Positions 1 through 64,000 of a stretch of DNA of 64,000 nucleotides are shown here, piece after piece. Position numbers and translations under genes: made by a program. This stretch comes from Nitrososphaerota archaeon (GTDB lineage: Archaea > Thermoproteota > Nitrososphaeria > Conexivisphaerales > Conexivisphaeraceae): the NCBI GenBank assembly GCA_015522695.1, contig WALT01000002.1, positions 1-64,000 on the forward strand, written 5' to 3'. The notes beneath the pieces were generated by a model. That model did not search any database and was not told where the DNA came from. It saw nothing but the letters and a program-made list of their open reading frames with translations. Each line of letters starts with the position of its first letter. Within the stretch, counting starts at the first letter, position 1.

Positions 1-126
1 ATATTGGACGGATCCGGAGTGAGGGCCAAGTGGCGGACCGCCCCCACTGGTCCCATGCCCATAGATCCGATAGAGAAGCCGGCGGAGGTGGTCCGCTCCT
101 TGTCCCTATCAATCAATATTGTTTAA
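1..126 (+). CDS. possible C-terminal end of a protein cut by the window edge
   Basis: Frame 1 is open from the first base to TAA at 124-126, about 41 codons, with mostly G or C in third positions as in the core genes of this window. The peptide ends SLSLSINIV. I recognise no family. It may be the tail of a gene entering from the left, or a chance open frame. A TATA-like TTTAAA just after position 120 could belong to downstream genes. Confidence 0.35.
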   Translation: MLDGSGVRAKWRTAPTGPMPIDPIEKPAEVVRSLSLSINIV

Positions 127-230
127 ACGAGCTTTCTCGCCGAAAAACCGTAAGCTGTTGAGCAATCCTGGGGAAGGTCATTCACCCTCTCATGGTAAAC
201 CTTAAATTCGGAGAAAGGGTAAACCCTCAC

Positions 231-464
231 ATGTCAGAAGCGGTATCCTTTAAGGTCAGAAAGGAGATAAAGAGGGAGATGGAAATGTTGAAGGATGATG
301 TGAACTGGCCAGAGGAGCTAAGGGAATTTGTGGAATTAAAGATAAGGGAGGTAAAAGCGAGGAAAAACAAGGAGAGGATAAAGGAGATGCTGAAGAATGC
401 TGGCTGGTCTACCCCCAAGGGGGCCTCCGAAGCCCTGGTGAGGGGGGATCGTGATAGTCATTGA
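231..464 (+). CDS. vapB: VapB-type antitoxin
   Basis: A small, highly charged protein of about 77 residues, almost all helix-forming Lys/Glu/Arg segments, followed by a flexible tail ending WSTPKGASEALVRGDRDSH. That tail is typical of archaeal VapB antitoxins, where it wraps the toxin active site. The ATG at 231 (MSEAVSFKV) fits the family better than the ATG at 192, which would add 13 unrelated residues. Its 3' end overlaps the PIN toxin start at 451 by 14 nt, the usual translational coupling. Expected to neutralise the adjacent VapC and autoregulate the pair. Confidence 0.8.
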   Translation: MSEAVSFKVRKEIKREMEMLKDDVNWPEELREFVELKIREVKARKNKERIKEMLKNAGWSTPKGASEALVRGDRDSH

Positions 465-846
465 TGCTTCTGCACTGGTTGCAATAGTCCTCAAGGAGAA
501 GGGGTGGGAAGATCTCCTCGACCGATCCGACATATTCGTATCCGTAGACCTTATTTTAAAGGAGGCAACTAACGCGATTTTGTCAGCAGTCCCCTCCAAC
601 AGGTTATCCAGGTCAGATGGTGTCAAAGTCTACATGATCCTTAAGGAATTATTCGAGGGGAATATCTTGGTTAAACCCCAGTCTAACTACCTAGACCATG
701 CGTTCGAACTGGCCCTGAAGCACAAAATTACCATCTATGATTCCATTTACGTAGCGCAGGCTTCTCAAGAATCCCTCCCGTTATTGACGCTGGATAAAAA
801 GCAGGCCATAGCTGCTAGAGCGGAGGGTGTAGAAATACTTCCTTGA
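451..846 (+). CDS. vapC: VapC-type PIN-domain toxin ribonuclease
   Basis: A complete 131-residue PIN domain with GTG start. The acidic metal-binding residues are in place: Asp5 in MIVIDASAL, Glu38 in LILKEA, Asp97 in ITIYDSIYVA and Asp115 in LLTLDKK. The family cleaves RNA, often tRNA or rRNA, with Mg2+ or Mn2+. It overlaps the antitoxin gene, so the pair is a type II toxin-antitoxin module. The full acidic set and uninterrupted frame suggest an active toxin. Confidence 0.88.
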   Translation: MIVIDASALVAIVLKEKGWEDLLDRSDIFVSVDLILKEATNAILSAVPSNRLSRSDGVKVYMILKELFEGNILVKPQSNYLDHAFELALKHKITIYDSIYVAQASQESLPLLTLDKKQAIAARAEGVEILP

Positions 847-1087
847 GGACGGATTCTTAAATGTGCTAGTCCGGTTTTAAGCATCATGGAAGAGGGGAGA
901 TCCTTTATTGGCCAGCTTTCGAGCTTGCCCGTCACCTGAACACCATGGCTCGCTCCCCGCTTGGCACGGCTTAACAGCTTCCCCGGGAAACTACGTGTGC
1001 AATAGCTGGGAGAAGGCCTCTCGCTAACACCAGCACGCATGGTAATCAGGAGACTGGAATAATGCTGGTTCTCTGCTGGCACACCTT
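847..1087. other. gene-free stretch after vapBC
   Basis: I see no convincing gene here. A short minus-strand frame is open but has no recognisable domain. It contains a half-hairpin resembling the CCCCGC arms found elsewhere in the window (about 953-963) and short inverted TGCTGG/CCAGCA words near 1040-1075. Lying between an intact VapBC pair and a broken PIN gene, it is best read as decayed accessory DNA. Together with 1241-1409, which holds only the aconitase-X promoter area, it makes a gene-poor interval. Confidence 0.4.
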
Positions 1088-1240
1088 TCAGAGGACCCTC
1101 TTCATCATAGGTGCCTTATCGAAGTCCTCGTCGTTCGACACAATCACCTTCGCCTTGGCTCTGAGCACCGCGGATATGTGGAGGGCATCCTCGTAGTCTA
1201 GACCGTACTCGTCCATGAGCTCCACAGCCCTCGGCCTCAT
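1088..1240 (-). pseudogene. C-terminal fragment of a second PIN-domain (VapC) protein
   Basis: The minus strand encodes 50 residues ending at TGA 1090-1088. They contain LDYEDALHISAVLRAKAKVI followed by VSNDEDFDK, which is the C-terminal half of a PIN domain: the third acidic residue in the YEDALH context and the last in SNDEDFDK. An in-frame stop lies four codons upstream of its ATG at 1240, and no N-terminal part with the first Asp is visible. I call it a truncated relic rather than a short gene. Confidence 0.65.
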
Positions 1241-1368
1241 TAACCTATAATATCATCCGTATAACTCGAGCCTGAGATCCATAGTTAGGTATCTACAAGC
1301 ATTTATGGTCATATATAACTGAGTGTTGTGGAATGAGTTATCATGACAACGTCAATGCTGCTGTCGTA

Positions 1369-1381
1369 ATGCTTAAATTTT
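1369..1381 (+). promoter_or_regulatory. TATA-like element of the aconitase-X operon
   Basis: The A/T-rich CTTAAATTTTTCC lies about 30-40 nt before the ATG at 1410, giving a near-leaderless message. An earlier ATG at 1400 opens only seven codons before TAA and is probably not a gene. Called by position and sequence only. Confidence 0.4.
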
Positions 1382-1409
1382 TCCCTTTTCTATAGAAATA
1401 TGACCAAAA

Positions 1410-2657
1410 ATGTATCTAACTAAGGAAGAGGAAGATATGTTGAAGGGAGAATACGGCGCTGCCATGCAGAGAGCCATGGAGATCTTAGTGGCCATTGGAG
1501 ATGCAAACGATGCCGAAAGGATGATCCCTGTCACCAGCGCACATTTAGCTGGAAATTATGGTGTTATGAGAGATGAAGGGATTGAATGGTTAGAGCATTT
1601 TGCCGATTTGGGAAGTAAAGTTAAAATTTTCACTACAGCAGGTCCACAGAGTTTTGACCTCGAGCTTTGGCAGGAAATGGGAGTACCGAAAGAGTTCAGA
1701 GAGAAAGATGTTAGAATCGATAAAGCGTTAAGAAAACTCGGCGTTGTGCCAAGCTACACATGTTTAATGTATATAGCAGGTAATTTGCCGAGGAAGGGAG
1801 AACATATGGCTTGGGCATCTTCGGAGACCGAGATCTTTGCCAACTCCATCCTTGGTGCGATGACAAATAGAGAATGCGACCATTCCGCTCTCGCGGCAGC
1901 TATAACTGGAAGGGCCCCGGAGTGGGGTCTACACTTGCCTGAGAATAGGTTCGGGAGAATTGTTGTAGATGTTAGTGGAATTGACTTTAAAAACTTCACA
2001 CAAACGGATTATTCCGCCTTAGCTTATTACGTAGGTAAAATTGTAGGTGATGAAATACCAATTTTTATAAATCTACCCAAAAATATTCCATTTCCACAAC
2101 TCTTTTCCATAGGTTATCCTCTGTCGGTATCTGGAGCCGTTCCCATGTTCCACGCAGTTGGAATTACTCCGGAGGCTCCAACCTTAGAGGCCGCCCTCGG
2201 AGGGGATAAACCGAAGGGCAGAACATCAGTGACAGCATCTGATGTCAGGGCAGTGTACGAAGAGTTTAGCAGCGCGAGCGGGAAGAACATCGATCTGGTG
2301 ATGTTTGGATGTCCACACTTAACCTTGCAGGACATAAAGGAGATCGTTAGGCTACTCGATGGAAGAAGGGTTCATGATGGAGTAAAATTCTGGATATTCA
2401 CCTCAAAGACTACAAAAATATTAGCAGAACGTATGGGTTACGTTCGTGCGATAAGGAATGCCGGAGGTCTCATCGCTGCTGATACTTGTGGCTCAGGAGG
2501 TCCATATATGTACCTTAGGGACCAAGGGGTCCACGTAGTCCTTACGAATTCCGTGAAGGCCGCATATTACGTGCGTGGCCTTTTTAAGATGGACACGATA
2601 TTTGCACATGCAAGAGATTGTGTGGAAGCAGCGGTCAGGGGAGTTTGGGATAGATGA
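1410..2657 (+). CDS. aconitase-X family dehydratase, large (catalytic) subunit
   Basis: A 415-residue protein of the AcnX (DUF521) family, iron-sulfur dehydratases. Known members are phosphomevalonate dehydratase (archaeal mevalonate pathway) and hydroxyproline dehydratases. Family blocks are clear: MYLTKEEEDMLKGEYG at the N-terminus, GNLPRKGEHMAWASSE, ANSILGAMTNREC, SALAAAITGRAPEWGLH, and a C-terminal cysteine in DTCGSGGPYM. Candidate cluster cysteines are residues 118, 301 and 360. Two blocks differ from the usual family form: FTTAGPQSFDL where a PTTLNPAGMDL-like run is expected, and YTC where CTC is common. With its neighbours, this argues for a substrate other than phosphomevalonate. It overlaps the small-subunit gene by 4 nt. 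Confidence 0.85.
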   Translation: MYLTKEEEDMLKGEYGAAMQRAMEILVAIGDANDAERMIPVTSAHLAGNYGVMRDEGIEWLEHFADLGSKVKIFTTAGPQSFDLELWQEMGVPKEFREKDVRIDKALRKLGVVPSYTCLMYIAGNLPRKGEHMAWASSETEIFANSILGAMTNRECDHSALAAAITGRAPEWGLHLPENRFGRIVVDVSGIDFKNFTQTDYSALAYYVGKIVGDEIPIFINLPKNIPFPQLFSIGYPLSVSGAVPMFHAVGITPEAPTLEAALGGDKPKGRTSVTASDVRAVYEEFSSASGKNIDLVMFGCPHLTLQDIKEIVRLLDGRRVHDGVKFWIFTSKTTKILAERMGYVRAIRNAGGLIAADTCGSGGPYMYLRDQGVHVVLTNSVKAAYYVRGLFKMDTIFAHARDCVEAAVRGVWDR

Positions 2658-3088
2658 GCACGGATATCATCAGACTGAAGGCAAATCCCATTACAAGGGG
2701 ACGGGCAGAGGGAGAGGCACTGGTCACCAGGATGCCTATATCGATAACTGGTGGTCTTGATCCTTACACTGGAAAGATCGTAGAGAGGGGGCACGAATTA
2801 GAAGGTCAAAGCGTGGCTGGAAAGATATTAGTATTCCCACATGGTAAAGGCTCGACCACCGGTCCTTGGCAATATTATGTGGCTTTCAGGAAGAATAATG
2901 CGCCTAGGGCAATAATAAATGTTAGAGCGGAGATGGTGGTAATCGTCAGCGCGATCATTACCAACACGCCGATGGTGCATCAACTCGAGAAGAATCCAAT
3001 GGAGATAATAAAAACCGGATACTTCGTGGTGGTTGACGCCGATAATGGATTAGTAGAGGTGATTAAGAGAAGACGTTCACGATCTTAA
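2654..3088 (+). CDS. aconitase-X family dehydratase, small (swivel) subunit
   Basis: A 144-residue DUF126-type protein corresponding to the aconitase swivel domain. It shows ANPITRGRAEGEALVTRMPI, GGLDPYTGKIVERGHEL, GKILVFPHGKGSTTGPW and a C-terminal VDADNGLVEVI strand. The GKGST loop is the conserved substrate-phosphate or carboxylate binding loop of this domain. The ATG overlaps the stop of the large-subunit gene in an ATGA arrangement, so the subunits are translationally coupled. The natural substrate is unknown. Confidence 0.85.
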   Translation: MSTDIIRLKANPITRGRAEGEALVTRMPISITGGLDPYTGKIVERGHELEGQSVAGKILVFPHGKGSTTGPWQYYVAFRKNNAPRAIINVRAEMVVIVSAIITNTPMVHQLEKNPMEIIKTGYFVVVDADNGLVEVIKRRRSRS

Positions 3089-3225
3089 GGCCCTATGGAC
3101 TTTCTTGAAAAAGCTAGATGAAAGGGGGCTGAATGAGAGAACTGTGCTGGAATCATCATGATATTCTTGGACTCTTCGTTTTAGAAGATTGACATTATTA
3201 CACTAATAGTAAAAAGATTAAAAAA

Positions 3226-4203
3226 TTATCTTGATTTTGTGTTAAGTACCATTCTTTTTACAATGGCTTTAGCCACCGAAATTTTCCATTTATTGAAGGA
3301 CAGCGGAGAAGCCTCTGAGACCGCAGCGATCGCGGCCTCCTCTGCCGCCGTCTCGTCTATAGTTTTACCTTTTAGCACCTCCTCGGCCTTCGTAGCCCTG
3401 TATGGCTTGGGTGCAACGGCGTTAAGAGCTATACGGGCTACACCATCTCCTATCAATGCAGCACCGTTCACAATAGGGAAGTCTATTGAGCTCCTAATGG
3501 AGAATTTCATGAACACGCTCTTCGCATCGGGTGGAGGCCTCGGGACCTGGATCTCCACGACTATCTCATCCTCATCAAGGATCGTGGAGCCTGGAACTCT
3601 AACATCCCAGAATTCCCCAGCATTTACCATTCTCTTGTTCGTCTTTATCCTAGCGTTCAGCGCTATAAGGGCAGGTGCGATATCACTAGTGTTAACAGCT
3701 ACACATCCATTTACATCACCGAATATGCTACAATACCTATTATCCCCTAACTGAGCTGGACATTCGCTTCCACCCTTCCTTAGGCAATGGAATCTATTAT
3801 CTGGCTTACTGAAGTATAAGCAATGAGTGAGCTGACATATATTACCACTTATTGTAGCCATATTCCTTATCTGAGGTGAGGCGACCTTATTTGCAGCATT
3901 CGCCAGCGCGGAGTATCTCTCCCCTACTAAAGCGTTATTAGCTATATCTACAAGTTTGGTTAGTGCGCCGATACTCAGAATGCCATCCTCCTCTTTTATG
4001 TATTCGAGGCTTGGCGAGATCGTCTTGAGATTTATTAGAACTTCAGGGTACAAGTTCTCTGGTAGGGGCTGAAATCTCATCATACGCAGGATATCGGTCC
4101 CTCCCGCAAAGGGCCAGGCCTTACCCTTATATGCTGCTAAAGTGTTGACAGCCTCATCAATGGTTCTCGCATTCAAAAATTCGAACTTTCTAATGGTCCT
4201 CAA
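3226..4203 (-). CDS. molybdenum hydroxylase/reductase family, FAD-binding subunit with extra Fe-S loop
   Basis: A 325-residue CoxM/HcrB-type subunit. FAD-binding motifs are PFAGGTDIL (31-39) and ATISGNIC (116-123). Between residues about 120 and 160 there is an insertion with cysteines 123, 128, 140, 148 and 158. The spacing matches the loop that holds an additional [4Fe-4S] cluster in the beta subunit of 4-hydroxybenzoyl-CoA reductase and in E. coli PaoB. In the family this subunit passes electrons between FAD and the 2Fe-2S subunit. It is the last gene of a three-gene minus-strand operon, 6 nt behind the catalytic subunit. Confidence 0.85.
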   Translation of the reverse strand: MRTIRKFEFLNARTIDEAVNTLAAYKGKAWPFAGGTDILRMMRFQPLPENLYPEVLINLKTISPSLEYIKEEDGILSIGALTKLVDIANNALVGERYSALANAANKVASPQIRNMATISGNICQLTHCLYFSKPDNRFHCLRKGGSECPAQLGDNRYCSIFGDVNGCVAVNTSDIAPALIALNARIKTNKRMVNAGEFWDVRVPGSTILDEDEIVVEIQVPRPPPDAKSVFMKFSIRSSIDFPIVNGAALIGDGVARIALNAVAPKPYRATKAEEVLKGKTIDETAAEEAAIAAVSEASPLSFNKWKISVAKAIVKRMVLNTKSR

Positions 4204-4209
4204 CGTCCT

Positions 4210-6723
4210 TCACCCCTTACCTAGTGCCTTTAGCACTCTAAATGGTGTTATCGGATCCTCATCTATCCATTTCCCAATGGCATTGTACACTGCAGATCTT
4301 AGGACAGCGCGCGCAACGCAGTTAGGATCCTCACCTACACCCATATTTCCGTATGCACTGTAACCCAACCCGGTCTCCACAGCTATAGCGTCGAGGCGAG
4401 GTATGTCAGTTATGGTGGGCACATGATACCAGGTTAAGCTATCGTTAAGCTTAACCCCAGTAAGGGGATCGTAGATGATCTCCTCGGTATGGGCCCTTCC
4501 CAGTCCCATATATACGCCACCATACTGTTGGCCCGCCACGCTACCTGGATTTATGACCCTACCTACATCGTTGACTATGACGAATTTCTTGACGTCAACC
4601 TTACCTGTGTCAGGATCTACCTCAACTTCCACGAACGCTGCCTGTCTGCCCCAGTGGTGAACCTCTCTAGGAGTTGGAGGCATCTCCGTCCCCTTAAGTA
4701 CGGTTTCTCCAGTAGCCCAAACGCCTCCCGCAAATTTAGCCTTATATCTACTCACGATATCACGCACAGTTACCTTATTCTCCGGATTTTCCCTTTCAAA
4801 GATGATACTGTCCTTGATGTCCAGCTCCTCGGGCCTTTTATTGAAGTGTACTGATGCGACCTCGAGAAGCTTCCGCTTAGCTTTCATGCCCAGCTCCTTC
4901 AATATGACGGAGTTCCAGGTGAGACCCCCAGAGGCGGCTGGAAACATCAACCTTGCCTCGTTAAACTCGTGATCCAATTCGACATCTTCGTAACGCAATC
5001 CGGCTTCTTCTGCGACTATTTGACAATATGTGGTCTTCTCGTGGACACCTATAAGGGTGCGCATTCCTTTAATTGTAGCAGTTCCATCCTCGAGGAAATA
5101 CAGTACCGCATGATACGGATTATCCGATGCGAAAGGAAGCCATGGACCTGCTCTCCACTCATCAGCCCACGCGAAACCCAATCCGTGATACTTTCCGTTA
5201 GGTAATTTCTTGGCACCCGGTGGATGCCACTTATTATCCCAGTCCATGGCTTTCTTGCCTGCCTCTATAACTTCCTTTAGACTATCCCTGAGAGGGAATC
5301 CCTGCTTCGTCTTCACCTCGTCCATGTCCGGGTGCATGGGATGTCCGAAATAGCCGTCATTCTTTAATGCCACCTCCATTGGATCCTTCCCTAGCGCAGC
5401 CGCGACTTGACTGAATACCTCATTTAAGACGATGGTCTCTGTTGTACCATGTTTATAACAGGCGGCCGGGGCCTTGTTTATATATGGGACCGTGGATTCG
5501 CAACGACAGTTCTTGATTGTGGTAATTCCAAAGAGTTTTTCACAACCTGGAATTGCTAAACCGGCATGCCCACGGCTCGCATTAGACCATATCTCCACTG
5601 CTGTGACCGTCCCATCGTTCTTAAAGCCTACCTTGAATTTATAATGTCCTTCTTCCTCTTCCGTGATACCGGAAAAGCTAGACCAGTCGGCCAGCACCAT
5701 GACAGGTCTTCCCGTTCTCTTGCTAAGTACCACAGCCAGTAATGTAGGCAATGCTCCATTACCCACCCAATTCATACCTCCAAAGCCTGCTCCTGTATAG
5801 GGGATATGGACGTGGATCTTATCTAGAGGTACACCTGCGAGGGAAGCTGCGATCGGCAATGTAATACCCCTAGGCGCCCCCGCAGCTGATTCTGGAACCA
5901 TCCAGGGAACTTGAACTCGGAACCAAATATCTAGATAGCTGTTATGTATCCATGCCACAGACGCGTATGGCTCCACGCCTCCTCCGCCCCAGCAGTTAGT
6001 ACCAACCTTTATTTCAAACTCGATAACTCTATCAGCCTCCTTGAGGCCTTTCCCTACGTCACCTCTCTCGCACTTATCGGATCCCGGAGCTACCCATGGT
6101 ACGTATGAGTGTAGATCCGCAGCCACAGGATCCACTACGTTTACGTCCTGCCCTCTGAATAATTGAGCTATGGGTGCATCAGGCTTTAAGGCCTCATCCC
6201 TATCTATTACAAATGGCAGCTCCTCCCACTCTATCTTCACCATCTTTAAGGCCTCATCAACCTTCTCCGGGGTCTCAGCAGCCACGGCTACCGCAACGGG
6301 CTGACCCTCATAAACAGCCTCACATGGTAATATAAACGCTATATCCGGACGCTTAACATTACACTGTCCCCATGGATATTCCTCACACACTCCTAACCCC
6401 TCAGGGGATCCCTCGACCTGTAAGTCAGGATCCCCACATACAAGGACATCATAAACACCAGGCATAGATTTAACATCGCTAACATCGACTTTCTTGACCC
6501 TTGCATGAGCATAGGGCGACGTCAACCATTTTGCATAGAGCATTCCGGGCAACTTTATGTCCCTAGAGAAGGGGGCCTTTCCAGTTATCCTATCCGTATC
6601 CTTGGGCGGCACGACCTTTCCTATTATGCGGTATTCCGGATCTTCGGGGAACTGCCATTGTGTAAATGTTAAGTATGGGTTTTCTCTTAAGGGCTTCTTA
6701 AGCCTACGCTCCTTCACTTCCAC
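4210..6723 (-). CDS. molybdenum hydroxylase/reductase family, catalytic molybdopterin subunit
   Basis: An 837-residue protein of the xanthine dehydrogenase/CO dehydrogenase large-subunit family. It starts with the usual YRIIGKVVPPKDTDRITGKA hammerhead region. It then shows EAVYEGQPVAVAVA, GAGFGGMNW (normally GGK-type), GTTETIVLNEVF and near the C-terminus GNMGVGEDPNCVARAVLRS. In that last block, Glu798 is the conserved catalytic glutamate beside molybdenum. Substrate-pocket motifs diverge from xanthine dehydrogenase (GGGGVEPYASVA, FGGM for FGGK), so the substrate cannot be assigned. Candidates by architecture are an aldehyde, an N-heterocycle or an aromatic acyl-CoA. Confidence 0.88.
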   Translation of the reverse strand: MEVKERRLKKPLRENPYLTFTQWQFPEDPEYRIIGKVVPPKDTDRITGKAPFSRDIKLPGMLYAKWLTSPYAHARVKKVDVSDVKSMPGVYDVLVCGDPDLQVEGSPEGLGVCEEYPWGQCNVKRPDIAFILPCEAVYEGQPVAVAVAAETPEKVDEALKMVKIEWEELPFVIDRDEALKPDAPIAQLFRGQDVNVVDPVAADLHSYVPWVAPGSDKCERGDVGKGLKEADRVIEFEIKVGTNCWGGGGVEPYASVAWIHNSYLDIWFRVQVPWMVPESAAGAPRGITLPIAASLAGVPLDKIHVHIPYTGAGFGGMNWVGNGALPTLLAVVLSKRTGRPVMVLADWSSFSGITEEEEGHYKFKVGFKNDGTVTAVEIWSNASRGHAGLAIPGCEKLFGITTIKNCRCESTVPYINKAPAACYKHGTTETIVLNEVFSQVAAALGKDPMEVALKNDGYFGHPMHPDMDEVKTKQGFPLRDSLKEVIEAGKKAMDWDNKWHPPGAKKLPNGKYHGLGFAWADEWRAGPWLPFASDNPYHAVLYFLEDGTATIKGMRTLIGVHEKTTYCQIVAEEAGLRYEDVELDHEFNEARLMFPAASGGLTWNSVILKELGMKAKRKLLEVASVHFNKRPEELDIKDSIIFERENPENKVTVRDIVSRYKAKFAGGVWATGETVLKGTEMPPTPREVHHWGRQAAFVEVEVDPDTGKVDVKKFVIVNDVGRVINPGSVAGQQYGGVYMGLGRAHTEEIIYDPLTGVKLNDSLTWYHVPTITDIPRLDAIAVETGLGYSAYGNMGVGEDPNCVARAVLRSAVYNAIGKWIDEDPITPFRVLKALGKG

Positions 6724-6728
6724 GACCT

Positions 6729-7274
6729 TTACCCTCCCTTCAATCTCTCAGCGGCTTCTCTTACAGCTGAGATTATTGCTGCATATGCACCACATCTGCA
6801 TATATTTCCACTTAAAGCCTTCACTATCTCTTCATCGGTTGGATTTGGATTCCTGTCCAGCAACGCCTTTGCAGCTACGATAAATCCAGAGGTGCAATAG
6901 CCACACTGATAGGCATAATTGTTCCTGAAGGCATCTATAAGTGGATGTCCGGCCTCCGCGATTCCCTCAACCGTCTCTACACTCTTACCGTCACAGTCTA
7001 CAGCTAGAGTTAGGCATGAAAGTACAGGCTTTCCATCCAGCATAACCGTACAAGATCCGCAAGATCCATCGCCCTGACACATCTCCTTTGGCGAGTACAG
7101 GCCTAATCTCTCCTTCAACAGATCTCTAAGCGTGGTGTTCGGCTGGATGTCGACTCCCACCTTAAAAATATGCTGCCTTCCATTCACAGTGAGACCTATT
7201 ATCTGAGGAGGCTTTGCAAGGTTTTTCGATTCAACACCTATATCGTCTGTTTTCTTCTCCCCAGGTATATTCAT
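6729..7274 (-). CDS. molybdenum hydroxylase/reductase family, 2Fe-2S subunit
   Basis: A 181-residue CoxS-type subunit with two [2Fe-2S] clusters. The plant-ferredoxin type cluster uses Cys66, Cys72, Cys75 and Cys87 (CQGDGSCGSC then C). The alpha-helical cluster uses Cys124, Cys127, Cys159 and Cys161 (CGYC and CRC). About 25 extra residues precede the first strand, but no twin-arginine signal is seen, so the enzyme is probably cytoplasmic. First gene of the operon; the order Fe-S, Mo, FAD is one of the standard arrangements. Near-leaderless start behind a good TATA box. Confidence 0.9.
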   Translation of the reverse strand: MNIPGEKKTDDIGVESKNLAKPPQIIGLTVNGRQHIFKVGVDIQPNTTLRDLLKERLGLYSPKEMCQGDGSCGSCTVMLDGKPVLSCLTLAVDCDGKSVETVEGIAEAGHPLIDAFRNNYAYQCGYCTSGFIVAAKALLDRNPNPTDEEIVKALSGNICRCGAYAAIISAVREAAERLKGG

Positions 7275-7300
7275 GTGATTAGAGATAAATGTAATTCTAG

Positions 7301-7324
7301 TATAAAAGATTTTTGCCCGGGCAA
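7301..7324 (-). promoter_or_regulatory. promoter and candidate operator of the molybdoenzyme operon
   Basis: Read on the minus strand, CTTTTATA (7308-7301) is a TATA box about 26-30 nt before the ATG at 7274. Directly upstream of it lies the perfect 12-bp palindrome TTGCCCGGGCAA (7313-7324), which stands out in AT-rich surroundings. Its position over the BRE/TATA edge would suit a repressor or an activator. The rest of the intergenic region to 7532 shows only a T-rich tail after the binding-protein gene. Confidence 0.5.
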
Positions 7325-7532
7325 GTCTAGATTTTTATCAATATTAACGAATATTATGCTATCCATTGATGTTCCATCCTCTCAGCCTCCTTTAACTTAA
7401 AACAGCTCATAGCTTTCTCCTTTTCTGGTAATACTCTCGTTAGTCAGCATATCACAGCGAGCTCTTGACGCTCACTCATCAGAGATAGACTTGAGGAAAT
7501 CTTGTTAAGTTAAGAATAAGAATAAAAAAATA

Positions 7533-8912
7533 CTAGGGTTTAAGCCCTACTAATCCGAACTGCGGACTTTGGGTCGCAAGACCTGGAGGCCATATAACTA
7601 CTTGATACGATGATTTACTCGTGGCATTCCAATAGTTCTCAACCCATACATATTCAAACGATGTATCATGGAATTGATTGAATATAGTGCCCTGTGGTGT
7701 CGGCTTGAGCAAGGACGTTAGTACTATCGGAGGTACCTTTTCTCTCTCCAAAGCTTTCGTGATAGCCATTCCATCCGTACTTCCGGCATCCATCATGGCA
7801 TATGAAAGGATCCAGACGGCATCGTAAGCGGTCGCTGCTATGTGACCAGCATTATGTTTGAGCAAATGCGAGATATGACCCCTGAATATTTTCCATTGAG
7901 CGTTTATCGTTGCGTTGCTCGTCCAAGCATTCTCCGGAAATGGTGTGATCGCTATCATGCCATTTGCTGCAGGTCCAGCGGTGTCGTAAACTGCGAAATT
8001 ATCATCATCAGCTTGATCAATATAGGTTATTCCTCTTAATTGCGGGAAGTCGGGAATCTGTTGAAGTATCGCAGCCGACGAACTAGGTATCGAGTAGCTC
8101 GCTAATGCGTTTATATTTTTAGCCGCTAACTTGGTTAACATCGCATGGAAGTCGGTGGTACCTGTTGTATAATATTCAACGTCGACTATCTTTATGATGT
8201 CCTGCCATCCGTGCTTAATAATGCTGCTTTTGAGCGTTTTAACGCTTTCATATCCGAAGTCCTCACTGAGCGCGAGTACGCCAACTCTCACAGGATGATG
8301 GGTGACGTTATACATGTGGTCTAGCACTAGGGCGGTCTGCTCGCCGAAGTCCAGTGGGATAGCCTGATAATGGAATATGGTCTCGGCTTCAGGTTTAAGT
8401 TTTGTTGGTGGGAAGTCCGATGTTATTACAGCACCATTAAACGGAATTCCAGGCACTTTATATTGATGAAGTACGGGCATTTCAGCTTCAGCGATCGGTG
8501 TATCTGAAGACATCAGTATCGCAACTGCATGATATTTTGTTATGAGCGTTGACACGGCAATAGGACCAGTAGAAACGCTAGTTTGATCGTCCTCCCAAAC
8601 GAGATTAATTGTATAATTACCTGGTCCGTTTGGGCCGTGTGCCAGATATATCCCGCCCTTAGAATTGATCTGGGATACAGCGAACTGTGCGCATGTGAGA
8701 ACCTCTGGGCCAAACATGCCAAGAGGACCTGAGAAACTGTTGGCAAATCCTATCGTTATTTGCCCAACTATGGCTGGCTTTACCGCACTAACAGGTGGCT
8801 TTGTTACAATGGCTGTGTACCACCAAGCAGCCGCCCCCCCAACGACAACCACGACGATGATGATAACAATTATTGTCCAGAGGGCTGTCTTGGAGATCGC
8901 ACCTCTTCTCAT
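7533..8912 (-). CDS. ABC importer substrate-binding protein (LivJ-like)
   Basis: A 459-residue extracellular solute-binding protein of the Peripla_BP_6 type. It starts with positive residues and a long hydrophobic segment (TALWTIIVIIIVVVVVGG) that serves as signal or membrane anchor. Then comes a Thr/Pro-rich linker and the two-lobed domain beginning QITIGFANSFSGPLGMFGPE. The family binds branched-chain amino acids, amides, urea or aromatic acids. It is divergently transcribed from the matching permease and ATPase genes and downstream of the molybdoenzyme operon. The most likely role is capture of the substrate degraded by this block; which substrate is unknown. Confidence 0.85.
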   Translation of the reverse strand: MRRGAISKTALWTIIVIIIVVVVVGGAAAWWYTAIVTKPPVSAVKPAIVGQITIGFANSFSGPLGMFGPEVLTCAQFAVSQINSKGGIYLAHGPNGPGNYTINLVWEDDQTSVSTGPIAVSTLITKYHAVAILMSSDTPIAEAEMPVLHQYKVPGIPFNGAVITSDFPPTKLKPEAETIFHYQAIPLDFGEQTALVLDHMYNVTHHPVRVGVLALSEDFGYESVKTLKSSIIKHGWQDIIKIVDVEYYTTGTTDFHAMLTKLAAKNINALASYSIPSSSAAILQQIPDFPQLRGITYIDQADDDNFAVYDTAGPAANGMIAITPFPENAWTSNATINAQWKIFRGHISHLLKHNAGHIAATAYDAVWILSYAMMDAGSTDGMAITKALEREKVPPIVLTSLLKPTPQGTIFNQFHDTSFEYVWVENYWNATSKSSYQVVIWPPGLATQSPQFGLVGLKP

Positions 8913-9045
8913 TGCTCACTTTCCCAGGGAACAAAGCGATAATATAAACCTTACTATCCACATTTTCAATATAAGTTGATATTAGTCTATTCTATTTTTC
9001 TGTTTATTGCAACATAAACTTTATATAATGAAATAACTTCGTTCA
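8913..9045. promoter_or_regulatory. divergent promoter region of the ABC importer
   Basis: Two opposed TATA boxes are visible. Plus-strand TTTATATAA at 9020-9028 precedes the permease ATG by about 22 nt to its centre (or 31 nt to an alternative ATG at 9055). Minus-strand TTTATATTA near 8945-8953 precedes the binding-protein ATG, leaving a leader of about ten nt. The shared region would allow co-regulation of all five transport genes. Confidence 0.55.
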
Positions 9046-9942
9046 ATGAAGATAATGGCAGTATTCCTACTACAGCACCTGGGACCCCTGCTAATATGGG
9101 GCCTCGTGACTAGTAGTGTATACTTGCTAATGGCCACAGGTCTTACACTAATCTTCGGCACCCTTAGGCTCGTCAACTTTGCACATGGAGACTTGATAGT
9201 GCTCAGCGCATTCATAACATTTCTCTTGACAACGAATATGAATCTTAACCCATTCATTGCACTCATACCGGCGATGTTCGTGGTGATGACGGTAGGAGTA
9301 GCGATTTACAGGTTTGGGTTTAAACCGATCTATGGCATCAGTAAGGTGAGTGAGATACTGATGACGATAGGCATCTCGTACATAATAGAGAATGCAATGG
9401 CATATTACTTCCTACCCGTCTATCGTACATCGGTCGAGATACCGTCACCGGTAGGAGGTGGTGGTGTAGTCCTTCCGGGTAACGTGCTCATGACTTATGA
9501 CATGCTAGAGACTATAGTAGTATCCTGGGTCTTAATGATCATTCTATATTACTGGCTTTACAGGACTGGGCAGGGGATAGCTATAAGGGCGCTCAGCCAG
9601 AATCCTGTTGGTGCTAGCATATCCGGCGTGGATGTGGGGAGGCTCAGTTATGTAATATTCCTGGTGGGAAGCGCGCTGGCAGCCGTTGCAGGTGCTCTTT
9701 ACGGAATCCTCTATACGTTCTGGCCGTATAATGGCATTATCCTCACACTTATGGCGTTTTCAGTAATGATACTTGGAGGAGTTGGAAGCATACCAGGTAC
9801 AATGATCGCGAGCCTTGTAATGGGCTACGCGGTCAACTTCGCGAGCTACTACCTCGGAGGTTGCTGGGGGGAGGCAATTTCCTTCATAATATTAGCGCTT
9901 GTACTCCTGGTAAGGCCTTCCGGGATCTTTCGTGGAGGTTGA
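9046..9942 (+). CDS. ABC importer permease (LivH-like)
   Basis: A 298-residue membrane protein of the branched-chain amino acid permease family, with about eight hydrophobic segments. Family signatures are GLTLIFGTLRLVNFAHGD near the N-terminus and a C-terminal VMILGGVGSIPGTMIASL block. It forms the membrane channel with the next gene product. The ATG at 9055 is an alternative start that fits a leaderless transcript slightly better. It overlaps the second permease gene by 11 nt. Confidence 0.88.
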   Translation: MKIMAVFLLQHLGPLLIWGLVTSSVYLLMATGLTLIFGTLRLVNFAHGDLIVLSAFITFLLTTNMNLNPFIALIPAMFVVMTVGVAIYRFGFKPIYGISKVSEILMTIGISYIIENAMAYYFLPVYRTSVEIPSPVGGGGVVLPGNVLMTYDMLETIVVSWVLMIILYYWLYRTGQGIAIRALSQNPVGASISGVDVGRLSYVIFLVGSALAAVAGALYGILYTFWPYNGIILTLMAFSVMILGGVGSIPGTMIASLVMGYAVNFASYYLGGCWGEAISFIILALVLLVRPSGIFRGG

Positions 9943-10903
9943 GGACATGAATATGCTAAAACGGTCTCTCATCAGACCGATTGCCGTAGCAGTAATGACC
10001 ATAGCAGTGATCCTGGTCTCGATGATGATAGGCAAATATGCTGAGATGATAGCCATCACCATAATGATATTCTATATATATTCGCTAGCTTGGTCCCTAG
10101 TAGCTAACACAGGGATGATCTCACTGGGCCACGCACTCTTCTTCGCGCTCGGCTCCTACGCTTATGGAATATTCTCACTAATCTATGGGATTAATATGAT
10201 CTCAGCTCTATTCATTGGTCCAATCATTGGGGCCCTTGCTGGTCTGGCGGTAGGATTTATAGCAGGCAGGCTCAGGGACTGGTACATCGGTATGTTCACT
10301 TTCGCATTGACACCAGCCGGTTATGCGCTTGCGGTCTCCGATCAGCTTAAGCCCTGGACGGGCGGCGCGGTCGGTTTTGCGCCTCCTGCATTTTCCTTGA
10401 GCATGTCCATATGGCTTCCATTCTCAGCATTATTGGCATTCGCAACGTACATGATTGTATTCACAATACAGAATAGTAGAATGGGATTCGCGCTATCCGC
10501 AATAAATGATGACGAGGTTGCAGCAGCTACCATAGGCATAAACACTAGGTTATACAAAATTATCATTTTTGGAATCTCCGGCTATTTAAGCGCATTAGCC
10601 GGTGCAATGTTCGTATCGATGTACTCAAGATATATATCGCCTGAATTCTTTGGATACCCTGACGTCAGCTACAACTTGTGGCCCATCTTCTACTCGATAA
10701 TAGGCGGCATGGGAACCCCTGAGGGAGTTCTATTAGGGACAATAATCTTAGATCCTCTAACTGAACTCGCGAGAACTGTCATAGGTGGACCACTAGCACT
10801 CGTTACCTTCGGCGTACTGTTAGCGGTTGTTATAATAAAGACCCCTGGAGGCATTTATGGTTATGTGATCAAGTATTTTGAGGCCAAATCCCAGATGAGG
10901 TGA
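9932..10903 (+). CDS. ABC importer permease (LivM-like)
   Basis: A 323-residue membrane protein. It has the LivM hallmark NTGMISLGHALFFALGSYAY, the cytoplasmic coupling region SRMGFALSAINDDEVAAATI, and GGMGTPEGVLLGTI near the C-terminus. It pairs with the LivH-like protein. The annotated start gives a short acidic extension; an ATG at 9947 (MNMLKRS) is an equally good start. Its stop overlaps the next ATPase gene by 4 nt, consistent with one operon. Confidence 0.88.
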   Translation: MEVEDMNMLKRSLIRPIAVAVMTIAVILVSMMIGKYAEMIAITIMIFYIYSLAWSLVANTGMISLGHALFFALGSYAYGIFSLIYGINMISALFIGPIIGALAGLAVGFIAGRLRDWYIGMFTFALTPAGYALAVSDQLKPWTGGAVGFAPPAFSLSMSIWLPFSALLAFATYMIVFTIQNSRMGFALSAINDDEVAAATIGINTRLYKIIIFGISGYLSALAGAMFVSMYSRYISPEFFGYPDVSYNLWPIFYSIIGGMGTPEGVLLGTIILDPLTELARTVIGGPLALVTFGVLLAVVIIKTPGGIYGYVIKYFEAKSQMR

Positions 10904-11640
10904 TTGTGATGAATTTATTAAATGTCTCAAATGTGGTTAAGAGATTCGGGGGGCTCGTGGCCCTTAACGGAGTTAGCGTGCAAGTAGATAGGCATGAGCT
11001 CGTGGGCATAATAGGGCCGAACGGCGCCGGGAAGACGACACTTGTCAACGTGATCATGGGTATCTACTACCCAGATTCTGGTAGAATGATGTTCAACGGA
11101 CGTGACATCACCAGGATGCCTCCTCATAGAAGGGTCAAATTAGGAATTTCTAGGACGTATCAAGTGCCTCGTCCCTTCAGCAATATGAGGGTTCTCGACA
11201 ACGTAGCGGTTGCCGCTATGCACGGTGCAAAGGAACTCTCGGTCGGCGAGGCTAGGGGGATTGCAAGGGACATACTAGAGCGTGTGCGCCTGGCGGATAA
11301 GGCGAATCTATATCCATTATCTCTAAGTGTGACTGAGCTCAGGAAACTGGAGCTCGCCAGGGCGCTTGCCCAGGGAACTAAACTTGTATTCTTGGACGAG
11401 GCAAGTGCAGGGCTTACAGGAGATGAACTTAGGGAGATCCTATCTGTGATTGAAAAGATACATGATGAGGGCATCACCATAGTCATGATAGAACATGTGA
11501 TGAAAGTTATATTCAACATTGCCGAGAAAATCGTGGTGATGGTGAATGGGGAGAAGCTGGCAGAGGGAAAGCCAACAGAAATATCATCAGATGCCAGGGT
11601 CATAGAATCGTACTTGGGGAGGAGGTGGGCAAGCGTATGA
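10900..11640 (+). CDS. ABC importer ATPase (LivG-like)
   Basis: A 246-residue ABC ATPase. Walker A is GPNGAGKTT, the Q-loop region includes ISRTYQVPRPFSNM, Walker B is KLVFLDEASAG, and the switch His lies in MIEHVMKVI. The signature motif is unusual: LSVTELRKLELARALA replaces the common LSYGQQRRLEIARAL, so the Ser-Gly-Gly/Gln core is altered. The ATG at 10909 (MNLLNVSNV) is the more typical start. A 74-nt block around Walker A is identical to the following gene. Confidence 0.88.
   Translation: MIVMNLLNVSNVVKRFGGLVALNGVSVQVDRHELVGIIGPNGAGKTTLVNVIMGIYYPDSGRMMFNGRDITRMPPHRRVKLGISRTYQVPRPFSNMRVLDNVAVAAMHGAKELSVGEARGIARDILERVRLADKANLYPLSLSVTELRKLELARALAQGTKLVFLDEASAGLTGDELREILSVIEKIHDEGITIVMIEHVMKVIFNIAEKIVVMVNGEKLAEGKPTEISSDARVIESYLGRRWASV
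10969..11042 (+). repeat. 74-nt perfect direct repeat, copy 1 (in livG-like gene)
   Basis: This block is identical base for base to 11697-11770, offset by 728 nt. Each copy encodes the strand before Walker A, Walker A itself and two following residues. Flanking sequence of the two genes diverges strongly. Identity at synonymous positions points to recent gene conversion rather than selection on the protein alone. Confidence 0.9.
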
Positions 11641-12341
11641 GCCTCTTGGAGACGAAAGATCTGGTCAGCGGCTATCATAAGATCAGGGTGTTACAAGGAG
11701 TTAGCGTGCAAGTAGATAGGCATGAGCTCGTGGGCATAATAGGGCCGAACGGCGCCGGGAAGACGACACTATTACGTACGATAGCTGGGATAGTCAAGCC
11801 ATGGTCCGGCCAAGTGCTACTGGACGGCATCAGAGCAGATGGCCTCCCAGCTTACAAGATAGCTCGTGCAGGTCTCGCATACGTTCCGGATAGTAGGGAG
11901 CTATTCCCGAATCTAACGCTCTTTGAGCACCTCAAACTTAACCACTCGATGCTGAGCTCTCCAGATGAGTTTGAGTCCGTCTTAGAACGCATTTTGGATC
12001 TTTTTCCACAACTGAAGGATAGGCTCTCTCAGAAGGTAGGCACGATGAGCGGAGGCGAACAACAGATGGTCGCCATAGCGAGGGCGTTGATCTCTGACCC
12101 TAAGGTTTTAACGCTCGACGAGCCTTCCACTGGAATTGCACCACGAATAGTCTACGGTATATATGACATGTTGAAGGGACTGAAGAAGAAGCTTGGAATC
12201 CTGCTCGTTGAGCAGAACGCTGAGCTCGTGTTTGAGGTCGCGGATCGTGTCTACTTAATGGATAGAGGATCGATAGTTAAGGAAGGAACCCCGGAGGAGC
12301 TCACGAAGGATGAGCTTGTGAAAAGAACTTACCTGGCATAG
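11625..12341 (+). CDS. ABC importer ATPase (LivF-like)
   Basis: A 238-residue ABC ATPase, second of the pair that powers LivHM-type importers. It has Walker A GPNGAGKTT, the LivF-type AYVPDSRELFPNLTLFEHL Q-loop region, a canonical signature MSGGEQQMVAIARAL, Walker B VLTLDEPSTG and the H-loop position changed to Gln (VEQNAEL), as is usual in LivF. The ATG at 11640 (MSLLETKDL) is probably the true start. Last gene of the importer operon; after it the DNA becomes GC-richer. Confidence 0.88.
   Translation: MGKRMSLLETKDLVSGYHKIRVLQGVSVQVDRHELVGIIGPNGAGKTTLLRTIAGIVKPWSGQVLLDGIRADGLPAYKIARAGLAYVPDSRELFPNLTLFEHLKLNHSMLSSPDEFESVLERILDLFPQLKDRLSQKVGTMSGGEQQMVAIARALISDPKVLTLDEPSTGIAPRIVYGIYDMLKGLKKKLGILLVEQNAELVFEVADRVYLMDRGSIVKEGTPEELTKDELVKRTYLA
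11697..11770 (+). repeat. 74-nt perfect direct repeat, copy 2 (in livF-like gene)
   Basis: Second copy of the block at 10969-11042; see that entry. The 5' boundary is at GGAGTTAGCGTG, and the 3' boundary follows the codons for the Walker A threonines. Confidence 0.9.
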
Positions 12342-12461
12342 CTACATCTCATAACCTAAGGATCAAGTGAATATCCCGAGCTATTCGAGGGTACCTAACT
12401 TTTTATTCATGGGTAGGTTGCTAAAAGTCAAGGGGACAAGCCTTTTCCTATAGGGAATGGG

Positions 12462-12506
12462 TTCCGGTCTGATCCGAGCATCAGGCGTACTCACACTCGG
12501 ACCGGA
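12462..12506. repeat. imperfect inverted repeat at the end of the primase relic
   Basis: TTCCGGTC-TGAT-CCGAG (12462-12478) can pair with CTCGG-ACCGGA (12496-12506), giving an interrupted stem with a loop of about 17 nt. It spans the stop of the minus-strand primase fragment. It could be a terminator-like fold or part of an old element boundary; no tRNA or attachment site could be recognised beside it. Confidence 0.4.
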
Positions 12507-12702
12507 GCGCGATCCCCACGAACGCCACTGCAGTCCTGTGCTCGCGGACCTTGACGGCCTTCTGCGTCAGGGCGGTGTAGAACTCGTTCCTCCCGACGAC
12601 TGCCGTCCCCCTCCTTGATGACCACCTGAGGTAGGCGTCGTAGAGGTCCCCGCCGCTCGTCCTCCGGCCCGGGGCCTCCTCAATGCACTCGCGCCAGAAG
12701 AA
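12481..12702 (-). pseudogene. C-terminal fragment of a D5-type virus/plasmid primase-helicase
   Basis: The minus strand reads FFWRECIEEAPGR followed by GGDLYDAYLRWSSRRGT, a segment with NEFYTAL, and a terminal VGIALR strand. This is the pattern of the small winged-helix region at the C-terminus of D5/P4-type replication helicases of archaeal viruses and plasmids (F.EEC, LY.AY..W, F...L, GI.L). The frame continues upstream to 12813, but those residues are unrelated and overlap mre11. The ATPase domain is absent, so this is a remnant of an integrated element. Confidence 0.55.
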
Positions 12703-12764
12703 TGCACTAGAAAACGTTATTTCCCCCGCCACCTGTTTACACGATGACCTCCTGGAGGCCTGAC

Positions 12765-13916
12765 ATGATGATGTTCGCACATATATCAGATACACATCTC
12801 GGAGCAGCCCCATATGGGCTCAGGGAGAGGGAGGACGATTTCTACAGGGTCTTCAGGGAGGCCGTGGATGAGATTATCAAGGACCATATAAGGGTGGTCG
12901 TACACTCAGGTGACGTGTTGGATGAGCCAAGGTTGCCGGGCAAGCCCATCCTCGAGCTGATGAGGGGGATGAGGAGGCTCAGGGAGGCCGGGACGAGCAC
13001 GTACGCCGTGCTCGGGGAGCACGATTTCAGGCGCGTACAGGGGGAGGTACCTATACTGAGGACGTTGGAGGAGCTGGGGCAGATCAGGATACTGAGGGAT
13101 GGAAGGCCCGAAAGGGCTGGAGGAGGGATGGTGCTCGTCGGCTTCCTGAAGAAGAGGAAAGATGAGATATATGCGGGTAGCGACCCTCTCATCGAGAGGC
13201 TTAGGGAGGCTGCCGAGCTGGTCACGGACATCGGTGGGAGCGACAGGAAGATCCTGGTCCTCCATCAAGGTCTCATAGAGCTTCATAGACATGCCGGGGA
13301 GATGAGGGCGGCCGATCTCCCCCCCGGCTTCGACTACTATGCGATGGGCCATCTCCACGACAGGGCCGTGAGACGCTTCTCCCATTTGACCGGTCCTGTC
13401 GTCTATCCTGGCTCCACCGAGACCACGGGCAGTGAGCACATACCGGTGGAAGGGGTAGAAAAGGGGTTCTTCCTCGTCGATGTGAGCGGGGATGAACCCA
13501 GGCTCGAGTGGGTGAAGCTCGGGGCGAGGCCCCATTATAGGCTCGAGCTGGACTACTCGAGGCTTGGGGATCAGGTGGAGGAGGCGCTGAGAAGGCTCGC
13601 CGGGGGGGAGATGAAGCCGGTGCTCCACCTGGTGATCAGGGGAAGGGATATCGACAGCGGATTCCTACAAGCGAAGTTGTCCAAGCTCCTCCAGGTAGCG
13701 CTGACCTACAGGATGAGGGTTGAGATCGAGGAGGAGGAGATCAGGGGGCCCGGTAAGCCGATGGGCTTCGAAGAACAGCTGTTCAAGATGGCATCGAAGG
13801 CCCTGGGCGACGAGGAGAAGGCCGAGAGGGCGACGAGGAAGCTCCTTCCGCTCCTCGAGGAGGGCGACTCGGATGGAGCTCTACAACTGCTCATGGGGTG
13901 GGCGGGACTACGATAA
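12765..13916 (+). CDS. mre11: Mre11-type DNA repair nuclease
   Basis: Calcineurin-like phosphoesterase of about 383 residues, the nuclease of the Mre11-Rad50 double-strand break repair complex. Motifs in order: FAHISDTHLGA, VVHSGDVLDE, VLGEHDFRR, LVLHQG and YYAMGHLHDR. The third motif is GEHD rather than the classical GNHD, changing the Asn metal ligand to Glu. The ATG at 12765 follows a GGAGG ribosome binding site by 7 nt; an upstream ATG at 12744 lacks one. Overlaps rad50 by 19 nt. Confidence 0.93.
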   Translation: MMMFAHISDTHLGAAPYGLREREDDFYRVFREAVDEIIKDHIRVVVHSGDVLDEPRLPGKPILELMRGMRRLREAGTSTYAVLGEHDFRRVQGEVPILRTLEELGQIRILRDGRPERAGGGMVLVGFLKKRKDEIYAGSDPLIERLREAAELVTDIGGSDRKILVLHQGLIELHRHAGEMRAADLPPGFDYYAMGHLHDRAVRRFSHLTGPVVYPGSTETTGSEHIPVEGVEKGFFLVDVSGDEPRLEWVKLGARPHYRLELDYSRLGDQVEEALRRLAGGEMKPVLHLVIRGRDIDSGFLQAKLSKLLQVALTYRMRVEIEEEEIRGPGKPMGFEEQLFKMASKALGDEEKAERATRKLLPLLEEGDSDGALQLLMGWAGLR

Positions 13917-15952
13917 AGGACGTAAGGCTGGTCAACTTCCTGGCGCACAGGGATACGGCGTTGGAGCTGACCCGGGGGATAAACGTGATACTGGGACCAA
14001 ATGGAGCCGGCAAGTCAAGCGTCGTCGATGCCATAACCTATGCGCTGTTCGGGGTGCATTCCAGGGGCGATAACGAGAACCTGCCCAGGAGGGGGGCGAA
14101 GAGGGGGGAGGTGGAGGTGGGCATCGAGGCCGGCGGGCAGAAGCTCGTCGCCGTCAGGAGGTTCGGGGAGAGGGGACAACTCGTCTCCACCGCCCTCTAC
14201 TCGATCGAGGACGGAGGGAGGAGGATCTTGGCGAAGGGTGAGAGTAGGAGGAGCGGCTCGGTGAGCGGCGTGGTCTCCAGCATCCTGGGCATCGATCACA
14301 AAGACATCTTGACGGCCGCCATCGTGCGACAGGGTGAGCTCTCGAGCGTGATCGAGTCGACGCCGAGGGAATTCAGGGATCTGCTATCGAGGCTTACGGG
14401 TCTGGAGAAGCTCCAGAAGGCCTACGAGGGGTCGAGGGAGCTCCTCAGGTCCTTCTCCGAACAGGTCAAGAGGAAGACGGGATATAGGCCCGAGGATTAT
14501 CATGACGTTAAGGGGAGGATAGAGGAACTCAGGGAGAGGATCGGAGAGAGGTTGGAGAGGTTGAAGGGGGAGAGGGAGAGGTTGGAGAGGTTGAAGGGGG
14601 AGAGGGAGAGGTTGGAGAGGATCGTCGAGGAACTCAGGGACAAGGAGGAGATCGTTCGGAGGATCGAGGACGGGAGGAGACGGCTCTGGATGGCCAAGGA
14701 GAGGAGGAGGAGGGAGGTCGAGAATAGGATTGGGGAGGTCGAGAGGGAGGTCGAGGTGATGAGGAAAGCCCTGGATGAGCTGGAGAGGTTGAAGGACTCC
14801 AGGAAGGAGGAGGACGAGTTGAAGGAGGAGCTGGAGGACGAGTTGAAGAGGGAGAGGGAGCTCGTGGAAGACAGGGGAAGGCTGGAGGGCCTGTTATCCT
14901 GTAGCGATGGGCTGGCCGGCGAGAAGATCAGGTGTCCTGTGTGTGGGAGCGAGATAAGCTTGAAGGATATGGAACTCCTGGATAAAGGGCAGTTGGAGGG
15001 GCGCTTGAGGGAGCTGGAGGACGAGTTGAAGGACAGGGGGAGGGGGATCGAGAGGTTGAGGAAGGTCCTCTCGGGGAAGAGACGGGAGGTCGAGATATAC
15101 GAGGGGGCCAAGAGGGTTCTGGAGGAGCATGGAGGCATCGACAGACTTGGGGAGCTGGAGGACGAGTTGAAGAGGTTGAGGGAGGAGCTGGAGACGGGTG
15201 AGATCATGGATGAGGAATCGCTGGCCCTGGCGGCCGAGATGGAACGGCTGGAGAAGTCTGTGGCAGATTTCAAGCCCGAGGACTATCGTGATGCCAGAGA
15301 TGGGCTCGAGAAGATCAGGGGGGAGGAGAGCGGGCAGCTGGAGAAGTTGGGGGAGCTCAAGGGAAGCATCGATGAGATGGTGGGGGAGAAGAATGGACTC
15401 GAGGCCGTGGTAGGGGATCTGGAGCGTGCATATAGGGTTAAAGCCGAGGTCGATGGATACAGGGAGAAGGTGTATGCCAGGGACAGCCAGGTCGCGATAG
15501 CGCTCAGGAGGTGGTTGCTCGAAGAGCTGGGCATCAGGGCATCTGACATGTTGGAGGCGTTCCAGCTCAGGATTCAGAGGGTCGAGCTATCCGAGGATAG
15601 GGATGGCGTCAGGATAACGTGTTTCCATGATGCTGGGCAGGTCGATGTGAGGGCATTGAGTGGGGGGGAGAGGATGGCCTTGGCCCTATCGCTCAGGCTC
15701 GCCATCGCCAGCCTTGTAGCGAGCGGTGTGGACTTCATCGTGCTCGATGAGCCCACGGCCCACCTGGACAGGGAGAGGAGGAGGGGTTTCGTCCGCATGA
15801 TGCTGGAGGCGTTCAGGAGGGGGTTAGGCCACATATCCCAGCTGGTCGTGATAACCCATGATAATGAGGTCTTCGAGGGCGTCGACGTGGACTCCGTCTA
15901 CAGTTTCAGACCATCCTCCTCAGGGATCCACGTCGAGAGGCTTCTACAGTAA
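13898..15952 (+). CDS. rad50: Rad50-type DNA repair ATPase
   Basis: A 684-residue SMC-like ATPase. Walker A GPNGAGKSS lies about residues 33-41. It is followed by long Arg/Glu/Lys/Leu coiled-coil arms, a zinc hook CPVC at 346-349, the returning coiled coil, the signature ALSGGERMALALSLR, Walker B DFIVLDEPTAHLD and the H-loop VITHDNEVF. The protein is shorter than the 850-900 residues common in archaea, so the arms are short. It tethers DNA ends with Mre11, whose gene overlaps it upstream. No herA or nurA gene follows; the next gene is a transporter. Confidence 0.94.
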   Translation: MGGTTIKDVRLVNFLAHRDTALELTRGINVILGPNGAGKSSVVDAITYALFGVHSRGDNENLPRRGAKRGEVEVGIEAGGQKLVAVRRFGERGQLVSTALYSIEDGGRRILAKGESRRSGSVSGVVSSILGIDHKDILTAAIVRQGELSSVIESTPREFRDLLSRLTGLEKLQKAYEGSRELLRSFSEQVKRKTGYRPEDYHDVKGRIEELRERIGERLERLKGERERLERLKGERERLERIVEELRDKEEIVRRIEDGRRRLWMAKERRRREVENRIGEVEREVEVMRKALDELERLKDSRKEEDELKEELEDELKRERELVEDRGRLEGLLSCSDGLAGEKIRCPVCGSEISLKDMELLDKGQLEGRLRELEDELKDRGRGIERLRKVLSGKRREVEIYEGAKRVLEEHGGIDRLGELEDELKRLREELETGEIMDEESLALAAEMERLEKSVADFKPEDYRDARDGLEKIRGEESGQLEKLGELKGSIDEMVGEKNGLEAVVGDLERAYRVKAEVDGYREKVYARDSQVAIALRRWLLEELGIRASDMLEAFQLRIQRVELSEDRDGVRITCFHDAGQVDVRALSGGERMALALSLRLAIASLVASGVDFIVLDEPTAHLDRERRRGFVRMMLEAFRRGLGHISQLVVITHDNEVFEGVDVDSVYSFRPSSSGIHVERLLQ
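14551..14620 (+). repeat. 30-bp tandem repeat in the Rad50 coiled coil
   Basis: The 30-nt unit beginning GTTGGAGAGG and ending GGGAGAG occurs perfectly at 14551-14580 and 14581-14610, followed by a 10-nt partial copy to 14620. Each unit encodes ten residues ending in RLKGERE-type heptads, so gain or loss of a unit lengthens or shortens the arm without a frameshift. Related but inexact GAGCTGGAGGACGAGTTGAAG words recur at about 14828, 15007 and 15160. Confidence 0.9.
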
Positions 15953-16050
15953 GGGTAGAGGTGGCCATATGGAGTTCCGGTCCGCCCTGACGTCGAACCC
16001 TGTTGGAGGTGTTCTCCATCGATGATAGGGGAACCGGCCGTCGTGGAGAC

Positions 16051-17217
16051 ATGAACGGAAGGTTGACCGCACTGTTCTATGCGGCCGTGTTCCTGGAGAG
16101 CCTAGCCGTCTCCAGCTATCTGTACCTGGTCCCGCCATATGCCGTCGGCCTGGGGGCGAGCGAGGGGTTCGTGGGTGCGATCGGAAGTGCGAGGGCAGCT
16201 CCCTACTCGTTCCTCCCGATGGTCTTCGGGACCCTCTCGGATGTCGTTGGGAGGGGCATGATGTTCGCCATCAGCGGGCTCGTGGCCGCCGCATCCACTG
16301 CCTGGCTCTATTCCTCCAGCGACCTGACGAACGTCCTGCTATCCCAGGTCCTACTGGGGGTCTCGTTCGCGCTCTTCTTCCCGATAACGGAGGGAGCCGT
16401 CAAGGACTTCAGCGAGGGCAGCGAGGAGTTGAGGAGGAACTTCAGCATATACTCGGTTAGCTGGGCGCTCGCGTTCATAGTGGGTGCCTACATGGGTGGG
16501 GTCCTCTCCGACCTCATAGGGCTGGGGGTGACGCTGATCCTCAGCATCTCTTTAGCGATCCTGGCGTCCATCATGGCATTCCCGCTCATACATATGCTTA
16601 GACCACATGGAAGGAGGACCGAGTGGGCGGGGGATACCGGTGGAAGGGTGCATGGGATGTCGTGGATACTGGCAGCGGTCATCTTCTATGGGTTCGTTTT
16701 CTCCGTCACGTTCTCGATGCTCCCATCGCTGGCTGCCAGGAGGATGTTCACCGCCAGTGAGATAGGGGCTGCATATTCCGCCCTCAGCCTCACGAGGCTC
16801 GTGTTCTTCATGGCCTCCTACAGGATCGGATCGCCCCGTGGGCGGGGGATGACGATAATCACATCATCGTTGATTGCGTTCATCGCTTTCCTCATCGTGA
16901 TCTTCTCGACGAGCCCCCTCCACTTCATGCTCGGGTTATCGCTCCTGGGGATCTCGGCTGGCTTATTCTACCCGGTGACCGCTACCGCCATGTTGGAGAT
17001 GGGGATGGCCGGGAGGATGATGGGCTACTACGAGACGGCGCTGGGCGTCGGATTCACGGTCGGTCCCATAATGGTCGGCATGATGATAGACTCGTTGGGA
17101 TATACACCATCATATATGATGGTGGCCGTCCTAGCGCTCCTGATGTCGCTCGCCACAATACCGGCCAGCAGGCCGAGCCCATCGATCCCCAGATCCAATC
17201 CAAGCTCCTCGACATAG
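16051..17217 (+). CDS. major facilitator superfamily transporter
   Basis: About 388 residues with twelve predicted membrane segments. The MFS loop 2-3 signature appears as GTLSDVVGRGMMF, and a long charged cytoplasmic loop near residue 190 separates the two halves. The substrate cannot be told; homologous architectures include drug and sugar exporters. The ATG at 16051, preceded by a GGAG, is preferred to 16003, which would add 16 hydrophilic residues. It runs convergently into the nucleoside hydrolase gene. Confidence 0.82.
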   Translation: MNGRLTALFYAAVFLESLAVSSYLYLVPPYAVGLGASEGFVGAIGSARAAPYSFLPMVFGTLSDVVGRGMMFAISGLVAAASTAWLYSSSDLTNVLLSQVLLGVSFALFFPITEGAVKDFSEGSEELRRNFSIYSVSWALAFIVGAYMGGVLSDLIGLGVTLILSISLAILASIMAFPLIHMLRPHGRRTEWAGDTGGRVHGMSWILAAVIFYGFVFSVTFSMLPSLAARRMFTASEIGAAYSALSLTRLVFFMASYRIGSPRGRGMTIITSSLIAFIAFLIVIFSTSPLHFMLGLSLLGISAGLFYPVTATAMLEMGMAGRMMGYYETALGVGFTVGPIMVGMMIDSLGYTPSYMMVAVLALLMSLATIPASRPSPSIPRSNPSSST

Positions 17218-17305
17218 CCAACAGGTCCACGATCGATCGTGTCCTGCTGCATCAAGCGCGTGGACGATCCTCGAACGAGGGATCGTTATCGCGATGGGTC
17301 CTCGG

Positions 17306-18205
17306 CTATATCGAGCGTATCATGTCAAGTATTCTCCCCTTCGCGTCGAGGGGATCTATTCTGTACCCTTGTGCGACACGGGCCCCCTGACCTGGGATCA
17401 GGGCGCTGGCTCCCCTCGCCGGACCCTCACAGCGCGCGACGACGACGTCGCCCGTAACATAGCTGAGGAGCCCCTCACCAATGGCCTCAGCCGCGGCGAT
17501 CGCGTCGTGTACGTATATCGGGAGTTCAAGTTTGCTTGCCAACATCTCGAGCAGTCTGGAGCCAGCCCCGCCACCGGGTTTCAAATCCCCACCGTCTATC
17601 GCAACCCTGGGATCCTGGGTTACATCGAGCCCTACGAGCCTCACCTTATATCCCGAGGACAGCACGAGCTCGGCGGCTTCAGGATCGACGTAGAAGTTGA
17701 ACTCGGATAAAGGGGTGGCGTTACCCCTGCCGTACTCCGTGAGGCCATAGGCCCCACCCATGATCACCAGCTCCTCGACCCTCTCGGGGAGCCATGGATA
17801 GAGGATCGTGGCCATGGCGATATTCGTCAGCGGACCGATCGCCAACATGGCTGCTTTCTCAGACTCCAAGATCCTGGCCATCGCCGCAGGTGCTGGATCT
17901 CGTCCTTCACCAGATCTGGGTTCGCGCAGGTTTATTCCAGCGAGCCCGTCCGATCCATGATAGTGCTCGGCCGTCACGAGGTCCCTGGCCAGCGGCTTCG
18001 ATGATCCCCTGTAGACGGGGACATCGAGGCCGAGGTGCTCGATCACCCTCAACGCATTACGTGTGGTGTTGGATATCGTCGTATTCCCGGCGACGGTGGT
18101 CACGGCCAGGAGTTCCACCTTCCCGAGCACTTGACCGGCCGCTGCGATCGTCAGGGCGAGGGCGTCGTCGATGCCGGGATCGGTGTCGATCATCAACTTC
18201 CTCAT
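17306..18205 (-). CDS. inosine-uridine preferring nucleoside hydrolase family
   Basis: About 299 residues. The calcium-binding DTDPGIDDALAL sits at the very N-terminus, and later blocks are LLAVTTVAGNTTI, AIGPLTNIA, VIMGGAYG, EFNFYVDPEAAELVL and VHDAIAAA. These hydrolyse the N-glycosidic bond of nucleosides in salvage. The start is MRKLMIDTDPG at 18205. ATGs at 18214 and 18226 are alternatives, and a TATA box about 18235-18243 would give a transcript starting close to 18214. Longer upstream extension is not supported by homology. Confidence 0.86.
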   Translation of the reverse strand: MRKLMIDTDPGIDDALALTIAAAGQVLGKVELLAVTTVAGNTTISNTTRNALRVIEHLGLDVPVYRGSSKPLARDLVTAEHYHGSDGLAGINLREPRSGEGRDPAPAAMARILESEKAAMLAIGPLTNIAMATILYPWLPERVEELVIMGGAYGLTEYGRGNATPLSEFNFYVDPEAAELVLSSGYKVRLVGLDVTQDPRVAIDGGDLKPGGGAGSRLLEMLASKLELPIYVHDAIAAAEAIGEGLLSYVTGDVVVARCEGPARGASALIPGQGARVAQGYRIDPLDAKGRILDMIRSI

Positions 18206-18367
18206 GATATCCATGTGAATATCCATTGTACATATACATATAAGATCTATCGGAGGAGGCTCGAGCTGGACGCCTTTTCCAGATCTGGAGGTTTGAGACG
18301 ACCACCACCCCATCCAATCCTGATCCGCATATCAACTGCGGTCCTGATTTCACCTGGGACGTTAAGG

Positions 18368-18376
18368 TTATTAAAA
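18368..18376 (+). promoter_or_regulatory. TATA box of mobB
   Basis: TTATTAAAA lies about 29 nt (centre) before the ATG at 18401, predicting a leaderless or near-leaderless transcript. This decides the mobB start against the long upstream open frame from 18035, most of which is antisense to the nucleoside hydrolase gene. Confidence 0.55.
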
Positions 18377-18400
18377 GGTGAAGGTGCACGCAGAAGGATC

Positions 18401-18907
18401 ATGATAACCGTCGCCGTGGTCGGAGAGAAGAACACGGGTAAGACCCTGCTCATAGAGAGGCTGGTGGAGGATCTATCGAGATCAGGTTGCAGGGTCGCAG
18501 TCGCGAAGCACATACACCACGACGACTTCGATGTCGATGTCGAGGGGAAGGACACGTGGAGGGCCTATGCGGCTGGCGCCGAGGCGGTAGCAGGAGCCTC
18601 CCCGAGGAAGCTCTTCATAGTAGCGCGTAAGGATGAGGATTTGTCGCTGATCGCCGAGCTGTTGAGGACGATATCGAAGCCCGATCTATTGTTGCTGGAG
18701 GGATTCAGCGGCATGTTGAACGATGACGTGTACGTCGTGGCGACGGGAAGCCGGAGGACGGCCGCTGGAAACTTGATAGGGAAATATGATGTGGGAAGTG
18801 AGGACAGCTACAAGAGGATACTGGAGGAGGTCACGAGGCTTTGTCGGAGTCTGGATGGGTCCCGAAATTTCGGACGGAGGCCGAAAGCTGAACCGAAGAC
18901 TTTATAA
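18401..18907 (+). CDS. mobB: MobB-type P-loop GTPase for molybdenum cofactor
   Basis: A 168-residue protein starting MITVAVVGEKNTGKTLLIER, the P-loop of the MobB family. AVAKHIHHDDFDVDVEGKDT, with its His/Asp switch region, follows, then LLLLEGFSGM corresponding to Walker B. The family helps convert molybdopterin to the dinucleotide form. This fits the molybdoenzyme operon at 3.2-7.3 kb, although the two are 11 kb apart. The C-terminal 15 residues (RNFGRRPKAEPKTL) look unstructured. pyrD follows after 7 nt. Confidence 0.82.
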   Translation: MITVAVVGEKNTGKTLLIERLVEDLSRSGCRVAVAKHIHHDDFDVDVEGKDTWRAYAAGAEAVAGASPRKLFIVARKDEDLSLIAELLRTISKPDLLLLEGFSGMLNDDVYVVATGSRRTAAGNLIGKYDVGSEDSYKRILEEVTRLCRSLDGSRNFGRRPKAEPKTL

Positions 18908-18914
18908 GAATTAG

Positions 18915-19967
18915 ATGACAGACCAGGCGAGGGTCTCTGTGGGTATAGTCCCCTGGTACATGAAGGCGGTGCACGTTCTACCGCCAGATCTCGCCCATTC
19001 CCTGTCCAGATATGCTGTCTCGCTTCCTCCACCGAAGCCATTATCGAACCCGAAGCTCGAGGTCGACATCATAGATGGGCTCAGGCTCCCGAACCCGATA
19101 GGGCTGGCCGCTGGATACGATAAGGACGGCGACCTCTACAGGGCCTTCTCCAGATGGGGGATGGGGTTCTACGTCGTGGGATCTGTGACCTTGAAGCCCA
19201 GGAAACCGTTGCCTCGGCCTCGGCTATATAGGCCACACGGTGGCTTGAAGCTGCTGAACGCATTGGGTTTACCGTCGAAGGGGATAGCCAGGATCTCGGG
19301 AAGGCTCCACAGGACGATCGCCAGGACCACGCTCTTCCTGAGCCTGGCTGGATTCTCCCTCGATGAGTTCAGGATGATGCTCGAGGTCGCCTCGAGGATA
19401 CCGGCCGTCTCAGCCATCGAGCTGAACATGAGCTGTCCACTCTTCGAGGATCCGGCCGGCGCTGAGGAATTGGTCAAACTCGCTGGAAGGGGATGGGGTA
19501 AGCCCGTGTTGGTCAAGCTGAGCCCGAGACACGATGTGATATTGGAGGAGATATCATGGGCTGCGGACAGAAATGGGGTCGGCTTGGTGATCTATAATAC
19601 GATACCGGTCCGCACGAGCTTGCTCGGGGCTGGCCACGGCGGCATGAGCGGCCTCCCACTGTACGGGCTCACCCTTGCAGCCATAAGGAGGGCGAGGAGG
19701 ATATCCGAGAGGATCCCCATCGTGGCCGTCGGGGGCTTTCTCACAGGCGGGCAGGTCTTGGACGTGGTGGAAGTCGGGGCGAACGCCGTGGAAGCCCTAA
19801 CAGCTGTGGCCTTCAGGGGTCCACTGGCGTTCAGAAAGATCGTGAAGGAACTCCTGGAGGAGCTCAAGAGGAGGGGTTATAGGAGCGTGGAGGAGGCGAG
19901 GGGTTACAAGTCGAGATCGAGGCGGCCGCTGGAGCTACCGCCGATGCTGGATCGTGCCCATAAATAA
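18915..19967 (+). CDS. pyrD: dihydroorotate dehydrogenase family flavoprotein
   Basis: A 350-residue FMN protein of pyrimidine synthesis. The N-terminal 45 residues and the NPIGLAAGYDKDGDLYRAFS block are class 2-like. The active-site loop reads ELNMSCPLF: cysteine at the general-base position is the class 1 residue, where class 2 enzymes have serine. Further blocks are PVLVKLSPRH, VIYNTIPVRT and IPIVAVGGFLTGGQ (FMN phosphate site). A few upstream in-frame residues leave the exact start open; ATG 18915 follows mobB by 7 nt. Confidence 0.85.
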   Translation: MTDQARVSVGIVPWYMKAVHVLPPDLAHSLSRYAVSLPPPKPLSNPKLEVDIIDGLRLPNPIGLAAGYDKDGDLYRAFSRWGMGFYVVGSVTLKPRKPLPRPRLYRPHGGLKLLNALGLPSKGIARISGRLHRTIARTTLFLSLAGFSLDEFRMMLEVASRIPAVSAIELNMSCPLFEDPAGAEELVKLAGRGWGKPVLVKLSPRHDVILEEISWAADRNGVGLVIYNTIPVRTSLLGAGHGGMSGLPLYGLTLAAIRRARRISERIPIVAVGGFLTGGQVLDVVEVGANAVEALTAVAFRGPLAFRKIVKELLEELKRRGYRSVEEARGYKSRSRRPLELPPMLDRAHK

Positions 19968-19996
19968 TAGAGGATCATCAATTATACATGTTCAGC

Positions 19997-20014
19997 TCCC
20001 CGCTTCAGCGGGGA
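19997..20014. repeat. hairpin TCCCCGC-TTCA-GCGGGGA, related to copies at 29.0 and 43.7 kb
   Basis: A perfect 7-bp GC stem with a TTCA loop in the short gap after pyrD. It shares the CTCCCCRCT-loop-GGGG pattern of two other hairpins in this window. It could act as a transcription terminator, since both flanking genes converge on it. It could also be a relic of a small mobile sequence. Confidence 0.6.
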
Positions 20015-20057
20015 AAACCCACGCCGGGCATACGTGATCATCGGAGGTCCACCGGGA

Positions 20058-20774
20058 TCATTTGAGGTCAAACGTTAGATGTTCCCTCTTCCTCCTGCTG
20101 GCCAACGATAGATATCGACCCAAATAGCGCACCCTGCACTCGTCCTCCTCCGTCGTTCCGGTGAAGGCCCCTCCTCTATAGGCCTTCATCGGACGTAGAC
20201 CTCCTGGGATCGAGTGCCGTTTTATGAAGAATACCCCATCCTCCGAGCCGGATGGCCCCCTCCACAGGAAACCCACATGATATCTGTCCAGCGCCATGTC
20301 ATCCATCACCGCTAGATCGCCGAACCCTGTGATCGGGGATCGTGCAGAACCTCCCCTCATCCTATATGTGGCTAACATCAGGAGCTTATCGCCGTTTATC
20401 TCCTCCAACCCCTCGGTCGTCCCGGAGAGGTCCAGTATGAGTTTCGCCACGAGGAGGGCCAGTGCCTCCTGGTCGAACGGGTAACCCGGGCTTGGCAGGA
20501 ACAATCCATCCCCCTTGATCATCATGTGCACCGTCAACAGATGGGGGACGGGCGAGAAGGCGAAGATCAACCTCGTGACATCGCTGCCGTGGACGATGCT
20601 GACCGAAATCAACTCATCGTATTTTGGGATGAGACCTGACCATTCGGACCATGTGACCAACGCCACCGGCTTTCCTTCGTACCTGGGTATATCGTCCACT
20701 TCGGCCCTCCTCAAGTAGACGATGGTGCCGTCCTCGAGCTCCAATATCTGAGTCCCGAGCGGGTTTTGGTTCAA
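20058..20774 (-). CDS. hypothetical protein
   Basis: A 238-residue protein that I do not recognise. It starts with a beta-rich region (TQILELEDGTIVYLRRAEVDD), has no signal peptide or membrane segment, and ends in a basic tail RKREHLTFDLK. Codon use matches its neighbours and the frame is long, so it is likely a real gene. The ATG at 20774 lies 28 nt downstream of the U32-family stop on the same strand, so the two may be co-transcribed. Confidence 0.6.
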   Translation of the reverse strand: MNQNPLGTQILELEDGTIVYLRRAEVDDIPRYEGKPVALVTWSEWSGLIPKYDELISVSIVHGSDVTRLIFAFSPVPHLLTVHMMIKGDGLFLPSPGYPFDQEALALLVAKLILDLSGTTEGLEEINGDKLLMLATYRMRGGSARSPITGFGDLAVMDDMALDRYHVGFLWRGPSGSEDGVFFIKRHSIPGGLRPMKAYRGGAFTGTTEEDECRVRYLGRYLSLASRRKREHLTFDLK

Positions 20775-20801
20775 TGGATCCCCATCCCAACCACGTCCTA
20801 G

Positions 20802-22052
20802 TTAAATAGTATTGGTGGGTCTGCTCCGTCCATCGGCCAGTTTCTGGATGAGCTCAGGCGTGACCTTCACCCTTCGACCCTCATATTCGGTCAACTTCTT
20901 CCCTCCAACGGTTACCGTGATTGCCGCTATCCCATCGCAGTAACGGCACAGATCGCAACGCGCCCTGTCACAATCCACCCTCTCGAATAGCTCCAGCCAG
21001 CCACGTGGAAATGAATCATTGTCGACGCGCATCTCCAAGAGGTCATCGAAGTCGGCTGGACCGCCGAGCGATCTCATCACACGTGGGACAGCTCCCTGTT
21101 GCCATGTGAGTATATCGAGGAGGTTCCCGTGATATCGACGCTCTGAGTACGCCCTCACTGCCCTGGCTATCCACTCTGTCCTCCTCCCCCTGGAGGATAT
21201 CTTGAACCTCTCTATCCCCATCCTCTCGTAGTACCGGAGGTCCTCTGGCCTTATCCAGCGCATCTTGATAATCGTCGTGGGATCCGCCAGGACGTCGGCT
21301 GCACACATGAGGATGGGATAGTCGAAGGATATATCGACCGGGCCGCCCTCCGAGGAGGTGGCGGAGACCAGACATTCATGTGCGAGCCTGTATGGACATC
21401 CATATAGACAGGAGTTGTTCAGTATCACCTCGACATCTGCACCCCTCTCCCTCGTCAACTCGATCGTCCTCTCAAGGAATGTGAAGTCCCTGTTCGCATC
21501 CTCAGGTATCGTTATCACATCCGCTCCCATGTCCAGGTAGAACTCGACCTCCCTCAACCCCCTGACCAGAGAGAACGAGGAGACCACGACCTCGACATCT
21601 GGGTACTCTCGCTTCACAATATCGACGAGGAAGGGCGTCGCCACGATGAAACCCGATACACCTGCCTCGAGCGCCCGCGTCATCTCCTTCCTCAACCTCT
21701 CGACGAAATCGCCCCTGTACTCCTTGCCCAGCAGGCTGAGTGCGTTCATCGTATACAGGAACTTGATGTTGTTCCTCCGGGCCGACTCGACATGACCGAT
21801 GAACTTCTCCTCGTCCACCATGCCGATCGCAGACGGCGAGCGTCCGTGTCCGGCCAACGTCACCGATGGACTACCGTAGAACCACTCGACCGGGTAATCC
21901 TTGATGATCCCCATGAGGCGGTCATCGAAGTTCGTGCCGACCAGCAGACGCAACGACGGCGATAGCACGTGGTACTTGGATATTAAGGATTCTGAGTTGA
22001 TGTGGAGATATGATATATGGCATTCCGTCTCCACTCCCCCTCCTCTTCTCAT
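20802..22052 (-). CDS. peptidase U32 family protein
   Basis: A U32-family protein of up to 416 residues. Its core begins RLLVGTNFDDRL and includes EVVVSSFSLVRGL, GADVITIPEDANRDF and the cysteine-rich VILNNSCLYGCPYRLAHEC. The C-terminal region carries CDRARCDLCRYC. In relatives such as UbiU/UbiV, TrhP and RlhA, clustered cysteines bind an Fe-S cluster and the proteins take part in hydroxylation or RNA modification rather than proteolysis. About 34 residues before the core are not conserved-looking; a TTG start at LRLLVGTN is possible. Confidence 0.75.
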   Translation of the reverse strand: MRRGGGVETECHISYLHINSESLISKYHVLSPSLRLLVGTNFDDRLMGIIKDYPVEWFYGSPSVTLAGHGRSPSAIGMVDEEKFIGHVESARRNNIKFLYTMNALSLLGKEYRGDFVERLRKEMTRALEAGVSGFIVATPFLVDIVKREYPDVEVVVSSFSLVRGLREVEFYLDMGADVITIPEDANRDFTFLERTIELTRERGADVEVILNNSCLYGCPYRLAHECLVSATSSEGGPVDISFDYPILMCAADVLADPTTIIKMRWIRPEDLRYYERMGIERFKISSRGRRTEWIARAVRAYSERRYHGNLLDILTWQQGAVPRVMRSLGGPADFDDLLEMRVDNDSFPRGWLELFERVDCDRARCDLCRYCDGIAAITVTVGGKKLTEYEGRRVKVTPELIQKLADGRSRPTNTI

Positions 22053-22179
22053 CGAGGGCTTTCTGGGTGAACGGATGAAGAACCACCACCCACAATATCT
22101 ATGTCATGTACCGTCACCCACATACCGTCTCGAAGGCCCACATCCGGGAGCGGGGGAAATTCCCCTATCGAAATTCACA

Positions 22180-22743
22180 CTAGATGGAAGAAGCGGTCCC
22201 TCCTCGCTTCCCCATCCCGGATCCATGTGAAGGACGTCGATGTGATCGTCGAGGGATCGATCGGTCGAGGTCCACGTAGGTCCATGCACAATCGTGTTCC
22301 CTCCTCAGGAGCACGATCAGGCTCCCTGGTGGACCTGGGGACCTGTAGAGGTGTGTTGAACTTCTCGTGTCTGAGGAACCGAAGCGGGGATGGGCCTCCT
22401 CGATGGATCTGGACAGGAATTCGGAGAGGCCCTCCTCGGACTCAGGTCCCCAACGGCCTGGAAGTAGATATGCCCCTGGAACGGTCCCATGAGCTAGCAG
22501 CCAATCCACGTGCCACCTCGGCTTGGAGCCCCTAACCTTGAAGCGTACATGTCTGCATACCCTGCCTCTGAGGCCTCCAGAACCCCCTGCGCTCCCTATG
22601 TACAAATAGAGGCCTGGAAGGAGCCTAGCGCCATGTAGAAGTCTAGCCCCCAATTCGGCCGGCCCCTCGAGGAGCACCTCGAGCAGGTATAGACCCCTAT
22701 CCAATGGGACGAGGGTTTCACAGATCCTGGGATATCTCGTCAT
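22180..22743 (-). CDS. DUF123 (GIY-YIG-like) domain protein
   Basis: About 187 residues. The core runs from GLYLLEVLLEGPAELG through LLPGLYLYIGSAGGSGGLRGR, HVRFKVRGSKPRWHVDWLL and RFGSSDTRSSTHLYRS, the pattern of the archaeal DUF123 family, sometimes fused to endonuclease III and proposed to be nuclease-like. The start at 22743 (MTRYPRICETLV) is chosen because upstream residues do not fit the family. The C-terminal 35 residues are Arg/Ser/Gly-rich and unlike the family, so the real end may have been altered by a frameshift. Confidence 0.65.
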   Translation of the reverse strand: MTRYPRICETLVPLDRGLYLLEVLLEGPAELGARLLHGARLLPGLYLYIGSAGGSGGLRGRVCRHVRFKVRGSKPRWHVDWLLAHGTVPGAYLLPGRWGPESEEGLSEFLSRSIEEAHPRFGSSDTRSSTHLYRSPGPPGSLIVLLRREHDCAWTYVDLDRSIPRRSHRRPSHGSGMGKRGGTASSI

Positions 22744-22933
22744 CCACGGAACGACGTAGAGATAGACACTACTTGTGATTATCGCGATAGAACCCATGGA
22801 CGAAAGGGATTGTGAACGTCCACGACGGTCAGGATCGTAGAGCCAACGATCTCCCAATGGATTGACGCATATTCACAAAGAAATCTCCACATGGTCTGAT
22901 TTTTATCGCTCGACCTTGGAAGGTGATGCGTGC

Positions 22934-23509
22934 ATGATGGACAGGCTTAGGGTCAGGCTCGACTCCGTGCTCGAGGAATTGGGACGCTCAGCCGCCAGGC
23001 TCATGCCCAACCCCAGCCACTGGACGATCCTCGGCTTCATGTTCTCCGTGGCGGCCGGGTTCATATATTCCATCGACATGCCGGTCGTGGGGGGCGTGAT
23101 GTTGTTCTTCTCTGGTGCCATGGATATCTTGGATGGAGCTGTGGCCAGGTCGATGGCCAGGGTATCCAGGGCTGGGGCGTTCCTCGACTCGGTGATGGAC
23201 AGGGCGTCGGAGGTCGCCGTCTTCGCCGGCATAGCGTTCGGAGGGCTTGCAGAGGCGTGGATCGTCGTGCTCACATTGGCGCTCTCGATGCTCGTCAGCT
23301 ATTCCAGGGCTAGACTTGAGGGTCTATCGCCCAGGAGACCGAAGGGGCTGGAGATGGGAGAAAGGGCTGAGAGGATCCTCGTCCTCGCGATCCTGAGCTT
23401 GGTGGGTCAGGTTAGACTCGCCCTCCTCGTCGTCCTGGCAATAGCTATAGAGACCTTCATGGAGAGGGCCATCATCTACTACAGGAGCTTGGCGACTACT
23501 CGTACCTGA
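22934..23509 (+). CDS. CDP-alcohol phosphatidyltransferase, probable archaetidylinositol phosphate synthase
   Basis: About 191 residues with five or six membrane segments. The CDP-alcohol motif is complete: DILDGAVARSMARVSRAGAF followed by LDSVMDR. Archaeal enzymes of this length join CDP-archaeol to inositol-1-phosphate, and an inositol-1-phosphate synthase gene starts at 63417. The ATG at 22934 is preceded by GGAAGGTG; the upstream ATG at 22862 adds a hydrophilic extension. Its 3' end overlaps the convergent permease gene by 14 nt. Confidence 0.82.
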   Translation: MMDRLRVRLDSVLEELGRSAARLMPNPSHWTILGFMFSVAAGFIYSIDMPVVGGVMLFFSGAMDILDGAVARSMARVSRAGAFLDSVMDRASEVAVFAGIAFGGLAEAWIVVLTLALSMLVSYSRARLEGLSPRRPKGLEMGERAERILVLAILSLVGQVRLALLVVLAIAIETFMERAIIYYRSLATTRT

Positions 23510-24692
23510 GCGCCCTGACGGGGTCGAGCCTTGCAGCCCTATACGCCGGATAGAGCGCTGAAGCCACGCTGATAAGGATCGCAAGGGCCACGGAGCCGAG
23601 GACTAGAAGGGGATCTACGGCAGGTTGATAGCTGACCATCGAGATGATCCTGTGGGCTGGAGGGCCTCCTCTTGGTGGCTTGATCATACCCCCGAATAGG
23701 GCAGGCATGGCATAGGATGCTGCCAATCCGAGGGCCAGGCCGACGGCTGATCCCATAAGGCCGACTATGACCGATTCGCCCAGGAAGAGCAACATGACAT
23801 GTCTGTCCTTGAAGCCGACCGCCTTCATTATCCCTATCTCCCTCGTCCTCTCCATCACGGATACGAGCATTATGTTCACTATGCTCACGCTCGCGACGAG
23901 GAGGCTTACACCAGCTATGCCACCGAGAAGGAGTTCCATGCTGGCGGAGATGCTGCTCGTCACATCTGCAAGCTGTTTCATGGAGATCACCCTGGCCCTT
24001 CCCCTGTACAATGTCGTGAGCTGATCTGCCAGCGTCTCCGGGTAGTCGCTCCTTACCAGTATCGCATCGTAGACCCTCCTGGCCATGTGCCTCCTCGTGG
24101 CCTGTATCGGCAGGAAGGCCGAGTCGTCTACATCCATGAACACCGTCTGGCCATATTCATCGAGGACCCCGGTCACATAGGCCGTTATGCTCCTGCCCTT
24201 GCTATCCCTCAACGTGATCTGGGAGCCCGGCGAGGCAGCGGCATCCTCCGCCAGAGTGCTGCCCAGGACCAACGCCGTCACAGGTGCCGGTGGAGGGAGC
24301 TCGCCCGATGCCATCCTGAGGGAGCCCAGCAAGTCCACGATGCGGTTTGGATCTATCCCGACGAGCGTTATCCCGATATCCCCCTCGCTCGTGCTGACCG
24401 TGACCCTTTCGAGATCCATGGGGACCACGACCTTCACGCCGGGCATCTGTGACATCTTCGCCACGTCGGCATCGGTCAGAGGTAGTCTGGGGGACTGGGA
24501 CGTGACCATGATGGCATCTGGACCCAGCGTCATCAGGGAGGAGACTATGCTATTCGAGAACCCAGCGGTCTGGGACACCAACGCTATTATCGCGGCTACC
24601 CCTATCGCTATCCCCAGGGCCGTAAGGGCCATGCGGGTCTTCCTGCTCTTGAATCCGGCCCAAGATAACGAGAGGACATCTAGGGGTTTCAT
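23496..24692 (-). CDS. MacB-like ABC transporter permease
   Basis: A 398-residue permease with the FtsX/MacB architecture. One N-terminal membrane segment (RMALTALGIAIGVAAIIAL) precedes a large extracytoplasmic domain (residues about 45-265). Three membrane helices follow in the C-terminal half, with the coupling motif MERTREIGIMKAVGFKDRHV between them. It ends in the family's typical YPAYRAARLDPVRALRYE. Last gene of a three-gene operon, overlapping its upstream partner by 4 nt. Confidence 0.88.
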   Translation of the reverse strand: MKPLDVLSLSWAGFKSRKTRMALTALGIAIGVAAIIALVSQTAGFSNSIVSSLMTLGPDAIMVTSQSPRLPLTDADVAKMSQMPGVKVVVPMDLERVTVSTSEGDIGITLVGIDPNRIVDLLGSLRMASGELPPPAPVTALVLGSTLAEDAAASPGSQITLRDSKGRSITAYVTGVLDEYGQTVFMDVDDSAFLPIQATRRHMARRVYDAILVRSDYPETLADQLTTLYRGRARVISMKQLADVTSSISASMELLLGGIAGVSLLVASVSIVNIMLVSVMERTREIGIMKAVGFKDRHVMLLFLGESVIVGLMGSAVGLALGLAASYAMPALFGGMIKPPRGGPPAHRIISMVSYQPAVDPLLVLGSVALAILISVASALYPAYRAARLDPVRALRYE

Positions 24693-26560
24693 CTCCTCCT
24701 GCGCCCCACCGCGTAACCAGCTGCGGCCGCGATGACGATCGTGATCGTGAGCGCCGGGAGCAAGAGCTCGGTCCCAGCCATGTGGGCCTCGGCGCGTGGC
24801 GTTGTCATCTTCTCCTGACCCGAGATCAAGACCTTGACCTGGAAGGACGTCTCACCGCTCCTCCTGACCTCGTCAACGTAGCTGGACTTCAGCGCCATCA
24901 TGTAGGGACCTGGCTTGGCCTCAGGGTCGACCATCAACGGTATCGTGAAGGACACCGGGGTGCCCACGGGGGCACTGCCCACATAGCCCGAGAGCCTCGA
25001 GACTATGCTGAATGGAAGGTTAGATATCTGTGGCGTGACGAACACGAAACTGGCCCCTGAGCTGCCCTTATTGATCACCGTCCCGGTTATCGAGAACGGT
25101 TGGCCAGGTTGGGGATGTGATGGTACCACGCTGTAATCCACGAGCTCCAGCTTCACCGATCCCACGTCGACGAAGTAGAGAAGGCGTGAGTCGTACGATC
25201 TCTCACCCTCTGGACTCGTGTAGTAGACCTTGACCTGGAGCGCTGTCACCTTACTCGAACCCGAGGGAACGTAGATCTTCAATCCCACCGTCCTCGCATC
25301 CCCAGCCTTGAGATCGCCGAGCCAGTAGTAGTTGCTGCCGAGCACGGCCACCTGCCCGGATTGAGGCTGGACGATGAGCTCGACCGAGGAGGCCCCCTCC
25401 GGAGTCGAGACGATGAGCCCTATGTCGTTCTCCTCGCCGACCTTCAACATGTCGGTGGAGGCGTTGACCAGTATCCGGGGGCTGGAGACCTTGGATACTG
25501 CGTGGAAGGATATCACCCCAGAGGACGTGGAGACCCCCGAGGGAGATGAATATTCCAAGTTATATTGTAGGGTGGCGGCGGACTGGCTTCCAACGTAGAC
25601 GGGGATCGACACCGTGGCCATGCCGCCCGGCGCCAACCTCCCGATCACGTAATCCCTTGTGAGGGGCCAAGCGTTCTGGCCAGGCGAGAGCGTGAGGACC
25701 ACGCCCTCCAGATCCTCGACCCCCATGTTCTTCACCTCGATCTCGACGGTGCTCGTGCTGGTGGAGTTCAGGGTTTGAGGGATGGCGGACACGAGTACCG
25801 TCGACAACCTGGGCTCGACCTCCACGGGTACTATCTCCTCGACGCTCCTGAGCCTACCGTAACCGTCGACGTACTCGGCCGCAAGGTGGAGCTGGGTTAG
25901 ATATGGCTTCTGGGACCATTGAGGAAGACATTCCAACGTTATGTTATAGCTCGAGCCGGCCTCGATCCGTCCGATGCTCTCATCCACGGTGGATGATAGC
26001 ACGTCACCGGAGGCCATCACCCTCACGCTCTCGGCCGGAGCATCACCCGTGTTCAATATATGGAGGAGGAGTCTAGAGGAGGTCCCGGCTTGCAGTGAAC
26101 CTGAGATGTGGAACTCGAGCTTCGGATATCCCTTGACGGCTATCTCGATCGGAAGGTCCTCGGAGACTATGCCGGACGCCGATCCCCACTCCAGGTGGAT
26201 CGTCGCAGGATAGGAGCCATGTTCGACGTCAGACGGTAGCCACAGGAGGAACTGGAGCTCGGCGATCGATCCAGGGGATAGCGGCTGAGACCAGTAGCCC
26301 ACGGCCTCGGAGCCTCCGGTGGCGTTGTACAGGGGGGGCTCCAGATATAACTTGGCCATGAGGTTACGCGCCTGTCCCCGTCCACCGAACCTGACCTGGA
26401 CCACCAGATGGACATGGGAGCCCGGAACGGGGTCCTCGGGAGAGGAGGAAGCGCCCCAGCTGGTCCCGACGACCTCGAAGCTCCAGGCATATGCCGGGCT
26501 CGACACGAAGGCTATCGCGATGAGCGCAGCCAATAACAGGAATATCGACGATAACCTCAT
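24689..26560 (-). CDS. exported, membrane-anchored protein with repeated CARDB/NEW3-like beta domains
   Basis: A 623-residue surface protein. It has a signal peptide (residues 1-25, ending SSPAYA) and a C-terminal anchor (LLLPALTITIVIAAAAGYAV followed by GRRRR). Between them lie five or so Ig-like repeats, each marked by motifs such as LLLHILNTGDAPAESVRV, EIEVKNMGVEDLEGVVL and SITGTVINKGSSGASFVF. These resemble CARDB/COG1361 domains. Encoded between the ATPase and permease of a MacB-like system, with 4-nt overlaps on both sides, so it probably works with the transporter as a surface receptor or adaptor. Cargo unknown. Confidence 0.75.
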   Translation of the reverse strand: MRLSSIFLLLAALIAIAFVSSPAYAWSFEVVGTSWGASSSPEDPVPGSHVHLVVQVRFGGRGQARNLMAKLYLEPPLYNATGGSEAVGYWSQPLSPGSIAELQFLLWLPSDVEHGSYPATIHLEWGSASGIVSEDLPIEIAVKGYPKLEFHISGSLQAGTSSRLLLHILNTGDAPAESVRVMASGDVLSSTVDESIGRIEAGSSYNITLECLPQWSQKPYLTQLHLAAEYVDGYGRLRSVEEIVPVEVEPRLSTVLVSAIPQTLNSTSTSTVEIEVKNMGVEDLEGVVLTLSPGQNAWPLTRDYVIGRLAPGGMATVSIPVYVGSQSAATLQYNLEYSSPSGVSTSSGVISFHAVSKVSSPRILVNASTDMLKVGEENDIGLIVSTPEGASSVELIVQPQSGQVAVLGSNYYWLGDLKAGDARTVGLKIYVPSGSSKVTALQVKVYYTSPEGERSYDSRLLYFVDVGSVKLELVDYSVVPSHPQPGQPFSITGTVINKGSSGASFVFVTPQISNLPFSIVSRLSGYVGSAPVGTPVSFTIPLMVDPEAKPGPYMMALKSSYVDEVRRSGETSFQVKVLISGQEKMTTPRAEAHMAGTELLLPALTITIVIAAAAGYAVGRRRR

Positions 26561-27237
26561 GCGGCGGTCACCTCGATTACCCTGCCATCCCTCATCCTCG
26601 CCACGCGATCAGCGTACTTTACCAGTTCCATGTTATGTGTTACCAGCATGACCGTCACCCCCCTCTCCTCCTTTATCCTCCTGAGCAGGTCGACCACCGC
26701 AAGGGCGTTCGTGGAGTCCAGGTTACCAGTGGGCTCGTCCGCCAGTATCAGTTTGGGGTTGTTCATCAGGGCCCTAGCCATAGCTACCCTCTGTTGTTCA
26801 CCCCCGCTCAGCTCGAGGGGCCTCTTCCCGATATGTGATATCAGGCCCAGCTCCTCGAGGAGGGCGCGTACCCGGGCATGCCTTTCGCTGGACGGAACCC
26901 CAGCAGCTATAGCTGGTAGCTCCACGTTCTTCTCGATGCTCAGGTGACCTATCAGGTTGAACGTCTGGAAGATGAAGCCCACGATCCCGTTCCTCATCTC
27001 CGCGAGCCTGGAGCTGGGAAGGCCGCTTATCTCATGGCCAGCCAGCGATACCCTGCCCTCGGTCGGCCTGTCGAGCGTACCGACGATGTTGAGGAGCGTG
27101 GTCTTACCGGACCCGCTCGGGCCCACGACGGCTAGCATCTCACCTTCCTCTACGGATAGGTTCACCCCACGGAGCGCACTATAGGATATCCTTCCGACCC
27201 TGTATATCTTCCATACATCATCGAGTTCGACTATCAT
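26557..27237 (-). CDS. MacB/LolD-like ABC transporter ATPase
   Basis: About 226 residues. Walker A is GPSGSGKTT, followed by GFIFQTFNLIGHLSIEKNV (Q-loop), ELSGGEQQRVAMARALMNNP (signature) and LILADEPTGNLDS (Walker B). All are typical of the LolD/MacB class that drives lipoprotein, peptide or drug export. The start at 27237 (MIVELDDVWKIYRVG) is family-like and near-leaderless relative to the TATA box; the upstream open frame to 27444 is not. First gene of the three-gene export operon. Confidence 0.92.
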   Translation of the reverse strand: MIVELDDVWKIYRVGRISYSALRGVNLSVEEGEMLAVVGPSGSGKTTLLNIVGTLDRPTEGRVSLAGHEISGLPSSRLAEMRNGIVGFIFQTFNLIGHLSIEKNVELPAIAAGVPSSERHARVRALLEELGLISHIGKRPLELSGGEQQRVAMARALMNNPKLILADEPTGNLDSTNALAVVDLLRRIKEERGVTVMLVTHNMELVKYADRVARMRDGRVIEVTAA

Positions 27238-27262
27238 CGCCAGCAGGACTATGTTCCCCTGG

Positions 27263-27305
27263 ATATTATTTATCGTTTGGCAATGTATAGTATAGTATAG
27301 TATAG
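27263..27305 (-). promoter_or_regulatory. export-operon promoter with TATAG tandem repeat upstream
   Basis: On the minus strand ATAAATAATAT (27273-27263) lies about 30 nt before the ATG at 27237. Immediately upstream is a pentanucleotide tandem, four perfect TATAG units at 27286-27305 followed by ATATA. The repeat could create alternative TATA boxes or vary in length. Confidence 0.5.
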
Positions 27306-27415
27306 ATATACCATCGATGTGAGAGGATCTTACCTGGTGGAGGAGCTCTATGCACGATCCGCTCATGGGCTGGGAAGATGTCGGCGAGGCCCGTGGACGT
27401 CCACGAACGGTTCGG

Positions 27416-28177
27416 TCACTGGTACCTGATGATCTTCCTCCCACAACGGTTGCACACGAATGTCAGTTCATAGACACCTTTGCTGAGCTTCTCGCTTATG
27501 AGCTGCATGGTACCTCCGCAAAGGCAGACGTTCCCATAGGCCTCAGCGTACCTCTTGGCTGGACTCCTAGCCCCTATCAGCTCGAATAATCCATCCTCCA
27601 GTGTACCGGCCATCGATGCTAACCTAGAGAAGCCCTCCGGGGTGGCGACCTCATCCATCTCTCGGTCCATGAGCTTATAACCTTCCAATAATCTTCCGAT
27701 GAGTTCCATCGATGGTTTCAAGTGCTTATGTCTAGCCAACAGGAGGACCTTGGGCAACGCCCTATCGACGAGGTCCTTAATCCTTCGGACGAGCGGGCCG
27801 AAGTCCCCCAACGTATCGACGAGCTCGCCGCCCTCGTCGTCCCCGGCGAGCTCGTGGAGAAGGAGGACCGATTTCCCGGAGATAGCATCCGCCTCCTCTG
27901 CTGTGAACGCCACATAGAGATCTACATCCTCCTCCCCCCTTAAGGCTACACGGACTGCTGGAACGTCCACGCCCTCCTTCGATAGCGCCTCAAGGACCCT
28001 GCCGATCACCTTGTCGCTGTCCATGCTCCGCGATTCGACGATCGGTAAGCCCTCGATGGGTATGGAGCTCCCGAATCTATCGGCTAGCATCGTCTGTAAA
28101 AGGGCGGATGCTATCACACCCCTGGCGGGACTTCCTGACGAGTAGAAGCCTATGATGAACGATGTCAGCTGCATCAC
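27416..28177 (-). CDS. hypothetical protein with C-terminal zinc ribbon
   Basis: A 253-residue protein that I do not recognise. It begins with MMQLTSFIIGFYSSGSPARG, has an acidic middle with GDDEGGELVDTLGDFGPLV, then a helical region. It ends in a zinc-ribbon-like pair CLCGG and CNRCGRKIIRYQ about 25 residues apart. No membrane segment. TTTATTA about 26-30 nt upstream predicts a leaderless transcript starting near 28180. The export operon lies downstream on the same strand with its own promoter. Confidence 0.65.
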   Translation of the reverse strand: MMQLTSFIIGFYSSGSPARGVIASALLQTMLADRFGSSIPIEGLPIVESRSMDSDKVIGRVLEALSKEGVDVPAVRVALRGEEDVDLYVAFTAEEADAISGKSVLLLHELAGDDEGGELVDTLGDFGPLVRRIKDLVDRALPKVLLLARHKHLKPSMELIGRLLEGYKLMDREMDEVATPEGFSRLASMAGTLEDGLFELIGARSPAKRYAEAYGNVCLCGGTMQLISEKLSKGVYELTFVCNRCGRKIIRYQ

Positions 28178-28225
28178 TTGAGCCCAAGGATTTGTGGGGA
28201 CTAATAAACATGAACGTCAGATGGG

Positions 28226-28580
28226 ATGAGGCCCGCGCTTGGGCCGACACCCTGGAACACCCTCACGGTCCCCGGGGCATCCCCTCGGTCCTCGACATCC
28301 TCCGGGCGGGGCGGCGCCCATCCCGGTTTGCTCGGGGTCGGGGTCCCCTCACAGCCGGGAGGGAAGCCCCACCAACCCTTGAGGGTGTTGGGCCCTCCAG
28401 GCGCCCTTCGAACCGCTTGAGCGCTCCTGCCTAGCGGCTTTGGACCGCGCCACCTGCGGAGCAGGGATCCCTCTCCCCTCCCCCGGGCGGAGGAGAGGAG
28501 CATACTCGCTCCCCTGGTGGTTTGGCTCGCAGCCCCTTAGGCGAGCGCGGGCTCAAGTGTCGTACATCGCCATTTTTCCT
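28226..28580 (+). ncRNA. GC-rich structured RNA candidate, about 330-350 nt
   Basis: The region is far richer in G and C than its surroundings, as RNA genes of thermophiles are. Ends pair: AGGCCCGCGCT near 28230 with AGCGCGGGCTC near 28550. Inside, CCTGGAACACCCTCA (about 28252-28266) pairs with TGAGGGTGTT and TCCAGG near 28380-28400 with one internal loop. CCACC/GGTGG encloses hairpins CTGC-GGA-GCAG and CCTCTCC/GGAGAGG, and GCTCGC/GCGAGC pairs near 28527-28546. CATTTTTCC at 28570-28578 could terminate a plus-strand transcript, which favours that strand; the TATA-like element upstream is shared with the divergent gene, so strand is not proven. Size and closing helix would suit SRP or RNase P RNA, but I could not find their diagnostic loops. 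Confidence 0.55.
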
Positions 28581-28689
28581 TGTAAGTTGTGATGTCTATT
28601 GTGTTAGACAAGCATGCCAATAGGTTCTTCCCAATATCATCCGCATCTTTTTTATAGAGGGTTCTTATTGTGTAATGTGGGTGTAGCAT

Positions 28690-28989
28690 GTGCGTAGGAT
28701 AGCTAGCCTTCGACCTGGTGAGAAACATGTGGATGTTGAGGGCGTCGTCTCCGGGATCTCCGAGGAGAAAGTCGTCAGGCTTAGGAGCGGTAGGGAGGCA
28801 CGTGTCGTCGATGCTGTTCTGTCCGATGACAGCGGTTCGATAAGGCTGAGCCTCTGGAACGATGACATCGATAAGGTGAATGAGGGCGCCAAGATCAAGA
28901 TAGAGAACGGATATGTGACCATGTTCCGCGGTGAGAAGAAGCTTAACGTCGGCCTGTACGGCAGGCTTATCACGGTTTCAGAGAGCTGA
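28690..28989 (+). CDS. single-stranded DNA-binding OB-fold protein (archaeal SSB/RPA-like)
   Basis: A 99-residue single OB fold. SGREARVVDAVLSDDSGSIR then LSLWNDDIDKVNEG, AKIKIENGYVTMFRGEKKLN and VGLYGRL match the DNA-binding domain of crenarchaeal SSB. The acidic C-terminal tail of longer homologues is missing; the protein stops at TVSES, right at the edge of a hairpin insertion. GTG start at 28690; the ATG two nt upstream is in another frame and closes at once. TTTTTTATAG near 28648-28657 is a plausible TATA box. Confidence 0.8.
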   Translation: MRRIASLRPGEKHVDVEGVVSGISEEKVVRLRSGREARVVDAVLSDDSGSIRLSLWNDDIDKVNEGAKIKIENGYVTMFRGEKKLNVGLYGRLITVSES

Positions 28990-29030
28990 AGTTGACACTC
29001 TCCCCACTCAAGTGGGGGGCTTTCTCACGA
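28990..29030 (+). repeat. hairpin-bearing element, AGTTGACACTCTCCCC type
   Basis: Directly after the SSB-like stop codon, GTTGACACTCTCCCCAC-TCAA-GTGGGG followed by GGCTTTCTCACGAG. It shares GTTGAC.CTCTCCCC, the 4-nt A/T-rich loop and a CTTTC..CGAG tail with the insertion at 43.7 kb. The layout resembles hairpin ends of IS200/IS605 (TnpB-type) elements, but no transposase or TnpB gene is in the window. It may also terminate the SSB transcript. Confidence 0.6.
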
Positions 29031-29083
29031 GTCTTGGGTAAATTCTTTTACGGTCTTTTTGATAAGGCCCGGTCGGAGTCGAG

Positions 29084-29983
29084 ATGATAATCGTCCCAGG
29101 TACTTCGAATGAACCGCTGGCGTTTAAGCTCGCATCCGCACTGGGCGCTAGGCTTGCGCGCATAGAGGCTAGGAGGTTTCCGGACGGGGAAAGGTACTTC
29201 AGGATACTCGATGACGTCCGCGGTGAGGACGTCGTGCTCTTGCAGTCGGCTGCGCTGAACCCTGACGAGTACCTCGTGGAGTTCCTCCTCGCCGCAGATG
29301 CCGTGAAGGATCTAGGCGCGGAGAGGCTCATCGGGGTGCTCGCGTACTTCCCCTATGCGAGGCAGGACGAGAGGTTCAAGCCCGGGGAGGCCGTGAGCTT
29401 GGTCACCGTCTTGAAGCTCATCAGGAGCGTGGGCGTGGACCATCTGATAACTGTGGATGCCCATAGACACAGGGTTCTCGACATGGAATCGGTGCTCGGC
29501 GTTCCACACACCGATGTGTCGGCGATGCCGCTGCTAGCTAGATATGCAGTGGCCAGCGGTCTCGTGGATGGGGAGAGATCGGTGATCATAGGCCCTGATG
29601 CGGAGGCCGAGCAGTGGGCTGCCCTGGCCGCCCATGAGCTCGGCGTGGAACATTCTTCCCTCAGGAAGGTCAGGCTTGGAGATAGGGAGGTCGAGGTCGA
29701 GACGACCAGGGGGATCGACGTCAAAGGCATGGACGTCCTGGTCGTCGACGACATAATCAGCACTGGAGGTACTATAAGGGAGGCTTACAGGTTATTGAGG
29801 GGCCTTGGAGCTAAGAGGGTCGTGGTCGGCGTGACCCATGCTCTTCTTGTGGATAATGCGCTCGCGAAGATCTTGGAGGAGGGAGTGGACGATGTCTTCA
29901 GTACAGACACCGTGCCGAACCCTACGACGAGGGTTAGCGTCGCCTCGGCGTTGGCGGATGGCGTCAGGAGGGCGCTTTCCTAG
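29084..29983 (+). CDS. prs: ribose-phosphate pyrophosphokinase
   Basis: A 299-residue enzyme that makes PRPP from ribose-5-phosphate and ATP for nucleotide, His and Trp synthesis. Motifs: RRFPDGERYFRI, YFPYARQDERFKPGEAVS, TVDAHRHRVL (DLHS-equivalent metal site) and the PRPP loop VLVVDDIISTGGTI. The ATG at 29084 gives a family-like N-terminus MIIVPGTSNEPLAFKLA. Its last 20 nt overlap the convergent mrp gene. Confidence 0.95.
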   Translation: MIIVPGTSNEPLAFKLASALGARLARIEARRFPDGERYFRILDDVRGEDVVLLQSAALNPDEYLVEFLLAADAVKDLGAERLIGVLAYFPYARQDERFKPGEAVSLVTVLKLIRSVGVDHLITVDAHRHRVLDMESVLGVPHTDVSAMPLLARYAVASGLVDGERSVIIGPDAEAEQWAALAAHELGVEHSSLRKVRLGDREVEVETTRGIDVKGMDVLVVDDIISTGGTIREAYRLLRGLGAKRVVVGVTHALLVDNALAKILEEGVDDVFSTDTVPNPTTRVSVASALADGVRRALS

Positions 29984-30818
29984 CTGTACCCTCTACCTTG
30001 ATTATTATCCTCTCGGCTATATCGAGGAAGCTCCTGGATGCTCCACTGTCGGGATAGGCTACGAAGAACGGGATCCCCCTGTCGTTCGACTCGCTGATCC
30101 TCGGGTCTATGGGGATCGAGCCGAGGAAGTCGACGTTCATCTCCGCCGCCATCCTCTTCCCCCCGTCTCTACCGAAGATGTAGTATATCTTCCCAGTATC
30201 TGGACATGTGAACCCGCTCATGTTCTCCACGATGCCGAGGACAGGGACCCTGAGGCGCTTGGCGAAGACCACTGCTTTCTCGACCACCATCCTGGAGAGA
30301 TCCGTCGGGATCGTGACTATCAACGCGCCGTCCATCCTGTGTATCATCTGTGCTATGCTCAGCGCCTCATCCCCCGTGCCCGGAGGGAGATCCACCAGCA
30401 GATAATCGAGGTCCCCCCAGTTCACCTCCGCAAGCAGCTCCCCTATGGCGTTCGTCTTCAATGGCCCCCTCCAGACGACCGGGGTGTCCTCGGAGGGTAA
30501 CATGAAGTCGAGCGAAACCACCCCGACGCCGTACTCCGTTTCTACTGGTATCAGGCCATCTGGCCCCGCGAATATGTTCTGTCCGTGAACCCCCAGGAGC
30601 TTCGGTATCGACGGTCCATGTATATCGGCATCGAGCACGGTGACCCTCCTCCCCTTGGCGGCCAGGGCGGACGCCAGGCTCGCCGTGACGAAGGATTTCC
30701 CCACACCCCCCTTGCCGCTCAATACCGCTATCTTGTGCTCGATCTTGGACATGCGCTTCCCTATCTTCCTGTGACGTTCCTGAATCCTCTTTATGGCCTC
30801 GGGGTTGACATTTGACAC
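29964..30818 (-). CDS. Mrp/NBP35-type Fe-S cluster carrier ATPase
   Basis: A 284-residue ParA/MinD-related ATPase with the deviant Walker A LSGKGGVGKSFVTASLA, TVLDADIHGPSIPKLLG, LVDLPPGTGDEALSI and VENMSGFTCPDTGKIYYIFG. The family binds a bridging Fe-S cluster through a CxxC in that last block. Here it reads C-P-D-T, so the second cysteine is missing. No N-terminal cysteine cluster replaces it. Either another ligand serves or the protein has a different job. Confidence 0.88.
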   Translation of the reverse strand: MSNVNPEAIKRIQERHRKIGKRMSKIEHKIAVLSGKGGVGKSFVTASLASALAAKGRRVTVLDADIHGPSIPKLLGVHGQNIFAGPDGLIPVETEYGVGVVSLDFMLPSEDTPVVWRGPLKTNAIGELLAEVNWGDLDYLLVDLPPGTGDEALSIAQMIHRMDGALIVTIPTDLSRMVVEKAVVFAKRLRVPVLGIVENMSGFTCPDTGKIYYIFGRDGGKRMAAEMNVDFLGSIPIDPRISESNDRGIPFFVAYPDSGASRSFLDIAERIIIKVEGTARKAPS

Positions 30819-30878
30819 TTGGGCTTCACCTCTAGCTCATGTATATTGAAGCAGAACGTGCCTTTTTACGGTTTCCCT

Positions 30879-31172
30879 CTATCTCCTGGTGAACCTGCCG
30901 GGGAGCTTCCTCTCCTCCTCCGACCTCACCTTCACGACGCCGTAGTGGACCGCACACGACACACAATAGTACTTGGTGACATATGTCACAGGGACGTATG
31001 CACCCTTCTCCCTGAGTTCCTTGGCCAGCGTCGGATCCACTGGTGAATATCTGACGGTGACCTTTATCGCCTTATCCCTCGGGACCAAGGCGCCACACTT
31101 GCTGCAGTGCACGAGGTCGCTTCTACCCTTACCGCTCTTGGCTCTACCCCTGCTCTTCCTCTTCTTGACCAA
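30879..31172 (-). CDS. rps26e: ribosomal protein eS26
   Basis: A 97-residue basic protein with TTG start. The N-terminus MVKKRKSRGRAKSGKGRSD, the zinc-binding pair CSKCGALVPRDKAIK and CVSCAVHYGVVKVRS, and length match eS26. In archaea this protein is known from TACK lineages rather than euryarchaea, which helps place the organism. Component of the small ribosomal subunit near the mRNA exit. Confidence 0.93.
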   Translation of the reverse strand: MVKKRKSRGRAKSGKGRSDLVHCSKCGALVPRDKAIKVTVRYSPVDPTLAKELREKGAYVPVTYVTKYYCVSCAVHYGVVKVRSEEERKLPGRFTRR

Positions 31173-31261
31173 CGTCGACGTCTCTGACCTGGCGATGGTA
31201 AATAAAGGTGTTTGTTCGATGCGCGACCAGCTTATATCCCAGGGAGCCCGTCTCCAAACCG

Positions 31262-32116
31262 TTGAGGCGGACGCTGCTCGTCGTCGGACATCTGACGATC
31301 GACAGGATATTCCATCCAGGCCTCGGTGAACCCGTCCATCAGGGGGTCGGCGGGCCTCCCTTCTACGCAGGGCTTACAGCCAGGGGCTTAGGGATGGACG
31401 TCAAGGTCCTCACGAGACATGGGAGGGATCTACCACGTGTCCATGGATTGAGGCTGGTGGGGAACGCGATCTCACGGAAGGCCACCACCAGGTTCAAGAT
31501 ATTGTTATCGAGGGATCGAAGGAGGATTTGGCTGGAGTCGAGGTGCGCTGGAATAGTCGATATAGATGGCGCCGATGCGGCGATAATAAGCCCCGTGGCC
31601 AGGGAGCTCACCCGCTCCACGGCCAAGATGATCGCCGATGGATCGGGGCTCACCTATCTGGATCCCCAGGGCTTCATCAGGAATTGGGGGATCGATGGGG
31701 AGATATATGTCGAGAGGAGGAGGGGCCTTTTGAGGATTGTGGATGTCGTGAAGATGGACGAAGAGGAGGGATGGGCCCTCACGGGGAGCAGGGATCCCGA
31801 TGTCGCAGCGAGGACGGCGCTCAGGTCGGGGGTCAGGTACGTCATAGCGACCAGAGGACCCAGGATCAGGTTGTATTCCGGGGAAGGGATCTACGAGATC
31901 ATGACAGACACGACCGAAGGCGTAGGCTTGGGGGACATGTTGGCTGCTGGATTCGTCCATGGGATCCTGGATGGGGATCCTCTATGGGGACTGGCCGTCG
32001 GCGCCTCAACCGCCACAGTAAGGGCCAGGGAACATGGGGTGAGCGGCATCCCGAGCGGCAGGGCGGTGCTTGAGACGGCGGACTCCCTGGTCGATGGGAT
32101 CAGGAGGAAGACCTAG
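31262..32116 (+). CDS. PfkB-family carbohydrate kinase
   Basis: A ribokinase-like kinase of about 284 residues. It begins TLLVVGHLTIDRI and has GGPPFYAGLTARGLGMDVKV, VDVVKMDEEEGWALTG and VIATRGPRI. The catalytic loop is TEGVGLGDMLAAGFVHGIL; the usual DTTGAGD is changed to TEGVGLGD, which keeps the Gly-Asp. Sugar or nucleoside substrate cannot be told. TTG at 31262 fits homology and lies downstream of the start point expected from TAAATAAA near 31200; the open frame begins earlier at GTG 31208. Ends overlap proS by 4 nt convergently. Confidence 0.78.
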   Translation: MRRTLLVVGHLTIDRIFHPGLGEPVHQGVGGPPFYAGLTARGLGMDVKVLTRHGRDLPRVHGLRLVGNAISRKATTRFKILLSRDRRRIWLESRCAGIVDIDGADAAIISPVARELTRSTAKMIADGSGLTYLDPQGFIRNWGIDGEIYVERRRGLLRIVDVVKMDEEEGWALTGSRDPDVAARTALRSGVRYVIATRGPRIRLYSGEGIYEIMTDTTEGVGLGDMLAAGFVHGILDGDPLWGLAVGASTATVRAREHGVSGIPSGRAVLETADSLVDGIRRKT

Positions 32117-33561
32117 TACGCCTTGGCGAGGTAGACCACCCGCTTCGCCGGCGCCCCGCACCATGCACATCTCTCATCCGGCTCCTCATCGACATCCACC
32201 CTCCTCCCCCTGATCTCATAACCCGTGGCATCCTTTATCTCGTCGGCGCACTCCTTCCTCCCACAGAAGCTCGCCCTTATTATCTTCCCCAGCCTCGCGA
32301 GCTCGACCAGCTCATCCCTGTTCCTCGCCGTCACTATGGAGCCCTCGAGCCTCTCCCAGGCCTTCCTCCTGAGGTTCCGGGAGATCTCCCTCTCGAGTTC
32401 CTCGAGCCTCTCCACGAGCTTGTCGTCCGGCACCTTCTCCCTCCCTCTAGTATCCCTCCTGAAGAGGGTCACGTAGCCCCCCCTTACCTCCATCCTACCG
32501 ACCTCGATCCTGACAGGCACCCCGAGCATCTCCCACCTGTAGTACTTGTCGCCTGGGGTCCTATCGCTGTCGTCCAACAACACGTCGAAGCCGGCGGCTC
32601 TGAGGATCTCCTCCACCCTTTTCGATTTCTCGTCCACCTCACCCTCGACGTCGTGATACGGTATAGGGACTATCACGACATCATGGACGGAGAACCCGAA
32701 GGGGAGGACCAACCCATATCTGTCCCCATGGGTTATCACCATGGCGGCAAGGGTCCTCGATACCCCTACGCCTAAACAGGTCGTATAGGGATGTTCATGT
32801 CCACCATGTTCATCCAGAAAGGTCACGTCGAACGCCCTGGAGAAGTTCTGGCCGAGATAGTGGGTGGTGGCTATCTGGAGCACATGTCTGTTCGGTAGAA
32901 GAGCATCATAGGCATAGCTATTCTCAGCCCCAGGGAACTTGTCGTAGGGTTCCCTCTCGATGACCAGGAAGGCCAGCGCCAGCTCATCGTAGACCCTTCT
33001 TGCGATCCCAAGGTCCTCCTCTATCTGCCGCTCTGCATCTTCCTTCCTCGCAAAGGCATCGTGGGTCTCTATCCACAAGAACCCTCGGGCTCTCAGAAGG
33101 GGTCTCGTGGCCTTCGTCTCGTATCTGTAAACCTCGACGCCCTGGTAGAGCTTCATCGGGAGGTCCGTGTGGCTATGCATCCAGAGCGAGAGCATGGGAT
33201 AGAAGGCCGTCTCCGATGTCGGCCTGAGCACGAGCCTCTCCTCCAACTCCTCCCCCCCGGCCTCGCCCACCATGTACACCTGTTTCTCGAAACCCTTTAT
33301 GTGCTCGGATTCCATCTTGAAGTAGGAATATGGTATGACCACGGGGAAGAGGACCGGCATGTGACCAGTCCTCTCCAGCTCTTCCTCGAACATCTCATAT
33401 ATCCTCTTGACCATCCTCATCGCGTTGGGCCTATAGACGATGAAGCCCTTGACGCCGTAACGTGCATCCACAAGCTCCGTCCTCTTCAGGATCTCATCGT
33501 ACCATCTACCGAACTCCTCCTCCTTGTCCGGCAGAGGGGCTTCGGGAGCGGTCATCGTCAT
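32113..33561 (-). CDS. proS: prolyl-tRNA synthetase (archaeal/eukaryotic type)
   Basis: A 482-residue class II synthetase. Motif 2 is LVLRPTSETAFYPMLSLW with YRYETKATRPLLRARGFLWI, and motif 3 lies in HGGHEHPYTTCLGVGVSRTL. The anticodon-binding domain follows, then a C-terminal zinc domain with CGRKEC and CAWCGAP and the conserved terminal AKAY tail ending in Tyr. The length is standard for the archaeal class without an editing insertion. Its start overlaps the P-type ATPase stop by 4 nt. Confidence 0.96.
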   Translation of the reverse strand: MTMTAPEAPLPDKEEEFGRWYDEILKRTELVDARYGVKGFIVYRPNAMRMVKRIYEMFEEELERTGHMPVLFPVVIPYSYFKMESEHIKGFEKQVYMVGEAGGEELEERLVLRPTSETAFYPMLSLWMHSHTDLPMKLYQGVEVYRYETKATRPLLRARGFLWIETHDAFARKEDAERQIEEDLGIARRVYDELALAFLVIEREPYDKFPGAENSYAYDALLPNRHVLQIATTHYLGQNFSRAFDVTFLDEHGGHEHPYTTCLGVGVSRTLAAMVITHGDRYGLVLPFGFSVHDVVIVPIPYHDVEGEVDEKSKRVEEILRAAGFDVLLDDSDRTPGDKYYRWEMLGVPVRIEVGRMEVRGGYVTLFRRDTRGREKVPDDKLVERLEELEREISRNLRRKAWERLEGSIVTARNRDELVELARLGKIIRASFCGRKECADEIKDATGYEIRGRRVDVDEEPDERCAWCGAPAKRVVYLAKAY

Positions 33562-36086
33562 CCGGCCTTCATATCATCGTGTTTTAAAACGATTCTATGC
33601 ACGAGCACGCCAGCCGCCATCACGAAAGCTGCAGGGGCAGCCGCCATCGTCCACCCATGGATCCCGAGCGGTGTGATCCCGAACAACAGGGCAAGTTGAG
33701 GGATCTCCGTTATCGCGATCTGCATCGCAAGCGCCGCCATGAGGGCGAAGTAGAGCATCCTGTTCGGCGACCATCCACGGTCATAGAGCAGCCTGAAGAA
33801 CGCCACGAGGGCCAGCTCCACGATGACGATCATGTTGAGGACTATGGATCTCGAGAGCGTCAGGCTTATCTGGAATATCATGAAGTGTGAATAGAGGGCG
33901 ATCGCCGAGAGGAGGAACGCGATTATCGTCAACATCGTCCAAAGCTTGGCCGGTACGAGGCTCTCCTTCGGATCCATCGGGGGCCTCCTCAAGAGGTGTG
34001 GGGATGGAGGATCCATCGCCAATGGAAGGAGCGGAACCACGTCTGTGACGACGTTCACCCATAGCAGGTGGAGGGCCGTCAACGGCGGCGGCATGCCCAG
34101 GAAGCCGGCCGCCGAGAGGACCACGACCTCCATCAGGTTTGCCGATAGCAATATGCTCGCGGCCTTCCTGATGTTGTTGAAGATGCCGCGGCCTTCCTCC
34201 ACCGCGGCCTTCAGCGTCGTTATGTTGTCATCGAGCAACACCATGTCGGCCGCCTCCTTCGCGACCTCCGTCCCCCTCAAACCCATCGCCACGCCGATGT
34301 GGGCGGATTTCAGGGCGGGCGCATCGTTCACCCCATCGCCGGTCATAGCGACGAAGAAACCCGATCTCTTATATGCCTCGACGATCTTCAGCTTCTGGGC
34401 AGGCGTGGTCCTGTAGAACACCCCCACCTCCCCCATGATCTTGGAGAGAGTCTCCACGTGCATCTCGTCGACGTCGGTGCCCGACAACGACCTCAAGTTG
34501 GAGTCTATCCCGAGCCCCTCAGCCACCGCCCTGGCTGTTGGGCCGGAATCCCCAGTTATCATCGCGACCTTGACCCCGGCGGCCCGCAGAGCTGAGACGG
34601 CCTCTGCAGCGCCTTCTCTAGGCCTATCCTCGAGGCCCACAAGCCCGATGAGGGTCAGTCCACGTCCATCATCGAGGGCCAACGCGAGGGGCTTCAGCCC
34701 CCTTAAGCCCATCCCCTCCGCCCTGTCGATCCACGCAGCCCTTCCTTCAGGATCCAGGGATCTCCAGCCATCGTCCTCGAGCACGAGCGCCGCCCGCTCC
34801 ATGATGAGCTCGGGAGCCCCCTTGACCAGCTTCATCGGCCTTCCTTCGACGTCGACCACTACCGACATGTATCTCCTTTCAGGATCGAATGGCTCCACCG
34901 AGATCCTGGGATATCTCGACCTCAACCCTTCGACGTCGAACCCGAGGGATTTCACGTGTTCCAGAAGGGCGAGGTCAACGGGGTCCTCGTTCGATGGGGC
35001 ATCGTTACAGATCGTGGCCACGAGGGCATAAGCGCTGGCGTCGCTCCCTGTGAGCGCTAGCTCCGCGACGATCAGCTTGTTCTCCGTCAGGGTTCCGGTC
35101 TTATCGGCGCAGACGACGTTGCAGCTGCCAAGCCCTTCGACAGCCGAAAGCCTTCTGATGAGGGCATTCTTGAGGGCCATCCTCCTGGCGCCCAGCGCCA
35201 GCATCATGACGATGACGGCCGGCAATCCTTCCGGCACAGCGGCCACGGCCAACGCCGCGGCGAGCAATATCACGTCCAACAGTGGTGAACCCAACATCGA
35301 TGAGTATCCCGCATACACCACTATCACGGCTAAGAACAGGAGGCTCATGTGTGTGGAGAGCTTGGACACCCTCCTCTCGAGAGGCGTCCTCTCCTCGCTC
35401 TCAGCCGTGAGGGTTGCGATCTTGCCCAGCTCCGTCCTCGAGCCGGTCTCCACGATGACGCCCACGGCAGATCCCGATATCATCCTCGTGCCCGCGAGGA
35501 CCATGTTCACCCTCTTGTACACGGGCGTGTCGGGCTGAAGGATCGCGGATGCATCCTTCGACACAGGTATAGGCTCGCCGGTCAGGCTCGACTCGTCCAC
35601 CCTGAGCATATTCGACTCCAGGAGCCTGATATCGGCCGGTGCGACGTCCCCACCTTCAAGAACGACCACGTCGCCCGGCACCAGAAGCGTGGAATCGATC
35701 TTCCCCCCATCGCCAGCCCTCCTTACCTTGACGATCGGAGACGCCATCTTCCTGAGCGCCCTAAGGGTCCTTTCGGAGCTCCTCTCTATCAGTGCACCGC
35801 TGATGACGATGGCCATTACGACCGCCGATATCAGGATGGCATCGACCGCCGATTCCACCAGGGCCGAGATCGCCGTCGCGAGGAGGAGCACGGGGATGAA
35901 GGGATTCTTCAACTGTCCCAGGAGGAGTGAACCCAGTCCACGTCCTCCACCCTCGACGATCACGTTGAGCCCGAGCTCCCTGAGCCTGCGCTCCGCCTCC
36001 CCCGGGTTGAGACCTTCAGCACTGGACCCCAGCCTCCTCAAGGTCTCCTCCCGCGAGAGCGAGTGCCAGGAGGCCTGTTCGCTCAT
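33558..36086 (-). CDS. P-type cation-transporting ATPase (P2-type)
   Basis: An 842-residue pump with the cation-ATPase N-terminal region ([20 protein letters not shown]). The actuator loop is [11 protein letters not shown]4 is [20 protein letters not shown], the phosphorylation site is [14 protein letters not shown], and the hinge is [21 protein letters not shown]6 reads [20 protein letters not shown]. These place it with Ca2+/Mn2+/Mg2+ or proton-type P2 ATPases; the ion cannot be fixed. Ten membrane segments expected. It sits between proS and two small downstream-facing membrane/tRNA genes on the same strand. Confidence 0.9.
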
Positions 36087-36092
36087 CCCGGG

Positions 36093-36284
36093 TCAGTCGA
36101 GCCTTCCGTAGATGATCAACAGTATCGCGATGGCGACCGCCGATATCAGGATGGAGATCGCGTCATGTGCACCTACGGAGCCGACGAGCTTGACGGCCGC
36201 TATGGCGGCGAGCACCATGACCAGATCGATGAGCACGAAGGAGACGTTCCTCCAGCGCTCAACCCTCTTTTTTCTCGCGCTCAC
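36093..36284 (-). CDS. small two-helix membrane protein
   Basis: A 63-residue protein: a basic N-terminus MSARKKRVERWRNV followed by two hydrophobic segments (FVLIDLVMVLAAIAAVKLVG and ISILISAVAIAILLIIYG). No known family. It is 6 nt upstream of the P-type ATPase start and overlaps trmI by 4 nt, so it is translated in the same operon. It could be a small regulatory subunit of the pump, which is inference from position only. Confidence 0.6.
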   Translation of the reverse strand: MSARKKRVERWRNVSFVLIDLVMVLAAIAAVKLVGSVGAHDAISILISAVAIAILLIIYGRLD

Positions 36285-37060
36285 TTCCCTTCTCCCAACG
36301 TCTTTCTAGCGGTCACTATAAATGCTGTGTGGCTTATGACGGTACTAGCTGGCCTCGTGGCCCCCGGCCTCGACTCCACCCTCCTATATGTGGTCTCGAA
36401 GGCCTCCACCATTATGAAGCCCCTGGTCCTCAACCCAGCGATGGCCACCTCGACCTGGTTATACGTCGGCGTTATCACCGCTATTCCGCCCGATGGTCTG
36501 AGCGCATCATGTGCGACATCCATCACGCTACATGGATCACCGATGTCTATCACGACGGAGTCCATTTCCCTCTCCTCGACCCCTCCGCTGGCATCCCTGA
36601 CCTTCACCTCGACGTACTCGGCCAGTCCAGCCCTCCTCAGGTTCCGGAGCGCAGCGTCAGCGAACTCCCTGCGCGCCTCATAGCTGTACACATGTCCCGT
36701 CGGTGCCACGAAGTCGGCCAGGAACATCGTGAGGGCACCGCTTCCCGTGCCTATCTCCAGCACGCGGGAACCGCTCCTCACACCTATCCTGACTGCTATC
36801 AAACCCATGTCCTTCGGATATACTATCTGGGTCCTCCTCTCCCCCTTCATGATATAGTCCTCCAGAAATGGCCTCATCAGGTAAAGCCTGTATCCCTTGC
36901 TCGTCTCGGTGCTCGATCCATATTCCAAGCCGATTATCGAGTCGTGTTTCAGGACGCCGAGATGTGTGTATAGCTCACCGCCGCTCCTCACCTTCATGAG
37001 CCAGAGGTTACCCCTGGGTCCAGCCACGAGGACATCGCTTCCATCAGCTATTACATCCAC
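36281..37060 (-). CDS. trmI: tRNA (adenine-N1)-methyltransferase TrmI
   Basis: A 259-residue SAM-dependent methyltransferase. The N-terminal beta domain is followed by QIVYPKDMGLIAVRIGVRSG, SAM motif I VLEIGTGSGALTMFLADF, GHVYSYEARREFADAAL and a DIGDPCSVMDVA catalytic loop region (DLPDPW in many homologues). Archaeal TrmI methylates A57 and A58 in the T loop of tRNA, stabilising it at high temperature. First gene of the minus-strand run toward proS. Confidence 0.88.
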   Translation of the reverse strand: MDVIADGSDVLVAGPRGNLWLMKVRSGGELYTHLGVLKHDSIIGLEYGSSTETSKGYRLYLMRPFLEDYIMKGERRTQIVYPKDMGLIAVRIGVRSGSRVLEIGTGSGALTMFLADFVAPTGHVYSYEARREFADAALRNLRRAGLAEYVEVKVRDASGGVEEREMDSVVIDIGDPCSVMDVAHDALRPSGGIAVITPTYNQVEVAIAGLRTRGFIMVEAFETTYRRVESRPGATRPASTVISHTAFIVTARKTLGEGK

Positions 37061-37092
37061 GAGGACGTCGAGGGACGTGCAGGGATATTAGG

Positions 37093-37785
37093 CTAGCGGT
37101 GCCATCTGAACGCTATGGCCGTCAGGACTGCAGGGCCCAACAGGGCAGGACCTGGGATCGCGACCGGCGATGAGGCCGCATATACGTATAGACAGGGGAC
37201 GATGAGGGCTATGAGGGAGGGAGCCGTGGCCCTCCTGCTGATACCGCTCAGGAGCGGGGGGAGGGCGATGAGCAGCAGCAAGGCCAGGGAGAGGAACTCG
37301 AGTCCTTGGGGGAGGAGCGGCTCTAAAGCTCCCCACAAGGTCAGCTGTGGAGCGAGCTTGAGAGGGGTCAGGGATGCCAGGGAGGAGGAAGCCATCGAGA
37401 GGGATGCTGTGATCCTGTCAGGGGCGATGATGTATATCAACGCGAACCCCACGATCACCAACACAGCGAGGAGGACGAGCAACAACGATGAGGGGGGGAG
37501 TTCTAACCTCGATGTGAGCGTACCTGTTGGACCTCTGGCCACGACCAGGACCTCTGTGGAGACGTAATGGAGGGGGACCCTGACTGTGTACGGCGTTCCA
37601 AACATCATTGGCTGGGCCTCCCTCCACCCGAACCAAGGGAGCTCGGGCCGATAATATACATGGGCATCCCATCCAGATGGGATCCATGGGCGTACCATGG
37701 CATATTGAGAACCCCAGCCGATCCCCACGGATACCGGGACTGAGAAGGAGGCCGCGAGCACCAGCATCAACGCCTGAGCTAGCAC
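37093..37785 (-). CDS. hypothetical membrane protein
   Basis: A 230-residue protein with an N-terminal signal-like segment (LAQALMLVLAASFSVPVSVG). An extracellular stretch rich in Trp, Tyr and Pro follows, then four or five hydrophobic helices from residue about 100 to the end. No family recognised. It is 32 nt upstream of trmI on the same strand and back-to-back with thrB. Confidence 0.55.
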   Translation of the reverse strand: MLAQALMLVLAASFSVPVSVGIGWGSQYAMVRPWIPSGWDAHVYYRPELPWFGWREAQPMMFGTPYTVRVPLHYVSTEVLVVARGPTGTLTSRLELPPSSLLLVLLAVLVIVGFALIYIIAPDRITASLSMASSSLASLTPLKLAPQLTLWGALEPLLPQGLEFLSLALLLLIALPPLLSGISRRATAPSLIALIVPCLYVYAASSPVAIPGPALLGPAVLTAIAFRWHR

Positions 37786-37831
37786 GTCATCGGGGAAAAC
37801 GAAATATCTCTTAAGGTCTTTGTAGTCCAGC

Positions 37832-38767
37832 GTGAAGCTCAGGGCACCAGCATCATCAGCTAACTTGGGACCGGGCTACGATGTACTCTCGGTCGCATTA
37901 TCCGAGCCATATGACATCATCGATATCGAGGTCGAGGAAGGGAGAGGGATCGGCATAAGCGTTAGAGGTGAATACTCGTACATGGTCCCGACCGATCCCT
38001 CCAGGAACAGCGCTGGTCTCGTCGCATCGAGGATCCTCAGCTGGTTGGATGCCGAGATGCACGTGGAGATAGAGATCGACAAGGGGATACCAGTGGCGGC
38101 CGGTCTCGGCAGCAGCGCAGCACCGGCGGCTGCAGTAGCCCACGCCCTGGACAGAATGCTCAGCTTGGGGATGAGCAGGGAGAGGATGGTGGAGGTTGCC
38201 GGTTACGGTGAGAGGGCATCGGCCGGCGTCGAGCATTACGATAACGTCGCGGCCGCGACGCTCGGATGGTTCGATATCGTCAGGGTCGGGGAAGGGGGGT
38301 TGAGGGTCTTCAACATAAGGCCTCCGAAGGGTTCCAAGATATTCTTCTCGATAGTGGTTCCACCGACAGGATCGGCCTATGGAAAGACCGGTAAGGCGAG
38401 GGGGCTCGTGCCGAAGAATGTCGATATGAAGAGCGTCATCTGGAACGTTGCATCAGCATCCATGATAGTCACCGGTGCCGTTCTAGGGGATCCGAGGCTG
38501 ATAGGTGAGGGCATGAGGGATGTCATCGTCGAGCCAGCACGCAGCGGGCTCGTGCCCGGATATTCGGAAGTCCGCAGGGCAGCCCTGGAGTCCGGTGCAT
38601 TCGGCATAGCGATAAGCGGAGCAGGTCCATCCATGATGGCGGTATCGGGCTCCAAGGAGGTCGCGCGAAGGATCTCGAAGGCGATGTGGGAGGCATTAGC
38701 CCATGAGGGGATCGACTCGATGGCGTTCGTGGCGGAGCCGGGGGAAGGGGTATCCAGCATGGAGTAA
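37832..38767 (+). CDS. thrB: homoserine kinase
   Basis: A 311-residue GHMP kinase phosphorylating homoserine in threonine synthesis. It has LRAPASSANLGPGYDVLSVA at the N-terminus, GIPVAAGLGSSAAPAAAVAHAL (phosphate loop) and AISGAGPSMMAVSG. GTG start with a TATA-like TCTTAAGG about 26 nt upstream, so nearly leaderless. First of four threonine-pathway genes on the plus strand. Confidence 0.93.
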   Translation: MKLRAPASSANLGPGYDVLSVALSEPYDIIDIEVEEGRGIGISVRGEYSYMVPTDPSRNSAGLVASRILSWLDAEMHVEIEIDKGIPVAAGLGSSAAPAAAVAHALDRMLSLGMSRERMVEVAGYGERASAGVEHYDNVAAATLGWFDIVRVGEGGLRVFNIRPPKGSKIFFSIVVPPTGSAYGKTGKARGLVPKNVDMKSVIWNVASASMIVTGAVLGDPRLIGEGMRDVIVEPARSGLVPGYSEVRRAALESGAFGIAISGAGPSMMAVSGSKEVARRISKAMWEALAHEGIDSMAFVAEPGEGVSSME

Positions 38768-38818
38768 CCCTTTTAGACCTCGTCCTCCAGCTGCAGATCG
38801 ATCGTGCCTTTGAGCGGG

Positions 38819-40036
38819 ATGATGTTGCGGTGCTCTCGATGCGGTTGGGAGGCAGAGATGGGGATAGAAGGACCCATGTACACATGCCCGATGTGCGGTG
38901 AGCCCCTCACGATAGTCTATAACAAAGGCTACCTCAAGGGGAGGGCGCTCGAGGGATTCAGGGGGAGAGGTGTGTGGAGATACTCTCCGATGCTGCCCTT
39001 CGAGGGGGATGTGAAGCCGGTAAGTCTGAACGAGGGGGATACGCCGCTCCATAGGAGCCTGAGGTTGGGAGGAAAGCTGGGCCTGGAGGAGCTCCTGCTG
39101 AAAAACGAGGGGCTTAACCCTACGGCGAGCTTTAAGGATAGGGGGATGACGGTCGCGGTGACCGACGCCGTCAGGAGGAAAGCGAGCAGGGTTATCTGTG
39201 CATCGACGGGGAACACGGCGGCATCTGTGGCTGCCTATGCCGCTAGGGCTGGGCTTAAAAGCTATGTCCTCGTGCCATCCGGTATAGTCGCCAGGGGAAA
39301 GCTGGCGCAGGCGGTAGCATATGGAGCGCGCATAGTAAAGGTGAGGGGCAGCTTCGACGAAGCACTGGAGATAGTGATGGAGACGGTATCGAGGGATGGG
39401 GACATCTACCTGATGAACTCCGTGAACCCCTATAGGATAGAGGGTCAGAAGACGCTCGCGTTCGAGGTATGGGAACAGATGGGGGGGAGGACCCCGGACT
39501 GGCTCGTGTTGCCGGTCGGAAATGCGGGCAACATAACGGCCGTGTGGAAGGGGTTCAAGGAGCTCACCGAGGTCGGGCTCACACAGAGGACACCGCACAT
39601 ATTGGGGGTACAGGCCGAGGGGGCTTCTCCGCTCGCCAGGGCCTTCGAGATGGGGTTCGATGAGTTGGTGCCAGTGGAGAACCCTGAGACCTATGCCACA
39701 GCGATAAGGATAGGGAAGCCCATCAGCTGGAGGAGGGCGCTCGCCGCGGCCAGGGAGAGCGGTGGATCCATCATCAGCGTGAGCGACGACTCCATACTCG
39801 AGGCACAGAAGACCTTGGCTAGGATGGAGGGGGTGTTCGTCGAGCCTGCTAGCGCCGCCTCGATCGCTGGGTTGGAGAAGGCCATGGAGGATGGGCTGAT
39901 AGGGGATGAGGATAGCGTCGTGGCGGTGTTGACCGGACATGGCCTGAAGGACCCGGATTCTGCCATCAGGATGGGGGTCGAGGAGGTCGAGGCCGAACCT
40001 GGACCTGAGGCCTTGGCGATGGCTTTAGGTGTATAG
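38819..40036 (+). CDS. thrC: threonine synthase
   Basis: A PLP enzyme of about 405 residues that converts O-phosphohomoserine to threonine. An N-terminal zinc ribbon CSRCG and CPMCG is followed by LNPTASFKDRGMTVAV with the PLP lysine, and STGNTAASVAAYAARAG. VLPVGNAGNITAVWKGF and VVAVLTGHGLKD form the phosphate site and C-terminal sheet. The ATG at 38819 is preferred; a GTG at 38804 would add five residues. The hom gene begins 4 nt after the stop. Confidence 0.93.
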   Translation: MMLRCSRCGWEAEMGIEGPMYTCPMCGEPLTIVYNKGYLKGRALEGFRGRGVWRYSPMLPFEGDVKPVSLNEGDTPLHRSLRLGGKLGLEELLLKNEGLNPTASFKDRGMTVAVTDAVRRKASRVICASTGNTAASVAAYAARAGLKSYVLVPSGIVARGKLAQAVAYGARIVKVRGSFDEALEIVMETVSRDGDIYLMNSVNPYRIEGQKTLAFEVWEQMGGRTPDWLVLPVGNAGNITAVWKGFKELTEVGLTQRTPHILGVQAEGASPLARAFEMGFDELVPVENPETYATAIRIGKPISWRRALAAARESGGSIISVSDDSILEAQKTLARMEGVFVEPASAASIAGLEKAMEDGLIGDEDSVVAVLTGHGLKDPDSAIRMGVEEVEAEPGPEALAMALGV

Positions 40037-40040
40037 ATCG

Positions 40041-41042
40041 ATGAGGATAATATTGGGCGGATACGGGAACGTCGGGAGGAGTCTACATAGGCTGCTCGAT
40101 GAAAGGGATCATGAGCTCCTAAGTCGCTACTCGATGACCGCCAGGATCGTAGCCGTCGTGGACAGAAAGGGGGCGGCTGTGAACGGGAGGGGCTTGGATC
40201 ACAGGATGCTGTTGGAGGCAAAGGACAGGACCGGGAGCGTCTCAGGGCTTCCGGAATTCGGTAGGCCCGACATGTCGGTCAAGGACGTCATCGAGGAGGT
40301 CGAGGCCGATGTGTACGTCGATACGACGACGGCGAACTTCACGGACGGGCAGCCCTCCTTATCGTACATGGAGGCGGCGATAGCCAGGAGGCTTCACGTC
40401 ATCACGAGCAACAAGGCACCGTTAGCGCTCGCGATGCCCGCGCTGCTGGAGTTGGCCGAATACAGGGGCGTGAAACTTCTCTATAGTGGAACTGTGGGAG
40501 GTGGCACTCCATTCCTCAGCTTCGCCTCCAATTCGCTCAGGGGCAATAAAATACTCGGGGTCCGTGGGGTCCTCAACGGCACGACGAACTACATCATGTA
40601 CAGGATGGAGAAGGATGGCATGTGCATGCGAGAGGCGCTGGAGGAGGCCAGGAAGCTCGGATACGCTGAGGCGGATCCGATCCTCGATATAAGCGGCATC
40701 GATCCAGCCGCGAAGCTCGTGATATTGGTCAACCATACGACGGGCTCCAGGTACACGATAAGGGACGTGAAGATAGATGGGGTGGAGGGCTTGAAGCCGG
40801 GCGACTTCGAAGTCGCCCTCGAGGAGGGCAAGACCCTGAAGCTATTGTCCAACAGCATCGGGGGGCTGGAGGTACATGTGGAGGAGGTGGATGTCGAGAG
40901 CCCACTGAATGTCCCATCGAACTTGAACGCGGTCGAGTTCCTGGTGGAGGAGTTGGGGAGCGTCTACTTGATCGGTAGAGGTGCTGGGGGGATCGAGACG
41001 GCGGCAGCGATACTCAGGGATATAGTAGGGCTAAGTTCTTAA
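40041..41042 (+). CDS. hom: homoserine dehydrogenase
   Basis: A 333-residue NAD(P)-dependent enzyme reducing aspartate semialdehyde to homoserine. It has a Rossmann motif ILGGYGNVGRSL, VITSNKAPLALA, LYSGTVGGGTPFL and VRGVLNGTTNYIMYRM. The catalytic Lys/Asp region is EADPILDISGIDPAAKLVIL. There is no ACT domain, so feedback control is likely at the adjacent aspartate kinase. The ATG at 40041 is chosen over the GTG at 40029, which overlaps thrC and lacks homology. Confidence 0.93.
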   Translation: MRIILGGYGNVGRSLHRLLDERDHELLSRYSMTARIVAVVDRKGAAVNGRGLDHRMLLEAKDRTGSVSGLPEFGRPDMSVKDVIEEVEADVYVDTTTANFTDGQPSLSYMEAAIARRLHVITSNKAPLALAMPALLELAEYRGVKLLYSGTVGGGTPFLSFASNSLRGNKILGVRGVLNGTTNYIMYRMEKDGMCMREALEEARKLGYAEADPILDISGIDPAAKLVILVNHTTGSRYTIRDVKIDGVEGLKPGDFEVALEEGKTLKLLSNSIGGLEVHVEEVDVESPLNVPSNLNAVEFLVEELGSVYLIGRGAGGIETAAAILRDIVGLSS

Positions 41043-41064
41043 TACCATGTACACCGGTATCCTG

Positions 41065-42468
41065 ATGGGCACGATGAGGATCGTGATGAAGTTCGGCGGG
41101 ACATCGGTGGCCGGGGACGGTTTCAGGCGCATACACGATATAATATCGAGACAGCTTCCGGAGAACGATGTGGTTGTCGTCGTGTCAGCTGTGAAGGGGA
41201 TCACAGACGGGCTCATAGACCTGGCACACAAGGCGAAGGGGGGAGATGGCGATCATGTGAACGAGCCCCTGGATAAGCTCGAGGAGACCTATCTCAAGCT
41301 CGTTGAGATGAGCGCTGGGAGGGATCATGTGAACGAAGCCTATGGGCTCATCTCGAAGCTCAGGAGGGATCTCGAGAGGATCCTCTACGGCATCATATAC
41401 CTCGGCGAGCTAACGCCGAGAAGCCTGGACTACATGGCGAGTTATGGTGAGGTCATGTCGGCCAAGGTAGGATCCCTCATCCTCAGGAAGCTGGGACTCG
41501 AGGCCATCGGACTGACGGGGAAGGAGGCCGGGATAGTCACCGATGACAACTTCGGCGATGCGAGGATCCTGATGAACGCCACGAGGTATAATTCGAGAAG
41601 GGTCCTCGAGCCACTCCTCAGCGAGGGTCGCATCCCCGTGATCGCAGGATATATGGGAGCCACACAGGAGGGGGTTGTGACGACCCTTGGACGCGGCGGC
41701 AGCGACTACACGGCCACAGCCCTGGGTGCAGCGCTCGATGCGGATCAGGTTTGGATATGGTCGGATGTGGACGGCATAATGACGGCCGACCCGAAGATGG
41801 TCCCGAACGCCAGGACGATACCGGAGCTCAGCTACAGGGAGGCCGCCGAGCTCGCCGTCCTGGGCGCCAGGGTATTGCACCCGAGGGCGCTCGAGCCAGT
41901 GTGGGATTCTGGGATACCGATCTACGTGAGGAACACGTTCAATCCCGGGGGTCCATATACCATCGTCCACGAAAAGGAGGAGATAGGGAAGAAGATAGTC
42001 AAGGCCACCAGCCTGATAAGGGAGGTCAGCGTCGTGACGGTTTACGGACCGAGCATGGTGGGTGCATCCGGAATGGCCGCTAGGCTCTTCAAGATAGTCG
42101 CCGACACGGGGACCAACGTGATGATGATTTCGCAGAGCATCAGCGAATCGAACATATCGTTCGTCGTCAAGAGGAGCCTGGTGGATAGGGTTTATGCGGC
42201 CATCGAGAAGGAGCTGATGTTGAAGGGATTCCTCAGGACGGTCGAGGTCGATGAGGACGTGGCCGTCGTATCTGTGGTAGGGGCCGGGATGAAGGGTACC
42301 CCTGGGGTCTCGGCCAAGATCTTCGGCGCGGTGGCCGAGAGGGGGATAAACGTCGTCATGGTGGCACAGGGCAGCTCCGAGATGAACATATCGTTCGTGG
42401 TGAAGGGGGAAGACGCCGAGGAAGCCGTGAGGGCTGTTCACGATGCGTTCAAGTTGGGTGAGCCCTAA
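41065..42468 (+). CDS. lysC: aspartate kinase with two ACT domains (threonine cluster copy)
   Basis: An aspartokinase of about 468 residues: VMKFGGTSVAGDGFRR at the start, TLGRGGSDYTATALGAALDA, WSDVDGIMTADPKMVPNA and two C-terminal ACT domains (VVTVYGPSM... and VVSVVGAGM...), each with NISFVVK strands. The ACT pair is where threonine or lysine normally inhibits. TTCTTAATA at 41036-41044 predicts a transcript starting at the ATG at 41065; 41074 is also possible. A second aspartokinase lies at 49810. Confidence 0.93.
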   Translation: MGTMRIVMKFGGTSVAGDGFRRIHDIISRQLPENDVVVVVSAVKGITDGLIDLAHKAKGGDGDHVNEPLDKLEETYLKLVEMSAGRDHVNEAYGLISKLRRDLERILYGIIYLGELTPRSLDYMASYGEVMSAKVGSLILRKLGLEAIGLTGKEAGIVTDDNFGDARILMNATRYNSRRVLEPLLSEGRIPVIAGYMGATQEGVVTTLGRGGSDYTATALGAALDADQVWIWSDVDGIMTADPKMVPNARTIPELSYREAAELAVLGARVLHPRALEPVWDSGIPIYVRNTFNPGGPYTIVHEKEEIGKKIVKATSLIREVSVVTVYGPSMVGASGMAARLFKIVADTGTNVMMISQSISESNISFVVKRSLVDRVYAAIEKELMLKGFLRTVEVDEDVAVVSVVGAGMKGTPGVSAKIFGAVAERGINVVMVAQGSSEMNISFVVKGEDAEEAVRAVHDAFKLGEP

Positions 42469-42501
42469 ACTTTTATCAGCCCTCGATCAAGTTGCAAGCG
42501 C

Positions 42502-43734
42502 ATGTACAGCCAGGAGATAGAAGTTAGAGGTCACCTGATAGATTCGATGATATTATCGAAGATATTCGATAGGATAATGGACATGGGAGGGGAGTTCGAG
42601 GTCGTGGAGTTCAGCATAGGAAGGAGGAAACATGAGCACAGTCACATAAGGCTCCTGGTGAGGGCGGATGGTAAGGAGAGGCTCGACTCCATATTGAAGG
42701 AGCTTTACAGAATAGGGGCCGTGCCCGCTGGGGTGGAGGAGGCCGTGCTTCAGATCGCTCCAGCTGATGGTGTGCCGCCGGATGGCTTCTACGTGACGAC
42801 GAACCATCCAACCCAGATATACTTGGGTGGCCGCTGGATCGATGTGAGGGATATATCGGCATATGGGGTCATCGTGTACGGTTCCGAACTCGGGGAGGTT
42901 CGCTGTAAGCCGACGTGGAGCGTCAAGAAGGGAGAGCTCGTCGTGATCGGCGACCGGGGGATAAAGGTCAGTCCGCCGGAGAGGCCCAGAGAAGGGATCG
43001 GGATCTTCGAATTCATGTCCACGCCGACGCCCAAGATGGCAACCCCTTCCCTCATCTCAAGTCTAGCCGAGGAGATGATGGAAGTCGAGGAGAAAGGCGG
43101 CAGGATAATGGTGGCCGCTGGTTCGGCCGTCGTACACACTGGGACCGCGGACAACCTGGCATCAATCATCCACAAGGGATTCGTCGATGTGCTCGTCTCC
43201 GGTAACGGTTTAATGCTACACGACATCGAGTACAGGCTTTACGGGACCAGCATGGGGATCAGCGTGCGGAGTGGAGCTGAGCGTGGCTATGGAAACCACG
43301 TCAGGGCTGCCGTGAGGGCATGGAAGGAAGGGGGACTACGGGGCCTCGTGGAGAACGGAGTGGTCAGGGAGGGCATAGTGTACGAGAGCGTGACCAGCGG
43401 AATCGATACCGTGATCGTGGCCGGTGCCGAGGACGAGGCCCTCCTGCCTGACGCGATAACCGATGTGAAGGAGGCCCAGCGGAGGATAGCGAAGCTCATA
43501 GGAGGGGTCGAGCTCGTCCTGATACTCGCCGGCAGCGTAGCTGCACCGCTCGTGTTAGGATCCCTCCCCTCGACCGTAAAGCTCGTCCTCGTCGACATAA
43601 ACCCGGCCGTCGCGATCAGGATGCTCGGTAAGGAGATAGCCCAGTCGGTCGGGGTCATCTCAGATGTAGCCAGCTTCCTTCCATTGCTCGACGATGGGCT
43701 ACCGAAGCTTCCAGTTGACGCTCTCCCCGCTTAA
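42502..43734 (+). CDS. TIGR00300-type LOR/SDH-like bifunctional enzyme family protein, C-terminus altered
   Basis: A 410-residue protein with an N-terminal LOR/SDH-type domain (SQEIEVRGHLIDSMILSKI, YVTTNHPTQIYLGGRWIDV) and a C-terminal nucleotide-binding domain (ELVLILAGSVAAPLVLGSLP). The latter is related to ornithine cyclodeaminase/arginine dihydrolase-type proteins. In archaea and cyanobacteria relatives act in arginine/ornithine metabolism; the exact reaction here is not known. The last five codons and stop come from a hairpin insertion at 43706-43779. Removing 65 nt restores a frame continuing GEGIIATA to a TAG at 43803-43805. Confidence 0.8.
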   Translation: MYSQEIEVRGHLIDSMILSKIFDRIMDMGGEFEVVEFSIGRRKHEHSHIRLLVRADGKERLDSILKELYRIGAVPAGVEEAVLQIAPADGVPPDGFYVTTNHPTQIYLGGRWIDVRDISAYGVIVYGSELGEVRCKPTWSVKKGELVVIGDRGIKVSPPERPREGIGIFEFMSTPTPKMATPSLISSLAEEMMEVEEKGGRIMVAAGSAVVHTGTADNLASIIHKGFVDVLVSGNGLMLHDIEYRLYGTSMGISVRSGAERGYGNHVRAAVRAWKEGGLRGLVENGVVREGIVYESVTSGIDTVIVAGAEDEALLPDAITDVKEAQRRIAKLIGGVELVLILAGSVAAPLVLGSLPSTVKLVLVDINPAVAIRMLGKEIAQSVGVISDVASFLPLLDDGLPKLPVDALPA

Positions 43735-43779
43735 GCGGGGAGATCCTCGGTTCGTTAGGCTTTCCTGTCGAGCTTCCAG
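43706..43779 (+). mobile_element. 65-nt hairpin insertion flanked by 9-nt direct repeats
   Basis: AGCTTCCAG occurs at 43706-43714 and again at 43771-43779. Between the repeats lies TTGACGC, a perfect 9-bp stem TCTCCCCGC-TTAA-GCGGGGAGA (43722-43743), and a tail ending GGCTTTCCTGTCG. The left end and hairpin match the sequence at 28990. The insertion lies inside the end of the upstream gene and supplies its stop codon. It looks like a non-autonomous element with target duplication, or a TnpB-type relic. Confidence 0.65.
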
Positions 43780-43794
43780 GTGAAGGGATTATAG

Positions 43795-44235
43795 CTACTG
43801 CCTAGCGAGCCCCTTGGGGACGAGTAGCTGGGCATATGCGGCTGCCAACGCGCCTCGAGCGTTCTCATAGCTTATCCTCCTATATGCCTCGGTGAACGCA
43901 AGCCATTCGTAACCCGTATGTTCCTCGGAGAGTTCGATCCTATCACAACTCCCTGTGCACTCCATGAGGTAGAATATCACCTCCTTCGTGGTCCATGAAT
44001 CATCATCGCCCTTCAGCTTGTAATGTATGACGTGCCTGAACCCGGACAGCAACCTCAGCTCATCTAAACCCGTCTCCTCATTGACCTCCCTCAATGCCGC
44101 CTGCTCCTCGGTCTCCCCATCATCTATATGTCCCTTCGGAAATCCCCAGAAGCCACGTGCGTTCTTGACCACGAGGAACTCCGGACCACGGCGCCCCCTC
44201 CATCTGAAGATTATGCCGCCAGCTGAGCGCTCCAT
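43795..44235 (-). CDS. Nudix hydrolase, diadenosine tetraphosphatase-like
   Basis: A 146-residue protein with a complete Nudix box: GHIDDGETEEQAALREVNEE followed by TGL. ERSAGGIIFRWRGRRGPEFL at the N-terminus is typical of asymmetrical Ap4A hydrolases of this size. It would remove stray dinucleoside polyphosphates. Convergent with the preceding gene; before the hairpin insertion the two coding regions would have overlapped by about 11 nt. Confidence 0.87.
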   Translation of the reverse strand: MERSAGGIIFRWRGRRGPEFLVVKNARGFWGFPKGHIDDGETEEQAALREVNEETGLDELRLLSGFRHVIHYKLKGDDDSWTTKEVIFYLMECTGSCDRIELSEEHTGYEWLAFTEAYRRISYENARGALAAAYAQLLVPKGLARQ

Positions 44236-44274
44236 GTATTAGCCGAAGTGCACTCTCCTAATTAAGGCTTGCAC

Positions 44275-45405
44275 CTAGGGTACCCCGATGGTGTTCCCGA
44301 CCCCGACGAGCAAAACGGTGTCCCCGGGCTCGCTCTTCTCCTCCAACAGCCTCCTGAACCTCTCCACGGCCAGCGGGACGGCGGCCCTTACCTTCTCATT
44401 CATCTCGGAGACGGCCTCTTTCTCCGACATCTTGACGACTATCGCGTAGAGCGGTATATTTCTCCTCGTGGCTATTGTCTCTATCACAAATCTATCCGTC
44501 CCTGGACCACCCATCGCGACCCCCACTCCCTCCGCTATCGAGCCTGTCTCCTCCCCTTCCAACTTCAGCGCAGCATCGATCGTCACGATAATCCTCGTGC
44601 CCCTGTAGATGTCGAGCACCTTCTCCAGGGCATCACCTAGCCTTCCCACAGTGCCGCCGGGTCCCTCCGCCTTGACCGCTATCACCCGACGACCATCGAT
44701 CGCCTTCTCATAGAAGACGGTATCCTCTGCTATCCTCCGTGGCTTGGATGACCCGATTATATTGCGGACGACCAGGGGGCCCACGGAGTCGCCCACGGGC
44801 TCCCCTTCAGCGAAGGCGTTTATCCCAGAGCCATATGCCTCCGCTGCCTCCATGAGGAAAGGCAGATATATCTGCATGTAGCTGAGCGCGATCAGATCCT
44901 TGTTCTTCTTCGCCGCGATGTAGTAGTGCTGTAGGGTCTTCTTTATGTTCTCGAGCTCTATCGTGAGCTCGAGGAGGTTTGAGAGGTTCTTCTTCGTGGC
45001 CCTCCTGGCGTCTGGCACGAGCATCTCGATCGTCCCCTCTATCTCCTTATCCCTCAACCTGAGCACGTGATCGAGCTTCGGCACGACCTTGTGCGGATCC
45101 AAGGAGATCGGCCTTATCGCGAACACGTTGATGGCCTCATCTATCTCCGATAGCAGCTCGGCTTCATCCCCGGTATAGTGTTCCTTGATGCTGTCCAACA
45201 ACCTCCTCTTGGCGTTCTTACTGAGCTTCTCAACCCTCCTGACATGCTTGCCGAGCTGCCAAAGGAGCGAGGCCAGCTGCAACCTCATCCCATAGAACAG
45301 GAAGACGGCGAATATCGCCAATCCCAACATCGATATTATGTACGCTGTCGGGTCCTCTTCGCCGAAGCCGAACGGTGGGGGCAGGTTCACCTCTCTCCAC
45401 CACAT
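44275..45405 (-). CDS. DUF1512-type membrane-anchored protein
   Basis: A 376-residue protein with one N-terminal membrane segment (AYIISMLGLAIFAVFLFYGM). A helical, basic region follows (LSKNAKRRLLDSIKEH) and then a soluble alpha/beta domain containing TIVIDAA-like strands (IIVTIDAALKLEGEE), GVGVAMGGPGTDRF and a glycine-rich end VLLVGVGNTIGVP. This matches the crenarchaeal DUF1512 family as I know it; function unknown. 28 nt downstream of cysS on the same strand. Confidence 0.7.
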   Translation of the reverse strand: MWWREVNLPPPFGFGEEDPTAYIISMLGLAIFAVFLFYGMRLQLASLLWQLGKHVRRVEKLSKNAKRRLLDSIKEHYTGDEAELLSEIDEAINVFAIRPISLDPHKVVPKLDHVLRLRDKEIEGTIEMLVPDARRATKKNLSNLLELTIELENIKKTLQHYYIAAKKNKDLIALSYMQIYLPFLMEAAEAYGSGINAFAEGEPVGDSVGPLVVRNIIGSSKPRRIAEDTVFYEKAIDGRRVIAVKAEGPGGTVGRLGDALEKVLDIYRGTRIIVTIDAALKLEGEETGSIAEGVGVAMGGPGTDRFVIETIATRRNIPLYAIVVKMSEKEAVSEMNEKVRAAVPLAVERFRRLLEEKSEPGDTVLLVGVGNTIGVP

Positions 45406-45433
45406 GAAGGAACTGATGGATAAATTAAGGTTG

Positions 45434-46828
45434 CTAGAAAGTCCTGCTCCAATCCGGCCTCTCTACCTTCCTCCATGAGCTCCTATCCGGGTAATCGGTG
45501 ATCTCATAGCCCATATCCCTGAGCTTTTCCCTCACCGCATCGGCCTCATCGAACCTCCCCTCCCTTCTCAACATCGTCCTCATCTCGACTAGCCTCTCGA
45601 CCTTCTGGACCTCCTCTGGGCCTGGCTCCAGCAACTTGAACCCCATGATGTCGAACATCGTGGCGAAGGCCTTCGCCACCCCCGTGCTCGAGCCCGTGAG
45701 CTCGTGGGACGCGGCTAGCCTGCCGATGAACCTGGATAGCTTGACGAGGGCGGCTATGGCCGAGGGCGTGTTCAGGTCGTTGCTCAACGCCTCATCGAAC
45801 TCGTCGATCGCTCCATCGACCTCCGAGCTGGAGGTTGGGGGATTCTCCAGCAGCTCATGTGCCGCCGACTCTATTATCCTCCAGTTCTCATGGGCCTTCT
45901 TCAGGCCCTCGAGTGAGAATTCGAGGGGGTTCCTATAATGGGAGGAGAGCAGATACAACCTCAAGGTGTTGGGGCCCCACCACGATATCGCGTCCCTTAT
46001 CCTGATTACGTTCCCGAGCGACTTCGCCATCTTCTCCTTCCTCATGTTCAGCAGCCCCACATGCATCCATACCTTTGAGAGGGGCTTCCCCGTATATGCC
46101 TCGCTCTGCGCTATCTCGTTCTCGTGATGTGGGAATATGAGGTCGGCGCCGCCGCCATGTATCTCTATAGTCTCGCCCAGGTGCGCATGTATCATGGTCG
46201 AGCATTCTATATGCCAGCCTGGCCTTCCCCTTCCCCATGGCGATTCCCATAACGGTCCATCTCCATAGATCTTCCAGAGGGCGAAGTCGGCTGGATCGAG
46301 TTTGTGAGGATCGGGTTCTATCCTAGCCCCTGCCAGAAGCTGCTCCGGCTTCTTCTTCGAGAGCTTCCCGTATTCCGGGAAGCGCGAGACCCTGTAGTAT
46401 ACCCCTGATGGTGTGACGTAGGCATAGCCCCCCTCCACCAACGCCGAGATTATCCTCTGCATGTCGCCCACGTGTTGGGTGGCTCTGGGCATCACGGTCG
46501 GCCTCTTCAAGTTCAGGAGCTGGAAGTCCCTGAGGGCTTCCTCCATGAAAGTCTCGGCCAACTGTGATGGCTCGATGCCGAGCTCGCGGGCCCTCATGAT
46601 TATCTTATCGTCGACGTCCGTGAAGTTCTGGACGTATTTGACGTCGAAGCCCTTGGCTTCGATCAACCTATAGAGGACATCGAAGACGAGGAGGGTCCTC
46701 GCATGGCCTATGTGAACGTAATCGTAGACGGTCAATCCACATACATACATCCTCATCCTCCCAGGAGCCCTGAACTCGACTAGACCACCGGACAGCGTAT
46801 CCTTGATCCTCAGCGAAGGGGAGAGCAT
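45434..46828 (-). CDS. cysS: cysteinyl-tRNA synthetase
   Basis: A 464-residue class I synthetase. CGLTVYDYVHIGHARTLLVF carries the HIGH motif and a zinc cysteine. GRPGWHIECSTMIHAHLG and GGGADLIFPHHENEIAQSEA contain the other zinc ligands. The second signature reads KMAKSLGN, a variant of KMSKS. A C-terminal helical anticodon region ends near PDRSSWRKVER. It follows the GltD-like gene by 6 nt. Confidence 0.95.
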   Translation of the reverse strand: MLSPSLRIKDTLSGGLVEFRAPGRMRMYVCGLTVYDYVHIGHARTLLVFDVLYRLIEAKGFDVKYVQNFTDVDDKIIMRARELGIEPSQLAETFMEEALRDFQLLNLKRPTVMPRATQHVGDMQRIISALVEGGYAYVTPSGVYYRVSRFPEYGKLSKKKPEQLLAGARIEPDPHKLDPADFALWKIYGDGPLWESPWGRGRPGWHIECSTMIHAHLGETIEIHGGGADLIFPHHENEIAQSEAYTGKPLSKVWMHVGLLNMRKEKMAKSLGNVIRIRDAISWWGPNTLRLYLLSSHYRNPLEFSLEGLKKAHENWRIIESAAHELLENPPTSSSEVDGAIDEFDEALSNDLNTPSAIAALVKLSRFIGRLAASHELTGSSTGVAKAFATMFDIMGFKLLEPGPEEVQKVERLVEMRTMLRREGRFDEADAVREKLRDMGYEITDYPDRSSWRKVERPDWSRTF

Positions 46829-46834
46829 CCACAG

Positions 46835-47890
46835 TTAACCTGTCCACTCGCCTGTCTCGAGAAATTCGTGCATCGCAGCCCCAGCGTCCATACCGCTCTT
46901 GAGGGCTGGACCTATTAAACTGGGGCCATGTCTGACATCGCCAGCGGCGAAGACCTTCCTCCTGGTCGTCCTGAACTTGTCGTCCGTCTTTATCGTACCG
47001 TTCCTGTTCAGCTCTATCCCACAACATCCATCCTTAAAAGGCGGCGTCGCCAGTTCACCGGCGGCTATGAGCACGTAGTCCACGTCGATCGTGAACTCGC
47101 TCCCGGGTATCGGCACCGGTCTGGGCCTTCCCTCCGGTACTGGTTCTAGCCTGGTCTTCTGCAGCCTGGCTTCGGTCACCATGCCCGAATCGTCCCCGAT
47201 GAATTCCACGGGTATCGTAAGCTCGAGGGTCTCAGCGCCCAGGTCCCTCTCCAATCTGTTGAACTCCCTTGCACCCATCGGCGCCTCGTTCCTGGTCCTC
47301 CTGTAAGAGAGGTAGACCTTCTCGATCCCATATCTATCCTTGGCATATCTCAATGGGACCTCGACGGAGTCCACAGCCGTCAGGCCGCCGCCTATGACTA
47401 GTCCTCTATGGCCAAGCGGGGGGACCGAATCCCAGCCCGTGTAGCTCAGCTGGGCGTTATAGAACTCTATCAACCACTCCAGGGCCTTGTACACCTTCCC
47501 CAGGTCCTCACCTGGAACGCCAAGGCTCCTGGAGTCCCACGTTCCTGTGGACAGTAGGATGGCATCGTAATCCTTCACAAGGTCCTCGAGCGACTTCCCA
47601 TCCTCGGGCACGACCGAGTTGTACACCTTCGTGTTCAGGTGAAACACGACGTCGGCTCCCTTCAATTCCTCGACGCCTTTCCTCACCGACGCCTTCGGGA
47701 CGTGATATTCAGGGATGCCGAATATCATCAATCCACCAGGCTCGGGCATCATATCGTAGACCTCGACCGTGTGGCCCTTACACCTGAGAACGCCAGCGGC
47801 AGCAAGGCCAGCTGGGCCAGCTCCTATTATCGCGACCCTCTTGCCGGTGAGTTGGGGTATCGCGTCCTTCCTGCATCTCAGAAACCTCAT
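46835..47890 (-). CDS. GltD-like NAD(P)H-dependent flavin oxidoreductase
   Basis: A 351-residue protein with two dinucleotide sites: FAD motif VAIIGAGPAGLAAAGVLRCK and NAD(P) motif GLVIGGGLTAVDSVEVPLRY. It ends FAAGDVRHGPSLIGPALKSG. It corresponds to the flavin part of the glutamate synthase small subunit, but the N-terminal Fe-S dicluster domain is absent; only a short stretch with CRKDAIPQ precedes the FAD site. No glutamate synthase large subunit is nearby, so the electron acceptor is unknown. Confidence 0.85.
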   Translation of the reverse strand: MRFLRCRKDAIPQLTGKRVAIIGAGPAGLAAAGVLRCKGHTVEVYDMMPEPGGLMIFGIPEYHVPKASVRKGVEELKGADVVFHLNTKVYNSVVPEDGKSLEDLVKDYDAILLSTGTWDSRSLGVPGEDLGKVYKALEWLIEFYNAQLSYTGWDSVPPLGHRGLVIGGGLTAVDSVEVPLRYAKDRYGIEKVYLSYRRTRNEAPMGAREFNRLERDLGAETLELTIPVEFIGDDSGMVTEARLQKTRLEPVPEGRPRPVPIPGSEFTIDVDYVLIAAGELATPPFKDGCCGIELNRNGTIKTDDKFRTTRRKVFAAGDVRHGPSLIGPALKSGMDAGAAMHEFLETGEWTG

Positions 47891-47935
47891 GGTTCTGACA
47901 CCGCGTATCGGCTCGTGTTAATGGAGATAAATGTC

Positions 47936-49159
47936 TTATGTGGCTCTGGAGAGCCTGGGGACGTCGACATATGTCGAGTGCTTAGTCCTCTCCCAAACCC
48001 TCTTGGAGCGGAACAGGTGCTTGAAGACAGCTATCGTCGCAGCCGCCGTGAGCAGAAGCCCATAGGGGATTATCATCGGGGTGAACATGGAATCCCTGGC
48101 ATAATAACCTCCAGCCCTCCTCATCGCATATGAGAACGCCGAGAGCACGATCAGGGCGGCTGCGACGGCGAAGAGGACGGCGAGGGGAGGGGTTATCAAA
48201 GCCTGGAGCGCCAGCGGTGCAAGCACGATGTTGACCAGGCCGAGAAGGGTGAAGATCGGGGATGAGAACAGAAGCGTCATGTCCAGGCTGTGCTTGAGTG
48301 GGGCCGAGACGAGTCTGCGGGCGTTCGAGAGCAAGGAGTCCAGATAGCCCCTATACCATCTGATCCTCTGCTTAAACAGGCCTCGCATGCTCGCCGGCGC
48401 CGACAGCCACACGTAACCATCGAAGAAGGCCGGTCTCACGCCCATGGAGGCCAGCCTGACCGTCAACTCGGCATCCTCCGCCAACACCCCCTCCTTGAAG
48501 CCGCCTAAATCCATCAGGAACCTCCTCTCGATCGCGAAGTTGAACCCAGGAAGGGGACACGCCAGACCGAGCCTCGACCTACCTGCACACATGAGCCTCC
48601 ACAGGAACTCCTCGAAGACTATCATCCTAGGGACGAAGCCCTCCCGGGCGTTGAGTATTCGATAGTAACCGGCCATCGCCCTGGACCCGGAGGAATACAT
48701 CTTCGCTATCTTGAGGAGGGCCTTCTCCTCCGGTATCGTGTCGGCGTCCACCACGTAGATCAAGTCGCCCTTGAGCCTGTTCATCACCCTGTTCAGCGCT
48801 GCCGCCTTGCTGCCGGCCCTCCTCAGATGATATATGTGCATCCAGCTCCTCGATGAGGCCAATTCCCTCAGCTTCTCCAGCGTCCTGTCGGTAGAGCCGT
48901 CCTCCACGAAGACCGCTTCGAACCTGTCCTTGGGATACTCCAGCCTTTCAAGGGCATCCACTAGCCTTCCCACGACGTCCTCCTCGTTCCTGACGGCCAC
49001 GGCCACGCTTATCGTTGGAAAAGCACCCGGCTCCGGAGGATCGTCCTTTCCATCGCCCAGGACCTCTATTCCACCGGTGACTATAGTCAATCCCCAGTAG
49101 ATGGAGTACAGGCTCAACAACGTTCCGAGGACCATTGAGAGCAGTTGCAGGATGAACAA
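47936..49159 (-). CDS. membrane glycosyltransferase family 2
   Basis: A 407-residue processive-type GT2. An N-terminal helix is followed by ISVAVAVRNEEDVVGRLVDA, VEDGSTDRTLEKLRELASS, VVDADTIPEEKAL (DxD), GVLAEDAELTVRLASMG and QRIRWYRGYLDSL (QxxRW). Four C-terminal membrane helices follow. This is the layout of hyaluronan/cellulose synthase-like and dolichol-linked sugar polymer enzymes. Product unknown; surface polysaccharide is plausible. It starts 3 nt behind the macro-domain gene. Confidence 0.88.
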   Translation of the reverse strand: MFILQLLSMVLGTLLSLYSIYWGLTIVTGGIEVLGDGKDDPPEPGAFPTISVAVAVRNEEDVVGRLVDALERLEYPKDRFEAVFVEDGSTDRTLEKLRELASSRSWMHIYHLRRAGSKAAALNRVMNRLKGDLIYVVDADTIPEEKALLKIAKMYSSGSRAMAGYYRILNAREGFVPRMIVFEEFLWRLMCAGRSRLGLACPLPGFNFAIERRFLMDLGGFKEGVLAEDAELTVRLASMGVRPAFFDGYVWLSAPASMRGLFKQRIRWYRGYLDSLLSNARRLVSAPLKHSLDMTLLFSSPIFTLLGLVNIVLAPLALQALITPPLAVLFAVAAALIVLSAFSYAMRRAGGYYARDSMFTPMIIPYGLLLTAAATIAVFKHLFRSKRVWERTKHSTYVDVPRLSRAT

Positions 49160-49161
49160 GG

Positions 49162-49710
49162 CTAGCCCACCAGTTCCTCCAGGACGTTGGAGAACATGGA
49201 GAAGGTATCACCGTACAGGCAGAAGATGATCCGCGGGATCGCACATGAACCGCCCCTGATGTAGTCGAGGGCCGCTGAGAGAAGGCTTCTGGCGCTGATA
49301 TCCTCCGGAACGCCGAATATCCCAGCCGATATCGCTGGGAACGCTATGCTCTTGACCCCATGCTCCTCCGCCAACCTCATGCTGCTGTTAAACGCCCGCC
49401 TCAGCTTATCGCCCTCTTCTCCCTCCCCCCACACAGGTCCAACAGCGTGTATCACGTACTTGGCACCCAGAAGGCCCGCCCCGGTTATCGCAGCCCCGCC
49501 GACCGGAACAGGACCATGTTCGGCTATCCATGTTTCACATTCCCTCTGGATCCCTGGGCCCCCCTTCCTCGCTATAGCCCCAGCGACGCCACCGCCCATC
49601 CTCAGATGGCTATTGGCTGCGTTGACGATGGCATCGACCTCGAGCTCCGTTATGTCCCCCTCGACCAGTTCCATCACGCAACCGCCGACCTCTATCTTGT
49701 CTCTACCCAC
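49162..49710 (-). CDS. macro-domain ADP-ribose-binding protein
   Basis: About 182 residues. VEGDITELEVDAIVNAANSH, LRMGGGVAGAIARKGG, YVIHAVGPVWGEG and SIAFPAISAGIFGVP are the ADP-ribose binding loops of the macro domain. Relatives deacetylate O-acetyl-ADP-ribose or remove ADP-ribose. The GTG at 49710 is chosen because TATTTAAACT (49740-49731 on the minus strand) predicts transcription starting at about 49709, and the resulting VGRDKIEVGGC strand aligns with archaeal homologues. An ATG at 49674 is the alternative. Confidence 0.85.
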   Translation of the reverse strand: MGRDKIEVGGCVMELVEGDITELEVDAIVNAANSHLRMGGGVAGAIARKGGPGIQRECETWIAEHGPVPVGGAAITGAGLLGAKYVIHAVGPVWGEGEEGDKLRRAFNSSMRLAEEHGVKSIAFPAISAGIFGVPEDISARSLLSAALDYIRGGSCAIPRIIFCLYGDTFSMFSNVLEELVG

Positions 49711-49730
49711 ATATAACCCGAGGACGGGAG

Positions 49731-49764
49731 AGTTTAAATAATGTTGTTCCCTCCCGTGAGGGAG
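49731..49764. promoter_or_regulatory. macro-gene TATA box and adjoining hairpin
   Basis: TATTTAAACT on the minus strand serves the macro-domain gene. Next to it the perfect inverted repeat CTCCC-GTGA-GGGAG (49751-49764) lies between the divergent macro and aspartate-kinase starts. It is smaller than the hairpins at 20.0, 29.0 and 43.7 kb and differs in loop sequence. It may be an operator or chance. Confidence 0.4.
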
Positions 49765-49809
49765 CAGGGGATCGAATCGAGATGAACAGGGGGGATTCAA
49801 TTTTCAGAG

Positions 49810-51039
49810 GTGAACGAGTTTATACGCACATCCAAGGACTCGAACAGTAGACCCCTGATAGTGGTCAAGTTAGGTGGCTCCATATTATCGAGCGATGAAG
49901 ACATGGCGAAGGCTGCCAAGTTCGTGAGGAGGGCGGTCGATGAGGGGCGCGATGTCGTCGTCGTCGTGTCCGCCATGAAGGGGGTTACGGATGGGCTCGT
50001 CGAGAGGGCCAAGGGGGTGAACCCGAACACACCACCGGACCTGATGGCCGAGATAATGACGATGGGCGAGAGGATAAGCGCCAGGCTTTTCGCAGCAGCT
50101 CTACAGGTGGAGGGCCTCGAGCCATCGATGATAGATCCGGACAGCGAGTCTTGGCCCATAATCAGCTCCGGCGACCCTGTCGATGCAGAGGTGCTCTACG
50201 AGGAGACGGAGAGATCCTCCAAGGGGCTCCTTCAAAGGATAGAAGGGAGGAGGGTTCCAGTCGTGTGTGGATTCATAGGGAAGACTCCCGATGGCAGGAT
50301 CCAAGCCTTGGGTCGAGGGGGAAGCGACACGACGGCCGTAGTCCTGGCGAGCGCCCTGGGAGCTGAAGAGGTGGTGCTGGTGAAGGACGTCGGCGGGGTG
50401 ATGAGCGGCGATCCGAGGAGGGCTGATGGCGTGATACCGGTCGATGAGCTGGATTCGGAGGAGGCGTTGGCCCTGAGCCTCGGCGGCTCTAAGCTGATAC
50501 ATCACAAGGCCTTCAGGTATCTCAGGAACGATGTAAAGATAAGGGTGGTGGGGCTCGAGGAGGGGATCGATGGAGGCACCGTGATAGAGGATGCACAACC
50601 TCTTCTGGCAATCGAGAAGGACGAAGGGCCTATATCGATGATAACGGTCGTGGGCAACGGGATCGGGGATGGGCTGGGCATTCTGTTAGAGGCCGTGCGG
50701 AAGGCCGGAGGACAGCTCGTCTCGCTCTCCCTGGCTGAGAAAGCCGCCATACTTTACGTCAAGGGTGACAAGGATATCTATGGGGCCGTCCATGAGGATG
50801 CCGTGAAGAGCGGGATCGGGAAGGCGGTCAGCCTATTTGAGGGGCTTGCTAGGATCGTGATAAAGGGGAAGGCGTTGGAGACGATACCGGGCTATATCTC
50901 GAGGGTCGTGAACCCGCTGACCGAGAACAAGATGAACATATATGGGCTATACACGATCGCGAGCAGCGTGAGGTTGTTCGTCGACTCGAGGTCGGTGGAT
51001 GAAGTCGAGAAGCTCATAAGGGTCTCGCTGGAGGTGTAG
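49810..51039 (+). CDS. lysC: aspartate kinase (aromatic cluster copy)
   Basis: A 409-residue aspartokinase with GTG start: LIVVKLGGSILSSDEDMAKA, ALGRGGSDTTAVVLASALGA and VLVKDVGGVMSGDPRRADG. A shorter, diverged ACT region follows (SMITVVGNGIGDGLGILLEA). The canonical KFGGTSV is KLGGSIL here. It is first in a run leading to aspartate semialdehyde and then to aromatic amino acids, so it may be controlled independently of the threonine-cluster kinase. The ASA dehydrogenase gene follows after 4 nt. Confidence 0.9.
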   Translation: MNEFIRTSKDSNSRPLIVVKLGGSILSSDEDMAKAAKFVRRAVDEGRDVVVVVSAMKGVTDGLVERAKGVNPNTPPDLMAEIMTMGERISARLFAAALQVEGLEPSMIDPDSESWPIISSGDPVDAEVLYEETERSSKGLLQRIEGRRVPVVCGFIGKTPDGRIQALGRGGSDTTAVVLASALGAEEVVLVKDVGGVMSGDPRRADGVIPVDELDSEEALALSLGGSKLIHHKAFRYLRNDVKIRVVGLEEGIDGGTVIEDAQPLLAIEKDEGPISMITVVGNGIGDGLGILLEAVRKAGGQLVSLSLAEKAAILYVKGDKDIYGAVHEDAVKSGIGKAVSLFEGLARIVIKGKALETIPGYISRVVNPLTENKMNIYGLYTIASSVRLFVDSRSVDEVEKLIRVSLEV

Positions 51040-51043
51040 CGAT

Positions 51044-52102
51044 CTGGGGAAGCTCAAGGTCACGATACTCGGGGTCACGGGGATGGTCGGCCAACAGTAC
51101 GTGCGCATGTTGGAGGATCATCCGTGGTTCGAGGCGACGAGGTTCGTCGGCGGCAGGAGCGCTGGAAGGCTTTATGGGGAGACCGTCGAGTGGATGGGGG
51201 AATATGAGCCGCCAGCCAGGATGATGGAAATGCCGGTCGAGATGGCGGAACCGGAGAAGGAGGACGCCGACCTTGTCTTCAGCTGTCTGCCATCGGACGT
51301 CGCGAGGGAGCTCGAACCCCGCTATGCGTCCAGGCTTCCCACGGTGAGCGACGCGAGCGCCCACCGCATGGAGCCTGATGTCCCGCTCGTGATACCGGAG
51401 GTCAACGCACGACATCTGAGGCTCCTGGAGAAGCAGAAGGAGAATAGAGGGTGGAATGGATGGATAGTCACAAGCCCCAACTGTACGACGACAGGCCTCG
51501 CGATCGCCTTGAAACCCCTTCATGATGAATATAAATTGAGGAAGGTCGTCGTGGCCACGTTGCAGGCGCTCAGTGGGGCTGGCTATCCCGGAGTCCCGGC
51601 GTTGAGGATCGTGGATAACGTGTTGCCCTATATCAAGGACGAGGAGGAGAAGGTCGAGAGGGAGATCAGGAAGCTCATGGGATCCTTCGACGGCGATGGA
51701 GTGAAGCCCGCCGACGACATATCGATAGCTCCGATGGTACACAGGGTCCCGACGTTGGATGGACATCTGGAGAGCTTGTACATAGAGGCCGAGAGGCCGA
51801 TAGATCCCGAGGAGGCCAAACAGATAATGAGGGACTTCAAGGCCGAGCCGCAGGAGATGAAGCTGCCGACCGCCCCTGAGAGGCCGATAATCGTCATGGA
51901 GGAGGACGATAGGCCGCAGCCGAGGCTCGATAGGAACAAGGGCAGCGTGCAGGGGATGAGCACGGTCGTCGGAAGGGTCAGGAGAGGGGTCGACAGGTAC
52001 TCGCTCAGGTTCACGCTCGTGAGCCATAACACGATCAGGGGCGCGGCCGGGAACGCGATACTCATAGCGGAGATGTTGCACGAATTGGGGTATTTGGGGT
52101 GA
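51044..52102 (+). CDS. asd: aspartate-semialdehyde dehydrogenase, probable CTG start
   Basis: About 352 residues. The NADP loop LGVTGMVGQQYVRML requires residues upstream of the first ATG (51083). No ATG, GTG or TTG lies in frame between the upstream stop and that point, but CTG at 51044 sits 7 nt after a strong GGAGGTG (51030-51036) and gives MGKLKVTILGVTGMVGQ, a family-like start. Catalytic Cys lies in SPNCTTTGLAIALKPL, the His region in LSGAGYPGVPALRIVDN, and the end is NTIRGAAGNAILIAEML. It supplies aspartate semialdehyde to the next gene product. Confidence 0.9.
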   Translation: MGKLKVTILGVTGMVGQQYVRMLEDHPWFEATRFVGGRSAGRLYGETVEWMGEYEPPARMMEMPVEMAEPEKEDADLVFSCLPSDVARELEPRYASRLPTVSDASAHRMEPDVPLVIPEVNARHLRLLEKQKENRGWNGWIVTSPNCTTTGLAIALKPLHDEYKLRKVVVATLQALSGAGYPGVPALRIVDNVLPYIKDEEEKVEREIRKLMGSFDGDGVKPADDISIAPMVHRVPTLDGHLESLYIEAERPIDPEEAKQIMRDFKAEPQEMKLPTAPERPIIVMEEDDRPQPRLDRNKGSVQGMSTVVGRVRRGVDRYSLRFTLVSHNTIRGAAGNAILIAEMLHELGYLG

Positions 52103-52106
52103 TAGA

Positions 52107-52898
52107 TTGAACGGGAAGTTGGCCAGGATCAATAGGATATCGAGGAAAGGACTCTTCCTCTGCATCCCCATGGACCATGGAGTTACGAGTGGACCGATAC
52201 CAGGCATCGATAGGATATTCGACGTCGTCGAGGAGGTCGAGAGGGGTGGAGCCACCTGTGTGATAATGCATAAAGGGATGATCAAGGCCCTACCAGAACC
52301 GCCGGCCCTGGGGGTGATCATGCACCTATCCGCCAGCACCTCCCTGGGGCCAGATCCCAATTATAAGGTCAGGTCTGGATGCGTTGAGGAGGCCATAAGG
52401 CTGGGGGCTGACGCCGTATCCGTGCACGTGAACATCGGGGCGAAGGAGGAGCCGGAGATGTTGTACGAACTTGGATATGTGGCCGGCGCGGCCGACGAAT
52501 GGGGCCTGCCGCTGTTAGCCATGATGTATCCGCGGGGCGAAAATATAGAGAGCCCGACGAGGCCGACCACGATAGCTCATGTGGCCAGGATAGGGGCGGA
52601 GCTGGGTGCAGATATCGTTAAGACGGTGTACACGGGGGACGAGGAGAGCTTCCGATCGCTCACGAGGAGCACACAGGTTCCCGTCGTGATAGCTGGAGGG
52701 CCCAAGATGGACACGGATAGGGACGTCCTTCAACTCGTTAGGGATGCGTTGGACGCTGGAGCCGCCGGTGTGGCCTTCGGCCGCAACGTATTCCAGCACA
52801 GGAGCCCCGAGGCCATCACGAGGGCGATAGCCGAGATAATATTCGATAACGTCGACGTATCCAAGGCGTTACAGGACCTGGAGAGGGGATCAAGCTGA
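52107..52898 (+). CDS. aroA': 2-amino-3,7-dideoxy-D-threo-hept-6-ulosonate synthase (archaeal aromatic entry enzyme)
   Basis: A 263-residue class I aldolase-type barrel with TTG start. CIPMDHGVTSGPIPGIDRIF and MHKGMIKALPEP form the front of the barrel. DIVKTVYTGDEESFRSLTRS carries the Schiff-base lysine. VVIAGGPKMDTDRDVLQLV and AAGVAFGRNVFQH bind phosphate. It condenses aspartate semialdehyde with a keto-sugar phosphate in the DAHP-independent shikimate route. Directly downstream of the genes that make aspartate semialdehyde. Confidence 0.9.
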   Translation: MNGKLARINRISRKGLFLCIPMDHGVTSGPIPGIDRIFDVVEEVERGGATCVIMHKGMIKALPEPPALGVIMHLSASTSLGPDPNYKVRSGCVEEAIRLGADAVSVHVNIGAKEEPEMLYELGYVAGAADEWGLPLLAMMYPRGENIESPTRPTTIAHVARIGAELGADIVKTVYTGDEESFRSLTRSTQVPVVIAGGPKMDTDRDVLQLVRDALDAGAAGVAFGRNVFQHRSPEAITRAIAEIIFDNVDVSKALQDLERGSS

Positions 52899-52903
52899 AG
52901 AAG

Positions 52904-53887
52904 GTGATAGTGGACGCGCGTGGGCTTCCAGAGCCCGCGCTGACGATCGCCGAGAAGCTGGGGGTGGATGGATATATAGGTAAAGCGCCGAGGGGTGGAG
53001 TTCTCCTGAAGCTAACGGAAAACGCTCGGGAAGTGGGAGATGATGTGCTCGTGGTCGTCCGAATAGATAGCGGTGAAGACCAGGAGAAGGTCATCGAGGT
53101 TGCAGAAGGCGGGGCCAAGAGGATACTCGTCGAGACCGCCGACTGGAAGGTGATACCGCTGGAGAACGTGATAGCGGCCACGCAGGACATGGGGATAGAG
53201 CTCTACGCTAGAGCTGAGGGCCCGGAGGAGGCCACGATGCTCTCAGGGATCCTGGAGAAGGGGGTCAGCGGGGTTGTGGTCTCGACGAGCAGCCCTGACA
53301 GGCTGGTCGAGATGATCGAGGCCCTCATCCCGACATCGAGGATAGAGCTCAGGCCGGCCGATGTGAAGGCGGTTGAACTCGTCGGGATGGGGGATAGGGT
53401 CTGCGTCGACACCTCGAACCTATTGAGGGTCGGCGAGGGAGCACTCGTGGGCAACAGCAGTAACTTCCTGTTCCTCGTGCACGGAGAGACCATCGAGACC
53501 GAGTACGTGGCCGCAAGGCCGTTCAGGGTGAACGCCGGAGGTATCCATTCCTATATACTTCTACCGGATGGGAAGACGAAGTACCTCTCCGAGATGGGGG
53601 CTGGGGATCATGTGTTGATATCCGACTGGGAGGGGAGGACGAGGAGGGCCATCGTGGGCAGGGCGAAGATCGAGAGGAGGCCCATGGTGCTCGTGGAGGC
53701 TGAGGCCGAGGGTAGATCCGGTACGATATTGTTGCAGTATGCCGAAACGATAAGGCTCGTGAGGCCTGACGGCACGCCCATCTCGTGTACCGAAATATCG
53801 AAGGGGGAGGAGGTCCTCGTGCACATGCCTGAGGCCGGGGCCAGACACTTCGGGATGGCAGTGGACGAATTCATAATAGAAAAATAG
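52904..53887 (+). CDS. aroB': 3-dehydroquinate synthase, archaeal type II
   Basis: A 327-residue protein that oxidatively deaminates the ADH synthase product to 3-dehydroquinate with NAD. Recognised by VIPLENVIAATQ, VSGVVVSTSSPDRLVEMIEA, VGMGDRVCVDTSNLLRVGEG and ALVGNSSNFLFLVHGETIE. The C-terminal half has FRVNAGGIHSYILLPDGKT and EMGAGDHVLI. GTG at 52904 is used; CTG at 52895 (LKKVIVDARG) would add three residues and is also possible. aroD follows after 2 nt. Confidence 0.92.
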   Translation: MIVDARGLPEPALTIAEKLGVDGYIGKAPRGGVLLKLTENAREVGDDVLVVVRIDSGEDQEKVIEVAEGGAKRILVETADWKVIPLENVIAATQDMGIELYARAEGPEEATMLSGILEKGVSGVVVSTSSPDRLVEMIEALIPTSRIELRPADVKAVELVGMGDRVCVDTSNLLRVGEGALVGNSSNFLFLVHGETIETEYVAARPFRVNAGGIHSYILLPDGKTKYLSEMGAGDHVLISDWEGRTRRAIVGRAKIERRPMVLVEAEAEGRSGTILLQYAETIRLVRPDGTPISCTEISKGEEVLVHMPEAGARHFGMAVDEFIIEK

Positions 53888-53889
53888 CG

Positions 53890-54579
53890 ATGACGAGGAT
53901 AGTTGTGAGTCTGGCTGGGAGGGATGTGGACGAGATAGTTGACGTGCTCCCGAAGGCCCTAGACGTGGCCGATATCGTCGAGATAAGGTTGGATCACCTG
54001 GAAAGGATGGAGGACATGTCCTCCATCGAGGATTACCTGGACTGCAGGCGCACGATGTTCACATTCAGGTCGGGAAGCGAAGGCGGGGCCGGAGGGGAGT
54101 TGGGGATGAGGGAGCTCGATGTGCTCGAGGGGTTGGTGGAGGCCTGTCCAAACTCGCTGATCGATGTGGAGATGGAGAAGATCAGGGGGATCCCGAGGGC
54201 CAGGAGGCTGGCGGAGGAGCTCGGGGGGAGGCTGATAGCATCCAAACATGTGGCCAAGCCGAGGCTCGAGGATCTAGTGTCCGAGTATAGATGGGCTGAG
54301 GAGCTCGGGGGCTATGTGAAGATCGTGTGTAATGCTGAAAGGATCGAGGACAACGTTGTGCCTCTGGAGCTATATGCGATGTTCGGACCTTCAAAGCTGA
54401 TAAGCTTCTGTACCGGGAAGGCCGGCATCCTGTCCAGGGTCCTATCGGCAGCTCTAGGGGCTCCACTGGCCTATGCCTCACAACCGTACGGCGAACCGGT
54501 CGCGAGCGGTCAGCTGCCAGCGCCCTCGATGAGGGCGCTCATCGATGCCGTGAGAGAGGCACTGAAGGTAAATCCTTAA
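53890..54579 (+). CDS. aroD: 3-dehydroquinate dehydratase type I
   Basis: A 229-residue barrel enzyme converting dehydroquinate to dehydroshikimate. It shows RIVVSLAGRDVDEIVDVLPK, DIVEIRLDHLERM, the active-site His in LIASKHVAKPRLED (normally SYHDF) and the Schiff-base Lys in GGYVKIVCNAE. ISFCTGKAGILSRVLSAALG and ASQPYGEPVASGQLPAPSM close the protein. All key residues are present. Its end is followed by a new promoter-like TTAAATC. Confidence 0.92.
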   Translation: MTRIVVSLAGRDVDEIVDVLPKALDVADIVEIRLDHLERMEDMSSIEDYLDCRRTMFTFRSGSEGGAGGELGMRELDVLEGLVEACPNSLIDVEMEKIRGIPRARRLAEELGGRLIASKHVAKPRLEDLVSEYRWAEELGGYVKIVCNAERIEDNVVPLELYAMFGPSKLISFCTGKAGILSRVLSAALGAPLAYASQPYGEPVASGQLPAPSMRALIDAVREALKVNP

Positions 54580-54614
54580 ATCCCTCACCCCAAATAGTGT
54601 GAGAGGAGATCGTT

Positions 54615-55031
54615 ATGCCATTCGCCCTTAAAGCACGAGATGTCATGGATACCAAGGTCGTCTACGTGGACAAGGGTATCCCGATGGGTGATGTGATGAA
54701 GAGGATGGTGGAGAACGGCGTTTGGTCAGTCGTCGTGACCGACAAGGGGCTCCCTATAGGTGTGGTAACCGATAGGGATTTCATAAGGAGGTGCCTGGTC
54801 AAGGGATGTATCAATCCGCTGGCGACGCCAGCGGGTGACATAATGTCATCGCCCCTGATAACCTGTAGCCCCGACGAGCCTGCTGGCAACGTGTGGAAGA
54901 TAATGGTCGAGAAACAGATAAGGAGGGTTTACATAGTCGAGAAGGGGATGATAATAGGACGTGTCACCCAGACCGGACTCTTCCAGAAGATGCTGGAGGC
55001 ATTCCTAGCACTAGCCCAGATATCCGCCTGA
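54615..55031 (+). CDS. CBS-domain pair protein within the aromatic cluster
   Basis: A 138-residue protein made of two CBS motifs: KARDVMDTKVVYVDKGIPMG with VTDKGLPIGVVTDRDFIRRC, and AGDIMSSPLITCSPDEPAG with VEKGMIIGRVTQTGLF. CBS pairs bind adenosine ligands such as AMP, ATP or SAM and regulate partner proteins. It has no other domain. A GAGGAG ribosome site lies before the ATG, and TTAAATC near 54578-54584 may give it its own promoter. Its place between aroD and aroE suggests control of the pathway, which is inference. Confidence 0.82.
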   Translation: MPFALKARDVMDTKVVYVDKGIPMGDVMKRMVENGVWSVVVTDKGLPIGVVTDRDFIRRCLVKGCINPLATPAGDIMSSPLITCSPDEPAGNVWKIMVEKQIRRVYIVEKGMIIGRVTQTGLFQKMLEAFLALAQISA

Positions 55032-55038
55032 TCGTGCG

Positions 55039-55881
55039 TTGATAACAAGCTCCACGGAACTCTACTGTTTGATAGGCAATCCCATCTCCATGTCCATATC
55101 TCCACAGGTGCACAATGCGGCATATGAGGGCATGGGTATGGACGCTGTATATCTGGCGTTCAGGGTTGACGATGGTGAGCTGGAGGATGCCGTCGAAGGA
55201 CTCAGGATAGTGGCTAGGGGATTCAACGTCACGATACCACATAAGACCAGGATGTCGCTTCTCGTCGACGATCTAACTCGAGAGGCCCAAATATCGGGGG
55301 CTGTCAACACCGTGAGGAACGATCGAGGGAAGCTCGTCGGCCACAACACGGACTCCCTTGCAGCGGTATACCTCCTCGATAAGCTCGGCGTGAGGGGTGG
55401 AGCAGCAACGATCATAGGCGCTGGCGGTGCATCGAGGTCCGTGATATATGCCCTGTGGATGAGGGGCTTCACGAGGTTATACATCCATAATAGAAACAGG
55501 AGGAGGGCTGAAGTCCTCGCATCGAGCGTTAAGGCCATATACGGATTCGATGCTGTGGGTCTGCCCCTGGATCCTGCGACGTTAGCTGAGAGTATAGGGA
55601 GGGCGGACGTCCTCATAAACGCGACGCCGCTCGGGATGTACGGTGGGGAACTCCAGATACCGGGTGATGCGTTGAGGAAGGATGTCGCTGTGATGGACCT
55701 AGCCTATGCCTCCGGGGGAACTGGCCTACAGAGGATCGCCGTGAAGAGGGAGCTCAAGATGACATCTGGTCTCGAGTTCCTGGTCCTCCAGGCGGCATTT
55801 GCGATAGAATTCTGGACGGGAAGAAGGCCTCCGGTGACCCTGATGATGGAGGCCGCACGCGAAGCCCTGGGCGTGAAATGA
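55039..55881 (+). CDS. aroE: shikimate dehydrogenase
   Basis: A 280-residue NADP enzyme with TTG start. It has LIGNPISMSISPQVHNAAYE (shikimate-binding Ser), ARGFNVTIPHKTRMSLLVDD with the catalytic Lys, GHNTDSLAAVYLLD with the catalytic Asp, the NADP loop IIGAGGASRSVIYALW, INATPLGMYGG and LEFLVLQAAFAIEFWTG. Overlaps the shikimate kinase gene by 4 nt. Confidence 0.94.
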   Translation: MITSSTELYCLIGNPISMSISPQVHNAAYEGMGMDAVYLAFRVDDGELEDAVEGLRIVARGFNVTIPHKTRMSLLVDDLTREAQISGAVNTVRNDRGKLVGHNTDSLAAVYLLDKLGVRGGAATIIGAGGASRSVIYALWMRGFTRLYIHNRNRRRAEVLASSVKAIYGFDAVGLPLDPATLAESIGRADVLINATPLGMYGGELQIPGDALRKDVAVMDLAYASGGTGLQRIAVKRELKMTSGLEFLVLQAAFAIEFWTGRRPPVTLMMEAAREALGVK

Positions 55882-56744
55882 GGGGATTCGCCGAGTCCAG
55901 CTGTGCAGTATCCCTGGTCAATGCCATACCGACAGGTATAGGGGCGGCCCTGGCCATATCGACGAGGATAACCGTGGAGGCCGAGGTGAAGCGAGATCCA
56001 GGGGTGGATGTGGAGTATATGGGCGTGAACCCTGGGGATGAAGCCCTCGTCGAGGCGGCGGCCTGCGTTATCGGGGAGAGGACGGGTTGGAGGGGAGGGT
56101 GGAAGGTCAGGATACGCTCTGAGCTGCCGCCCAGGAGAGGGCTGAAGACGAGCAGCGCAGCCGCCAACAGCCTAGCCGCGGCCATGATGGAGGCGGCCGG
56201 CATGGAGCCGAGCTGGATGGATATACTGGATTATGGGATCGAGGCCGCCAGGAGGGCCGGGATTACGGTGACGGGTGCGCTCGACGATGCAGCCGCCAGC
56301 CTCCTGGGGGGGCTTGCAGTTACCGATAACAGGAGGGGGACTATCCTCGATCACAGACACCTGTCCCTGAAGGATGTCGTGGTGATCCTGGCGATATCGA
56401 TGGAGGAGATCCCGAAGGGTGATATCGACCGGGGACGATTTATGCTCCTAGCTCCGGCCGCTGAAGTCGCCCTCAGGCTCGTCGGCTCGGGGAAGTACGC
56501 CGAGGCCATGACGCTCAACGGGATGCTCGTGACATCGGCCCTCCATCTCGATATGAAACCCGTCATGGATTCCCTGAAAGCTGGGGCGCTGGCGGCAGGC
56601 GTGACAGGTACCGGTCCATCTTTAGCCGCCCTGACGAGGAAATGTGATGTCGACACAGTCGTGGCAGCGCTTAAAGGGTACTTCCAGGACATCAGGGTCT
56701 ATAACATGGAGAACAGGCCGGGTGTCTGGTATGCCGAGGTTTAA
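55878..56744 (+). CDS. aroK: shikimate kinase, archaeal GHMP type
   Basis: A 288-residue GHMP-superfamily kinase, unrelated to bacterial AroK. SLVNAIPTGIGAALAISTRI is the N-terminal strand. The phosphate loop ELPPRRGLKTSSAAANSLAA, the segment TVTGALDDAAASLLGG and GVTGTGPSLAALTRK are the GHMP motifs in order. It phosphorylates shikimate before the aroA step. The stop overlaps the start of aroA by 14 nt. Confidence 0.92.
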   Translation: MRGFAESSCAVSLVNAIPTGIGAALAISTRITVEAEVKRDPGVDVEYMGVNPGDEALVEAAACVIGERTGWRGGWKVRIRSELPPRRGLKTSSAAANSLAAAMMEAAGMEPSWMDILDYGIEAARRAGITVTGALDDAAASLLGGLAVTDNRRGTILDHRHLSLKDVVVILAISMEEIPKGDIDRGRFMLLAPAAEVALRLVGSGKYAEAMTLNGMLVTSALHLDMKPVMDSLKAGALAAGVTGTGPSLAALTRKCDVDTVVAALKGYFQDIRVYNMENRPGVWYAEV

Positions 56745-58005
56745 CGCTTCCACCGAGATCGACGGGAGTTTTATCGTTCCGCCGAGCAAATCCTATACAC
56801 ACAGGGCGCTCGTGGCAGCAGCGCTCGCGGATGGGGAGTCGAAGATAGTGAACCCCCTGACATCCGAGGACACATGCGCGACGATCAGGGCGCTCAGGGC
56901 CATGGGAGTGTCGATGAAGGGGGATGAGAGGGGGGATGTGATCATGGTCAGGCCGCCGGAAGCCCTGGAGCCACCGGACGACGTCATAGATTGTGGAGAC
57001 TCAGGGACCACGATGCGTTTGATGATATCGGTGGCCTCGCTTGCACGAGATGGTTACACGATATTGACGGGTGGAAGGAGGCTCAGGGAGAGGCCCAATG
57101 GGCCCCTTCTCGATTCCCTGTCACAGCTCGGCGTCGAGGTCTTCTCCTCGAGGCTTGACGGTAGACCGCCGATCGTGATAAGGGGAGGGGGCATCGAGGG
57201 AGGTGAGGCTGTGCTGGACGCCAGCATATCCTCACAGTTCGTGTCGTCGATACTCCTAGTGGCACCGAGGAGCAGGAGGGGGGTGAAGCTCAGGGTCGAT
57301 GGGGCCGTCTCCAAGCCCTACATAGATGCCACGATCGACGTCATGGAGAAGTTCGGGGTCGATGTTTCCAGGTCTGGATACGAGATGTTCAACGTGGACC
57401 CGGGACGTTATAGACACACGGAGTTCGTCGTCCCTGGAGACTTCTCCTCCGCCTCCTTCTTCATAGCGCTCGTGGCGATGAGGGGTGGGAACCTCGAACT
57501 GAAGGGGTTGGAGGGGATGCCCCAGCCCGATAGTACGATACTCGAAATCGTGGAGGAGATGGGCGCTGACGTGAAGAGGAGAGATCGTTCGGTGATCATC
57601 AAGTCTGATGGGGACCTTCATGGAGGGAGGTTCAACCTCAGGGACTCGCCGGATCTCCTTCCCGTGCTCGCCGTCATGGCGCTAAAGGCCGACGGCCCTG
57701 TGGAGATACTCGGGGTCGAGCACACGATGTTCAAGGAGTCTGATAGGTTGAACGTCCTGGCCGAGGAGATGGGGAGGATAGGTGGGATCGTGGAATGCGG
57801 TCCTGGATCTCTCAAGATATATCCATTACGAGAACCGAGGCCAGCCATAGTCAGAGTACATGGGGATCACAGGGTGTACATGGCGTTCGCCGTCGCCTCG
57901 GCCGTCTACGGTGGTGCGTTCTCGGTCGAGGGCTCCACCGTGTACAGGAAATCGTACCCGGAATTCATCCACGACCTCGAGAGGCTCGGGGTAGACGTTT
58001 ATTAA
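56731..58005 (+). CDS. aroA: 3-phosphoshikimate 1-carboxyvinyltransferase (EPSP synthase)
   Basis: A 424-residue enzyme. FIVPPSKSYTHRALVAAALA has the shikimate-phosphate binding Lys, Ser and Arg. IDCGDSGTTMRLMISVAS replaces the usual GNAGTT loop with GDSGTT. ISSQFVSSILLVAP, FVVPGDFSSASFFIAL, EHTMFKESDRLNVLAEEMGR and VHGDHRVYMAFAVAS follow. The ATG at 56731 overlaps the shikimate kinase stop; earlier in-frame ATGs are inside that gene. The stop codon TAA is part of the TATA box of aroC. Confidence 0.94.
   Translation: MPRFNASTEIDGSFIVPPSKSYTHRALVAAALADGESKIVNPLTSEDTCATIRALRAMGVSMKGDERGDVIMVRPPEALEPPDDVIDCGDSGTTMRLMISVASLARDGYTILTGGRRLRERPNGPLLDSLSQLGVEVFSSRLDGRPPIVIRGGGIEGGEAVLDASISSQFVSSILLVAPRSRRGVKLRVDGAVSKPYIDATIDVMEKFGVDVSRSGYEMFNVDPGRYRHTEFVVPGDFSSASFFIALVAMRGGNLELKGLEGMPQPDSTILEIVEEMGADVKRRDRSVIIKSDGDLHGGRFNLRDSPDLLPVLAVMALKADGPVEILGVEHTMFKESDRLNVLAEEMGRIGGIVECGPGSLKIYPLREPRPAIVRVHGDHRVYMAFAVASAVYGGAFSVEGSTVYRKSYPEFIHDLERLGVDVY
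57998..58005 (+). promoter_or_regulatory. TATA box of aroC inside the end of aroA
   Basis: TTTATTAA covers the last codons and stop of aroA and is centred about 27 nt before the GTG at 58029. This would start an aroC transcript at the first base of the gene and decides the aroC start codon. Confidence 0.6.
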
Positions 58006-58028
58006 CGGCTCCGAAATCTATAGTCAAT

Positions 58029-59138
58029 GTGCCGGCGAACACAATCGGCGAGAGGTTCAGGGTCACGGTGATCGGTGAGAGCCATGGCCCCCTCATAGGT
58101 GCCATCATAGATGGGGTACCTGCTGGGCTTCCGATCTCGGAGGGCGACATCCAGCCGATGTTAGATCTCAGGAGGCCACATGGCGAACTTTATTCTACGG
58201 GGAGGGAGGAACCGGACTCGGTGAGGATAGCCTCCGGCCTTTATAGGGGAATGACGACGGGTGGCCCTCTCACGCTTCTCATAGAGAATAGGGACGTAGA
58301 TTCCAGGCCATATGAGGGACCTCCGATACCCAGGCCAGGACATGCCGACTATACAGCTTGGATAAGATATGGAGGACGAAATGATCCGAGGGGAGGCGGA
58401 AGGTTTTCCGGCAGGATGACGGCTGCCTTCGTGGCCGCAGGTGCGGTGGCCCTGAAGCTTCTCAGGAGGATCGGGGTCGAGGTGTTGGCATATACTGTGG
58501 AGATAGGAGGAGTGAGAGCCCATGCGGATCTGAGCGTCGAGGAGAAGAGAAGGAGGTACGAGGACCCACTGCGCTGCCCGGATCATGAGGCGTCGAAGTC
58601 CATGGAGGAGAAGATAATGAAGGCCAGGAGGGATGGCGACAGCGTCGGTGGGATCGTGGAATGCCTCGTCGTCGATGTACCTGCTGGGCTCGGCGAGCCG
58701 ATCATAGATACGCTCGATGGCGATCTCGCCAAGGCCATGTTCGCGATACCGGCTGTGAAGGGAATAGAATTCGGGGCCGGTTTTAAGGTCGCCAGACTTA
58801 GGGGCTCCGAGAACAACGATCAATTCATCGTGAAGGACGGAAAGGTGGTCACCCTCACCAACAACGCCGGCGGCATACTCGGTGGCATCAGCAACGGCAT
58901 GCCGATAGCGTTCAGGGTTGCATTCAAACCCGTCTCATCGATAGCGAGGAAACAGAGGAGCGTCAGGTTGGACACGATGGAGGAGGTCGAATTGATCGTG
59001 AAGGGAAGACATGATATATGTATAGTACCGAGGGCTGTGCCGATAGTCGAGTCCATGACGGCGATCGTCATCGTGGATCATGTCCTGAGGGCCGGCATCA
59101 TAGCACAGAATTTAGACGGATATGAACGACCTGGATGA
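58029..59138 (+). CDS. aroC: chorismate synthase
   Basis: A 369-residue FMN-dependent enzyme. NTIGERFRVTVIGESHGPLI is the family N-terminus, followed by LDLRRPHGELYSTGREEPDS, RPGHADYTAWIRYGGRND, GGGRFSGRMTAAFVAAGAVA, NNAGGILGGISNGMPIAFRV and DICIVPRAVPIVESMTAIVI. The start is GTG at 58029, matching homology and the upstream TATA box; the open frame extends much further upstream but overlaps aroA. The 3' end overlaps the chorismate mutase fusion gene by 17 nt. Confidence 0.94.
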   Translation: MPANTIGERFRVTVIGESHGPLIGAIIDGVPAGLPISEGDIQPMLDLRRPHGELYSTGREEPDSVRIASGLYRGMTTGGPLTLLIENRDVDSRPYEGPPIPRPGHADYTAWIRYGGRNDPRGGGRFSGRMTAAFVAAGAVALKLLRRIGVEVLAYTVEIGGVRAHADLSVEEKRRRYEDPLRCPDHEASKSMEEKIMKARRDGDSVGGIVECLVVDVPAGLGEPIIDTLDGDLAKAMFAIPAVKGIEFGAGFKVARLRGSENNDQFIVKDGKVVTLTNNAGGILGGISNGMPIAFRVAFKPVSSIARKQRSVRLDTMEEVELIVKGRHDICIVPRAVPIVESMTAIVIVDHVLRAGIIAQNLDGYERPG

Positions 59139-60393
59139 GCTCAGAAGGATAGCCAGGGACCTGATGCTGGACCTGGTGAGGATCGTCGCGAGGAGAAGGA
59201 AGATCGTGGAGAGGATAGCGGAGGAGAAGGGCAGGGCCGGACTACCGCTTGAGAATCACCGCGTCGAGGCCGAACTGTGGTCAGCGGTGTCCGATGAGGC
59301 CGATGAACTTGGACTCGATGAGAGGACGATCGGTGCGATCTTATGGTCGTTGATCAGGGACTCACTGAAGGTTCAGGGGGTGGAGGAGCCTGGGGATAGG
59401 CTAGCCGAGCTTGAACGGTGGATCATCGGAGGCAGCGATATGATGAGGTTGGATGCCGATTACTGGGAACCGCTGGTGGAGCCCAACGTCACAGATGCAC
59501 ATGATCTAGCGGAGGCAGAAGGGGAGCTCGCCGCCTCGTTGAGGCAGATATACGGTGAAGAGATCGACGATGGGGGATTGGTGACATTCCCGTCGTGGAG
59601 GGAGGCCGTGAGAAGCGTTCTCCAGATCTTCGGTGAAGGGAAGAGGGTAATGCTCCACGAGCCCGTCCATCCATGGTTAACCGCCATGGTATGGTCCACA
59701 GGGGGTAGACCGGTTAGGATCAGAAGGGAGCCCGAGAGGTGCTGGAGGATCGAGGAGCCCGAGGACTTGGGGAGGGGATCGGTGATGTTGGTCGAGCTTC
59801 CCGATTACAACACCGGCACCGTGCATGGTCATGGAGAGCTCGATGAACTCGAGGGCTATGCGGATAGGAATGGAATAATGCTGGTATCCCTTGAAGCCTG
59901 TAGAGATCTAGTATGGAATGGAAGACAGCCCAGCCTTGCCGGTAGGGCCATGGTCGTCGGCGGTATCGGATGTGCCTTGGGCTCTCTGGACAGAGGACCA
60001 GCTTGGATACTGACAGATGGAAGGGATGTTAGTGCGCTTAGAAACCTCAGGGCTTCATATGGTCTAGTACCACACCCAAGGGACGTATCGGCGGCGGCCT
60101 TCCTCATGAACGGTGGATTGGATGACGTGAGGATGAGGGTTAAACGGAGGGTCGAGGAGGTCGAGGAGGTTCTCGATGGATGGGTCTCCTATTGTAAACC
60201 AGATGCGGGTCCACATATGTTCATCTGGTCCAACTACTTGAACATGACGAACATGCTGAAGACAGGGGTCGTGGTTGCCCCTGGGGAGGCATTCGGAGGA
60301 TATCCTCACTCGGCCAGGGTAAATCTATTGGTGAGGGAGGAAGAGTTCCTCCTGGGGCTAGGTAGGATCATCCTCTCGCTATCCCCTCGATGA
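59122..60393 (+). CDS. chorismate mutase fused to a degenerate aminotransferase-like domain
   Basis: A 423-residue fusion. Residues 1-85 are an AroQ chorismate mutase: VARRRKIVERIAEEKGRAGL, PLENHRVEAELW and a closing LIRDSLKVQG keep the Arg, Lys and Gln that bind chorismate. Residues about 105-423 follow the fold-type I aminotransferase pattern: ELPDYNTGTVHGHGELDELE (NPTGT region), SLEACRDLVWNGRQPSLAG (SDEVYRDLVYDG region), VVGGIGCALGSLDRGPAWIL (VGSFSKALGLPGLRIGWI region) and the terminal Arg in SARVNLLV. The PLP Schiff-base Lys is Cys (residue 284), and the Asp and Tyr that hold PLP are Leu and Cys, so the second domain should be catalytically dead or altered. Confidence 0.8.
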   Translation: MNDLDELRRIARDLMLDLVRIVARRRKIVERIAEEKGRAGLPLENHRVEAELWSAVSDEADELGLDERTIGAILWSLIRDSLKVQGVEEPGDRLAELERWIIGGSDMMRLDADYWEPLVEPNVTDAHDLAEAEGELAASLRQIYGEEIDDGGLVTFPSWREAVRSVLQIFGEGKRVMLHEPVHPWLTAMVWSTGGRPVRIRREPERCWRIEEPEDLGRGSVMLVELPDYNTGTVHGHGELDELEGYADRNGIMLVSLEACRDLVWNGRQPSLAGRAMVVGGIGCALGSLDRGPAWILTDGRDVSALRNLRASYGLVPHPRDVSAAAFLMNGGLDDVRMRVKRRVEEVEEVLDGWVSYCKPDAGPHMFIWSNYLNMTNMLKTGVVVAPGEAFGGYPHSARVNLLVREEEFLLGLGRIILSLSPR

Positions 60394-60856
60394 TGGGCTT
60401 CAATTTTCTATACGTCCCCTCGAGGTGCTCAGGGATCATCTTAACGTCAGCGAGGACGGGCATGAAATTGGTGTCACCAGACCACCTGGGCACTATGTGA
60501 TAGTGTAGATGTTCGAAGCCAGCGCCTGCTGGTTTACCTATATTGACGCCTATATTGAATCCCTGCGGGTTCATGGCCGTCTTCAACGCGGTCATCGAGG
60601 CGACGACCAGCTCGTGTATTTCAAGCACTTCATCATCCGTGAGCTCCCGCGGCTCCATGACATGCCTATAAGGGGCCACCATCACGTGACCGCTGTTATA
60701 CGGATACCTGTTCATTATTATGAACGTCGACCTTCCCCTATATAATACGAGGTTCTCCTCATCCCTATCCTCCGATGCAGCTCGACAGAATATGCACGCG
60801 CCATCATCTATCTTCTTTATGTACTCCATCCTCCACGGAGCCCAGAGCTTGTCCAT
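60368..60856 (-). CDS. HIT-family nucleotide hydrolase/transferase
   Basis: A 162-residue HIT protein. It starts MDKLWAPWRMEYIKKIDDGA, has a zinc pair beginning CIFCRA, FIIMNRYPYNSGHVMVAPYR, and the histidine triad EHLHYHIVPRW. This subgroup (Ap4A phosphorylase/FHIT-like) cleaves dinucleoside polyphosphates or adenylated compounds. Convergent with the chorismate mutase fusion gene, overlapping by 26 nt. Confidence 0.9.
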   Translation of the reverse strand: MDKLWAPWRMEYIKKIDDGACIFCRAASEDRDEENLVLYRGRSTFIIMNRYPYNSGHVMVAPYRHVMEPRELTDDEVLEIHELVVASMTALKTAMNPQGFNIGVNIGKPAGAGFEHLHYHIVPRWSGDTNFMPVLADVKMIPEHLEGTYRKLKPIIEGIARG

Positions 60857-61158
60857 ATTTTCAATATCCTAAAGACCTGTTAATAAAAGGAGCTGTTCTA
60901 GTGATGTGGCCGCGAGGTTCTTCATCATATCGATGCACGAAATGAAGGAAAGGACCGGCCTGTTCCTAGCATCTCCATTGAGATGGAAATGGAATACGAT
61001 CATGATGGACGATGGTCGTCCTGATCGTTGGACTTGGATATCATGTCGCGGGCGAGGGAGATCCCGGTGATAAGCGTATTCAGTTCAGCAAAGATGAAGG
61101 GAAGCTGGAGCTTGGATGCGCAAGCTCCGTGGTCCCACGACGCGGAGATGGCTCCACA
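60857..61158. other. gene-poor interval
   Basis: About 300 nt between two minus-strand genes. TTAATAAAAGGAG near 60881 lies close to the HIT gene start and may hold its promoter in reverse orientation. Short plus-strand frames (for example from 61028) run into antisense of the RuvC-like gene and show no recognisable domain. I see nothing else that I can support. Confidence 0.4.
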
Positions 61159-61809
61159 TCAAACCTCCACTATCCTCCCCTTCCTCCCGGCGATCCTGAT
61201 CGCTGCACCCACATCCCTACTTGGTTTACGATGTTCCCTGCTCGTCCGTGACTCATCCACGAATTCCACCACGTAGCCGGAGCTGAGGGCTGATGGGAAC
61301 CTCTCGATTATCCTCATGGCCAGTTCTGGATTTCCGAAGCCTATCCTGATTATCCTCCTCGTCGATCTCAATGCGAGCAGCTTCTCGAGGAGTTCGGCTA
61401 CCTTGTCCGGGCTCGAATAGACATCGGCATGCACGAGCATCCCCTTATAATAGACCGCGATACCTATCCTAACCCCCGGATCTATGCCGACGATGAGCTC
61501 CTCCCTTCCACCCCCGATGGCGGACGATGCTATCATCGCGATATCGATGACGTTATCCCCGCTCAACTCCTCGTAAAGGAGGGTATGACGAGGATTTATG
61601 GATGTGGCTTCCTTCCGTGTGGTCAGCACCACGGCGGAACTTGGTGCCTCCCATGGCAGGGATACCGAGAAGGGAAGCCCAGCTCGCTTGAGCAGCCTAA
61701 TAAAAACGTAGAAGGCCCTGCCATCCACGGTAGCCACGACTATCCTTCTCTTCAGGGGGGTGCCATCGATGTGTGTCGACCTCGAACTTGGATATAAGCG
61801 TTCAATCAC
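61159..61809 (-). CDS. RuvC/RNase H-fold domain protein, uncharacterised
   Basis: A 216-residue protein. The middle has ELIVGIDPGVRIGIAVYYKG followed by MLVHADVYSS, the first two strands of RuvC/YqgF-like RNase H folds with the catalytic-type Asp in IDPG. FVDESRTSREHRKPSRDVGA and AIRIAGRKGRIVEV give the closing part, with acidic residues that could complete the site. The N-terminal 90 residues are unfamiliar. It could be a nuclease or resolvase relative; function not assigned. The start may be internal, and it overlaps the preceding small gene. Confidence 0.6.
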   Translation of the reverse strand: MIERLYPSSRSTHIDGTPLKRRIVVATVDGRAFYVFIRLLKRAGLPFSVSLPWEAPSSAVVLTTRKEATSINPRHTLLYEELSGDNVIDIAMIASSAIGGGREELIVGIDPGVRIGIAVYYKGMLVHADVYSSPDKVAELLEKLLALRSTRRIIRIGFGNPELAMRIIERFPSALSSGYVVEFVDESRTSREHRKPSRDVGAAIRIAGRKGRIVEV

Positions 61810-61993
61810 CCTTATCCTTATCCTTATCCTTATCCGTTTTCCGGATATCGAAGTCGAAAGCTCCAGTCATGCTCGCAACCTGGCCTAGGACCTCCACGAG
61901 CATATTGCCGAAGAACACGTCATCGGCCCAGCTTGCCTTCGGCCTGAACACGACGAGAAACTTGTAGTTGCCAGAACCCTCGCTCATCCGCAT
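61802..61993 (-). CDS. small hypothetical protein with Lys-Asp repeat tail
   Basis: A 63-residue protein: MRMSEGSGNYKFLVVFRPKA then SWADDVFFGNMLVEVLGQVA and a tail KTDKDKDKDKGD. The tail is coded by a hexanucleotide tandem (TTATCC on the plus strand, 61811-61834). The compact beta-alpha core looks like a real small domain. The stop overlaps the RuvC-like frame by 8 nt. Family unknown. Confidence 0.5.
   Translation of the reverse strand: MRMSEGSGNYKFLVVFRPKASWADDVFFGNMLVEVLGQVASMTGAFDFDIRKTDKDKDKDKGD
61811..61834. repeat. hexanucleotide tandem repeat TTATCC
   Basis: Four consecutive TTATCC units on the plus strand, in frame with the Lys-Asp tail of the small minus-strand gene. Slippage in steps of six would change the tail by Lys-Asp pairs without a frameshift. 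Confidence 0.75.
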
Positions 61994-62044
61994 TTCCTAC
62001 ACATCTCAGTATCTTAAAATACTTCCCCCGCTGCACGGGACGAC

Positions 62045-62530
62045 GTGAAGAGCAGGGATCTAGCGCTCGCGGCCTTGATAGCCGGCCTTTACGGAGTTTT
62101 GACGATCGTGCAAGCACCCATGGCCTATGGGCCGGTACAGGTGAGGCTGACCGATGCCTTGCTCCCCACGAGCTTCCACCCGAGCATAGGATTGGCCGGC
62201 GTTATAGGTGTGACGATCGGGAACCTCGTGGCCAACGTGGTCTCGCCATATGGGCTCCCGGATATCATCCTCGGCACGCTGGCAAACCTCATCGTCTCGC
62301 TGGTCGCATATTGGATCGGCATGAGATGGAAGGGGAGGCTGGCCATGATGGTCGCCTGTCTGCAGTCGGCCGTCATAGTCGCATTCATCATCGGATGTTG
62401 TCTACTCTGGCTCATCTATAGGGTCCCGCTGGAGTTCGCATTGCCCTCGGTACTTGTGGGGGAGTTGATCTCAGCTGGGGTGCTGGGCTATCTCGTGTTG
62501 GAGGGGATATCCAAGAGGTTGCGACGCTAG
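62045..62530 (+). CDS. QueT-like membrane transporter
   Basis: A 161-residue protein with five or six hydrophobic segments. Early segments read LALAALIAGLYGVLTIVQAP, VQVRLTDALLPTSFHPSIGL and IGVTIGNLVANVVSPYGLPD; the block with RLTDALLP and GNLVAN is characteristic of the QueT family, proposed substrate-specific (S) components of ECF transporters for queuosine precursors. Archaea may use such proteins for 7-deazaguanine-related precursors. GTG start with CTTAAAATAC about 30 nt upstream. No ECF ATPase gene is in the window. Confidence 0.8.
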   Translation: MKSRDLALAALIAGLYGVLTIVQAPMAYGPVQVRLTDALLPTSFHPSIGLAGVIGVTIGNLVANVVSPYGLPDIILGTLANLIVSLVAYWIGMRWKGRLAMMVACLQSAVIVAFIIGCCLLWLIYRVPLEFALPSVLVGELISAGVLGYLVLEGISKRLRR

Positions 62531-62787
62531 CGCTTCCTCGGGGGCCATCGTGGGCCCTTCCCACCGGCACAGTAGACCACTCCCTTGACCCTCCTCATGA
62601 AGCTCGGACATTGGAAGCATATCAGAAACGGGACCTCGGAACCTAGAACCGGACAGTTTACGGCCTCCCTTTTGAGGGAGGAGATCTTCTTGGCGCTGAG
62701 AACTCCCTTGAGCTGATCTACATATTCCCTCGGTATCCTGAAAGGCTTCTCCTTAACATATACCTTGACCTCGTGGCTCGACGACAC
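62527..62787 (-). CDS. small cysteine-containing hypothetical protein
   Basis: An 86-residue basic protein with cysteines in VNCPVLG, LICFQCPSFM and VYCAGG. The pattern could bind zinc or an Fe-S cluster. The N-terminal half EVKVYVKEKPFRIPREYVDQ looks like a small alpha/beta domain. Its stop overlaps the end of the QueT-like gene by 4 nt, convergently. I do not recognise the family, though the regular C spacing argues for a real gene. Confidence 0.6.
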   Translation of the reverse strand: MSSSHEVKVYVKEKPFRIPREYVDQLKGVLSAKKISSLKREAVNCPVLGSEVPFLICFQCPSFMRRVKGVVYCAGGKGPRWPPRKR

Positions 62788-63416
62788 GGAACATATTCAG
62801 AAGAGGGTAAAGATAAGATTTTGGAAGGGCTTGAAGTCAAGTCCACGATCATGCATGGACCATCTCATGATATCGACTCGATGGGAATAAATCCCATAAC
62901 TTAGAGGACTTCTAGAACTAGGACTAGAACAGGACTCCGAAGGATGATGTACCTTGATGCTCATCTCCAACCTATGGCTTAAAGGAGCAGGCGACCCTTC
63001 GTTAGGTTATTGGAGTGCGCGAGCTCGTAGGTGACGGGTTCATGTGGCAACGCAAATGCTATATGATATGATACGTTTCGCGCTTGGGGGAGGGAACATG
63101 GAGACTCTAAGCGTGGTGGCTGGGGCATCCGCCGATAAGATGAGGAGGACATCATTCGCACAGATGGGGAGACCGTCATGAGGGCTGGCCCAGGGCTGAA
63201 CGGATTTCTCCATGGAAGGCTCGTCGATGGGTCGAAGGTCATCGATGACGATGCGATCGGGGCCAGGATCGACCACGGGAGGATAAATTGAGACGAGATG
63301 AGATGGCTAGGACTATCGAGGAGATCGGGAGATAATGATAGCAAAGAATATATTCATCTAACCTGCCTTCTAAGTCACCTGTCATTATCCCCGTTAGAAT
63401 TGGAGGTGGTGGAACT
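62788..63416. other. 630-nt stretch without an intact gene, probable decayed coding DNA
   Basis: No full-length frame fits. Two plus-strand pieces look coding but are out of frame with each other. ATG at about 63101 opens METLSVVAGASADKMRRTSF and closes within 27 codons. A second frame from about 63150 reads TDGETVMRAGPGLNGFLHGR followed by LVDGSKVIDDDAIG and ends with TGA at about 63291. Together they suggest a frameshifted remnant of an unidentified gene. Near 62910-62935 the words CTAGAAC and TAGGACTAGAAC recur. The promoter and GGAGGTGG ribosome site of the next gene lie at the right end. Confidence 0.4.
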
Positions 63417-64000
63417 ATGAGTGTGCGTGTAGCAATATTAGGACAAGGTCTCGTCGCCACACATTTCGAGGTTGGACTGGAGAGGTTTAAGGCTGGAGAG
63501 ATAGGGGCCCATGGCGTACCGCTGGCCGATAGTATCCTACCCTACAAACCGGAGGATATAGATGTGGTCGTAGCCTATGACGTCGACGAGAAGAAGATCG
63601 GGAGGAACGCGTATGAGGTCGCTAGGGATCTCCTCGACGATGGAAGGGAGATACCGAGGACCCTGAAGGACATCGACGTCAGGATGGGCATACACATGGA
63701 GACCCTGAAGGGGACGCCCTTCAAGGCCAAGGGGCTCGATGATGAGATGAACGTCGAGGAGGCGGTCGATACGCTGATCGACGAATGGAGGAGTAGGAGG
63801 GTCGACGTCGTCGTCAACGTGATAACGACGGAGCATGGAGAACCGCTCGGGACGGCCGAGGCCTTCAGGGAGGCCGTGGCCGGCGGAGGTGCTAACCTGA
63901 GCGCCTCGCACATCTATGCATATGCGTTGGCCGAATACTCGACCAGACATGGGAGCGCCGCCTTCGTGAACGCGATACCCACGCCATTGGCCAACGATGA
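63417..64000 (+). CDS. ino1: inositol-1-phosphate synthase (5' part, cut by window edge)
   Basis: The first 194 codons of an archaeal myo-inositol-1-phosphate synthase. The NAD loop is VAILGQGLVATHFEVGLERF. Then GVPLADSILPYKPEDIDVVV, YDVDEKKIGRNAYEVARDLL, VDVVVNVITTEHGEPLG, GGGANLSASHIYAYALAEYS and FVNAIPTPLAND follow. It converts glucose-6-phosphate to inositol-1-phosphate for inositol lipids or the compatible solute di-inositol phosphate. The ATG follows GGAGGTGG by 7 nt. The frame is open to the last base. Confidence 0.9.
   Translation, partial: MSVRVAILGQGLVATHFEVGLERFKAGEIGAHGVPLADSILPYKPEDIDVVVAYDVDEKKIGRNAYEVARDLLDDGREIPRTLKDIDVRMGIHMETLKGTPFKAKGLDDEMNVEEAVDTLIDEWRSRRVDVVVNVITTEHGEPLGTAEAFREAVAGGGANLSASHIYAYALAEYSTRHGSAAFVNAIPTPLAND

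Follow-up and report, generated by a model that had tools for sequence, protein, structure and literature searches.

A previously unlisted folded RNA of about 325 nt is very probably encoded in four Conexivisphaeraceae genomes

What is encoded by the GC-rich island at positions 28226–28580 of this archaeal contig? The window (the whole stretch of DNA analyzed, 64,000 nucleotides) belongs to a genome of 1.31 Mb in 34 contigs, 95.5% complete (G000), and the four-genome family in which the island was found is most likely the Conexivisphaeraceae (an inferred name), order Conexivisphaerales, Nitrososphaeria. Conexivisphaeraceae are anaerobes, and members of the order come nearly all from thermal habitats (PMC10833072). 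A preliminary description of the locus had marked a GC-rich island here, and GC content is indeed ~73% at the center against ~50–60% in the flanks. The same description took the island to be a large structured RNA, either a divergent version of SRP RNA or RNase P RNA, or else a new RNA.

The first of these options was addressed with the covariance models of Rfam 15. None of the 4227 families reached its gathering score anywhere in the window or in the three homologues described below, and with E values up to 10 nothing credible was obtained in the island, the best match of 18.3 bits being at chance level. Weak matches to sRNA-Xcc1, RAGATH-1 hammerhead, Twister-P5, Antizyme_FSE and NrsZ were all far below cut-offs and were rejected; a tmRNA reading of the island was rejected as well, as was a tRNA reading, no tRNA being found. 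For SRP RNA, neither the island nor any of the three homologues matched the archaeal model RF01857 at gathering score. That model contains the asymmetric loop of helix 8 and the tetraloop of helix 6, and its lack of a match to the island with E up to 10 is an indirect indication that both are missing. RF00373, which includes the P4 core of RNase P RNA with CR-I and CR-V, likewise matched neither the island nor its homologues. Both RNAs are located above the Rfam cut-off on another contig of the window genome (C7), with Archaea_SRP at C7:31337–31650 (113.8 bits, cut-off 96.5) and RNaseP_arch at C7:18765–19058 (176.6 bits, cut-off 84). SRP RNA is also found elsewhere in two of the relatives, above the cut-off in G001 and below it in G002 (62.9 bits), and the island's own model, when run against the SRP and RNase P RNAs, recognized neither. 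Although the island resembles these RNAs in size and GC content and is closed by a terminal helix, the view that it is a divergent form of either one is refuted for practical purposes. The second option, a new RNA, gains support from the lack of any matching Rfam family in the island or its homologues.

Homologues were identified through gene order. BLASTN with the window island retrieved no relative among 60 related genomes; its single match, in G011, lies inside a protein-coding gene and was rejected. In G001 (one contig of 1,593,902 bases), a GC-rich island whose ends are the same, and which has internal motifs in common with the window island, is located upstream of the same flanking gene and before the PRPP synthetase gene, and G002 has an island at the syntenic place. 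The G003 copy was found by BLASTN with the G001 copy, to which it is 96% identical, or 98% in the aligned RNA, so that the relatives and the window provide three clearly distinct RNA sequences. A covariance model built from G001, G002 and G003 only, with the window copy left out (R1), matched the window copy over its full length at 28229–28555 on the minus strand, across model positions 1–301 (57.7 bits, E = 3.4e-11). With a second model built from all four copies (R2), a single copy was recovered in each of the four family genomes. By synteny and then covariance models, one RNA copy is therefore placed between the flanking gene and the PRPP synthetase gene in 4/4 family genomes.

The PRPP synthetase gene is at 29084–29983 on the plus strand of the window (Pfam Pribosyltran_N, E = 2.4e-29) and lies directly beyond the RNA in G001–G003. 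In the window genome only, a gene for an OB-fold single-stranded-DNA-binding-like protein (28690–28989, plus strand; Pfam Ssb-like_OB, E = 1.7e-11) is present between the two; it is not there in the three relatives. A second relative of this OB-fold gene was observed on contig C25 of the window genome. Separately, an IS-like stretch in G003 (L036:2308–3060, G003:C1) with inverted ends GGTATTGGACGGATAAG is attached immediately upstream of the flanking gene, and on another G003 contig (L069) the RNA is intact beside that gene. This junction reflects either differences between strains or an assembly join caused by a repeat.

The distribution of the RNA was then surveyed with several searches. R2, run with more permissive filters and E up to 1, found nothing in 36 other genomes, 16 of them from the same order. 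R1, run with strict filters on ~400 genomes of the class, gave nothing else, a weak negative, as the window copy itself escaped these filters. At the PRPP synthetase loci of other families of the order, no stretch matched the RNA model, and searching a genome collection with the flanking protein alone gave no matches. A DNA motif search of named genomes returned the G002 and G003 contigs plus ten other matches, which were rejected by the model as not being RNA copies; one match from a scan of viral contigs was rejected in the same way. The RNA has so far been found in one archaeal family only, as a single-copy gene.

A consensus structure was obtained from the four copies with RNAalifold on a MAFFT alignment (A3). 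It contains 111 pairs, with 89.7% of cells paired. Compensatory changes in relatives, which the preliminary description had proposed looking for, are present: 30 pairs are changed on both sides, compared to 13.2 ± 2.6 in shuffles (0/500 as high), a count made on the same sequences from which the structure was derived. When one side was slid by 1–3 columns, only 5–7 both-side changes were counted versus the 30 observed. In this architecture, a closing helix (P1) leads to a junction from which two long arms (A and B) and one short hairpin (C) extend. Folding the window copy by itself also recovers P1 and the arm bases, with mean pairing probabilities of 1.00 for P1, 0.75 for the base of arm A, 0.94 for the base of arm B and 0.99 for hairpin C.

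In P1, the 5′ side (28545–28552, minus strand) pairs with the 3′ side (28231–28238, minus strand), and 8/8 pairs are formed in all four genomes with one compensatory A-U/G-C change. The pairing ends proposed earlier, AGGCCCGCGCT with AGCGCGGGCTC, are real and conserved in four genomes. Arm A (28429–28542, minus strand), the first long hairpin arm, has at its base GCCUA/UAGGC in the window and GUCCGG/CCGGAC in the relatives, with three compensatory pairs; in its distal helix, eight pairs are changed on both sides. Arm B (28254–28427, minus strand) is likewise supported by covariation, its basal helix having 96.8% of cells paired and eight pairs changed on both sides. Hairpin C (28241–28252, minus strand) is GGGC-GCGA-GCCC in the relatives and GGGU-GUCG-GCCC in the window, and leads through AA to the 3′ strand of P1. 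Confidence is lower for the distal parts of both arms. In the distal part of arm B the alignment is poorer, and the window copy has ~22 extra nt near the tip; the uncertainty there arises because only three distinct sequences are at hand and the window copy is only 52–58% identical to the others. The long internal helix of the preliminary description divides into two. Its CCTGGA/TCCAGG pairing is mostly kept (4–6/6 pairs in homologues), whereas ACACCCTCA/TGAGGGTGT (28257–28265 with 28380–28388), perfect in the window, forms just 2–4/9 pairs in homologues, which places it outside the conserved fold as probably an alternative or chance pairing.

The preliminary description had read the RNA from the plus strand, and most helices can pair on that strand too. 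The minus strand is favored by each of several comparisons. The consensus energy is −142.2 kcal/mol for minus versus −120.2 for plus, and the z-scores of the four sequences are −6.5, −6.2, −5.9 and −4.1 for minus versus −4.5, −4.7, −5.0 and −2.8 for plus. Single-sequence folding gave z = −4.95 on the minus strand (0/100 dinucleotide shuffles as good) and z = −2.0 on the plus strand (3/100 as good). The best plus-strand match of R1 in the window is 18.2 bits over 135 nt, compared to the 57.7 bits obtained for minus. The pattern of G-U pairs points the same way, as in hairpin C a pair retained as U-G on the minus strand would be an A-C mismatch on the plus strand, and substitutions between G001 and G003 in the RNA are mostly U/C on the minus strand. 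The T-run that follows the island in the window copy, sketched earlier as a T-tract or terminator, forms part of the plus-strand reading and is missing from the homologues.

Sequence upstream of the minus-strand 5′ end also carries a conserved footprint. A CTTAGATA block is kept in G001, G002 and G003 amid otherwise divergent sequence, 30–31 nt before GAACCC. In the window, the corresponding element is CTTACAAG (28579–28586, minus strand), 32 nt before the RNA start. A TATA-like box is thus found 30–32 nt upstream of a GA(A/G)CCC RNA start, at a near-constant distance in four genomes; in the window genome the box is weak and counts as a poor TATA-like element. At a comparable distance upstream of their SRP genes, these genomes carry A/T boxes as well. 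No block comparable to CTTAGATA precedes the plus-strand end of the island. Given these comparisons, a functional RNA made from the plus strand of the same island is quite improbable. The strand of the RNA is minus, and the R1 match, covariation and strand tests define a gene of ~325 nt at 28229–28555, with its 5′ end at ~28555 and its 3′ end at ~28229.

Comparison of the two close relatives indicates how the RNA is constrained. Between G001 and G003, 6/300 aligned positions of the RNA differ (2.0%), compared to 43/239 in one adjoining spacer (18.0%), 7/133 on the opposite side (5.3%) and 28/271 third codon positions of PRPP synthetase (~10%). Judged from these substitution rates, the RNA is under purifying selection. 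Indels of 1, 2, 4 and 5 nt separate the RNA copies and stops occur in the frames, which argues against a common reading frame or protein; protein coding was therefore rejected. We also considered an element that acts as DNA, such as a non-autonomous transposable element or a GC-rich palindrome, to which complementary ends and high GC would be suited. With a single copy per genome at a fixed position, and with compensatory changes that include G-U intermediates, this alternative is very unlikely.

The main rival to an independent RNA is a cis-acting leader, in which the RNA would be the 5′ untranslated region of the gene at 27416–28177 (minus strand) and act as a riboswitch or thermosensor. The product of this gene is a family-specific protein that combines an LMW phosphatase-like fold with a C-terminal zinc ribbon. 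Its AlphaFold model (pLDDT 85.9) has LMW-PTP/ArsC proteins as best Foldseek matches (E ~1e-4), and the protein matches no family in Pfam and none credibly in NCBIfam. FYSxxSPARG stands in place of CX5R, so that the catalytic Cys is absent, and the zinc ribbon is highly conserved. Among 61 genomes, the protein occurs only in the four RNA-bearing genomes of the family, the window protein being 46–49% identical to the three others.

This co-occurrence favors a leader, as does the position of the RNA, on the same strand and directly upstream of the gene in all genomes that are readable there, and a cis role of the RNA for its co-oriented neighbor is possible. Several observations argue in the other direction. 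The spacing from RNA to gene varies from ~50 to ~250 nt, and the G001/G003 spacer diverges freely (18%). The paired ends make the RNA a closed unit, no conserved switch is seen between the RNA and the start codon, and no Rfam riboswitch matches. In addition, a second TATA-like box, distinct from that of the RNA, stands between the RNA and each downstream gene, ~20–30 nt before the start: TTTATTAG in the window (28201–28208, minus strand), CCTTTATTTC in G002 and GGATTATAAC in G001/G003. A separate box argues that the downstream gene is not transcribed from the RNA promoter alone. On balance, we regard a leader as unlikely.

Homology, synteny, secondary structure, strand preference, selection and absence from Rfam together establish a conserved structured RNA gene at this locus. 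As far as the sequences can tell, the minus strand of 28229–28555 very probably encodes a folded RNA of ~325 nt that had not been listed before and is present in all four available Conexivisphaeraceae genomes. The closed fold, the fixed single-copy locus and the TATA-like boxes of both the RNA and the downstream gene are most likely explained by an independent, stable RNA that acts in trans. We consider it probable that this is a single-copy gene for a Conexivisphaeraceae-specific large structured noncoding RNA with its own promoter, serving as the trans-acting core of a ribonucleoprotein; its own transcription, action in trans and ribonucleoprotein nature are what we infer from the locus. In the proposed mechanism, the RNA would be made from its own promoter, its ends would close through P1 with the junction opening into arms A and B and hairpin C, and it would act in trans as a structural core, by analogy to SRP RNA and RNase P RNA. 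The neighboring zinc-ribbon protein could, speculatively, be its partner. We lean towards the view that the RNA represents an unlisted class of large archaeal RNA, a family-specific ribonucleoprotein core possibly joined by this co-inherited protein.

Archaea rarely have large structured RNAs other than ribosomal, SRP and RNase P RNA, and a conserved RNA this large, independently placed and lacking any relative in Rfam, points towards an unrecognized RNA-based function, here in a family of heat-loving archaea. In the literature collection searched, no paper mentions Conexivisphaera calida together with non-coding RNA. As the closest relatives appear to include this cultivated archaeon, the RNA should be open to expression and biochemical tests.

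Among known systems, the closest comparison is with archaeal SRP RNA (RF01857), which is also ~300 nt and GC-rich, ends in a closing helix and is encoded by a single-copy gene with a TATA-like box upstream. In place of the SRP helices, the island has a small 3′ hairpin and two arms, of ~114 and ~174 nt; it also lacks a match to the SRP model and coexists with a separate SRP RNA. Archaeal RNase P RNA (RF00373) is similar in length and GC content; here too the island has no match to the model, and RNase P RNA is encoded separately. The large 'orphan' structured RNAs (candidates of PMC2864571) share further features with the island. The island matches no Rfam 15 family and has been seen in one archaeal family only so far; like the orphan RNAs, it is a long, structured, noncoding intergenic region with covariation, recognized by comparative genomics.
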